This document shows, one piece after another, positions 1 to 39,385 of a DNA stretch of 39,385 nt. The translations under genes and the position numbers were made by a program. The notes below the pieces were generated by a model. It saw nothing but the letters and a program-made list of their open reading frames with translations. It was not told where the DNA came from and did not search any database. The stretch spans positions 1 to 39,385 of the forward strand of contig VBHA01000080.1 of the NCBI GenBank assembly GCA_005889495.1. The letters run 5' to 3'. The DNA is from Chloroflexota bacterium (GTDB taxonomy: Bacteria; Chloroflexota; Dormibacteria; Dormibacterales; Dormibacteraceae). Numbering within the stretch: position 1 is the stretch's first letter; each line of letters begins with the position of its first letter.

Positions 1-477
1 CCCGGCATTGTCGTGGACGCTGCTGTCACTTCCGGCGTGCGAGCTGGCGCTGCTGTTCGAGCTGCCAGAGCCTGACGCCTTGGTGCCGTCGCTTGAGCTC
101 ACCTTCGACGGCTGGCTCGATGCCTGCGTGCCGCTGCCGGTCTTGCTCTCCCCGCTCGTGTGGCTGCTGCTTCCACCGCTTGACTGCCAGTGGTTGCTGC
201 CGCCTGTCCCGCCTCCCCCCTTACCTTTTCCTCCGCCGTCTCCGCCGCCGCCAATGTGCTGGTCTTCCTTCGCCGTCGGGCTGTCGTGGCGATTTGAGAC
301 CGCAGAAGCACTCGTATGGTCTTGTGCTTTGCCCTGACCGTGACCACTGTCAGCAGCCAGAGCCGGCGACGTCCGAGCCAGCATGAGGAGCAGTCCGGCG
401 AAAAGGACAAAAGCGCTGACTATGAGCCGCCGTGCTTGCACGGACAGGCTCGACATATACGTGCCGAACGCATCCAA
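1..477 (-). CDS. Secreted Ser/Gly-rich low-complexity protein, 3' end beyond left edge
   Basis: The frame is open from the left edge and encodes an N-terminal signal peptide: basic RR, then a hydrophobic stretch VSAFVLFAGLLLMLA, then a likely cleavage after SPALA. The mature part is almost entirely Gly, Ser, Thr, Lys and His with GGGGDGGGKGKGGGG-like and SSGGSSSHTS-like runs, so it is probably disordered and extracellular or cell-wall associated. No stop is reached inside the window, so the C-terminus is missing. I chose TTG at 477-475 because GGAGG lies about 7 nt upstream; the in-frame ATG at 456-454 has no Shine-Dalgarno sequence. No family is recognised and no function is claimed. The opposite-strand readings of this stretch are proline/arginine shadows. 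Confidence 0.6.
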   Translation of the reverse strand, partial: MDAFGTYMSSLSVQARRLIVSAFVLFAGLLLMLARTSPALAADSGHGQGKAQDHTSASAVSNRHDSPTAKEDQHIGGGGDGGGKGKGGGGTGGSNHWQSSGGSSSHTSGESKTGSGTQASSQPSKVSSSDGTKASGSGSSNSSASSHAGSDSSVHDNAG

Positions 478-602
478 ATGCCCACCTCCACGTGGAAATG
501 AGCGATTGCCTCGCCGCCATTCCGAGACACCAGCCCCGCAGCCCCGGGGGTATGTCGCAGAACGCCCCGCTCAGCGTTCCCTAGTAGGGCAATACGCTTG
601 CA

Positions 603-1807
603 ATGGAAACGCAAACTCCGTCACGAGTAACCATGGACGCCGCCACCGACAAACAGGTGGTAGCCGAATTCGTCGAGGGATTGCTGGCCGGCACGGGGTG
701 GGAGATCGAGAAGATCCGATCTCGGGGCACGCGCCTGGAGCCGCCCGACTGGTTCTGGACCTCGTTCGCCATCGCCATCCAGAAGGACGGGGAGGAACGC
801 GACCTGAGGATGGTCGCCAAGGGCGCCCTCAACCCCGAAGCCTGGGAAAAACTGAGGGAGAGGCTCGAGCACAGGGGTGGGGAACAGCCGTGTGACCCGG
901 TCAACGGCATCGGCTACCCGGTCCTCTTCCCCGAGACCCAGCATGCCTACTGGTTCTACCCCTTCGACCCACGGATGCCGAACCTGCCCTTCGCCGACGA
1001 CCCGAAGCAGATGGCCGCGATCCTGCTTGGACTCGACTACGCATCCGCGCCCGCCGACAGCGTGAGCGTCGAGCGCGTGCGCTACGTGCCGGAGGTCGGA
1101 GCGATCCTCTGCTACACGATCAACGCGGCCGGTACCCCCGCCAAGATCTATGGCAAGGTCCAGCCGGGGGATCGCGGCTGGCGGACATATAAGGTAGTGG
1201 AGGGCCTCTGGCGGGCGGCCGCGCGCTACCCCGGATACCTGTACCTTCCCCGCCCCCTCGGCTACGTGGAGGAGTTCGGGCTGCTGCTCGAGGAGGGCGT
1301 GAAGGGCCGTCCCGTCAGCAACCGGCGCACGAGCGTGGAATTCGGCCAGATGGCGATGGCGGCCGCGGAGGCGCTCGCGGTGATCCACGAGTCCGAGGTC
1401 GAGGCCGACGAGCGAATCGACATGGAGGCCGAGCTGGGACGCCTGGATCGGGTGGTCGACCAGTTCGCCTACGTGCTGCCGAACGGGCAACCCTCCTCGA
1501 CTTCGACTACTTCACGCAAGCCGAGACGAGCTATGACCTGGGCAAGTTCTGCGCCTACCTGATCCCTTCCCATCCCAAGAACTGGACCGACTCAGTGGCC
1601 GCGGAAGAGGTCCGGGCGGAGTTCATCAGGCGCTACCGCGAGCTTCGTCCGCACGCCACCCTCCAGCGCTTCGGCATCTACGAAGCGCTCCAGCTGGCGC
1701 TGCGTGCCATGGCCTTCATGTGGGCGCAGGTGCCCGGGTGGGAGCGGGTCGCCGAGACGTACCTCGTCCTCGCGTTCGAGCGCCTCAAGAGCCGCCTGCC
1801 CGAATAG
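603..1807 (+). pseudogene. Broken phosphotransferase (APH/choline-kinase fold), catalytic loop deleted
   Basis: Two collinear pieces in different frames make one protein. The first (603 to about 1490, ATG 603 or ATG 633) has a kinase N-lobe-like part and a middle part ending LDRVVDQFAYVLPNG. The second (from about 1493 through 1807) reads LLDFDYFTQAETSYDLGKFCAYL, the DFD metal-binding segment and C-terminal helices of the aminoglycoside phosphotransferase fold. Between them this fold always carries the Brenner loop (HGD-x-K/H-P-x-N). It is absent: the two blocks join directly near 1485-1493 with a change of frame. This is therefore an internal loss of an estimated 60-90 bases, not a simple one-base frameshift. 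Without the catalytic Asp the product could not phosphorylate. Whether the loss is biological or an assembly join is not decidable here. No clear ribosome binding site precedes either ATG. Confidence 0.7.
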
Positions 1808-1897
1808 CTGCCCTAAGCGATCGACAGCGTTTCTTTTTACAAGGCTTAACCGCTATTACCGAGAAACGCGGGGGGCCGCTCCCCAGACTCGGCCGCC

Positions 1898-2539
1898 ATG
1901 CGGGTCTTGGGGTGGATCTCAGGCCTGGTCGTCGTGGCCGTGCTCGGTGCCGGCACCATCTCGGCGACACATCGGCCGTCGGATGCTGCGCACGCGCTGG
2001 CCGCCTCCCGGCAGCAGACGGCGAGCGTGCCGGTGAGCGCGTTCGGCGACGGGCAGCCGGACCCGCCCCATGTCGCCACCGCGCCGAGCCCCAGCCCGAA
2101 ACCCTCATCGAAGCCACCCGCGTCGTCGTCGTCGTCGGGCCGCGGTACGGCGCCAGTGCGCACCGCGCCGCCGTCGGTCGCCGTCCGGTCGACGCAGCAA
2201 GCGCTGATCAACGCCGACCGCAAGGCGCACGGCCTTGGGCCGCTCGCGTGGAGCAGCTGCCTCTACAACGTCGCCGTGAGCAACGCAAGGCGGATCGCTG
2301 CGCAGGGCTCGCTGTCACACACCAACGGCCCGCAGTTAGACCTGACATGCCGCCTCGGCAACCACGCGGGAGAGAACATCGGCTACTGGTCGCAAGGCAT
2401 CAACGACACGTTGCTCAACAACATGTTCATGAACAGTCCCGAGCATTACGCGAACATCATGGGCCCGTATCACTACGTCGCTACGGCTTGGGTCGTGGCG
2501 CCGAACGGTTACGGCTACATCGCCGTCGAGTTCAGCTGA
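1898..2539 (+). CDS. Secreted CAP-superfamily (SCP/PR-1) protein
   Basis: 213 aa. Residues 7-23 are a signal/anchor helix (ISGLVVVAVLGAGTIS), 40-95 a Pro/Ser/Lys-rich linker (PSPSPKPSSKPPAS), and 100-213 a CAP domain. Domain hallmarks are LINADRKAHGLGPLAW at the start, SHTNG (His141), the GENIG motif (Glu159), PEHYANIM (His183) and the closing strand YGYIAVEFS. Cys121 and Cys151 could form a disulfide. Bacterial CAP proteins are exported and often associated with the wall; the biochemical role (lipid/sterol binding, protease-like cleft) is unsettled. It lies just before a class A PBP on the same strand, with 117 bases between, which fits a cell-envelope context. ATG 1898 lacks a convincing Shine-Dalgarno sequence; no better start exists before the signal helix. 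Confidence 0.85.
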   Translation: MRVLGWISGLVVVAVLGAGTISATHRPSDAAHALAASRQQTASVPVSAFGDGQPDPPHVATAPSPSPKPSSKPPASSSSSGRGTAPVRTAPPSVAVRSTQQALINADRKAHGLGPLAWSSCLYNVAVSNARRIAAQGSLSHTNGPQLDLTCRLGNHAGENIGYWSQGINDTLLNNMFMNSPEHYANIMGPYHYVATAWVVAPNGYGYIAVEFS

Positions 2540-2656
2540 ACTCGCGGCTAAACCGGTTTCTCGGGTAGCCCGAATCCAGACGGCGTTGATCTGACGTAGC
2601 GCTCGAACGCGGTGTCCTAACGCCCATCTGAGCGCTTCGGAGGAGGAGCGCGAAGG

Positions 2657-4753
2657 GTGGCTACCAGACCGGCCGCTCACGGCCGCCACGATGCGCTCTG
2701 GTCCAGGCCGATCGCATGGCTGTGGGCCAAGAAGGCATGGATTGCCGCCGCGGTCGGCGCGATCTTTCTCGCCACCACCTTCTACGTCCTGTGGGCGATC
2801 AAGGACCTGCCTGACCCCAGCCAGAACGTGCTCGCCGCGGGCGATGTGATGGTGCTCGACCGCAACGGCAGGCTGATCGAAGACTGGAGTCCGGCCGGCC
2901 ACTACCACATCACGATGACCCTGCAGCAGATGGGCCGGTACGAGCCCAAGGCCGTGCTGGCGGCCGAAGACCGTAACTTCTACAACCACGGCGCTGTCGA
3001 CCCGTGGTCGATCGCCCGCGCCGCGTGGGTCGACGTGACTTCCGGCGGCGCCACGCAGGGCGGCAGCACGATCACACAGCAGCTGGTCAAGATCCAGTTG
3101 CTCACGCCGCAGAAATCGCTGACGCGAAAGCTGCAGGAGGTGGTGCTCGCGGTCGCCCTGGAGCAGCGCTACTCCAAGGACCAGATCCTCGGCATGTATC
3201 TCAATCGCGTCTACTTCGGGCACGGTGCGTACGGGGTGGGCGCCGCCGCGAAGACCTACTTCAACAAGGACCCCAAGGACCTGACGCCGGCGCAGGCGGC
3301 GTTTCTGGCCGGCATCATCCAGGCGCCGACCGCCTACGACCCGGTGCTGCATTACGACGCCGCCCACGAGCGCGCGCTGTATGTGCTGCATGGCATGGTC
3401 ACCACGGGCGCGCTGAGCTCCGCGGACGAGGACAAGGCCGCGAACGAGGACATCAAGTCCGAGCTCCACATCCAGGCCACGGCGCGCCAGAGCAAAGCGC
3501 CGCATTTCGTCGACTACGTGCTGACCCAGCTCGAGAACCTGTTCGGCTCCGCGGCCATCCAGCAGGGCGGCATCGTGGTTCGGACCACGCTGGACCTGGG
3601 GATTCAGCAGAACGCGGAGAGCGCGGTCGCCAACGGCGTCCAGGACCTGTCGGTGATGAACGTCAACAACTCGGCCCTCCTGGCCGCCAATCCCAAGAAT
3701 GGCGACATCCTGGCCTGGGTCGGATCGGCCGACTACGGCAACGACTCGATCGGCGGCCAGTTCGACGTGGTCCTGTCCAGGCGCCAGCCGGGCTCTTCGT
3801 TCAAGCCCTACGTCTACGAGGCCGCGCTGCGCGATCACAAGATCACGTGGTCGACGATCCTCCACGACCGGCCGACCGACTTCAACGGCTACCGGCCCGC
3901 GGACTTCGACAACGGCGGCATGGGCGACATTCCCGCGCGCACCGCCATCCTCTACTCGCGCAACATCCCCGCGGTCGAGGTCGGCCAGATGGAGGGCATC
4001 ACCAACGTGATCGACCTCGCGCACGCGATGGGGATCAAGAGCCAGCTCCAGCCCTACCTCTCGACGGCGATCGGGGCCAGCGACGTGACGCTGTACGAGC
4101 ACGTTCAGGGCTACGAGACGTTTGCCAACCAGGGACAGAAGGTCGACCTCCACGTGATCAACGAGGTCGACGACTCGAGCGGCCACGTCGCGTTCAAGTA
4201 CGAGAACCCCTCGAGCACCACGGTGCTGACGCCGGCCGAGGCATTTCTGATGTCAGACGTGTTGAAGGATTACCAGAACACCTGGGGCTTCGGCTGGAAC
4301 CGCCAGATGGCGAGCAAGACCGGGACCAGCGACAACGGAAAGGGCGGGATTCCTGACTCCTGGATCATGGCCTACAACCCCGACATCGTCGCGGGAGTCT
4401 GGGTGGGCAACACCGGCCCCAACGGCAAGGGCGGGTTGATCCGCGCGTACGGCGAGAACGTCGGCCTGACGATCATGAGACGGTTCGTCAACGCGTTGCC
4501 GCCGAACATGCACGACTGGTACTCGCGGCCCTCGGGGGTGACGTCGGGATGCGGCGGCGATTCGCGAGACCCCTTCCTGCAAGGCGCCTGCACGCCGTCG
4601 ACCCGGCCCTCGTCCACCGCGTCACCGAGCACCAGCCCGTCGGCCTCGGCCTCGCCCACCGTCTTACCATCCTCCGTACCCTCGCCTTCGCTGCTGCCTT
4701 CGCCATCGCCCAAGCCGTCCCCCTCGCCTTCGCCCAAACCTTCGCCTTCGTGA
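2657..4753 (+). CDS. Class A penicillin-binding protein (bifunctional glycosyltransferase/transpeptidase)
   Basis: 698 aa. It polymerises lipid II and cross-links peptidoglycan outside the membrane. A short cytoplasmic N-terminus and a TM helix at about 30-52 precede a GT51 domain with the catalytic Glu104 in EDRNFYNHG, then GGSTITQQLVK and the KLQEVVLAVALEQRYSKDQI stretch. The transpeptidase domain has S380-x-x-K383 (GSSFKP), S434-R-N436 and K554-T-G556. The tail from about 650 is a Pro/Ser/Lys low-complexity extension (PSPSPKPSPS repeats) typical of actinobacterial-like PBP1 enzymes, after a Cys pair. GTG 2657 is chosen because AGGAGGAG (2641-2648) lies 8 nt upstream. It is one of two class A PBPs in this window and is followed 57 bases later by trehalose-6-phosphate synthase in the same orientation, perhaps co-transcribed. 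Confidence 0.95.
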   Translation: MATRPAAHGRHDALWSRPIAWLWAKKAWIAAAVGAIFLATTFYVLWAIKDLPDPSQNVLAAGDVMVLDRNGRLIEDWSPAGHYHITMTLQQMGRYEPKAVLAAEDRNFYNHGAVDPWSIARAAWVDVTSGGATQGGSTITQQLVKIQLLTPQKSLTRKLQEVVLAVALEQRYSKDQILGMYLNRVYFGHGAYGVGAAAKTYFNKDPKDLTPAQAAFLAGIIQAPTAYDPVLHYDAAHERALYVLHGMVTTGALSSADEDKAANEDIKSELHIQATARQSKAPHFVDYVLTQLENLFGSAAIQQGGIVVRTTLDLGIQQNAESAVANGVQDLSVMNVNNSALLAANPKNGDILAWVGSADYGNDSIGGQFDVVLSRRQPGSSFKPYVYEAALRDHKITWSTILHDRPTDFNGYRPADFDNGGMGDIPARTAILYSRNIPAVEVGQMEGITNVIDLAHAMGIKSQLQPYLSTAIGASDVTLYEHVQGYETFANQGQKVDLHVINEVDDSSGHVAFKYENPSSTTVLTPAEAFLMSDVLKDYQNTWGFGWNRQMASKTGTSDNGKGGIPDSWIMAYNPDIVAGVWVGNTGPNGKGGLIRAYGENVGLTIMRRFVNALPPNMHDWYSRPSGVTSGCGGDSRDPFLQGACTPSTRPSSTASPSTSPSASASPTVLPSSVPSPSLLPSPSPKPSPSPSPKPSPS

Positions 4754-4810
4754 TGGTCGCGATGAACAACCCTGAGAGCCCGTTCCTGGATAGCGTCGGG
4801 AGCCGGGGGC

Positions 4811-6187
4811 GTGATCACGGCGCTGCTGACCTTCGCCGAGGTGGCAGACGCCGAATGGGTCGCCTGCGCGCGCACCGACGGCGAGAGAGCCCTGATCGCG
4901 CAGCACGGCACCACGTGGGACGCGCCGCTGCTTCGCGGCGCGACGCGCCTCCACTACGCGACGCCAACGCCGGAGCAGTACGAGCAGTACTACTCGGTCA
5001 TCTCCAACCCGGTGCTGTGGTTCGTCCAGCACTACCTCTTGGACCTGGCCAACCAGCCGGTCATCAACGGCCGCATCCACCGCGCCTGGAGGAACGGCTA
5101 CGTCGAGGTCAACAAGCAGGTCGCTCGCAGGGTCGTGGAGGTGGCGAGAGGGCTGCCGGGACGCCCCCTCGTGATGGTCCACGACTACCAGCTTTACCTC
5201 GTGCCTCGCCTCGTGCGCGAGCAGCTGCACGGCGCGATCATCCAGCACTTCGTGCACATCCCATGGCCGACGCCGCAGTACTGGAAGGTGCTTCCCCGGG
5301 AGATGCGCGACGCCATCCTCTTCGGGCTGCTCGGTTGCGACATCGTGGGTTTTCAGACGAGCCTGGACGTCCGCAACTTCCTGATGACCTGCGAAGAGAA
5401 CGCAGGCCTGGCCGTGGACGAGCGCGAGCGCGCCGTGCTCGTCGACGGCCGGGTCGTGTACGCGCGCGCCTATCCGATCTCGATCGACATCGCCGGCACC
5501 ACGCGGCTCTCCTACTCGCACGGCGTGATGGTCGAGGAGCGCAAGCTGCGCGACTGGCGGCCGGAGCAGCTGATCGTGCGGATCGACCGCACCGATCCTT
5601 CGAAGAACATCGTCCGCGGCTTCCTCGCCTACGAGAAGCTGCTCGCGCACCACCCGGAGCTCAAGGGCCGCGTGCAGTTCTGGGCCTTTCTCCAGCCGTC
5701 GCGCCAGGACGTCGCCGTCTACCGCAACTACGTGCGCAAGGTCCGGCAGGTCGTGCAGCGGATCAACGCCCAGTTCGGCGCGCAGGGTTGGCAGCCGGTC
5801 CGGCTCGAGCTCGGCGAAAGCGTGCGCAAAGCGATGGCGGCGATGCGCAACTTCGACGTCCTGCTCGTCAACTCGGTCTACGACGGGCTGAACCTGGTGG
5901 CGAAGGAGGGCGCGCTCGTCAACCGGTCAGATGGCGTGATCGTGCTCTCCGAGAACGTGGGCGCTCACGAAGAGCTCCACCAGCATGTGCTCTCGGTCAA
6001 CCCCTTCGACATCGAAGCGACGGCCAACGCGATGCACCAGGCGATCGTGATGGGCCTGGACGAGAAGCGGCGCCGCAACGAAGGGGCGCGGGAGGTCGTG
6101 CGGACCAACGACATCGCTCGCTGGATCACTCGCCAGGTCCAGGACATCCGCGACCTGGCAGCCGAGCCAGGCCTGAGAGCCGGTTAG
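4811..6187 (+). CDS. otsA: Trehalose-6-phosphate synthase (GT20), N-terminally short
   Basis: 458 aa. GT20 enzymes transfer glucose from UDP-glucose (or another NDP-glucose) to glucose-6-phosphate. Visible motifs: VHDYQL (124-129), HIPWPTP (149-155), the phosphate/nucleotide-binding RIDRTDPSKN (257-266), DGLNLVAKEG (358-367) and VLSENVGAHEEL. The family normally begins with a strand plus SNR-x-P and a GG-containing loop that contacts the sugar phosphate. Here GTG 4811 starts at VITALLTF, and the in-frame upstream codons read SGAGG, the end of that loop. A TGA at 4763 closes the frame, so no SNR segment can be encoded. GGGAG (4798-4802) sits 8 nt before GTG 4811. Either the protein really lacks about 25-35 N-terminal residues, or the upstream sequence is altered. 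Activity is therefore uncertain although the rest of the site is intact. Confidence 0.88.
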   Translation: MITALLTFAEVADAEWVACARTDGERALIAQHGTTWDAPLLRGATRLHYATPTPEQYEQYYSVISNPVLWFVQHYLLDLANQPVINGRIHRAWRNGYVEVNKQVARRVVEVARGLPGRPLVMVHDYQLYLVPRLVREQLHGAIIQHFVHIPWPTPQYWKVLPREMRDAILFGLLGCDIVGFQTSLDVRNFLMTCEENAGLAVDERERAVLVDGRVVYARAYPISIDIAGTTRLSYSHGVMVEERKLRDWRPEQLIVRIDRTDPSKNIVRGFLAYEKLLAHHPELKGRVQFWAFLQPSRQDVAVYRNYVRKVRQVVQRINAQFGAQGWQPVRLELGESVRKAMAAMRNFDVLLVNSVYDGLNLVAKEGALVNRSDGVIVLSENVGAHEELHQHVLSVNPFDIEATANAMHQAIVMGLDEKRRRNEGAREVVRTNDIARWITRQVQDIRDLAAEPGLRAG

Positions 6188-6188
6188 G

Positions 6189-6632
6189 TTAGAAGAAGCC
6201 TCGGCGAGCGACGGTCACGTCGCGGTAGAAGATGATCGCCATCAGGCGGGCGAGGACCCAGGCGATGAGCGCGTAGACGAGCATCGCGACCACCACCGAC
6301 ATCTCGAGCTGCGACTGGTTGTTGCCGATCGTAGGCAGCAGGTTGTGGAAGGGGGCCAGGAAGAAGTCGGTCACGTTGTACACCCACTGCGTGAAGGCCG
6401 CGGACGTGTTGGCGCCCAGGAGCTTCAGGACGAGGCGGATGAGCAAGAGGCCGTCGATCACGCCAAAGACGAGGTAGATGAGGTCCATCGCGCGGAGCCC
6501 CGGGTTGACCCTGCTCACGACCGCGGTGCTCGGAGGCGCGGGCGGAACCGGCTCGTCCCGGATCAGCCGCCGGTGCTCGTGCTCACGGCCCGTCTCGGGA
6601 TCGCGCTCGATCTCTGAGTCCCTGCGTTCCAT
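6189..6632 (-). CDS. YggT-family integral membrane protein
   Basis: 147 aa. Residues 1-45 form a charged, probably cytoplasmic tail (ERDPETGREHEHRRLIRDEPVPP). Three or so membrane segments follow: about 49-70 (MDLIYLVFGVIDGLLLIRLVL), about 80-100 (FTQWVYNVTDFFLAPFHNLLP, the signature region of the family) and about 110-135 (LEMSVVVAMLVYALIAWVLARLM). YggT proteins are poorly understood; roles in osmotic or division-linked membrane functions have been suggested. ATG 6632 has no Shine-Dalgarno sequence and lies only about 7 nt after the T tract of the terminator of the upstream gene. It may depend on read-through, or on a promoter embedded in that hairpin. It converges with otsA, whose stop is one base away. 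Confidence 0.88.
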   Translation of the reverse strand: MERRDSEIERDPETGREHEHRRLIRDEPVPPAPPSTAVVSRVNPGLRAMDLIYLVFGVIDGLLLIRLVLKLLGANTSAAFTQWVYNVTDFFLAPFHNLLPTIGNNQSQLEMSVVVAMLVYALIAWVLARLMAIIFYRDVTVARRGFF

Positions 6633-6638
6633 AGAACC

Positions 6639-6670
6639 AAAACGCCCGGATGGTTTTGGCCACCCGGGCG
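6639..6670 (-). terminator. Rho-independent terminator after the DUF1906 gene
   Basis: Read on the minus strand: an 11-bp stem CGCCCGGGTGG / CCATCCGGGCG with one G-T pair, a CCAAAA loop and an immediate TTTT tract. It starts 33 nt after the TAG/TGA end of the DUF1906 gene and ends just before the yggT-family start codon. Confidence 0.85.
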
Positions 6671-6702
6671 CTACAGGGGGAGCTGTCGAGTTCAGCCTCA
6701 GC

Positions 6703-8763
6703 TCAAGAGGGGTACCAGAGGGGCAGGCTCGAGATCGCCTCGTCCTGGTCGACGTCCACCACCGCGCCGGCGCTCAGGACGTACTGCCAGGCCAGCATGT
6801 TGCCGGCACAACCGGTGTCGTAGGGACCGTAGCCGGGGTTCCAGACCTTGGAGAAGGAACCGAGGAGGGACGGCTGGAACGACCAGAGGTCGGAGTCGGT
6901 GGCGATGTTGGGGTATTTGCTGACGGTCGCGCACCACGCCGACGCGAACTCGGTTCCCGAGGTTCCGTTTCCGTAGTAGGTCGGGACGTAGCCGGCGTCG
7001 TGGATTCCGTCGAACCAGCCTTCGATGAAGCCGGAGTCCACGTTGGCCGCGCCCGGGCAGGCATCGCCCGGAGGCTCGATGTCGATCGCGATCACGCGAC
7101 CGGCAGGGATGCCGAGCCGTTTCGCCGCCGCGACGGCGGCCACCGCGTACGCGTGGCCGGTTTCGTAGTACCTGACGTCGGAGCAGTTGTAATCGTTGTA
7201 GATCGGCAGGATGCCCAGGTGGTAGCGCGCGGCCATCGAGACCTCGTTGGAGCTGATCCCGGGGCAGACCGTGTCGGTCAGGTAGCGACCCCAGAAGTCC
7301 GGGGTGCCCAGCTTCTTGGCCACGGCGTAGAAGAGCTCACCCGTCGAATCGCCGGTGAAGGCCTTGCAGGAGTCGACGCCCCACAGGAGGTGAGTCGGCT
7401 CGACGGGGGTCGACCTCGTCTGGATGTCGACGAGGGGCTGCGGAGTCGGCGCCCCGACCGCATGCGTGATCCGCTCGATGAGCCCGGGCTTGCCCTGGGG
7501 GAGCGCCCCGATGACCGCCGTGTAGGCGGGGTTGCTGCTGCCGTCCATCCAGGCCTGCACGGTGCACGTCGCGCTCTTGCAAACGTGGTCGACGAGGTTG
7601 CCGTTCTGGTCATAGATGCCGAGCACCCATGGAGTGCCTGATAGGTCGGCGTTCGCGGTCGCCCTCAGGTTGACCGTACCGCCTGACTTGGGGCCGATCG
7701 ACGTGGCCGCCAGGCTGACGCGGAGCCAGGTCACGTTGACGGGCATTGAGACCGCCTCCGGCTTCCCGGTGATGTAGCCGACGATCTGATGGACGCCGCC
7801 GGTCGTCTGCTTCATGGTGGTCGTGCAGACGGTGCCACGGCTGCAGTAGGTGACCCGCGCCCCGGCGCTGAGGTCGTAGATCTCGAGCCAGCGGCCAGAC
7901 TTCTGGACGTCAAAGGTCGAGGTCGCCGTGACCGTGATGGCCTGCCCCGGACCGACGACGGTCCGATTGGCCGCGATGGCGCTGTCCAGCCAACCGACGC
8001 TGACGTGGTTGGAGGGCAGCGCGACGGCGTTGTTCGGGGCGGTCGTGGTCGGAGGGGTGACGAAGGCGGCGAACTCGTGGACGCCCGAGGTCGCGGCGTA
8101 GCCGACCGAGCACTGACTGCCCTGTGCGCAAGCAGCCACCAGGGTGCCGGAGGTCTGGTCGAAGATCTCGATCGCGCGGTCGGTGCCGGTGACCGTCGCG
8201 TTCGTCGTGGCCGTGAGGAGGGCGGGCTTGCCGGCCCGGACCGCTTCCGTGTCCGAGGTCAGCGTCAGCTCGTCCGGCAGCCTCGCCCCGAGGGAGTCGA
8301 CCGGTACGCTCGGAGCGATCGCAGGTCCGGCGCTCACGCCCGAGGAGCGGGCCGGAGCGTCGGGGGTCAGCAAGGCGTTTCCGCACGCGGCGGGTGTCGA
8401 AGGCACCGGCTTGCTCGCCACGGCGGCGCATGCGCCTTGCCCGGCGGGTAGCGACGTCGTCCCTGCCGAGGATGCCTTCGCATCAGCGCCGAAGCTGCAC
8501 GCGGCGGCGGGCCCCGAGTCGTGGCACTGGGAGGCCCCGGCCGGAAGGCTCAGGTTCGGGCTTGCGCTGCCCGCCAGGGCGTCGCAGCTGGAGTCCGGTC
8601 CGCAAGCCGACTGCGTGGGGTGCAGCGACGGCATGCTGAGCACCGCCGGCGAGGCGGCGAGCGCAACCACGGTCAGGTGGTTGGAGACGGCGATGAAGAC
8701 CACCGCCAGGTGAGCTTTCGGACGCGAGTTGAGATTCGACAGCAGATGACGAAGTAGGTGCAC
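6703..8763 (-). CDS. Secreted DUF1906 (Rv2525c-like) protein with three Cys-knuckle beta repeats
   Basis: 686 aa from GTG 8763; a TTG at 8805 would add 14 residues. GTG 8763 is preferred because GGGGG lies 6 nt upstream. Order: signal peptide/hydrophobic segment about 18-43, a low-complexity Cys-containing linker about 45-150, three related beta domains (about 164-236, 253-333, 343-421), then a DUF1906 glycoside-hydrolase-like TIM-barrel domain (about 457-686). The barrel opens LLWGVDSCKAF and carries the acidic strand end AIDIEPPGDACPG; Asp and Glu there match the presumed catalytic positions. Each repeat contains the pattern I-x-I-Y/F-D followed by G-x-x-V and a C-x4/5-C knuckle. DUF1906 proteins are exported (several via Tat) and thought to act on or bind cell-wall glycans. 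The three-repeat array in front of DUF1906 is unfamiliar to me. Flanked by terminators on both sides, so monocistronic. Confidence 0.85.
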   Translation of the reverse strand: MHLLRHLLSNLNSRPKAHLAVVFIAVSNHLTVVALAASPAVLSMPSLHPTQSACGPDSSCDALAGSASPNLSLPAGASQCHDSGPAAACSFGADAKASSAGTTSLPAGQGACAAVASKPVPSTPAACGNALLTPDAPARSSGVSAGPAIAPSVPVDSLGARLPDELTLTSDTEAVRAGKPALLTATTNATVTGTDRAIEIFDQTSGTLVAACAQGSQCSVGYAATSGVHEFAAFVTPPTTTAPNNAVALPSNHVSVGWLDSAIAANRTVVGPGQAITVTATSTFDVQKSGRWLEIYDLSAGARVTYCSRGTVCTTTMKQTTGGVHQIVGYITGKPEAVSMPVNVTWLRVSLAATSIGPKSGGTVNLRATANADLSGTPWVLGIYDQNGNLVDHVCKSATCTVQAWMDGSSNPAYTAVIGALPQGKPGLIERITHAVGAPTPQPLVDIQTRSTPVEPTHLLWGVDSCKAFTGDSTGELFYAVAKKLGTPDFWGRYLTDTVCPGISSNEVSMAARYHLGILPIYNDYNCSDVRYYETGHAYAVAAVAAAKRLGIPAGRVIAIDIEPPGDACPGAANVDSGFIEGWFDGIHDAGYVPTYYGNGTSGTEFASAWCATVSKYPNIATDSDLWSFQPSLLGSFSKVWNPGYGPYDTGCAGNMLAWQYVLSAGAVVDVDQDEAISSLPLWYPS

Positions 8764-8854
8764 TGGTACCCCCGTTCGGCGCGGACCCATCCCTGGGCGG
8801 CGCAAAATGACGGGGCGAAGCTACCGTTGGCATGCCTGTGCACCCACTGCATCA

Positions 8855-8881
8855 GGGTTAATTAGGCTCAAGCGATGTCAA
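8855..8881 (-). promoter_or_regulatory. Putative promoter of the DUF1906 gene
   Basis: A consensus -35 TTGACA (8881-8876, minus strand) is followed 15 nt later by TAACCC (8860-8855), in a locally AT-rich patch within an otherwise GC-rich region. The spacer is short, so this is tentative. Confidence 0.3.
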
Positions 8882-8930
8882 TTCGCCTGAAACAGGGCCT
8901 CGGACGGGCCTTTTGGCAGCCCGGAGGCAT

Positions 8931-8965
8931 GAAAAGAAGCAGCCCGGGGCAGGTGGACTGCTTCT
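8931..8965 (-). terminator. Rho-independent terminator after the 77-aa membrane protein gene
   Basis: Minus strand: AGAAGCAGTCC pairs with GGGCTGCTTCT over 11 bp (one wobble), with a 9-nt loop, followed by TTTTC. It lies about 35 nt beyond the stop of the gene at 8999-9232. Confidence 0.7.
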
Positions 8966-8998
8966 ACCGGTTACAACGTGCGGCCGGTCGGCGCTACC

Positions 8999-9232
8999 TC
9001 AGTTACCAGCCGGGACGGCGCCGAGGACGTTGCCGTACATGACCCCGAGGGCCAGCAGGCCCATCAGCGATAGAAGGACGAGGATGAACGTCCTCGCGCA
9101 TGCGTCCATCAGCCATGGCGTCTCGCCGGAGTCCTTGGTGCTGGAGTCGACGAGGTTCCACCGGGTGCCATAGAGCCCGGCCCTCAACGCGAGCCCGATC
9201 GTGACCAGCAGGATGATTAAGAGGACTGCCAT
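8999..9232 (-). CDS. Small two-TM membrane protein, function unknown
   Basis: 77 aa. Hydrophobic helices at about 2-18 (AVLLIILLVTIGLALRAGL) and about 46-70 (TFILVLLSLMGLLALGVMYGNVLGA) flank a short polar loop with NLVDSSTKDSGETPW. Codon use is strongly GC at third positions and a good terminator follows, which supports a real gene. ATG 9232 has no Shine-Dalgarno sequence; the upstream bases are pyrimidine-rich because the opposite strand carries the ribosome site of the divergent gene at 9247. The two start codons are only 14 bases apart, so the transcripts must overlap or one start is wrong. No family recognised. Confidence 0.7.
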   Translation of the reverse strand: MAVLLIILLVTIGLALRAGLYGTRWNLVDSSTKDSGETPWLMDACARTFILVLLSLMGLLALGVMYGNVLGAVPAGN

Positions 9233-9246
9233 CAGGAGAAGGAGGC

Positions 9247-10305
9247 GTGGACGCCGAGCGGGTCAGCGTCCGCGCTATCCAGACAACGCGCCGCGAGTCA
9301 AATCTGAACAACTCGTCTTTACATTTCCATAAGAAGCCGGGGCCCGCCGGCCTCCAATACTCGACCTGCGGCCCGCGTTCCATTGGCGTGGAAGTACCGC
9401 TGTTCCTCCAGTTCTCGATCGCCCTCTTCACCGGCATGGTCGTGGCCACTTTCGTGCCCCCGGTGAGGCGGTCGATTCCGAGGGTTGCGGAGGTCGCGTT
9501 CTGGGTCGCCCTGGTCGTGTCCTGCGCGCTGGGCGTGATGAGCGTCACCGACACCAACGCGCGCGACCTCAGCATGTCCGCGATCTGGGGCGCGGAGCAG
9601 GTCGTCAACACGATCTTCGGCCTTCTCCTGGGCGGAGTCGCCACCTGGATAAGCGACAACCGGTTCGCGATCGCGAGCTGGCTCGTGATCGTCGCCGGCG
9701 CCGACGTGCTCGCCCTCGTGCTGATCCGGTCGCTGCGGACAGCAGCCCCCTGGACCCCGCGGGTCCGCCTCCGCGAGTGGATGGAGCTCCCGGTCCACGC
9801 CCAGGCGGTGCCCGCTCGGCGGCCGGTGTACGCGGCGGACCCGCTGGCCGACGTCAACCGCCGGCTCGCTGGGGCGACAGCCGTCGTGGCCACCGCGATG
9901 CTCGCGCGCACCGTCGTCTTCTCGATCTGGATGCGCAACGTCATGCTGGCCCGGGCGTCGAGGGTGGGTCGCGTGCGTGGGACGTCCCGCCTGGAAGGGC
10001 TTCGGGACGCAACCGCGCACCTGCAGTTCGCGGCTCGCGCCTGGTACGCGGCGGCCGGGGAGCCGGCCGTCAGCAGCGTCGCCTCGAAGGCGGGCGGTGC
10101 CGCGGTGCGGACGGCCCGGGCGGCACGCCGCGGACTGCTGCAGCCGGCGGCCGAGCGCGCCGGCCAGGTGATCGACATTCGGGCGCTGCTGAGCGTGCAA
10201 TCGCTTGGTTGGTATGGCCCGATGGGCGCCATGCCGATCGACACGTCGAGGGGGGAGATCGATGCCACTGAAGAACCGCAGCGACCAGATAGTCTGGCCT
10301 CGTAG
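9247..10305 (+). CDS. Integral membrane protein of unknown function upstream of a PBP
   Basis: 352 aa from GTG 9247, supported by AGGAGAAGG 4-8 nt upstream. Four TM helices at about 51-70, 80-100, 118-137 and 143-161 form the first half. The second half is cytoplasmic, Ala/Arg-rich and helical (ARAWYAAAGEPAVSSVASKAGGAAVRTARAARRGLLQPAAERAG). The first 47 residues (Ser/Asn/Arg-rich, AT-richer DNA) look unlike the rest, so GTG 9388 (VEVPLFLQFSIAL) is an alternative start. The 3' end overlaps the next PBP gene by 44 bases, implying co-transcription and translational coupling. No known family is recognised. An envelope role is inferred only from the PBP neighbour. Confidence 0.7.
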   Translation: MDAERVSVRAIQTTRRESNLNNSSLHFHKKPGPAGLQYSTCGPRSIGVEVPLFLQFSIALFTGMVVATFVPPVRRSIPRVAEVAFWVALVVSCALGVMSVTDTNARDLSMSAIWGAEQVVNTIFGLLLGGVATWISDNRFAIASWLVIVAGADVLALVLIRSLRTAAPWTPRVRLREWMELPVHAQAVPARRPVYAADPLADVNRRLAGATAVVATAMLARTVVFSIWMRNVMLARASRVGRVRGTSRLEGLRDATAHLQFAARAWYAAAGEPAVSSVASKAGGAAVRTARAARRGLLQPAAERAGQVIDIRALLSVQSLGWYGPMGAMPIDTSRGEIDATEEPQRPDSLAS

Positions 10306-12349
10306 GCCGAACGGAATGCGGCGGCGCGCGAGCGCGCCGCAGTTCCTCGCCAAGGGCAAGGTCTCTCGGCCGGCGAGCTGGCTCATCCGGGTGTTCGCGC
10401 TCCTGGTGATCGCGGTCCCCAGCCTGATCGTGACGTCACCCGGCTACGTCGCTTTCGCCGACAAGCTTCCGGACCCGATGCAGGTGACCTCGGACATCCC
10501 GGAAGACACCCTGGTCTACGCCTCGGACAACAAGACGCTGCTCGCCGACCTGCACCCGCCCGGCTACCAGGCCTACTACGAGCCGCTCTCGGACATGGGC
10601 ACCTTCCTGCCTGAGGCGGTGATCTCGATCGAGGACCGCAACTTCTACAGCGAGCCTGGCATCGACCCGCAAGGCATCGTCCGCGCCGCCACGGTGGACC
10701 TGAAGTCCCACTCGCCGGTCGAGGGTGCGTCCACCATCACACAGCAGCTGATCAAGCTGCGCCTGGTCGGCAATGACGCGACCATCGACCGCAAGATGCG
10801 CGAGGCGCTGCTCGCCTTCGAGGTCGAGCGCCGATACACCAAGGACCAGATCCTCGAGTGGTACCTGAACAGCGTCTTCTTCGCCAACACGGCCTGGGGC
10901 AGCGCGGCCGCCTCCAAGATCTACTTCCACAAGCAGACGAAAGACCTCGACCTGGCGCAGGCGTCAATGCTCGCCGGCGTCATCCGCGGGCCGACGATCT
11001 ACAACCCGCTGGTCGACTGGACGTCCGCGAAAAACCGCCAGAAGACAGTGCTCGACGCCATGATCCGCGACGACAAGATCACCGCCGCGGACGCGGCCAG
11101 GGCATTCGCCGAGGACATCTCGCCGCCGGCGCACATGTTCATGCCGGCGAACCAGCCGGCGGCGCCTGCGTTCGTGCGTTACGTCACCGGGCTGCTGATC
11201 AGCCAGTTCGGCCAGGATGAGACCTACACCGGCGGCCTGCGCGTCGTGACCACGCTGAATCCCACGCTGCAGGACATCGGCCAGCGCGTGGTGAGCCAGA
11301 ACATCAAGGCCCTGAGCTGGCGGAACATCACTCAGGGAGCGCTGGTGTCGATCGATCCCACGACAGGTGCGATCGTCGCCATGGTGGGTTCGGCCAATCC
11401 GAACGCGTACGGCGGCCAGTACAACCTCGCCGTGTGGCCGCCTCGCAATCCCGGGTCTTCGATGAAGATCTACACCTACACCGCGGCCATCGCGAGCGGC
11501 AAGTACACGATGACGACGCCCATCGCCGACTCGAGGTTCAGCTACCGGGAACCGGGCTCGACCGAGGTGTACTCCCCACGGAACTACGACGGGCGCTACC
11601 ACGGGACGTGCCAGCTTCAGGCTTGCATGGGCAACTCGCTGAACATCCCGGCGGTCAAGGTTGAGCTCGGCATCGGCGTCTCCGCGGTGGTGACGATGGC
11701 GCGCAAGATGGGCGCGCCTCCGTACGTGCCACACGGAGTCGACTCGAACGGCTTCCCGATCTACACGAATGACGACCCGCTGAACACGTACGGCCCGTCG
11801 CTCACCCTGGGCGGATACGGCGAGACGCCTTTGCAGATGGCGACCGGTGCGTCGGTCCTGGCGACGCAGGGATTGCTGCGCCAGCCTTATGCGATCGAGT
11901 ACGTCAGCAAGAGGGACCAGCTCGTCTACTACCACCAGTTCGACGCCGGCAAGCGAGTCCTCGATCCGCGAGTGGCTTTCATCATGGAGCAGATCATGTC
12001 CAACGACAACAACCGGGCCATGATCTTCGGACGCGGCTCGTTGCTCACCCTGCCCGGGCGGCACGTCGGGGTCAAGACCGGTACTTCCGACTCCTTCGCG
12101 GACGCGTGGACCGTGGGCTACACGCCGCACCTCGTGACGGCGGTCTGGGGCGGCAACGCCGACTGGCGCCGGAAGATGACCCAGGGCTCAGACAGCTACT
12201 ACATCGCCGTGCCGATGTGGCACAACTTCATGCAGAAGGCGCTGGACGCGCTGGGCATGCGGGACGAGTGGTACAGCCAGCCGGCGGGCCTGATCGTCCA
12301 GAAGTGCCGCGGTGGTATCGCCTACTACCTGCCGGGCACTCACTGCTAG
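10262..12349 (+). CDS. Second class A penicillin-binding protein
   Basis: 695 aa from ATG 10262, with GGGGGGAG just upstream. Basic N-terminus, TM helix about 42-62 (LIRVFALLVIAVPSLIVTSPGYVAF), GT51 domain with Glu124 in EDRNFYSEP and GASTITQQLIKLRL, then a transpeptidase domain with S399-x-x-K402 (GSSMK), S459-L-N461 and K605-T-G607 (VKTGTSD). All three active-site motifs are present, so it should be a working bifunctional enzyme. It lacks the long Pro/Ser tail of the PBP at 2657-4753 and ends with a Cys pair (QKCRGG...GTHC), so the two are diverged paralogues rather than a recent duplication. It overlaps the upstream membrane-protein gene by 44 bases, and the start is inside that gene. Confidence 0.93.
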   Translation: MPLKNRSDQIVWPRRPNGMRRRASAPQFLAKGKVSRPASWLIRVFALLVIAVPSLIVTSPGYVAFADKLPDPMQVTSDIPEDTLVYASDNKTLLADLHPPGYQAYYEPLSDMGTFLPEAVISIEDRNFYSEPGIDPQGIVRAATVDLKSHSPVEGASTITQQLIKLRLVGNDATIDRKMREALLAFEVERRYTKDQILEWYLNSVFFANTAWGSAAASKIYFHKQTKDLDLAQASMLAGVIRGPTIYNPLVDWTSAKNRQKTVLDAMIRDDKITAADAARAFAEDISPPAHMFMPANQPAAPAFVRYVTGLLISQFGQDETYTGGLRVVTTLNPTLQDIGQRVVSQNIKALSWRNITQGALVSIDPTTGAIVAMVGSANPNAYGGQYNLAVWPPRNPGSSMKIYTYTAAIASGKYTMTTPIADSRFSYREPGSTEVYSPRNYDGRYHGTCQLQACMGNSLNIPAVKVELGIGVSAVVTMARKMGAPPYVPHGVDSNGFPIYTNDDPLNTYGPSLTLGGYGETPLQMATGASVLATQGLLRQPYAIEYVSKRDQLVYYHQFDAGKRVLDPRVAFIMEQIMSNDNNRAMIFGRGSLLTLPGRHVGVKTGTSDSFADAWTVGYTPHLVTAVWGGNADWRRKMTQGSDSYYIAVPMWHNFMQKALDALGMRDEWYSQPAGLIVQKCRGGIAYYLPGTHC

Positions 12350-12363
12350 GCCGATCGAACGCC

Positions 12364-12561
12364 ATGCAGTTACGCTTCGACAAGCACGGCCAGCGTCTCC
12401 CTGACACCGGGCGCGGATGCGGATGCCAGCAGTGCGCCGACGCCGATGCGCCGCGTTATGAGCGCCGTGAGGATCCGCTCCGGGCGGCGCGATGGAGTCC
12501 GCTGCGCCGGCGCATCGTCAGCCTGGTGAGCAGGGTGCGCCGGATCCAGAGCGCAGCCTGA
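12364..12561 (+). CDS. Small basic peptide with CxCxxC motif
   Basis: 65 aa from ATG 12364, 14 bases after the PBP stop and before a strong hairpin. It contains GRGCGCQQCADAD near residues 17-29 and an Arg-rich amphipathic C-terminus (LRRRIVSLVSRVRRIQ). The CGCQQC cluster could bind metal, but only three Cys are present. Third-codon-position GC is high, which favours coding, but there is no clear ribosome binding site and no family is recognised. Confidence 0.4.
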   Translation: MQLRFDKHGQRLPDTGRGCGCQQCADADAPRYERREDPLRAARWSPLRRRIVSLVSRVRRIQSAA

Positions 12562-12574
12562 GAGAGGAACGACA

Positions 12575-12601
12575 AAGGCCTGGCGGTCGCCGCCAGGCCT
12601 T
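12575..12601. terminator. Perfect hairpin between convergent genes
   Basis: AAGGCCTGGCGG and CCGCCAGGCCTT form a perfect 12-bp stem with a TCG loop. On the minus strand the stem is followed by TTTGTCGTT, so it best serves the sigma factor gene; it may also end the plus-strand PBP transcript. Confidence 0.85.
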
Positions 12602-12623
12602 CATGAGATCGTCCGAGCGTCCG

Positions 12624-13232
12624 TCAGTCGGCGACGGCGAAGCCGCGCTCGGCGGTCTCCTCGATGGCCGCCTGCGGGCCGTACGAGTGCTTGAGCATGA
12701 CCCGCAGCCGCTCTTTCGCGACCGCAAGTCGTGATGCGACGGTCCGCTCGGGGATTCCAAGCGCCTGCGCGATCGCGCGGTTGGTGTAGCCGTGATAGTG
12801 GCGAAGAACGATCGCCGCCGCCTGCTTGGGTGGCAGCTTGGCGAGCGCCGTGGCGAGATCGCGGTGTTCGACGACCTCCTGGGGGTCGGGCGCAAGCCCG
12901 GGCCGGCCCAGGCGCCGGATGACCTCGCCGACCTCGCGCAGCCGCATCTTGCGCTGGTAGGAGACGGCGGCGTTGATCGCGATCCGGTGCACCCAGGCCT
13001 CGGCGGGCGCGATCGGCTGCCACGTGGCCCACTTCTTGTATGCGCGCTCGAACGCGTCTTGCGCGCAGTCTTCGGCGGCGGCCCGATCGCCGAGCATCGC
13101 CGTCAGGGTGCCGAGGATCTTTCCGTAGGACGCTTGATAAAGTCGCTCGAAGTCCGCTTCGTTGCCCGCCTGGTACGTAGTCGCGGGCTCGCGGACGTCG
13201 CCGGCGGTCGACGCAGAGATCGGCTCCGCCAT
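12624..13232 (-). CDS. ECF-type RNA polymerase sigma factor
   Basis: 202 aa. Region 2 spans about 27-92 (DFERLYQASYGKILGTLTAMLGD, then AEDCAQDAFERAYKKW, and WVHRIAINAAVSYQR). Region 4 spans about 130-185 (LAKLPPKQAAAIVLRHYHGYTNRAIAQALGIPERTVASRLAVAKERL), a standard helix-turn-helix for -35 recognition. It directs RNA polymerase to a stress or envelope regulon, but which one cannot be told. No anti-sigma gene is adjacent: it is divergent from the diguanylate cyclase and ends at the 12575-12601 hairpin. ATG 13232 has a GGGGGG stretch about 13 nt upstream, farther than ideal. Confidence 0.92.
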   Translation of the reverse strand: MAEPISASTAGDVREPATTYQAGNEADFERLYQASYGKILGTLTAMLGDRAAAEDCAQDAFERAYKKWATWQPIAPAEAWVHRIAINAAVSYQRKMRLREVGEVIRRLGRPGLAPDPQEVVEHRDLATALAKLPPKQAAAIVLRHYHGYTNRAIAQALGIPERTVASRLAVAKERLRVMLKHSYGPQAAIEETAERGFAVAD

Positions 13233-13260
13233 ATCTGTTTGCTTTACCCCCCTTGAGTTC

Positions 13261-13279
13261 GGCGAGTACTCCTCTCGCC
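13261..13279. repeat. Short inverted repeat upstream of the sigma factor gene
   Basis: GGCGAG and CTCGCC flank a 7-nt loop, 29 bases upstream of the sigma factor ATG and in the divergent region shared with the diguanylate cyclase. It could be an operator or a 5'-UTR hairpin; nothing further supports a role. Confidence 0.3.
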
Positions 13280-13391
13280 TGGCATAACTGTCGTTCAGGA
13301 GGGCCCTGCCAAGCGCCGTACGGATGCGCGGATTTTGCCTAACTCAGTTGCAGTAGCGCGTTTTGCCTCGCCCCAGGCGTTTCTAAGGAAG

Positions 13392-14894
13392 ATGAATCCA
13401 GGGGCAGAGTCCGGCGGCGGCTACGCGGTCGACGTGCTTGGCACGCTGGCCAGCGGCCTCGGCGTCGACTCGATGGAAAGCGGCAGGAAGGCGCTCGAGG
13501 TGGTTCGGGCGCGATCGCCGGAGCTCGTCGCGATGAGTGAGCAGACCGGCGAGGATCTCGTCACGACCTCGGCCGGCTTCATCGACATGCTCCTGGCCTC
13601 GCTTCGCAGCGACATCGAAATGCCATGGGGTGACTTCGAGCGGCGGTCCCGAGACTACGGTCGGCTGCGGGCTGCGCAGGGGCTGCCGCTCGAGTCCCTC
13701 ATCGACGTGCTCGCCGTCTACCGGCGGGCGACGATCGAGCTCCTTTCGCGGCCGATCCAGGGCCAACCGCACTACGACGAGATCATCGCGCTCGCCCAGA
13801 GCAGGCTCGAGGACGTCACCGAGCGCCTGACCACCGCCATCGCGCGCGGCTTTCTCGACTATGTGGACGAGGAGCACCGCGCACGCGAGAGTGAGATGTA
13901 TGGCCTCGCGGCGATCATGACCGCGATGGGCCGCTCCCTCGACCTGCTGGAGACGGCCGAGGTCGCGCTGGTCGAGTCCCTGGCCGCCCTCCGCCTGAGC
14001 ACCGGCGCGATGTGGCTCCGCGAGCGCTCGTCCTACAAGGTCGCGCACACGGTCGGGCTCGACCAGGACCAGGTGGACGATTTCGCGCGCCAGGTCGGTC
14101 CCCACGCGAAGGCCGCCGCCTCCGCCGCCGGCGGCAGGTCGGAGTCGCAGGTGGACCGGCTCTCCGGGCTGGAGTGGAACGCGCTTCGCGCGCAGCTTCG
14201 GGTCCGCGGGCGCACCGTCGGCATGATGACTGTGGCCACGATGGTCGACCGCGTCTTCAACGCGTCCGACCTCCTGTTCATGGCCGCGGTCGCCGACCAG
14301 GTTGCGATCGCGGTCGACCGCGCACGACAGTTCGCAAGCGAAGCGAGAACCGACCACCTGACCGGGCTCGCGAATCGCCGCGAGTTCGAGCGCGTGATGG
14401 AGCGCGAGGTCGCGCTCGCCGAGCGGCACCACCGGCGGCTCTCGTTGATGATGATCGACCTCGACAACCTGAAGAGGATCAACGACCGCCTCGGCCACAG
14501 CGCCGGAGATGGGGCGTTGAGGCTCGTCGCGCAGCAGCTGCAGCGCGTGGTTCGAGCATCGGATGTATGCGCCCGGGTGGGAGGAGACGAGTTCGCCGTG
14601 GCGATGCCGGAGACCGACCTCGACCGCGCGCGGGACGTCGCCATACGGCTGCGCCGGGCGGTCGAGCATGCCGCGCTCGGCATGCGCGCGCCCGAGCACG
14701 TCGACGTCAGCGTGGGGATCGCGGCGTGGGCTCCACGCCAGGACTGGCAGGCGGTGTACAAGGCCGCCGACTCCGACCTGTACGAAGACAAGCGAAGGCG
14801 GAAGACCGTGCGGCGCTGGCGGCAGGAGGACGAGTCGCCGGCGATCAAGCTGCTCGGCCGGTCCGGCAGCCGGCGGCGCGTGTCGGGGGCCTAA
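13392..14894 (+). CDS. Diguanylate cyclase: helical sensor + GAF + GGDEF
   Basis: 500 aa from ATG 13392 (AAGGA close upstream); a TTG at 13335 would add 19 residues. Residues about 25-170 are an all-helical domain (LRAAQGLPLESLIDVLAVYRRATIELL) resembling the RsbRD/PucR-type N-terminal sensor. About 175-315 is a GAF-like domain. The GGDEF domain is about 325-480 with an intact GGDEF at 397-401, a TDHLTGLANRREF lead-in and RASD five residues before GGDEF, matching the RxxD inhibitory site. It should make cyclic di-GMP from two GTP with product feedback. The protein is cytosolic with no TM. It sits between an ECF sigma factor and a two-component pair, converging with the latter. Confidence 0.92.
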   Translation: MNPGAESGGGYAVDVLGTLASGLGVDSMESGRKALEVVRARSPELVAMSEQTGEDLVTTSAGFIDMLLASLRSDIEMPWGDFERRSRDYGRLRAAQGLPLESLIDVLAVYRRATIELLSRPIQGQPHYDEIIALAQSRLEDVTERLTTAIARGFLDYVDEEHRARESEMYGLAAIMTAMGRSLDLLETAEVALVESLAALRLSTGAMWLRERSSYKVAHTVGLDQDQVDDFARQVGPHAKAAASAAGGRSESQVDRLSGLEWNALRAQLRVRGRTVGMMTVATMVDRVFNASDLLFMAAVADQVAIAVDRARQFASEARTDHLTGLANRREFERVMEREVALAERHHRRLSLMMIDLDNLKRINDRLGHSAGDGALRLVAQQLQRVVRASDVCARVGGDEFAVAMPETDLDRARDVAIRLRRAVEHAALGMRAPEHVDVSVGIAAWAPRQDWQAVYKAADSDLYEDKRRRKTVRRWRQEDESPAIKLLGRSGSRRRVSGA

Positions 14895-14920
14895 CCACCG
14901 GCGCCCCAGCCCAGCCCCAG

Positions 14921-14963
14921 CCCCTCCGGCGGCTTCGCCGCCACCTCCCCACGAGTGGGGAGG
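14921..14963 (-). repeat. REP-like palindromic repeat, copy 1 (intergenic)
   Basis: Minus-strand reading: CCCCAC-tc-GTGGGGAGGTGGC, a short variable hairpin GGCGAAGCC, then GCCGGAGGGG. It contains two hairpins (CCTCCCC/GGGGAGG and GGCGGC/GCCGCC). It lies between the convergent diguanylate cyclase and response regulator genes and may serve as their terminator, although no T tract follows. A second copy lies at 26079-26120 inside a coding sequence. Confidence 0.75.
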
Positions 14964-14965
14964 AC

Positions 14966-15607
14966 TCACTCGACCAGGGCTAATTCCCGCGCTTTCACGA
15001 TCGCCTCCAGCTTCGAGTGCACGCCCAGCTTGCTGCCCAGGCTGCGGATGTGCGTCCGCACGGTGGTGTAGCTGATCCCCAGGCGGCTCGCGATGTCCCG
15101 GCTCGAGGTGCCCTCAGCCATCAGCCGCAGGACCTCTTTCTCTCGCGGCGTCAGGCGCTCCAGCTGGGCTTCGACCTCGCGGCGAGTGTTCAGCAGGTGC
15201 GCGATCGAGCGCGGCGTGAACAGCGTCCCGCCCTGGGCGACGGTGCGGATCGCGTCGACGACCTCTTGCGCGGCCCGCGACTTGTGGATGAAGGCGCTGG
15301 CGCCGGACTCGAGCGCGGCGATGCGCGCGGCGTCGCTGTCCTCGCGCGTGAGGAAGATGAGCTTGGTGTCAGGCCGGAGCTGCCGGATGGCGGTGGCGGC
15401 GTCCGCGCCGGTGCCGTCCGTGAGGCGGAAATCCACCAGGACGAGGTCCGGCTTCAGCTCGGCCGCGCGGGTGATCGACTCCGCGACCGTGCCCGCGCTG
15501 CCGACCACGTTCATGTCCTTCTGGTCGTTGATCAGCGCGGCCAGTCCTTCCGCCACGACCTGATGGTCTTCGATGATGAGGACCCGCGTCGTCTCTGTCT
15601 TCAACAC
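14966..15607 (-). CDS. NarL/FixJ-type response regulator
   Basis: 213 aa. The receiver domain (about 8-125) has the acidic pair ED at 13-14, phospho-acceptor Asp59 in LVLVDFRL, Thr in FLTRED and Lys in FIHKS. The LuxR-type HTH (about 148-208) includes LTPREKEVLRLMAEGTSSRDIASRLGISYTTVRTHI. It is the partner of the kinase encoded immediately upstream: the kinase TAG (15610-15608) directly abuts this GTG start (15607-15605), so translation is very likely coupled. AAGG inside the kinase end serves as ribosome site. It acts as a DNA-binding transcription factor; its targets are unknown. Confidence 0.93.
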   Translation of the reverse strand: MLKTETTRVLIIEDHQVVAEGLAALINDQKDMNVVGSAGTVAESITRAAELKPDLVLVDFRLTDGTGADAATAIRQLRPDTKLIFLTREDSDAARIAALESGASAFIHKSRAAQEVVDAIRTVAQGGTLFTPRSIAHLLNTRREVEAQLERLTPREKEVLRLMAEGTSSRDIASRLGISYTTVRTHIRSLGSKLGVHSKLEAIVKARELALVE

Positions 15608-17398
15608 CTAAACCTTATTCTCCGTGAGAGGCAGCCAGAACTCGACAGTCGTGCCAAGACCGGGCTCGCTCTTGATCTTGTTCCACCCTCCCGCCAGCAA
15701 GGCGCGCTCGTGGAGGGCGAGGAGGCCGAGGTGCCCCGGGAGCCGGTCGCGCTCCGCGACCACGAACCCGCGCCCGTTGTCCTCGACGACGCCCCGGATG
15801 CCGGCGTCCTCGACGGAGAGGGCGATGCGGATCCGGGTCGCCGACGCGTGCCTCTCGATGTTGGCCATCGCCTCGGTGAGCTGGCGGAAGAGCATCGATC
15901 GGAACTCGTACGAGAGCTCGTCGGGAAGCTCGAGCTCCGTCTCGACCTCCGCGCCTGTCATCGACTTCAGGATGCGGATGCGCTCCCGAATCGTCTCGAG
16001 GAACCCACCGGGAACTTCGAGCGCGGGCGGGCGGACCTCGAACAGCAGGCGGCGCAGTGCCTCTTCGGTCTCGGCGAGCAGGAACTGGGCCTCGCTGAGG
16101 ACGGCGCCCGCGTCGCCGTTCGGCTCATGCAGGCGCTGGAGCTGGAGCTCGGCCGCGGTCAGCTTCTGCAGGGCGTCGTCGTGGAGGTCGCCCGCGATTC
16201 GCTTGTGCGCCTTGTCGACGGCGGTGGAGACGTTCTTGAGCAGCATCTGACGAGCAGCGTCCACCTTCTGCAGGCGCTCCACGGTCTTCTTGAGGTCCGT
16301 CTCCGCGTACTTGAGCTGCCACACCAGGCCCGCGGCAAGCCCGGCGTTCTGCAGCACCCAGGCGTCTTCCCGTGAGAAGCCCTCCGAACGTCGGGAGTTG
16401 TAGGCGGCGACGAGACCCAGCCGTTCATCGCCCGCGCGCCAGGGGACCGAGATGGCGTCGTCGACCTGGAGGGTGTCGAGCACGTGCCGGAAATCGTGTG
16501 ACTCGCCGCCGCGCGACGCCCTGAACATGAGGTCGTGAAACACGACCCTGCTGGCCAGGTCGTCCCGGTCGGGTGCGCATGGCGTCGGATACAGACGTGC
16601 GAAGAACTCCTCTTCGACGCCGTGGGCCCCGCGGATCGGGCGCAGAAGCCCGTCGTCGTCCAGCTTCCAGAACAGCACCTTGTTGGCGGCCACGAGCTCG
16701 GCGATGCTGCGGGTCAGGCGACGGTAGAAGTCGGTGAGACCGTGCCCGGTCCGGGCATGTCGGGAGATCGCGAGCAGCGCATCGACGGAGGCTTCGTGGG
16801 CGTGCTCGACCCGCTCGGCGCTCCGGGCGCGCTCGTGGTTGATGAGCCTTTGCTTCTCGCTCCGGTCGAGGTCCGCGCGCAGGTTCACCATGGCGTCCAC
16901 CATCTCCTGGCGCCGCTCGTACTGCAGGGCCAGGCCGATCGCCGACCCGACCTGGTGGGCGAAGATGGCAAACGTCCGCCGCTGAATCGCGCTGTAGCCG
17001 CTGCGGCTCGCGACCCCGATCATGCCGACCACCTTGCCGGCGGCCTCGAGGTTCTGGGCGCAGGTCGACCGGATGGCGGGGGTCCCAATGTCCACGGTGC
17101 CGCTCCAGCCGACGTTCGAGATGGAGCCCGCGTAGCGTGATGCGTCGCTGAAGATCCGTTCGATCTCGTCGGTGGTCATCGGCACCGCCTCGGCCGCCTT
17201 CGAGAAGATCAGCCTCCCCTCGCCGTTCTCCTCATACAGGGCGAGGAACGCGACGGCCGACCTGGTCAGCCTGAGGGCCAGCTGCAGGGCGGTCTCGGCG
17301 ACGTCCGGGAGTGTTTTGTGGCGTGACAGCTCCGCGGACGCGGACTGGAATTCTTCGAAGATGTCGCCGAACGCAGCCTCGACCCCGATTGTCTCCAG
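15608..17398 (-). CDS. Cytosolic GAF-GAF histidine kinase (HisKA_3 type), probable CTG start
   Basis: About 596 aa if started at CTG 17398. It contains a GAF domain (about 20-160), a coiled linker (DLDRSEKQRLINHERARSAERVE), a second GAF domain (about 210-360), and a HisKA_3 dimerisation domain with His406 in RIAGDLHDDALQ. A HATPase domain follows with NIERHA, VEDNGRGF and GLLALHERALLAGG. No TM segment is present, so it senses an internal or diffusible signal. The first canonical start is GTG 17185, but 71 further in-frame codons upstream encode the missing first half of the GAF domain (LPDVAETALQLALRLTRSAVAFLALYEE). They contain no ATG, GTG or TTG. CTG 17398 lies 6 nt after GGGGGGA, ideal for ribosome binding. 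It pairs with the abutting response regulator. Confidence 0.9.
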   Translation of the reverse strand: METIGVEAAFGDIFEEFQSASAELSRHKTLPDVAETALQLALRLTRSAVAFLALYEENGEGRLIFSKAAEAVPMTTDEIERIFSDASRYAGSISNVGWSGTVDIGTPAIRSTCAQNLEAAGKVVGMIGVASRSGYSAIQRRTFAIFAHQVGSAIGLALQYERRQEMVDAMVNLRADLDRSEKQRLINHERARSAERVEHAHEASVDALLAISRHARTGHGLTDFYRRLTRSIAELVAANKVLFWKLDDDGLLRPIRGAHGVEEEFFARLYPTPCAPDRDDLASRVVFHDLMFRASRGGESHDFRHVLDTLQVDDAISVPWRAGDERLGLVAAYNSRRSEGFSREDAWVLQNAGLAAGLVWQLKYAETDLKKTVERLQKVDAARQMLLKNVSTAVDKAHKRIAGDLHDDALQKLTAAELQLQRLHEPNGDAGAVLSEAQFLLAETEEALRRLLFEVRPPALEVPGGFLETIRERIRILKSMTGAEVETELELPDELSYEFRSMLFRQLTEAMANIERHASATRIRIALSVEDAGIRGVVEDNGRGFVVAERDRLPGHLGLLALHERALLAGGWNKIKSEPGLGTTVEFWLPLTENKV

Positions 17399-17950
17399 GT
17401 CAAATCCCCCCTTTCAGCGCTCTACACATGAGTTTACTTCCATGCGCTGCGCAGAGGCGGAACATCTTGGCCTGTACTCGCGGGTACTGTCCTCCGCAGC
17501 GCGCGTTGTCACCTATGAGAGGAGCCCGCGACTGGCTGCTTCAGTCCGAGGCTCCACGAAGGTTGGGGTGGTGGCATGGCTCTGGACGCACTGGATGGAT
17601 CCTCGGTTCGGCGGTACTCGTCTACGTCGCGGCGTTCTCTAATCGCCATGGTTGCGCGCCGAGCGTTTCATCGCGTCAACGGGTCGGCGAGCCAGGTACT
17701 GGTCAGGCCCGTCGTGGTCATGGCAGCGAGAGTCCTGGGCCCTGGGCCTACCCGTCTCAAGCTGGTCAAGCTCGCTCACAACCTCAGCACCCCGGAGCCC
17801 GCCGCCGAGCCGCAAGGTCGCACCTTCGCGGATGAGCAGGCGGCCGTCGCTCAGCCGGCCCAGCGCGCCGCGTAGGCTCGCGCTGGGGCCTTCAGAAGCC
17901 TCACCGGCGCTTCCGCGGAAGAATCTTTGTAGGAGACGCGGGTAGTCCGG
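17399..17950. other. Long, mostly gene-poor stretch between kinase and small ORFs
   Basis: This stretch holds the kinase upstream region and one weak plus-strand ORF (17576-17875). No RNA gene, repeat or convincing promoter was recognised. A TAAACT box at about 17436-17431 on the minus strand could be the kinase -10, but no matching -35 is visible. Confidence 0.4.
17576..17875 (+). CDS. Small hypothetical protein, doubtful
   Basis: 99 aa from ATG 17576, or 75 aa from ATG 17648. The C-terminal two thirds have strongly GC-biased third positions and plausible composition (VMAARVLGPGPTRLKLVKLAHNLSTPEP, then GRTFADEQAAVAQPAQRAA). The first 25 codons do not, so the later ATG may be the true start. 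No family is recognised. It is followed by another small ORF on the same strand, 99 bases on. Confidence 0.35.
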   Translation: MALDALDGSSVRRYSSTSRRSLIAMVARRAFHRVNGSASQVLVRPVVVMAARVLGPGPTRLKLVKLAHNLSTPEPAAEPQGRTFADEQAAVAQPAQRAA

Positions 17951-17974
17951 TTGCAGGAGGCGTTCCTGCTACAG

Positions 17975-18211
17975 ATGAACGACTTCGATCGGTTCCTGGA
18001 GCTTCAGCTGCGGAACATGCTGGACCCCGTGGCCGCAACCCCACCCCCCGATCGCCGTGGGCGGCACGAGAGAGCGCCCATCCTGGCGGTTGAGCCGCCG
18101 ATCGGGTTCGTGCCCATGGGAATCGTGCCCAGGGGAGTCGTGGCGGACGTGATCCCGGCCAGCGAGCCGCTGCCGGTGACCGTCGCGGTCGCCCCGCTGC
18201 CGCAGCCCTAG
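17975..18211 (+). CDS. Small conserved-looking hypothetical protein
   Basis: 78 aa from ATG 17975; TTG 17951 would add 8 residues. AGGAGG at 17956-17961 is about 13 nt upstream of the ATG. It has a helical acidic N-terminus (MNDFDRFLELQLRNMLDPVA), a basic Pro-rich linker (PPPDRRGRHERAP), then a hydrophobic Pro/Val-rich tail (VEPPIGFVPMGIVPRGVVADVIP). No TM or enzyme motif. It precedes a good terminator, which supports a real transcript. Function unknown. Confidence 0.55.
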   Translation: MNDFDRFLELQLRNMLDPVAATPPPDRRGRHERAPILAVEPPIGFVPMGIVPRGVVADVIPASEPLPVTVAVAPLPQP

Positions 18212-18237
18212 AGACAGAACCCCTTCCTTCCTCTCGC

Positions 18238-18263
18238 GAGGCCGGGTCGCAAGACTCGGCCTC
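18238..18263 (+). terminator. Hairpin terminator with GCAA tetraloop
   Basis: GAGGCCGGGTC and GACTCGGCCTC form an 11-bp stem (one G-T pair) closed by the stable GNRA loop GCAA, 26 bases after the small ORF stop. The T tract is weak (TTGCT). The -10 box of the next gene begins 5 nt later. Confidence 0.65.
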
Positions 18264-18267
18264 TTGC

Positions 18268-18273
18268 TACCCT
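18268..18273 (+). promoter_or_regulatory. Putative -10 box for leaderless ilvE transcript
   Basis: TACCCT fits TAnnnT and is followed by 7 nt and then CTG 18281, the most upstream plausible ilvE start. No good -35 is visible. The geometry predicts transcription starting at or next to the start codon. Confidence 0.35.
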
Positions 18274-18280
18274 CCTGTTT

Positions 18281-19399
18281 CTGAGCCAGAGCACCTCCGC
18301 CATCGAATTCAAGGTCAGGCGCGCGGATCCCCGCGTGAGCGCGGCCGAGCGCGAGAAGCTCCTCGTGGACCTGGGCTTCGGCCGGACCTTCACCGAGCAC
18401 ATGGTCCGGATCCGATGGAACGCCGCTGTGGGTTGGCACGACGCCGAGCTCGTCCCCTACGGCTCGCTGGTCCTCGACCCCGGCACCGCGGTGCTTCACT
18501 ACGCCCAGGCGGTGTTCGAGGGATTGAAGGCCTTCCGCCAGGCGGACGGCGGCGTGGCCACCTTCCGCCCGGACGCGCACGCTGCCCGCTTCCGGCGCTC
18601 CGCCCGCAGGCTGGCACTCCCGGAGCTGCCGGAGGAGACGTTTCTCCAGGCGATCGACACCCTCCTCGACGCCGACCACGAGTGGGTGCCTTCAGCGCCC
18701 GAGCACAGCCTGTATCTCCGGCCGATGATGTTCGCGAGCGAGGTCTCGCTTTCCGTCCACCCCGCGGAGGAGGTCACCTTTCTCCTCATCGCGTCGCCTT
18801 CGGGCCCTTACTTCCCGCGCGGGGTCAAGCCGGTGACGGTCTGGCTCTCGGAGGACTTCAGCCGCGCCGCCCCGGGGGGTACGGGGGCCGCCAAGACCGG
18901 CGGCAACTACGCGGGCGGACTGCTCGCCCAGGCGCAGGCCGCGGAGCACGGGTGCGACCAGGTGGTCTGGCTCGACTCGCACGAGCACAGGTGGGTGGAG
19001 GAGATGGGTGGCATGAACCTGTGCTTCGTGTTCGGACGCGGCGCTGGGTCGCGTGTCATGACGCCGGCCCTCACGGGCACGCTGCTGCCCGGGATCACAC
19101 GGGATTCCCTGCTCGTCCTCGGCCGTGACCTGGGGTATGAGACGGAGGAGGGCGGTATCAGCGTCGAGGATTGGAGGTCGGGATGCGAGGATGGCTCGCT
19201 CAGCGAGGTGTTCGCCTGCGGCACGGCCGCCGTGATCACCCCGGTCGGCTTCGTGAAGTCGGCCCGCGCCTCCTGGACCGTCGGCGACGGCGTCATGGGC
19301 GATGTGAGCAGGCGGCTGCGCCAGGCGCTTGTCGACGTCCAGCGCGGCGCTGCGCCAGACTCGCACGAGTGGCTGTACCACGCGCGCGTATCCAGCTGA
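18281..19399 (+). CDS. ilvE: Branched-chain amino acid aminotransferase
   Basis: About 372 aa from CTG 18281; 354 aa from GTG 18335. It catalyses PLP-dependent transamination between Leu/Ile/Val and 2-oxoglutarate, cytosolic. Motifs: FGRTFTEHMVRIRW near the start, LHYAQAVFEGLKAFR, YLRPMMFASE, the PLP lysine in GGTGAAKTGGNYAGG (Lys205 from CTG), VVWLDSHEHRWVEEMGGMN with the conserved Glu, and EVFACGTAAVITPVG. The in-frame residues before GTG 18335 (IEFKVRRADPRVSAAERE) match the known N-terminus of actinobacterial-type IlvE, so translation must start earlier. The only candidates are CTG 18281 or 18275. No Shine-Dalgarno sequence is present, and a -10-like box lies 7 nt upstream of 18281, suggesting a leaderless mRNA. 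It is followed 4 bases on by a flavoprotein gene. Confidence 0.93.
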   Translation: MSQSTSAIEFKVRRADPRVSAAEREKLLVDLGFGRTFTEHMVRIRWNAAVGWHDAELVPYGSLVLDPGTAVLHYAQAVFEGLKAFRQADGGVATFRPDAHAARFRRSARRLALPELPEETFLQAIDTLLDADHEWVPSAPEHSLYLRPMMFASEVSLSVHPAEEVTFLLIASPSGPYFPRGVKPVTVWLSEDFSRAAPGGTGAAKTGGNYAGGLLAQAQAAEHGCDQVVWLDSHEHRWVEEMGGMNLCFVFGRGAGSRVMTPALTGTLLPGITRDSLLVLGRDLGYETEEGGISVEDWRSGCEDGSLSEVFACGTAAVITPVGFVKSARASWTVGDGVMGDVSRRLRQALVDVQRGAAPDSHEWLYHARVSS

Positions 19400-19403
19400 T
19401 GCG

Positions 19404-20612
19404 ATGAGACGTGTGGTCATCGTCGGCGGCGGTGGTACGGGGGACTACACCGCGTTCACCCTCCGCAAGAAAGGCTTCGACGGCGAGATCACGATCCTCA
19501 GCGCCGACCACGACCGTCCCTACGACCGTCCTTACCTCTCCAAGGAATTCCTTCGCGGCGAGATCGAGACGGCGAAGGTTTTCCTGCACGCCGAGGCCGA
19601 CTACGAGAAGGAGCGGATCGACCTGCGACTGGAGCAGCGCGTCAGCGGCGGCTCCCTGAGAGAACGAAGGCTCGCGCTCGAGGGCGGCGGGGAGGTTTCG
19701 TTCGACGTCCTCGTCCTCGGGCTTGGCGGCACGCCCCGGCGACTGCCCGAAATTCCCGAGGCCGAGAACGTCGTCACGCTCCGTTCGCTGCGTGACAGCA
19801 CGGCGATTCGCGAGGCACTCGGACGCTCCAAGCGGCTGCTCCTGATCGGTGCGGGATTCATCGGCGCGGAGGTGGCGGCTTCCGCGCGCAAGCTGGGGAA
19901 GGACGTGCTCCTCCTCGAAGCGGCGGCGGTCCCGCTCGAGCGCGCGCTCGGCCGCGAGGTCGGCGAGATCTATGCCGAGATCCATCGGGACCACGGGGTC
20001 GACGTCCGGACCAGGACAACCGTCGAGGCCTGGCACACCCGCGGCGGTCGCGTGACGGGCGTCACGCTGTCCGGCGGCAAGCGAGAAGAGGTCGACCTCG
20101 TGCTGGTCGCCGTCGGGATCCAGCCGAACGTGGAGCTACCGAAGGCTCTAGGGCTCCAGGTCGAGGGCGGCGGCGTCCGCGTCGACCAGGGCCTGCGCGC
20201 CGCCGAGGATGTCTACGTGGGCGGGGACGTTGCGCTTCACCAGCACCCCGTTCTGGGCCGAGCTGTCCGGGTCGAGCACTGGGAGGTCGCCAAGGGCCAC
20301 GGGCGCGGGATCGCGACCTCGATCGCGGACGGAGACGAGCCCTACAGGAAGCTGCCGTACTTCTGGTCCGACCAGTACGACGTGAGCCTCGAGTACCGCG
20401 GCCAAGCCTCGGGCGATGATGTCGCCGTCTGGCGCGGCGATCGCAAAGGGCGGAGCTTCTCGGTCTTCTACCTGCGAGAGGGCGTGGTCGAAGGGGTGCT
20501 TTCGATGAACGACTCGAAGACAAACGAGCTGGGCGGCAAGCTGATCGAGAGCCGGCGTACGGTCAAGGCGGCGGAGCTCGAAAGCGCAGAGCTCGCCGGC
20601 CTGACGAGCTAA
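19404..20612 (+). CDS. FAD/NAD(P)-dependent oxidoreductase, ferredoxin-reductase-like
   Basis: 402 aa from ATG 19404, four bases after ilvE, so probably co-transcribed. It has an N-terminal FAD Rossmann motif VVIVGGGGTGDYTA (4-17) and the family signature RPYDRPYLSKEFL (about 40-52). A second, NAD-binding Rossmann motif LLIGAGFIGAEVAASARKLGKDVLLLE lies at about 147-173. The FAD-closing VYVGGDVALHQ is at about 271-281, and a C-terminal reductase domain includes HWEVAKGHGRGIATSI and LPYFWSDQYDVSLEY. This matches rubredoxin/rhodocoxin reductase-type enzymes, which pass electrons from NAD(P)H to a ferredoxin or rubredoxin. The first glycine motif has TGD where PAG is usual. The redox partner is not in this window. 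Confidence 0.88.
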   Translation: MRRVVIVGGGGTGDYTAFTLRKKGFDGEITILSADHDRPYDRPYLSKEFLRGEIETAKVFLHAEADYEKERIDLRLEQRVSGGSLRERRLALEGGGEVSFDVLVLGLGGTPRRLPEIPEAENVVTLRSLRDSTAIREALGRSKRLLLIGAGFIGAEVAASARKLGKDVLLLEAAAVPLERALGREVGEIYAEIHRDHGVDVRTRTTVEAWHTRGGRVTGVTLSGGKREEVDLVLVAVGIQPNVELPKALGLQVEGGGVRVDQGLRAAEDVYVGGDVALHQHPVLGRAVRVEHWEVAKGHGRGIATSIADGDEPYRKLPYFWSDQYDVSLEYRGQASGDDVAVWRGDRKGRSFSVFYLREGVVEGVLSMNDSKTNELGGKLIESRRTVKAAELESAELAGLTS

Positions 20613-20618
20613 CTTCAG

Positions 20619-21059
20619 CTACCCGGCCGGCTGGTTCTCCTCGGGGAGCAGCCAGGGGAGCGCCTCGGCCATCGGCCGGACCAGCGTGTTGGCCTGCTCC
20701 TTGTCGATCAGGTTGCCGGCGACCAGGCCGAGCGCGGCCATGAACGCCGACTGCTCGGCCTTGTGGCCGACGTCTCCGTGCTCGGCCTTCCAGCTGACCA
20801 ACGCCTGGCCGGACTCGGTCATGCCGAAGAGGTTGCGCCGGACCTCGTCCCACGCCGGCCCGCGGTCGGCATGCTCGATCGCGTGCAGGGCGGCCTTCTC
20901 TGCGTCGTGCACGGCACTGTGCTGCAGCCGTGCGTGCCGGTCCCAACCCTGGGCAGCGCGCTCCACTCCGGCGGGGGAGAGCACGCGGATGTCGTCGATG
21001 AGGCGGGAGAGCGTGCGCTGGTGCTCGGGGAATCCGTATCCCTCGGCGTCAATTCCCAC
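20619..21059 (-). CDS. Helical hypothetical protein, last gene of the glycosyltransferase operon
   Basis: 146 aa from GTG 21059, no signal peptide or TM. Composition suggests helices rich in His, Ala and Glu (HSAVHDAEKAALHAIEHADRG, then WDEVRRNLFGMTESGQALVSWKAEHGD). No family recognised. It follows the DoxX-like gene by 12 bases on the same strand and converges with the flavoprotein gene 6 bases away. Being last in the five-gene run is the only clue to its role. Confidence 0.7.
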   Translation of the reverse strand: MGIDAEGYGFPEHQRTLSRLIDDIRVLSPAGVERAAQGWDRHARLQHSAVHDAEKAALHAIEHADRGPAWDEVRRNLFGMTESGQALVSWKAEHGDVGHKAEQSAFMAALGLVAGNLIDKEQANTLVRPMAEALPWLLPEENQPAG

Positions 21060-21071
21060 CCGCCTACGTTA

Positions 21072-21509
21072 TCAGCGCAACCACTCCGGCACCCAGCCAA
21101 ACCGGCCGAGGGCGATCGACCCCGGTCCCGAGACGATGACCTGCGCGTTGACGATGACCGCGAGGTAGTAGAGCCAGCGGAACCCATCGTCGCTCACGTC
21201 GAAAGCGACCGTGAGCGCGAGGTTCGCCGCGAGCAGGAAGCCGAGCACCCCGGCCCAGCGGGTGGCCAGGCCAAGGATCAGCAGGACGGCGGCCACCGTC
21301 TCGCCGGCAGCCTGCGCCAGCGCGAACAGGAACCAGTTCGGCACCACGACGGCGACCAGGAACTCGTGCAGGCCGGGGATCGGGTTGGCGCGGGCGGTGC
21401 TCTCGATCAGCCCCTTCATCCAGCCGACGCCCTGCCACTTCTGGCTCGCGAAGTAGAGCCAGAAGACACCCGCCACGAACCTGACGACGCTGGGCCAGGC
21501 CTCTTGCAC
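21072..21509 (-). CDS. DoxX-like integral membrane protein
   Basis: 145 aa from GTG 21509. Four membrane segments: about 8-25 (VRFVAGVFWLYFASQKW), about 48-70 (FLVAVVVPNWFLFALAQAAGE), about 73-98 (VAAVLLILGLATRWAGVLGFLLAANLAL) and about 108-128 (RWLYYLAVIVNAQVIVSGPG). The pattern and the ASQKW and GLATRWAG segments fit the DoxX/DoxD-like family, whose members are linked to quinone-dependent oxidation or redox stress, often without a known substrate. It is 21 bases after the radical SAM gene and 12 before the next, hence operonic. No strong ribosome site was seen. Confidence 0.75.
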   Translation of the reverse strand: MQEAWPSVVRFVAGVFWLYFASQKWQGVGWMKGLIESTARANPIPGLHEFLVAVVVPNWFLFALAQAAGETVAAVLLILGLATRWAGVLGFLLAANLALTVAFDVSDDGFRWLYYLAVIVNAQVIVSGPGSIALGRFGWVPEWLR

Positions 21510-21530
21510 GGACGACAGGCTAGCGGCAGC

Positions 21531-22859
21531 TCACTTCATGACGCGAAGCATCGGGTCCGTGGCGAGCTGGAACGCCCTGGCCGCCGGCCGCATGTGCATG
21601 CGGTTGAGCCGGTGCTGGATCGCGCCTTTGAGGATCGCGGCTCGAAGCTTGTTCTCCGAGAAATCGGTGTTGAACAGCAGCCGGTTGTGACGCACCTTGT
21701 GCCATTCCCCGTGGAGCCGCCGCTCGCGCACCCTGTCGTAAAAGCCAGTGCCGGGCAGCGGATAGGCGATCGTGTAGCTGACGTAATCGAGGGGCAGGCT
21801 GCTCGAGAAGTTGATGCTGCGGATCAGCGAGTCCGTGGTCTCGCCGATGTAGCCGACCATGAAGAAGCCGGCGGCCTTGATCCCGGCCGCCACGCAGGCC
21901 GTGACCGCGGCACGGGCCTGGTCGGGCGTGATGCCTTTCTTCATCTCTTTGAGCACGCGTTCGTCACCCGATTCGATGCCGAAGAAGATCCGCTTGCAGC
22001 CGGCGCGGCGCATCTGCTCGAACAGCGCCTGGTCGACGTGCGTGACCCGGCTCAGGCACTCCCACGTCAGAGGGAGGTGAGCATTCTCGATCGCGGCGGC
22101 GAGCTCGAACGTGCGCTTGTAGTTGAGCGTGAAGAGGTCGTCGGACATCCAGACGTGGTCGTAGCCGAGCTCCGCGATCTCGCGCATCTCCGCGACGACG
22201 GTGTCGATGGGCCGGGCGCTGAAGAGGTCGCCAAAGACCGACTTGTGGCAGAAGTCGCAGCGAAACGGGCAGCCGCGCGTCGACATCAAAGGCGTGGTCG
22301 CGTCCTTCCAGTGTTTGCGCCAGTAGCCGATGTACTCGTCGTTGGGAACATCGCCCCGATAAGGGAGCGGCAGGTGCGTCATGTCCTTGGTGCGCTGGCG
22401 CGCCGTGCTCCTGACCACCTCGCCGTCGCGCTTGAACACGACCCCGGGGATCTCCTCGAACCGCCGATCGTCGAGGTGCTCCATGATCGAGACGATCGTC
22501 TCCTCGCCCTCGCCCACGGCGACGAGATCGAACTCGTCGACGAAGGTGTCCGGCTCGCCCGACGGATAGGGGCCCCCGACCACGGTCAGCGCCTTGCCGC
22601 GCACCTGCGCCGCCAGCGAGAGGGCCTCGTCCTGCATGGTGATCATGCAGTAGATGCCGATGACCGACGGCCTGAGACGGTCGATCTCGGCCAGTACCTC
22701 GTGCCGCTCGAGGAACGTGTGGTCGATGTGACGCACGGAGTAGCCCGACGCGCGAAGGGACGCGCTGAGGTACATGAGGCCGAGAGACGGCATGATCCAG
22801 TGCCTCCCCTGCCTCGGCGCACGCTGTGGGTAGACGAGCACAACGTCGGCTCGTTCCAT
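21531..22859 (-). CDS. Radical SAM protein with B12-binding-like N-terminal domain
   Basis: 442 aa. Residues 1-140 form a Rossmann-like domain typical of the B12-binding radical SAM class (VVLVYPQRAPRQGRHWIMPSLGLMYLSASLRASGY, VVGGPYPSGEPD, VAVGEGEETI); the classical cobalamin DxHxxG motif is not obvious. The radical SAM core about 185-390 has the iron-sulfur motif C197-PFR-C201-DF-C204 and FFGIESGDERVLKEMKKG. The class includes methyltransferases and cyclases acting on lipids, antibiotics and carbohydrates; the substrate here is unknown. Its ATG directly abuts the TAG of the giant glycosyltransferase upstream, so the two are translationally coupled and probably act in one pathway. Confidence 0.9.
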   Translation of the reverse strand: MERADVVLVYPQRAPRQGRHWIMPSLGLMYLSASLRASGYSVRHIDHTFLERHEVLAEIDRLRPSVIGIYCMITMQDEALSLAAQVRGKALTVVGGPYPSGEPDTFVDEFDLVAVGEGEETIVSIMEHLDDRRFEEIPGVVFKRDGEVVRSTARQRTKDMTHLPLPYRGDVPNDEYIGYWRKHWKDATTPLMSTRGCPFRCDFCHKSVFGDLFSARPIDTVVAEMREIAELGYDHVWMSDDLFTLNYKRTFELAAAIENAHLPLTWECLSRVTHVDQALFEQMRRAGCKRIFFGIESGDERVLKEMKKGITPDQARAAVTACVAAGIKAAGFFMVGYIGETTDSLIRSINFSSSLPLDYVSYTIAYPLPGTGFYDRVRERRLHGEWHKVRHNRLLFNTDFSENKLRAAILKGAIQHRLNRMHMRPAARAFQLATDPMLRVMK

Positions 22860-25800
22860 CTATCTCGCCTCCTGGACGGTGATGCGATAGGTTGCGCCGT
22901 TGAATGACGCGGGGAAGATGTAGTCGAGGCCGGCCCAGTCGAAGTCGGGGGCGATCTGCTCGCGGCCCGCGTAGAGCGAAGCCTCGGGCAGCCGGCTCAA
23001 AGACCACTCGACGCTCAATGAACCCGACCGCAGGCGGGCCCAGCTCCCGGTGACGGGGACCCAGCTGCCGAACCCGGTGCCGGCCAGGGTAGGCTGCCCC
23101 GCGGCCGCGAAGTCGTCGAACGCGGCCGACTGCTCGTTGAGGATGCCGACCTCGGAATACCCGGTCGCGATCCACACCGGCCTGACCGCGATTGCGATCC
23201 CGCTCGCCTCCAGCGTGTAGGCGACCTCGATCTGTCCTCGGGGCGCGATCGGCACGAACGCGTACCTGTGCGCGGCGTCGCCGCCGATCTCGTCGAGCTC
23301 GAAAGTGCGCGTCCAGGACACCGGCGACACCTGGACCGTGGAAGACGTGCGCGCGTAGACCCAGCCGTCCGCGTAGTGGACGATCGGCACCCCGAAACCC
23401 ATGCCCTCGCCGGTGGCTGCGCCCATCGTCATGCCTTTGGCAAGGGGTGCGGTCTTGCCCGCCGTGGTTGGCTCCATGGAGAGAACCGGCAGCAGGCGAT
23501 ACGCGTAGACAGTCTTGCCGCCGCTCACCTTGTACTGGCGCTGGTCGCCGATCGGCAGGAACGGAGGCGATGCCTCGCCCTGGGTCAGCTCGGGAAGGAC
23601 ATGCGTGGCCTGGTAGTAGCTGATGTCCTCGACGACGACCGCGGTGACGCGGTGCGCGCGCATCCACCCGATCGCCTGCGCCGGGTCCTGGGGCAGAGAC
23701 TGCGAGCCGGTGATGTCCGAGGGAGCTCGACCGCTGTAGTACGCGGCGACCGGGGAGTCGGTCAGCAGCACGCCGCGGCCCCCGGAGGCCGACCGGCCGG
23801 CGGCGACGAGCCCGGCGTTCTCCGCGCCGAAGGCAAGAAACACCGGCAGAAAGGCAAGGGCGAGCATGGCGCTCGCTCCGACGGCGGCGAGCCTGACGGC
23901 CGGCGAGTAGCGGTCGAGGGTGGCCGCCGCAAGCAGGGCGATCGCGGGCAGCGCGGGGTAGAGGTAGCGATGGCTGCCGCTGTACGCACCGATCCCGACC
24001 AGCCCGAACACCGCGGCCAGGTAGAACGCCGACGGCACGTAGACGAACCGCCATAGGGCGGTGGTGTGGCGCCGGAGCGCAAATCCCACTCCGAGGATCG
24101 CGAAAACGACCAGCGGCAGGGCGGCCACGCCGTAGGTGGTGGCCAGCTCCGCGACACGCGTGAACGCGTCGGCGGGGAGGCTGCCTCGGGTGGAGGCCGA
24201 GGCCACCTCCTGGGTGCCACGGGCCAGCGAATGGGTGGCGGGAGCAAACCCGAGCTGCAGGAACACGAGGACACCTAGCGCCGGCGCCGCCCACGCAATC
24301 GCGCGCGCACGCGAGGCCACCCGAGAGCGCGACCGCGCCACCTCGACCAGCGCGAACATCGCCGCGGCCGCGACCCAGATCCACGCCTTGGTCGACGTCA
24401 GGCAGGCGAGGGCGGCGAGGAGGGCGGCCAGCTTCATCCGGCCTCGCACCGCGGCAAGCGCGGCAGACATCAGGAGAGCGGTCAGCAGCGGCTCGACGAC
24501 GGCCGACCCCGACGTGAACAGGAACACCGGGTTGAGCACCAGGAGCACGACGGCGATGCGCGCCTGGCGCAAGTTCGGCGCCAGCGAGTACACGCATGCC
24601 GCGGTCACGACGCCGAGGACGGCGCCCATGGCCTTGAGCAGGTCCAGGTGCCACAGCCCGAACAACCGCAGCAGCGCCCCGGCGAGGACCTGGTAGCCGG
24701 GGAGCCAGGTGTCCTGCATGCCGAACAATGGGTCGCTCAGCCGGCCCGTCGAGGCGAGGGTGGCCGCGATCAGCCAGTGCCCGTAGCCGTCTTCGAAAGG
24801 CTCGGCGATCTGCGCCGCGAGCAGAAGCAGGATCGCCACCAGCCCGAGCAAAGCGGCGAAGGGCGCAGCCGCCTGGACTCGCGCGAATGCGCGCCGTCCC
24901 AGCCTTCGCAGCGTGAGGACCTGCAGGAGGTCGAACAGGCTCAAGGCCGTCACGGTCAGGAAGCCCGCCGCGAACAACCCCGAGTAGACCGCGAGCAGGC
25001 CCTGTCCCATGGTCACGGCCAGGGGGACGATGGCGAGCGCGCCTACACCGAGCGCGGCCTCGAGAGCGGTGCGCGGGTCGCCGACGCGTACGTAAGCCTG
25101 GTCACGCCACTGCTGCCCGCGGTGGGTGATGCGGTGCTTGGGGGTGCGCACGAACGTGCCGCCCGGCCGCAGCGCCCGGACCAGCGCGAAGATCACGTTG
25201 AGGGACATCCCCGCCCCGATGACCTGGCAGAACAGCGAAGGCAGGGCGGTCCACCACGGCCGGCCGCGGCGGGCCTGCGCGACGATGAAGCCGACCCAGG
25301 GCGAAGCGGCGACGCAGACACCGAGCAGCAGCGCGTCACCGAGCTGCCACGGGATGCGCTGCCGGCCGACCGCGAGGAGCAGCGCCGGGTAGCAGACCAG
25401 CTGGACCAGCATGAGCGGGCCGACACCGTAGGCGAGCAGGTGGATCGTCGCCTGGACCTTGAGCGCCACCCGGTTCTTGGACCGCCAGACTGGACCGAGC
25501 AGCCGGAACGCGCACTGAAAGCTGCCCGTCGCCCAGCGCGACTGCTGGCTGCGGTAGGCGTCGATCGACACGGGCAGCTCCTCGGGCACGACCAGGTCCC
25601 CGAGGAAGACGGCCTTCCACCCCCGCAGCTGCGCCCGATAGCTCAGGTCGAGGTCTTCGGTGAGCGTGCTCGCCGTCCAGCCGCCGGCGTCTTCGATCGC
25701 CGCTCGCCGCCAGACGCCGGCCGAGCCGGTGAAGTTGACGAAGTAGCCGCGCGACGACCGCACCGCCTGCTCGACCAGGAAGTGGAAGTCGATGAAAAGG

Positions 25801-26219
25801 GCCTGCAGCCGTGTGAACCAGGAGTAGCCCTCGTCGAGGTGCCCCCACCGCGCCTGGACGAATGCGACCCTGGGATCGACGAGCGAGCCCGCCGCACGGC
25901 GCAGGAAATCGCTCGGAGGGACGAAGTCGGCGTCGAAGATGGCGATGAGCTCCGCGCTCGTCAGGCCAAGCCCGTACGCGAGTGCCCCGGCCTTGAATCC
26001 CGCGCGCGAGCCGTCCGCGACGTAGCGCTCGTTGTAGATCGGGAGCTGAACGCAAACGGAGGGAAGAGTCCTGTCACCGCCCCACCTGTGGGGAGGTGGC
26101 CCAGCGGGCCGGAGGGGCAGGCGAATTGCGCACACCGTGAGATACATCAGGTTCAGGCCGAAGGCGAAAAGCAGGACGCTGGTCGCGATGAGCAGGGCGA
26201 CCGCGATGATCGCGATCAC
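22860..26219 (-). CDS. Giant membrane glycosyltransferase: GT2 + GT-C (PMT-like) + periplasmic beta domain, GT2 part damaged
   Basis: 1119 aa from GTG 26219, which overlaps the upstream TGA as GTGA; an earlier frame start at 26321 is less likely. Order: TM about 2-30, then a GT2 cellulose-synthase-like domain about 53-270 with LPIYNERYV, DAD 96-98, TED 187-189 and QQSRW 225-229, plus TMs to about 470. A GT-C/PMT-like polytopic region about 470-830 includes EPFEDGYGHWLIAA and NPVFLFTSGSAVVEP. The C-terminus from about 930 is soluble and all-beta. Two oddities: residues about 33-52 (LPLRPAGPPPHRWGG) are encoded by a REP-like palindrome, and YNERYVA runs directly into DGSRAGFKAGAL. The usual 45-55 residues between, including the first nucleotide-binding VLDDSTDD motif, are missing in frame. 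GT2 activity is therefore doubtful in this copy. Confidence 0.85.
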   Translation of the reverse strand: MIAIIAVALLIATSVLLFAFGLNLMYLTVCAIRLPLRPAGPPPHRWGGDRTLPSVCVQLPIYNERYVADGSRAGFKAGALAYGLGLTSAELIAIFDADFVPPSDFLRRAAGSLVDPRVAFVQARWGHLDEGYSWFTRLQALFIDFHFLVEQAVRSSRGYFVNFTGSAGVWRRAAIEDAGGWTASTLTEDLDLSYRAQLRGWKAVFLGDLVVPEELPVSIDAYRSQQSRWATGSFQCAFRLLGPVWRSKNRVALKVQATIHLLAYGVGPLMLVQLVCYPALLLAVGRQRIPWQLGDALLLGVCVAASPWVGFIVAQARRGRPWWTALPSLFCQVIGAGMSLNVIFALVRALRPGGTFVRTPKHRITHRGQQWRDQAYVRVGDPRTALEAALGVGALAIVPLAVTMGQGLLAVYSGLFAAGFLTVTALSLFDLLQVLTLRRLGRRAFARVQAAAPFAALLGLVAILLLLAAQIAEPFEDGYGHWLIAATLASTGRLSDPLFGMQDTWLPGYQVLAGALLRLFGLWHLDLLKAMGAVLGVVTAACVYSLAPNLRQARIAVVLLVLNPVFLFTSGSAVVEPLLTALLMSAALAAVRGRMKLAALLAALACLTSTKAWIWVAAAAMFALVEVARSRSRVASRARAIAWAAPALGVLVFLQLGFAPATHSLARGTQEVASASTRGSLPADAFTRVAELATTYGVAALPLVVFAILGVGFALRRHTTALWRFVYVPSAFYLAAVFGLVGIGAYSGSHRYLYPALPAIALLAAATLDRYSPAVRLAAVGASAMLALAFLPVFLAFGAENAGLVAAGRSASGGRGVLLTDSPVAAYYSGRAPSDITGSQSLPQDPAQAIGWMRAHRVTAVVVEDISYYQATHVLPELTQGEASPPFLPIGDQRQYKVSGGKTVYAYRLLPVLSMEPTTAGKTAPLAKGMTMGAATGEGMGFGVPIVHYADGWVYARTSSTVQVSPVSWTRTFELDEIGGDAAHRYAFVPIAPRGQIEVAYTLEASGIAIAVRPVWIATGYSEVGILNEQSAAFDDFAAAGQPTLAGTGFGSWVPVTGSWARLRSGSLSVEWSLSRLPEASLYAGREQIAPDFDWAGLDYIFPASFNGATYRITVQEAR
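26079..26120 (+). repeat. REP-like palindromic repeat, copy 2 (inside the giant glycosyltransferase gene)
   Basis: Reads CCCCAC-ct-GTGGGGAGGTGGC, then CCAGCGG, then GCCGGAGGGG. It matches the 14921-14963 copy in both conserved blocks and differs only in the central hairpin. It falls in frame in a linker of the antisense glycosyltransferase gene and encodes its Pro/Arg/Gly-rich insert. Confidence 0.75.
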
Positions 26220-27139
26220 GCTTCGTCGAACAATGTGTACGGCCGCATCGTTGAGCGGACGTACGCCACCCGTGCGAGGGCGTCCGGCCGGTGGCGCCGA
26301 GTCCACTGCATGTACCGCCACGCCGAACGGCCAAGGATGCGAGCCGGTCCGTCGAGCAGGGTCGGATACAGCCTGGGGCTCGCCCGGCGCGGTGTGTCGA
26401 TGAGGAGCGGAGCCGCCAGGTCAGCCAGCTGGGGAAAATGCTCGAGGAGCGCGGGGTTTTCGGTGACGACATCGTTGAGAGCTCCGAGCCCGAACACGGG
26501 CTCGGCCATGACCAGCTCGAAGGCCATGTCCTCGTCCTGCCTTGCCAACGGACGGCACTGCGACCGCTCGAGGACCAGGTTGACGGTCATGAGGCGCGGG
26601 GCGACGGGTCGCCGGGTGAGGTCGTCCACGGCCTTCGCCCGGTGCCGCATCGCGTGCACCACGCCGAGGACGTTCACGACCACGTAGGCGAGGTGGCGGT
26701 GGCCGTCCTCGACGATCAGGTTGAGGTCGACGTCGTCGGAGGAGCGAAAGCCTCCGCTTGCCAGCGATCCGGCGATGGAGACGCTGGTGATGAAGGGCGC
26801 GACCGCAACCAGCTTGCGGACGAACTCGACAGCCATCTCCAGGTAGGCCGGCGACGCGGCGGCGTGCCCGTCTGCCCGTTCGCGGATCGTCGCCGCATCG
26901 CACGAGGCGACTCGCTCGACCACCAGGCCTTCGGCCATCTGCAGGTCTGGGTCGGCCCCGACCGCCCAGCGGACCTCACTCTCGGGCAGGGGGCCGCCGA
27001 GACAGACCGCGGCCAGCCGGGCCGGCGTCAGCGCGTAGCCGCGCCGGCGCAGCATGGCGACCGTGCGGTGAACGCGGCCGGAGACACCGGCCGCGGGCGC
27101 GCGAAGATAGCCGACAGCCACCGGGTGGGATACGGCCAA
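26216..27139 (-). CDS. Nucleotidyltransferase-fold protein (Pol-beta/MNT type)
   Basis: 307 aa from TTG 27139; GTG at 27118 is an alternative, and neither has a ribosome site. The centre carries the nucleotidyltransferase signature SIAGSLASGGFRSSDDVDLNLIV, with G124-S125 and the metal-binding D136-x-D138. The fold transfers NMP to a protein, tRNA, antibiotic or small molecule. The rest is helical and Arg-rich with no other domain recognised. It is first in the operon and its TGA overlaps the glycosyltransferase GTG by 4 bases. A 54-base gap separates it from the divergent pruA start, so both promoters must sit there. A role in activating a precursor for the glycosyltransferase is only an inference. 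Confidence 0.78.
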   Translation of the reverse strand: MAVSHPVAVGYLRAPAAGVSGRVHRTVAMLRRRGYALTPARLAAVCLGGPLPESEVRWAVGADPDLQMAEGLVVERVASCDAATIRERADGHAAASPAYLEMAVEFVRKLVAVAPFITSVSIAGSLASGGFRSSDDVDLNLIVEDGHRHLAYVVVNVLGVVHAMRHRAKAVDDLTRRPVAPRLMTVNLVLERSQCRPLARQDEDMAFELVMAEPVFGLGALNDVVTENPALLEHFPQLADLAAPLLIDTPRRASPRLYPTLLDGPARILGRSAWRYMQWTRRHRPDALARVAYVRSTMRPYTLFDEA

Positions 27140-27193
27140 GGGTTACGTGGCATCATCGAGCCTGAAGCAGGAAGACACAAGCGGAGGAAGGCG

Positions 27194-28846
27194 ATGACCG
27201 CCGACGGACATTTCCAGGTTCCCCAGCCCACCAACGAGGCGGTCCGCTCTTACGCGCCCGGCGATCCCCACCGCAAGACGCTCAAAGCGCGCCTCGCGGA
27301 GCTGACCGATGCCAGGACCGAGGTTCCCATGCAGATCGGCGGCGAGCGCCGCTGGGGCGCGTCGCGCGCCGACATCCGCTCCCCGCACCGGCACGAGCTG
27401 GCGATCGCGGAGTACGCGGTGGGCGGCGCCAAAGACATCGACGACGCCATCAATGCGGCCCTGGCCGCGCGCAAGATGTGGGCCGCCACGTCCTACCACG
27501 AGCGCGCCGCGGTCCTGCTGCGAGCCGCGTCGCTCCTGGCCGGACCGTGGCGCGACACCATCAACGCCGCCACGATGCTGGGCCAGTCCAAGACTGTGCA
27601 CCAGGCGGAGATCGACGCAGCCTGCGAGACGATCGACTTCTGGCGCTACAACGCGTTCTTCGGCGACCAGCTGCTGCGCAACCAGCCCTACAACGATGGG
27701 ACAGCGTGGAACCGACTCGAGTACCGGCCGCTCGAGGGCTTCGTCTTCGCGGTCAGCCCGTTCAACTTCACGTCCATCGCCGGCAACCTCCCGACCGCGC
27801 CGATGCTCATGGGCAACACCGTCGTCTTCAAGCCGGCCACGCAGACGTTGCTCGTCAGCCACTTCCTGGTCGAGCTCCTGCTCGAGGCGGGGATGCCGCC
27901 GGGCGTCATCAACACTGTGAGCGGCAGCGCCTCCGAGATCTCCGACAAGGTATTGAGCCACCGCGACCTCGCCGGCATCCACTTCACCGGCTCGACCGAG
28001 GTCTTCCACTCCATGTGGCGCGAGGTCGGGCAGAACATCGACCGCTACCGCACCTACCCTCGGCTGGTCGGGGAGACGGGCGGCAAGGATTTCGTCGTCG
28101 CTCACGACTCCGCGGACACCGACGCTCTGCGCACGGCACTGGTGCGCGGAGCCTTCGAGTACCAGGGACAGAAGTGCTCCGCCGCGTCGCGCGCGTACAT
28201 CCCACAGTCGATGTGGAAGGCGATGAAACCCGACCTGGTCGACCTGGTTGATGCGATCCCCCAGGGCGATGTCGCCGACTTCCGCAACTTCATGGGCGCG
28301 GTGATCGACCAGCGCGCCTACACCAATCACATGAACGCGATCGAGTACGCCAAGAAGACGGACACGGCAAAAGTCATCGCGGGCGGCAAGGGCGATGACA
28401 AGGTCGGGTGGTTCATCCGGCCGACGGTCATCGAGACGACCGACCCTGACTTCAAGCTCCTGCGCGAGGAGCTGTTCGGCCCCATCCTCACCGTTTACCC
28501 CTACGCGGATGGAAAGTTCGACGAGACGCTCGACCTCTGCGACCGCACGAGCCCGTACGGCCTGACGGGTGCGATCTTCGCGCGCGACCGGCAGGCGATT
28601 CGCAAGGCGTCGGAGAAGCTCGTCAACGCGGCGGGCAACTTCTACATCAACGACAAGCCGACAGGTGCGGTCGTGGGACTCCAGCCCTTCGGCGGTGCCC
28701 GCGCTTCTGGCACCAACGACAAAGCCGGCTCGTTCTTGAACTTGATCCGATGGGTGAGCCCGCGCATCATCAAGGAGACGTACGTGCCGCCCACCGATCA
28801 TCGCTACCCGTTCATGGAAGACGACCACGAGCGAGGCGCACTCTAA
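27194..28846 (+). CDS. pruA: L-glutamate gamma-semialdehyde (1-pyrroline-5-carboxylate) dehydrogenase
   Basis: 550 aa from ATG 27194, with GGAGG 6 nt upstream. The NAD-dependent enzyme oxidises glutamate semialdehyde to glutamate in proline and arginine breakdown. Full-length aldehyde dehydrogenase fold: [29 protein letters not shown] (coenzyme pocket), catalytic Glu294 in [10 protein letters not shown] and Cys328 in [13 protein letters not shown], with [14 protein letters not shown] and [16 protein letters not shown] near the end. The length and the extended N-terminus ([21 protein letters not shown]) match the stand-alone RocA/PruA type. No proline dehydrogenase gene is adjacent. A crotonase gene follows within a few bases. 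Confidence 0.95.
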
Positions 28847-28874
28847 GAAGGTAAGGACGGAAGTCGATGGGGCG

Positions 28875-29603
28875 GTGCTCACCGTCACCATCGACCGGCC
28901 GGCGGTGCGAAACGCCGTCGACCCGGAGACGGCCGACGCGCTGGAGAAGGCCTTCAAGCGCTTTGACGCAGACGCCGCGCAGTCGGTCGCCGTGCTCACC
29001 GGCGCGGGCGGCAACTTCTGCGCGGGATTTGACCTCAAGGCTCTGGCCGCCGGCGCCGACTACGGCCTTACCCAGGGCGGCCGAGGCCCCATGGGGCCGA
29101 CCCGGATGCTGCTCGACAAGCCCGTGATCGCGGCGATCGAGGGCTACGCGGTCGCGGGCGGCCTGGAGCTTGCTCTCTGGTGTGACCTGCGGGTGTCCGC
29201 GCGTGACGCCACCCTAGGGGTGTTCAACCGCCGCTTCGGCGTCCCGCTCATCGACCTGGGCACGGTGCGGCTTCCCCGCATGGTTGGGCAGGGCCGCGCC
29301 CTCGACATGGTCCTGACGGGCCGGCCGGTCCCGGCCGACGAAGCGCTGCGCATCGGCCTGGTCGAGCGCGTCGTCGAAGCCGGGCAGGCACTCGCGGTGG
29401 CGCGCACGCTCGCGGGCGAGATCGCCTCGTTCCCACAGGCTGCGCTGCGTGGCGACCGGCGAAGCCTGCTGCGGCAGTGGTCGCTCAGCCTCGAGGAGGC
29501 GATGCTGGCCGAACACGAGGCGGGGATGGACGCGATCGCGAACGGTGAGGCCCAGGCGGGCGCAAAACGGTTCGCCGAGGGTGGCGGACGGCACGGCGCC
29601 TGA
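28875..29603 (+). CDS. Enoyl-CoA hydratase/isomerase (crotonase) family protein
   Basis: 242 aa from GTG 28875. Crotonase signatures: oxyanion-hole segments TGAGGNFCAGFDLKAL and VIAAIEGYAVAGGLELALWCDLRVSA, with the first catalytic-type Glu in GGLE. The second hydratase Glu position is occupied by FGVPLID, so hydratase chemistry is not assured and isomerase or another activity is possible. In-frame codons before 28875 encode VRTEVDGA, which matches the usual first beta strand of the family. They contain no ATG/GTG/TTG; the natural start would be the codon at 28851, which here is GTA. Either GTG 28875 is used and the first strand is lost, or a start codon has mutated. It lies directly after pruA. 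Confidence 0.88.
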   Translation: MLTVTIDRPAVRNAVDPETADALEKAFKRFDADAAQSVAVLTGAGGNFCAGFDLKALAAGADYGLTQGGRGPMGPTRMLLDKPVIAAIEGYAVAGGLELALWCDLRVSARDATLGVFNRRFGVPLIDLGTVRLPRMVGQGRALDMVLTGRPVPADEALRIGLVERVVEAGQALAVARTLAGEIASFPQAALRGDRRSLLRQWSLSLEEAMLAEHEAGMDAIANGEAQAGAKRFAEGGGRHGA

Positions 29604-29609
29604 GCGGCG

Positions 29610-30092
29610 TCAGGCGGTCGCCTTCTTCTCCAGCGGGGCGGCGCCGCCCGCTTCCAGGTGCTCCGCGACCCGGTTGAGGAGTCGCCTCAGGTCGGCGCGT
29701 TCCTTGGGCACCAGGCGGGAGACGGCGAGGGCCACGCGAGCGGCTCCCATGCCCCACAGGCGCTCGAAAAGCCGCTCGGTCTTGGGCGTCAGCTCCAGCC
29801 AGGTGAGCCGGCGGTCGGTGCGGTCGGGCACCCGCCTGAGGTAGCCCAGCTCCTCCAGGCGGTCGATGAGCGGCACCAGGGTTCCCGGCGTCACGCGCAG
29901 GCGTTGAGCGAGCTCCCTGCCGGTCTGCCGGCCCCATCGCCGCAGGGTGGCGAGCGCGCGGAACTGCGCCATGGTCAGGTCGACGTCCATGAAAAACCGC
30001 GCGGTCTCGTCGGCGAAAGCGGCATGCTGCCGGCCCAGCGCGAGCATGACGGAGCGGACGTCGTCTCTATCGTGTGATGGGGCTGCTGCCAC
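29610..30092 (-). CDS. MarR-family transcriptional regulator of the adjacent ABC exporter
   Basis: 160 aa from GTG 30092. Winged-helix core about 40-125: TMAQFRALATLRRW, GRELAQRLRVTPGTLVPLIDRLEELGYLRRV, then the wing PDRTDRRLTWLELTP. A TTG at 30131 would extend the frame, but that codon lies inside the -35 box of the gene's own promoter, so it cannot be in the mRNA. GTG 30092 lies 10 nt after the -10 box and would start a nearly leaderless message. MarR proteins bind palindromes as dimers and release them on binding small aromatic or lipophilic compounds. The nested palindrome at 30102-30146 spans both promoters, so it very likely represses itself and the ABC genes. It converges with the crotonase gene. 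Confidence 0.9.
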   Translation of the reverse strand: MAAAPSHDRDDVRSVMLALGRQHAAFADETARFFMDVDLTMAQFRALATLRRWGRQTGRELAQRLRVTPGTLVPLIDRLEELGYLRRVPDRTDRRLTWLELTPKTERLFERLWGMGAARVALAVSRLVPKERADLRRLLNRVAEHLEAGGAAPLEKKATA

Positions 30093-30102
30093 GCTCGATT
30101 CG

Positions 30103-30131
30103 AGTATAGCGAATGAGTTGACTCCGGTCAA
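30103..30131 (-). promoter_or_regulatory. Sigma-70-type promoter of the MarR gene
   Basis: -35 TTGACC (30131-30126) and -10 TATACT (30108-30103) with a 17-nt spacer. The predicted start is near 30096, about 4 nt before the chosen GTG. Confidence 0.8.
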
Positions 30132-30145
30132 TCATTTGATATACT
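30118..30145 (+). promoter_or_regulatory. Sigma-70-type promoter of the ABC exporter
   Basis: -35 TTGACT (30118-30123) and -10 TATACT (30140-30145) with a 16-nt spacer. The predicted start is near 30152-30154, at or just before TTG 30155, so the message should be leaderless. Confidence 0.8.
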
Positions 30146-30154
30146 CAAACGGTC

Positions 30155-31888
30155 TTGCTGATCCGCCTGCTCCGTGCCTACGCACGGCCCTACGCGCGTG
30201 AGATCGGGATCGTGGTCGTGCTGGTCGTCATCCAGTCGATCGGGAACCTGTACCTGCCCAACCTCAACGCGGACATCATCAACAACGGCGTCGCCAAGGG
30301 CGACCTGACCTATATCTGGCGCACGGGCGCGGTCATGCTCGGCATCACGCTGGTGCTCGGCGTCATCGCCGTCGGCGGCGTCTACTGGGCTTCGCTCGCC
30401 TCGATGGGCGTCGGCCGGGATCTCCGCGGCGCGGTCTTCGGTAGCGTCCAGGACTTCTCGGCACGCGAGATGAACCGGTTCGGCACGCCTTCGCTGATCA
30501 CGCGCAACACCAACGACGTGCAGCAGATCCAGCTGTTCCTGCAGATCGCGCTGACGATGATGGTGAGCGCGCCGATCATGGCGGTCGGCGGTGTGATCAT
30601 GGCCCTGCGCGAGGACGTGCAGCTCTCCGCCGTGCTCGTCGTCGTCATCCCCGCGCTGGCCGCCATCGTCGCCTTCATGTTCGTCAGCGCGGTGCCGTTG
30701 TTCCGGTCGCTGCAGGTGAAGATCGACCGCATCAACCAGGTGCTGCGCGAGCAGATCATGGGCGTGCGCGTCATCCGCGCATTCATCCGCGCCGGCTACG
30801 AGGACCGGCGGTTCGAGCAGGCCAACTACGACCTGACCTCGACCGCGCTCCGGGTCAACCGGATCTTCGTCATCGCCTTCCCGGCGGTGCTCGCCGTGAT
30901 GAACTTGACGACGGTCGCGATCCTGTGGTTCGGCGGCCACCTCGTCGACAGCGGCCAGATGCCGATCGGCAACATGACCGCGTTCCTCCAGTACATCCTC
31001 CAGATCCTCATGTCGCTGATGATGGCCATCGCCCTGGTCATCCTCGTGCCTCGCGCCGAGGCCAGCTCGGCCCGCCTCCAGGAGGTGGTGACCGCGACCC
31101 CGTCGATCGAGGAGCCGGCTGACACGGTGCAGCCCTCGCAACTCACAGGCGTGGTCGAGCTGCGGAACGTCACGTTCGGTTATCCCGGCGGGGAGAAGCC
31201 GGTGCTGCACAACGTCGACTTCCGGCTTCCCCCCGGGCAGACCACGGCGATCATCGGTGGGACCGGCTCCGGCAAGACCACCCTCCTCAACCTGATCCCG
31301 CGCTTCTTCGACGTCAGCGAAGGCGGCCTGCTGGTGGATGGGGTGGACGTGCGGAAGCAATCGCTCGAACACCTGTGGGGCAGGCTCGGCATAGTGCCGC
31401 AGCGGGCCTACCTGTTCAGCGGCACGGTTGCGACCAACCTGCGGTTTGGCAACGAGGGCGCGACAGACGAGGAGCTCTGGCACGCGCTGGGGGTCGCCCA
31501 GGCGCGCGACTTCGTCGAGGCGATGGCCGGCGGGCTCGCGGCGCCGATCGACCAGGGAGGCACCAACGTGTCAGGCGGCCAGCGCCAGCGCCTGGCGATC
31601 GCCCGCGCGCTCGTCAAGCGGCCGGGGATCTATCTGTTCGACGACTGCTTCTCGGCGCTCGACGCCGGGACCGACGCTCGGCTTCGCGCCGCCCTGCGCG
31701 CGGACACGAGGGATGCGACCGTGCTCATCGTCGCCCAGCGCGTCAGCACGATCATGCACGCGGATCGGATCATCGTCCTCGACGAAGGACGGGTCGAGGG
31801 TATCGGCACCCACGCTGAGCTGATGGCCACGTGCGAGCCCTATCGGGAGATCGTGGACTCGCAGCTCGGCGAGGCGGCGGTCGCATGA
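30155..31888 (+). CDS. ABC exporter half-transporter A (degenerate Walker B)
   Basis: 577 aa from TTG 30155. Six-TM exporter domain about 15-300, nucleotide-binding domain about 330-570. Walker A GGTGSGKTT (368-376), signature NVSGGQ (471-476), Walker B IYLFDD (492-497). The residue after the Walker B Asp, normally the catalytic Glu, is Asp497, which marks a slow or inactive ATP site. The partner encoded next has an intact DE, so the pair should form a heterodimer of the TmrAB/BmrCD type. It exports lipophilic compounds, peptides or lipids; the substrate cannot be deduced. TTG is chosen because it lies about 9 nt after the -10 box and begins the exporter N-terminus LLIRLLRAYARPY. Controlled by the divergent MarR. 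Confidence 0.93.
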   Translation: MLIRLLRAYARPYAREIGIVVVLVVIQSIGNLYLPNLNADIINNGVAKGDLTYIWRTGAVMLGITLVLGVIAVGGVYWASLASMGVGRDLRGAVFGSVQDFSAREMNRFGTPSLITRNTNDVQQIQLFLQIALTMMVSAPIMAVGGVIMALREDVQLSAVLVVVIPALAAIVAFMFVSAVPLFRSLQVKIDRINQVLREQIMGVRVIRAFIRAGYEDRRFEQANYDLTSTALRVNRIFVIAFPAVLAVMNLTTVAILWFGGHLVDSGQMPIGNMTAFLQYILQILMSLMMAIALVILVPRAEASSARLQEVVTATPSIEEPADTVQPSQLTGVVELRNVTFGYPGGEKPVLHNVDFRLPPGQTTAIIGGTGSGKTTLLNLIPRFFDVSEGGLLVDGVDVRKQSLEHLWGRLGIVPQRAYLFSGTVATNLRFGNEGATDEELWHALGVAQARDFVEAMAGGLAAPIDQGGTNVSGGQRQRLAIARALVKRPGIYLFDDCFSALDAGTDARLRAALRADTRDATVLIVAQRVSTIMHADRIIVLDEGRVEGIGTHAELMATCEPYREIVDSQLGEAAVA

Positions 31889-33897
31889 TCAACCGTCCAG
31901 GAGGAGGCGGGGCGCCAGGCGCGCAGCGCCGGCAGCCAGGCGGATGGATGGGCATGGGCGGACCACCGCCGGCCAAGATCCACGACGCCGGCAGGACGCT
32001 CCGGCAGCTGCTCGGCCGGTTGCGGCCAGAGCTGCCGCTGATCGCCATCGTCGTGCTGCTGGGGACCGGGAGCGTCGTGCTCTCAGTCATCGGCCCCAAG
32101 ATCATCGGCAACGCGACCAACGTCATCTTCGACGGCATCGTCGGCAAGATGCTGCCCGCCGGATTGACAAAGGAGCAGGCAATCGCTCTGCTCCAGGCGC
32201 ACGGCAAGGGCCAGATCGCACAGATGGTCTCGGGCATGAACGTGACGCCGGGTGTCGGGATCGACTTCACCGCCCTCGGCCAGATCCTCCTCCTGGCGGT
32301 CGCCGTCTATCTGTTTGCGTCAGTTTTGATGTGGGCTCAGGGCTATCTCATGGCAGGGGTCGCGCAGCGCACGGTCTACGCCATGCGGCGGGACGTCGAG
32401 GCCAAGCTCTCGAGGCTGCCGCTCAAGTACTTCGACAGCCATCCGCACGGCGACGTCCTGAGCCGGGTGACCAACGATGTCGACAACATCAGCACGACCC
32501 TGCAGCAAGGATTGAGCCAGATCGTCACGTCCGTCCTGACCGTGGTCGGCGTGCTGGCGATGATGCTGTGGATCAGCTGGCTCCTCGCCTTGATCGCGCT
32601 CGTCACCGTCCCGCTGTCCGTGGTGGTGACGCTCTTGATCGCCCGGCGCTCGCAGCGCCAGTTCGCCGCCCAGTGGAAGTGGACCGGCAGCCTCAACGGG
32701 CACGTCGAGGAGATGCACACAGGCCACGCGCTCGTCCAGGCGTTCGGCCGCCGGGCGAGGGCGCGGGAGATCTTCGACGAGCACAACCAGAAGCTCTACG
32801 AGGCGAGCTTTCGGGCCCAGTTCCTGTCCGGCATCATCCAGCCGGCGATCCAGTTCCTGGCCAACCTGAACTACGTCGCGATCGCGGTCATCGGCGGCTA
32901 CCGGGTCGCGACCGGGACGATGACGCTGGGCGACGTGCAGGCTTTCATCCAGTACTCGCGCCAGTTCACGATGCCGATCATGCAGATCGCCGGCCAGATG
33001 AACCTTCTGCAGTCAGGCCTGGCGTCGGCGGAACGAGTCTTCGAGCTGCTGGACGCGGAGGAAGAGAGCTCGGACGTCGACACCGGCGCGAGGCTCGGCG
33101 ACGTCACGGGCGAGGTGGCGCTGGAGCACGTGAACTTCCGCTACGAGCCGGACAAGCCGCTGATCGATGACTTCAACCTGCAGGTCCTGCCCGGCCAGAC
33201 GGTCGCCATCGTCGGCCCCACCGGCGCCGGCAAGACGACCATCGTCAACCTCCTGATGCGCTTCTACGACATCGACTCCGGACGAATCCGCGTCGACAAG
33301 GTCAACACCGCTGAGATTCCGCGCGACGAGGTGCGCAGGGCGTTCGGCATGGTGCTCCAGGACACCTGGCTGTTCGCGGGCACGATCCGGGACAACATCG
33401 CCTACGGCAAGGAGGGCGCCACCGAGGAGGAGGTCGTCGCTGCGGCCCAGGCCGCGCACGTCGACTCCTTCGTCCGCACGCTGCAGAAGGGCTACGACAC
33501 CGTCCTCGACGAGGACGCGTCGGACCTTTCCTCCGGGCAGCGGCAGCTCCTGACCATCGCCCGCGCGTTTCTCGCCGACCCCGGCATCCTGATCCTGGAC
33601 GAGGCGACGAGCAACGTCGACACGCGGACTGAGGTCCTGATCCAGAAGGCGATGGCTCAGCTGCGCCGAGGGCGAACCAGCTTTGTCATCGCCCACCGGC
33701 TGTCCACCATCCGGAACGCCGACACCATCGTCGTGATGGATGGCGGCAAGATCGTCGAGCAGGGAAGCCACGCGGAGCTGCTGCGGCGCGAAGGCTTCTA
33801 CTACCGGCTCTACAACAGTCAGTTCACCGAGGCGTGGTCGGCTGAGGGGAACGGCCAGGCTCCAGCTGCCGCGTCGCACGCCCCGGCGCGTGCGTGA
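31885..33897 (+). CDS. ABC exporter half-transporter B (catalytic Walker B)
   Basis: 670 aa from ATG 31885, overlapping the stop of subunit A by 4 bases (ATGA). Gly/Pro-rich N-terminal tail (1-30), six-TM domain about 48-345 with an extra periplasmic-side insertion about 85-130 (KMLPAGLTKEQAIALLQAHGKG), and a nucleotide-binding domain about 410-645. Walker A GPTGAGKTT (444-452), signature LSSGQ (548-552, Ser replacing the first Gly), Walker B ILILDE (568-573) with catalytic Glu573, and an H-loop in VIAHRLS. The degenerate LSSGQ would face the Asp497 site of subunit A and the canonical signature of A would face this DE site. One active and one inactive ATP site is the expected heterodimer layout. 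Its 3' end overlaps the convergent GT87 gene by 74 bases. Confidence 0.95.
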   Translation: MINRPGGGGAPGAQRRQPGGWMGMGGPPPAKIHDAGRTLRQLLGRLRPELPLIAIVVLLGTGSVVLSVIGPKIIGNATNVIFDGIVGKMLPAGLTKEQAIALLQAHGKGQIAQMVSGMNVTPGVGIDFTALGQILLLAVAVYLFASVLMWAQGYLMAGVAQRTVYAMRRDVEAKLSRLPLKYFDSHPHGDVLSRVTNDVDNISTTLQQGLSQIVTSVLTVVGVLAMMLWISWLLALIALVTVPLSVVVTLLIARRSQRQFAAQWKWTGSLNGHVEEMHTGHALVQAFGRRARAREIFDEHNQKLYEASFRAQFLSGIIQPAIQFLANLNYVAIAVIGGYRVATGTMTLGDVQAFIQYSRQFTMPIMQIAGQMNLLQSGLASAERVFELLDAEEESSDVDTGARLGDVTGEVALEHVNFRYEPDKPLIDDFNLQVLPGQTVAIVGPTGAGKTTIVNLLMRFYDIDSGRIRVDKVNTAEIPRDEVRRAFGMVLQDTWLFAGTIRDNIAYGKEGATEEEVVAAAQAAHVDSFVRTLQKGYDTVLDEDASDLSSGQRQLLTIARAFLADPGILILDEATSNVDTRTEVLIQKAMAQLRRGRTSFVIAHRLSTIRNADTIVVMDGGKIVEQGSHAELLRREGFYYRLYNSQFTEAWSAEGNGQAPAAASHAPARA

Positions 33898-35032
33898 GCG
33901 CGGCCGCTGAGAGCAGCAGTAGCGCCCCCAGCTCGGCGACGATGACGGGCACGGGCCCCCACACAGGCTCGCCTTCGACCGCCAGGACTCCAGCCAGGAC
34001 GTAGACCCATGTCCACGCCGGTGGTCTGGCGCGGAGCACCAGCCAGGCCGCAAGCCCGAGCATCGCCAGGTCGTCGAGATGGACGTAGGGCGTAGCAAGG
34101 ATTCCCCCGGCAAGCGCGCATGCATAGACCCACTCCAGGCCTCGGTGTCGTATCCGATACGCGATCAGCATGGTCCACGAAGCGATGAAGACCTGGGCCG
34201 GCCGCGCCGCGTCACCGAGCAGATAGGTCAACGTGAGCTCGCGGTTCACGGGCACGCCGGCCGCAAAGCTCAGACGCTCGAAGTAAGAGCGGACGCCGTC
34301 CGGTCCAAGCGCCAGGACGGACGCCGCCGCCAGGAGGCCGACCGCGATGAGGCTGCCGACGAACGCTCGTCGCTGGCCGGCCACCAGCAGCGCAGGCGGG
34401 ATGAGAAAGGCAAGCTGCGGCTTGAGGGCGAGGGCGGCCAGGGCAACGCCGGCCCAGAACGGCCGGCCTGCGCGGAGCAGCGCGTATGAGCCCGCGACGC
34501 CCAGGGCGACCAGCAGGCCGGGCTGCGCCAGCTGCAACCCATAGATCACCGGCAGCCAGCCGACGGCAGCGGCCAGGAGAACGACGCGAGCCCGTCCCGC
34601 GTCGGGGGCGGCGAAGTACCACACCAGGCCGAGGGCAGCGACCAGGACAGCGCTCCAGGCCCAGTAAGCGACGGGATACGGCAAGACGGTGAACGGCACC
34701 GCCAGCCATGCCACGGGTGGCGGGCTGATGTAGCGCGCGAGCTCCGCGATCTTGATCCCCGAGCCCATGGCGTCGAGCTGGGCTTGCTGCAGGTTCAGGT
34801 CGTAGATCGAGCTCCAGCCGTGGGCGAGGCCGATCCTGGCGGCGGCGAAGTAGAAGGTGAAGTCGTTGTGGAAGTGGTCCGCGGCGTACGCGGCGGCCCA
34901 CTGATAGAGGTCGAAGGCCGCGAACAGCACCGAGGTGACCGCCCCGGCGGCGATGCCAAGGTTGCGCCACCGCCCGGAGCCGCCGATCAGAGTGTCCCGC
35001 GAATCTGCGTCGGGAGCCCTGGGGCGTGACAC
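33824..35032 (-). CDS. GT87/DUF2029-type polytopic mannosyltransferase-like protein
   Basis: 402 aa from GTG 35032. About nine or ten TM helices. An N-terminal periplasmic loop carries NDFTFYFAAARIGLAHGWSSIYD, the region with the acidic catalytic residue in GT87 (PimE-like) enzymes, followed by YISPPPVAWLAVPF and later LKPQLAFLIP and TPYVHLDDLAMLGLA. GT87 enzymes use polyprenyl-phosphate mannose to extend envelope glycolipids; the exact acceptor here is unknown. The start has no Shine-Dalgarno sequence, but a TAACCT -10-like box lies 7 nt upstream, suggesting a leaderless mRNA. It converges with and overlaps the ABC subunit B gene, and diverges from the BNR-repeat protein gene. Confidence 0.85.
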   Translation of the reverse strand: MSRPRAPDADSRDTLIGGSGRWRNLGIAAGAVTSVLFAAFDLYQWAAAYAADHFHNDFTFYFAAARIGLAHGWSSIYDLNLQQAQLDAMGSGIKIAELARYISPPPVAWLAVPFTVLPYPVAYWAWSAVLVAALGLVWYFAAPDAGRARVVLLAAAVGWLPVIYGLQLAQPGLLVALGVAGSYALLRAGRPFWAGVALAALALKPQLAFLIPPALLVAGQRRAFVGSLIAVGLLAAASVLALGPDGVRSYFERLSFAAGVPVNRELTLTYLLGDAARPAQVFIASWTMLIAYRIRHRGLEWVYACALAGGILATPYVHLDDLAMLGLAAWLVLRARPPAWTWVYVLAGVLAVEGEPVWGPVPVIVAELGALLLLSAAALTHAPGRATRQLEPGRSPQPTTPR

Positions 35033-35039
35033 TCCGCGG

Positions 35040-35045
35040 AGGTTA
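35040..35045 (-). promoter_or_regulatory. Putative -10 box of the GT87 gene
   Basis: TAACCT on the minus strand, 7 nt before GTG 35032. The -35 region (TGTCAA with a 17-nt spacer) is poor. Confidence 0.3.
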
Positions 35046-35201
35046 CCTGACGGTCCTGCCTATTGACATGCGCTGACGAGCACTGAAACGATTGACGCTG
35101 GCTGCTCGCTGGCTTCGGCTGGAGAGATGGGGGTTGGTTTCGAGCCTGGGGGGACACCGGCTCAGGTCCTGCCGTTCAAACGTGTTCAGGAGAGGGGTCG
35201 A

Positions 35202-37205
35202 ATGAAACGGCTTGCCATTCCTTTGCTCGTGTCGTTGTGTGCTTTGGCGATCGGCGCCGGCTTCGTGCGACTCGCCGGCAACACTTCGACACCAAACGTC
35301 CGCGCGGCTGAGCTCGGCATCGACGACGAGCTGACGCCGACTCAGGAGCGCCTGGTCTCCGGCTTCGCGTCGTACACGCTCGGCAAAAACGCCGAGAACA
35401 ACGGCCAGGCCGGCGAGCAGGCTCCGCGCAGCTATTTCCCGCGTGGGAGCGACTCGTGCCCGACCAACCAGAGTTCGAACATCAAGGTCAACCAGAACTG
35501 CCTCAACCTGAGTGACGCCGACCTCCAGGGTCGCGGCCAGGCTCAGAACGAGGAATCCATTCAGGTCAACCCGAACAACACCAACCAGGTGGTCGCCTCC
35601 TACAACGACTACCGGCGCGGTGATGGAACCTGCGGAGTGTCGTTCAGCCGCGACGGCGGGCGCGTCTGGAACGATTCGACCGTACCGGACAACTTCACGC
35701 GGGGCGGGACGCGCTACCAGGGTGCGCCTCGCGAGTATTGGCAGGCTGGTGGCGACACTTCGCTCGCCTGGGACTCCAAAGGCAATGCCTATCTGTCGTG
35801 CCAGCTGTTCAAGCGCGGCCCCGCCACCGCTGGCGACCCAGACCGGGCGAGCGGCTTCTTCCTGTACCGCTCCACCCAGAACGGCGGCGCCTCCTGGAAC
35901 TTCACCGGCCGCTCGATCTTCGAGACGGGGTTCCAGCGCTCGTTCCTCCCCCTGGAGGACAAGCAGTTCATGACCGTGGACAACAACTCGAGCGCGTGCT
36001 CCGGAGCGCCGGCGACGGCCACGCCGGGCGCGAGCTGCACGCCGTTCCAGGACCGCATCTACGTCACGTGGACCGAGTTCGCGCCCACGGGCACGGCCTT
36101 CATCTACGAGACGTATTCCTCGGACTACGGCGAAACCTTCAGCCCGCGACACCTCATCAGCGTGAACAGCCCGCTGTGCCCGAACAACCAGCCCATCCCG
36201 GGCGAGGCCTCGAACTGCGACGCCAACCAGTTCTCACAGCCGTTCGTCGGGCCTGACGGGGTGCTCTACGTGATCTTCAACAACTTCAACAACGGGATCC
36301 AGAACCCGGCTGACAACCACAATCAGATCCTCCTGGTGAAGTCGGTCGACGGCGGCAACACGTTCGCCGCCCCGGTCAAGGTGGCCGACTTCTATGACCT
36401 CCCCGACTGCGCGACCTATCAGAACGGCCACGACTTCGGCCGCGCATGTGTCCCGGAGAAGGGACCAACGAACACCTCGATCTTCCGCGCGACCAACTAC
36501 GGCTCGGGCGCGGTCAACCCGTCGAACCCGGCGCAGGTGGTGGTCGCGTTCGGCTCCTACATCAACCCGCATTCCAAGGAGTCGAATGGGTGCGCGCCCG
36601 CGGGGACGAGCCCCGCGACCGGCCAGAACCTCTTCACCGGGGTCAAGACGCCTGGCGCATGCAACAACGACATCCTGGTCAGCGTTTCCAGCGACGGAGG
36701 CGCGACGTTCACGGGCACCACGACCGACCCGCGCGCCCTGCAGAGCGTCAACCCTGACGCCGGCCAGGCCACGACCGACCAGTGGTGGCAGTGGATCGCC
36801 TTCACCAAGAACGCCAAGCTCGCGACCTCCTACTACGACCGCCAGTACGGGACGGACGAGCAGACCGGCTACTCGGATGTCAGCCTCTCGGGCTCCGGTG
36901 ACACGACGGGATGGGGCGTGCAGCGCGTGACGAGCTCTTCGATGCCGCCTCCGACCCAGTTCCCGGAGTCGAACGGATTCAGCGCCTTCTGGGGCGACTA
37001 CACCGGGCTCACGGCAGACACGCAAGCCCATCCGTTCTGGAGCGACACGCGCGACCCGGACCTCTTCGCCTGCACGACAAGCAGCGGCGCGGTCCAGACG
37101 CCGCCATCGGTGTGCGGTGCGACGGTGCCGAACGGAAGCGGTTCCGACTTCCCGGTCAACGACCAGAACGCCTACACGGCGAACAACTCGGTGCCCGGCA
37201 AATGA
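35202..37205 (+). CDS. Secreted BNR/Asp-box repeat (sialidase-like) protein
   Basis: 667 aa from ATG 35202, with AGGAGAGG about 6 nt upstream; an earlier in-frame start at 35127 would bury the signal peptide. Signal peptide 1-25 (KRLAIPLLVSLCALAIGAG). The mature protein shows five Asp-box motifs of the S-x-D-x-G-x-x-W/F type at about 149, 224, 306, 381 and 496, with spacing of about 75-115 residues typical of a six-bladed propeller. Many Cys (SDSCPTNQ, NQNCLNL, GTCGVSF, SNCDANQ, PDCATY) and Asn suggest a disulfide-stabilised extracellular protein. Asp boxes are structural; a sialidase active site (Arg triad) was not identified, so the activity is unknown. Ends before a strong hairpin. Confidence 0.88.
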   Translation: MKRLAIPLLVSLCALAIGAGFVRLAGNTSTPNVRAAELGIDDELTPTQERLVSGFASYTLGKNAENNGQAGEQAPRSYFPRGSDSCPTNQSSNIKVNQNCLNLSDADLQGRGQAQNEESIQVNPNNTNQVVASYNDYRRGDGTCGVSFSRDGGRVWNDSTVPDNFTRGGTRYQGAPREYWQAGGDTSLAWDSKGNAYLSCQLFKRGPATAGDPDRASGFFLYRSTQNGGASWNFTGRSIFETGFQRSFLPLEDKQFMTVDNNSSACSGAPATATPGASCTPFQDRIYVTWTEFAPTGTAFIYETYSSDYGETFSPRHLISVNSPLCPNNQPIPGEASNCDANQFSQPFVGPDGVLYVIFNNFNNGIQNPADNHNQILLVKSVDGGNTFAAPVKVADFYDLPDCATYQNGHDFGRACVPEKGPTNTSIFRATNYGSGAVNPSNPAQVVVAFGSYINPHSKESNGCAPAGTSPATGQNLFTGVKTPGACNNDILVSVSSDGGATFTGTTTDPRALQSVNPDAGQATTDQWWQWIAFTKNAKLATSYYDRQYGTDEQTGYSDVSLSGSGDTTGWGVQRVTSSSMPPPTQFPESNGFSAFWGDYTGLTADTQAHPFWSDTRDPDLFACTTSSGAVQTPPSVCGATVPNGSGSDFPVNDQNAYTANNSVPGK

Positions 37206-37223
37206 GCTGACCTGACGACGAGG

Positions 37224-37249
37224 AGGGCCGGTGCCGGTGCGCCGGCCCT
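37224..37249 (+). terminator. Hairpin terminator after the BNR-repeat gene
   Basis: AGGGCCGGTGC and GCGCCGGCCCT pair over 11 bp (one G-T) around a CGGT loop, starting 18 bases after the stop. Only a weak T-rich tail follows (TTCGGTCAGTATT). Confidence 0.65.
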
Positions 37250-37259
37250 TCGGTCAGTA

Positions 37260-37805
37260 TTGGTGGCCGTGGTCGAGACCGGCTTCGAGCCCCGAATCGT
37301 CGAGCTGAGGGACCGCACGAAGGTCCACCTCCGCCCGATCGCGCCCGAGGACGAGCCGCTGCTGCACGAGGCGGTCGCGGCGATGTCTGAGCGGACCGTC
37401 TACTTCCGCTTCTTCTCGCCGATCAAGAGGATGTCCGATGCCCTTGCGCACCGGCTCGCGGTGGTCGACTACAACGATCGCTTCGCGCTCGTGGCCACGA
37501 CACACAAGCCCGCGGCCAAAGAGCGCATCGTCGGCGTCGCCCGCTACGACCGCGCCCGTGGCACAGACATCGCGGAAGTCGCGGTGGCCGTGATCGATGA
37601 GTTTCAGCGCCGCGGTCTGGGCAGCGTGTTGCTGGTGGAGCTGGCCAGGGTGGCGAGGAGGCACGGGATCAAGGCCTTCCAGCTCATCGTGCTGCCCGAA
37701 AACCGCGAGATGCTCGGCCTCCTGCGCAAGATGGGCTGGATCCACCAGGCGAAGGTCGCCGGCGGAGTGTACGAGATCTCGTTCGACCTGCCGGAGCAGG
37801 GGTGA
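37260..37805 (+). CDS. GNAT-family N-acetyltransferase
   Basis: 181 aa from TTG 37260; GTG 37263 is equally possible, and neither has a ribosome site. Fold landmarks: strand 1 VHLRPIAPEDEPLL, the helix AMSERTVYFRFF typical of GNAT domains linked to acyl-CoA synthetase-like proteins (Pat/AcuA type), VGVARYDRA, the acetyl-CoA loop EFQRRGLGSVLLVELARVA (Q/R-x-x-G-x-G), and a C-terminal half with VLPENREMLGLLRKMGW. It probably acetylates a protein lysine or a small amine. The stop overlaps the LysE-type exporter start by 4 bases (GTGA), so the two are coupled. Confidence 0.85.
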   Translation: MVAVVETGFEPRIVELRDRTKVHLRPIAPEDEPLLHEAVAAMSERTVYFRFFSPIKRMSDALAHRLAVVDYNDRFALVATTHKPAAKERIVGVARYDRARGTDIAEVAVAVIDEFQRRGLGSVLLVELARVARRHGIKAFQLIVLPENREMLGLLRKMGWIHQAKVAGGVYEISFDLPEQG

Positions 37806-38320
37806 TCGACACCACCCTCATCGCCTTCGCGGGGGTATCGGCGCTGCTTGCCGTGACGCCGGGCCCGGACATGGCGGTGGTGACGAAGAATGCCCTCGCT
37901 CATGGGCGCCGCGGCGTGATGCTCACCACGAGCGGGATCGCGCTGGCGCTGGTGGTCTGGGTCACAGCCACGGCGATCGGACTCTCCGCGTTGCTGCGCA
38001 CATCGGGCGAGGTGCTCCTCGCCCTCAAGATCGCCGGTGCGTGCTACCTCGCGTACCTGGGAGTCCGGACGCTGCTCGAATCGCGCTCGAAGCCCGGCGA
38101 CCTGCGTGTCGCCGCGCCGCTTGCCGTGCCGGCGCATGCGGACTTCAGGCAGGGCTTCCTCTCCGCGATCAGCAACCCCAAGCTCGGCGTCTTCTTCGTC
38201 ACCTTCCTGCCTCAGTTCGTGCTCCCCGGGCAGCAGGTGCTGCCTAGATTGCTGGAGCTGGGCGTGACCTTCGCCGTCATCGGCTGGCTGTGGATGAAGA
38301 CGAACTCCGTGCACATGTAG
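37802..38320 (+). CDS. LysE/RhtB-family amino acid exporter, C-terminus replaced
   Basis: 172 aa from GTG 37802. Normal N-terminal part: SALLAVTPGPDMAVVTKNALAHGRRGVMLTTSGIALALVVW (family signature with PGPD), a TM about 60-80, IAGACYLAYLGVRTLL, and FRQGFLSAISNPKLGVFFVTFLPQFV. Family members are about 200-210 aa and end with two more hydrophobic stretches. Here the protein breaks after VTFAVIGWLW and ends MKTNSVHM, which is simply the reverse strand of the adjacent zinc-ribbon gene. About 35-40 residues and the last membrane helix are missing, so transport activity is doubtful. The break near 38290-38296 probably marks a deletion or join that also altered the convergent gene. Confidence 0.8.
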   Translation: MIDTTLIAFAGVSALLAVTPGPDMAVVTKNALAHGRRGVMLTTSGIALALVVWVTATAIGLSALLRTSGEVLLALKIAGACYLAYLGVRTLLESRSKPGDLRVAAPLAVPAHADFRQGFLSAISNPKLGVFFVTFLPQFVLPGQQVLPRLLELGVTFAVIGWLWMKTNSVHM

Positions 38321-39069
38321 TCGACCGCCTGTCCGTCCTGCAGTCCGTTCGCGAAGTTTTTGGCGTCCGCGGGATCCGCCACGAACACCACGACGGTGAC
38401 CCCGTGCAACTGCGCGGCCACGACGCCGATGCGGACCTTGGTCGCCGTCTGCGAGGTGCCGACCAGGTTGGCGGAGTAGACCGCGCCGACTCCCAGCACC
38501 TCGCCGACATGAGCACCCTTGAGGGCGTTCAGCCAGGTGACGTCCTGCCACTGCGACGAGGGCAGGCTCGACACTGTCGCCCTCACCGCCTGGTCGGGGG
38601 TCTGTCCGGTCGAACCCTTGACCACGACCTGCCCCACGCGGGTCCCCAGGGTGATGCCGTAGGCGTCCTGGTTGCGGACCGACCACCGAGACGTGTAGTT
38701 GACCTGGAAGTTGTAAGCAGAGCTCCGAAACGATGCCTGCTCCGGCAGCGGGGTGATGAATTTCGGCGCGCAGTTGACCGTGCAGGTCGAGTGGCCGCCC
38801 CGCACGAGCTGCGAAAAGGCGATCCCCCCGACCACGAGCCCGACCACGACGAGGACTGCGATCAAGCCTCCGGCGATCAACGCAGCCCCGAGTTTGGGCC
38901 GCCCGGGCGCCGGATATATCGCGCGCGGTGCTGGGGCGTAGCTGTAGACGGGACGGGCCGCGACGGCCTGCATGAGCAAGGGGGTTCCGCATCTTCCGCA
39001 GAATCCGGCTCCGGGCGCGAGAGGTGCGCCGCACCGGCCGCAGTAGCGCGTCTGGGTCGCGACCGCCAT
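38212..39069 (-). CDS. Membrane protein with N-terminal zinc ribbon, C-terminus probably altered
   Basis: 285 aa from ATG 39069, with GGGAG about 7 nt upstream. Zinc ribbon C10-GR-C13 and C24-GR-C27, a Pro-rich linker (PAPRAIYPAPGRP), TM about 59-82 (LGAALIAGGLIAVLVVVGLVVGGIAF), then an extracytoplasmic mixed alpha/beta domain (FRSSAYNFQVNYTSRWSVRNQDAYGITLGTRVGQVVV to VVAAQLHGVTVVVFVADPADAKNFANGL). The natural end is probably near AVDYMCTEFVF; the last about 27 residues (IHSQPMTAKVTPSSSNLG and on) are antisense to the LysE gene and look non-native. The start overlaps the stop of the next zinc-ribbon gene (TGATG), so the two are coupled. No function is known. Confidence 0.8.
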   Translation of the reverse strand: MAVATQTRYCGRCGAPLAPGAGFCGRCGTPLLMQAVAARPVYSYAPAPRAIYPAPGRPKLGAALIAGGLIAVLVVVGLVVGGIAFSQLVRGGHSTCTVNCAPKFITPLPEQASFRSSAYNFQVNYTSRWSVRNQDAYGITLGTRVGQVVVKGSTGQTPDQAVRATVSSLPSSQWQDVTWLNALKGAHVGEVLGVGAVYSANLVGTSQTATKVRIGVVAAQLHGVTVVVFVADPADAKNFANGLQDGQAVDYMCTEFVFIHSQPMTAKVTPSSSNLGSTCCPGSTN

Positions 39070-39385
39070 CAGGCTTCTCCCGCCAGGCGCCGCCGGCCCT
39101 GTTTGGAGGAAGCAGCCCTCGCGGCGCCACACGCGGGGCAAAACGCCATCGCGGGCACGATGCGATGACACTCCGGACACGGTGCGTCGGGCCCGATCTC
39201 GTGCTCGGCGCCCTCCACGAGCAGAGCGTCGTGGATGACCAGCCGCAGGTAGAGGAGCAGGGCGGCGGCCACGACCGCGAAGATCACGACCTGGACGGCG
39301 AGGTCATCGACGGCAAACGCCAGCACGCCGAGCCCAACCTGGACGCCGAAAGCCAGGATGAGGGCAGCCAGGAAGCTCGAGGTCC
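39069..39385 (-). CDS. Small membrane protein with C-terminal zinc ribbon, 5' end beyond right edge
   Basis: The frame is open to the right edge; GTG 39326 is only an internal codon, because the residues before it (SSFLAALILAFGVQVGLGVLAF) form a good TM helix that continues off the window. A second TM (VQVVIFAVVAAALLLYLRLVI) and a C-terminal zinc ribbon CPEC...CPAC follow, ending GRRRLAGEA. It is translationally coupled to the zinc-ribbon protein at 38212-39069 through TGATG, suggesting a pair acting in the membrane. No named family. Confidence 0.75.
   Translation of the reverse strand, partial: TSSFLAALILAFGVQVGLGVLAFAVDDLAVQVVIFAVVAAALLLYLRLVIHDALLVEGAEHEIGPDAPCPECHRIVPAMAFCPACGAARAASSKQGRRRLAGEA

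Follow-up and report, generated by a model that had tools for sequence, protein, structure and literature searches.

A probable zero-gap scaffold join truncates a LysE-family gene and its convergent zinc-ribbon neighbour in a Dormibacterota metagenome-assembled genome

The stretch of DNA analysed here (the window) comprises contig C182 in full (39,385 bp). It belongs to a genome assembled to 2.73 Mb (201 contigs; completeness 86.7%), whose closest named relatives are Dormibacterota/Chloroflexi MAGs. The window carries a LysE-family gene that converges on a gene for a zinc-ribbon membrane-type protein (Table 1), within the order GNAT, LysE, zinc-ribbon, second zinc-ribbon that is kept in those loci of the genus that are long enough to show it. 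Two convergent reading frames had been predicted to lose their natural ends at one point in this region, and this is what we find: both genes cease to resemble their relatives at the same site, which can now be placed exactly at 38298/38299.

Table 1. Features at the LysE/zinc-ribbon locus and other clean losses confined to the window (window coordinates).
Feature	Position	Strand	Remarks
Window-only loss, 124 bp in 4/4 relatives	1489..1490		inside coding region
Window-only loss, 122-123 bp vs G005 and G016	4799..4813		near start of glycosyltransferase family 20 gene
Window-only loss, 153 bp in 5/5 relatives	26012..26014		in frame, family 2 glycosyltransferase gene
LysE-family ORF	37802-38320	+	172 aa: 165 native residues, then 7 foreign
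Native LysE part, residues 1-165 and two bases of codon 166	37802..38298	+	PF01810
LysE ORF end after the junction, 7 foreign residues and stop	38299..38320	+	antisense to zinc-ribbon gene
Junction, 135-325 bp of relatives' sequence missing	38298..38299		alignments, regular expression across loci
Zinc-ribbon ORF	39069 down to 38212	-	285 aa from homology-supported start at 39069
Native part of zinc-ribbon membrane-type protein, 257 codons	38299..39069	-	PF13240
Foreign end of zinc-ribbon ORF, 28 codons and stop	38212..38298	-	antisense to LysE

Up to the junction, the LysE product resembles translocators of the LysE/RhtB type: its native residues match the family profile PF01810 with 86.6 bits, above the curated cut-off of 25.6. 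The match covers only profile positions 3-148 of 193, where the protein of the nearest relative (locus L050 in genome G005) covers 2-192, and if full length is taken to include the C-terminal segment, the window protein is incomplete, its last 43 residues being missing from the assembled sequence. Absent are 43 codons and the stop codon (132 bp), and the frame continues with a K at the junction codon followed by TNSVHM. Residues 1-164 are 82-87% identical to the proteins of 15 of the 16 relatives in the genus and 72% identical to that of G015. A LysE match is present in all 17 genomes of the genus, the window's own included, and alignment with full LysE proteins shows the gene to be full-length in the 16 others (207-208 aa in 15 of them; the G015 protein, from locus L086, is 207 aa counted from residue 2), which excludes chance. 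The predicted removal implies that relatives should not share the truncation and overlap, and none does: the LysE tail is found in 42 of 42 loci examined, a set that includes several duplicates of the same gene as well as L063, which is broken further upstream. In this last locus (other genus; 6001-6413), LysE has an internal frameshifting loss at about residues 103-126, either real or an assembly error. The predicted structure of the intact LysE protein has a mean pLDDT of 51.5 and carries no evidential weight here.

The zinc-ribbon protein is 59-71% identical, over most of its length, to the products of 15 of 16 convergent loci; in the remaining one, L018, the gene is cut by the contig end. 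The proteins of the relatives end at 255-260 aa. The joint removal that was originally proposed holds in that a single shared junction is seen against every relative compared, but the LysE loss is 132 bp rather than about 100; the neighbour, whose end was also thought to have been removed, has indeed lost its stop codon and thereby gains 28 codons, but only two or three of its native codons are gone. Judged from these alignments, the missing sequence would amount to about 135 bp or more, with nearly all of its coding part coming from LysE.

The edges of the loss are sharp. Extra sequence lies exactly at the junction in all five aligned relatives (135, 135, 149, 247 and 325 bp), and the loci matched by a regular expression (14 of 17; L007 in G001, L018 in G002 and L086 in G015 were missed, and their LysE tails were confirmed through other comparisons) have 135 bp more in seven cases and 138, 142, 143, 149, 247, 320 and 325 bp more in the others. 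Because the relatives differ in length at this point, the nearest of them (L050) having 247 bp, the size of the loss cannot be fixed to the base. In a set of 16 convergent loci (15 of the genus and that of G030 from a sister genus), LysE and the zinc-ribbon gene overlap by exactly 4 bp in nine and lie 0-186 bp apart in the other seven. Base 38298 (A) can be assigned to either side, which leaves 0-1 bp of microhomology at the junction. Thus, a sharp-edged loss of conserved sequence is found in a collinear neighbourhood, as would be left by two scaffold pieces joined with a gap of zero. Collapse of a direct repeat at 38298 was considered and rejected, as at most one base is common in the relatives' sequences. 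Loss of a terminator was also considered; when stretches of the window and L012 were scanned with a consensus, none turned up, and the single weak match in L006 falls inside the LysE coding sequence.

The LysE junction has counterparts elsewhere in the assembly. When the window was aligned with the corresponding regions from five relatives, four clean losses confined to it emerged, the LysE junction included (Table 1). Less clean differences were not counted, namely those near 2539 and 21050 (one relative each), near 6186 (four relatives, 110-566 bp following a stop codon) and near 8915 (60-65 bp, two relatives). On contig C22, three clean losses were observed, each of a single length in all relatives compared: 132 bp (four relatives), 87 bp (three) and 117 bp (three). 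The 117 bp loss, at C22:24901, deprives lysine-tRNA ligase, an enzyme that a cell needs, of 39 residues (421 aa vs 460 aa in G005), and these fall within the class II synthetase (catalytic) domain. A HisZ-like gene is hit by the 132 bp loss (its best model, TIGR00443, scores 221.6 bits and so falls short of the 271.65 cut-off), and a gene that we take to encode argininosuccinate lyase by the 87 bp loss. Among the relatives, G016 (L111 and L112 on G016:C203, joined position 34761) has a clean 64-bp loss of its own when set beside four other genomes, which may come from a join of this type too. Near position 3917 of L142 (G000:C10), G005, the one relative compared, has about 545 bp more than this contig at a sharp point.

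Clean losses of 40-700 bp confined to one genome were counted in four blocks: the window, contigs C6 and C22, and C48 over its initial 40 kb. Nine fall to this assembly, including the declared C6 gap and a loss of 42-43 bp at window position 6632, within 102,706 bases that could be compared with at least two relatives, against seven for seven relatives together in 429,334 bases. Under a strict filter (at least 80 bp, three or more relatives agreeing to the base), which was chosen after the data were seen, the counts are six in this assembly and none in the relatives. Losses are thus more frequent here than in the relatives, as zero-gap joining would lead one to expect, in blocks of which two, the window and C6, had been picked for cases already known and the other two, C22 and C48, had not. 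These latter two carry three losses on C22 and none on C48, in 58,400 bases together, and one of the C22 joins had already shown in an anchor search before that stretch was fetched. Gapless losses are absent from C6 (12 kb of comparable sequence) and from C48 (24 kb), so the joins are not everywhere.

The window itself contains no N, and therefore no declared gap lies at the LysE junction. Declared gaps do occur in the assembly: a survey of at most the first 20 kb per contig found four N runs (27, 40, 2 and 2) in 28 readable contigs totalling 324,836 bp, two further contigs being all N. All three of the gaps that were measured are too short, indicating that gap sizes are underestimated. The 2-N gap of C6 corresponds to 140 bp in 13 of 15 relatives (134 bp in one of the others and 75 bp, from a partial alignment, in the last), and the 2-N gap of C10 to 90 bp in five of nine relatives and to 93, 96, 96 and 135 bp in the rest (nine of 13 non-own loci measured, with L156, L164, L165 and L166 left out). 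The 27-N gap of C4 corresponds to 175 bp in 10 of the 15 relatives' loci measured, 178 bp in four and 172 bp in one, G012 having no locus. The 40-N gap has a flank for which the genus offers no usable match, and it could not be measured. Since the measured gaps exceed their declared lengths by some 90-150 bp, gaps that are truly this long could be set to zero and vanish.

Altogether, the sharp-edged absence at the LysE junction recurs in an assembly whose N gaps are too short, and its cause would be underestimation of gap sizes during scaffolding. On this comparison of sequences, we consider the junction to be most likely an assembly artefact, a zero-gap scaffold join rather than a real biological feature (probability about 0.86). 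The window would be a scaffold of a metagenome-derived Dormibacterota genome, in which two pieces that are true genomic neighbours were joined at 38298 with an estimated gap of zero; the 135 bp or more between them, with the LysE tail and the zinc-ribbon stop, would have been dropped, and each reading frame would then run over the join and on through its neighbour in antisense. The organism itself most likely has the two genes intact and in convergent arrangement. An artefact is favoured because four clean losses lie on this contig and three on C22, one of them through lysine-tRNA ligase, because N gaps are undersized, and because the LysE remnant is not evolving faster while all 16 relatives keep the full gene. 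Where the loss took place had been left open by the original prediction, and the assembly-wide pattern points to scaffolding, not to the organism. Several findings run against an artefact: no gap is declared at the LysE junction, C6 and C48 show no gapless loss in the sequence compared, relatives spread over 135-325 bp at the LysE point whereas at most other joins they agree exactly, and one of the C22 losses is flanked in G005 by 10-base direct repeats, a setting that a real deletion mediated by repeats would fit as well.

Alternatively, the lineage may recently have undergone a real deletion whose ends were closed by Ku-type joining; LysE would then be a probable pseudogene, and the zinc-ribbon protein would have acquired a foreign tail. 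Ku is encoded by the genome, the 0-1 bp common to both sides is what end joining can give, and the missing LysE tail is found nowhere else in the assembly, where only paralogues of 32-34% identity occur (on C48 and C26); the frameshifting LysE deletion of L063, in another genus, would be a parallel, though it may itself be an assembly error. This explanation is nevertheless unlikely: the assembly has six or more other losses of comparable length, one of which cuts lysine-tRNA ligase, its N gaps conceal 90-175 bp, and the truncation is seen in no other member of the genus. Relaxed selection, which would mark an old LysE pseudogene, was not seen: the pN/pS of the remainder is 0.200 vs 0.137-0.253 in the others, meaning that protein change is no faster. 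A very recent deletion would leave no such mark.

One could also suppose that this organism often undergoes real deletions of some 90-150 bp, perhaps of the Ku type and with little microhomology, which erode even core genes; lysine-tRNA ligase would then need a second copy, and we regard this as very improbable. It is likewise very improbable that the MAG combines different strains or species in a chimera at this point: both sides of the junction stand in a gene order conserved in the genus, and a joint tree of GNAT, LysE and zinc-ribbon places the window beside a single relative, L050 of G005 (support 0.979), against which can be set the origin of the sequence in a metagenome bin with an estimated contamination of 2.12%.

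If zero-gap joining is the cause, the gapless joins of this MAG silently truncate or cut into genes (LysE, lysine-tRNA ligase, HisZ-like, glycosyltransferases), and claims of gene loss or novel ORFs made from it need comparison with relatives; clean losses of equal length against several relatives offer a read-free way to spot such joins. Local assembly errors in metagenome scaffolds have been found with ra2.py (PMC6784885), and for IDBA-UD scaffolds, local assembly errors were corrected and scaffolding gaps filled by hand (PMC6031116). In the passages concerned, the likeness lies in a wrong sequence length around a scaffold join, found or filled there by read mapping. These passages concern other genomes and do not describe gap-size underestimation as such, and, unlike the scaffold errors they report, the joins here carry no N and look like deletions.

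A 692-aa ORF at window positions 35127-37205 scores only 23.0 bits against a BNR-repeat model (cut-off 31.4) and has no match in the regions of the five relatives compared; the two genes on either side of it are immediate, divergent neighbours in most loci of the genus. A segment of about 4.3 kb (window ~29600-33830) is common to the window and G005, amounts to about 1.85 kb in G003, and is absent in G008, G013 and G016. Some family members from other genera (L020-L022, L054, L057, L058 and L061) have the block rearranged, with the zinc-ribbon gene on the same strand as LysE, and in L054, L057, L058 and L061 the GNAT gene lies on the opposite strand.
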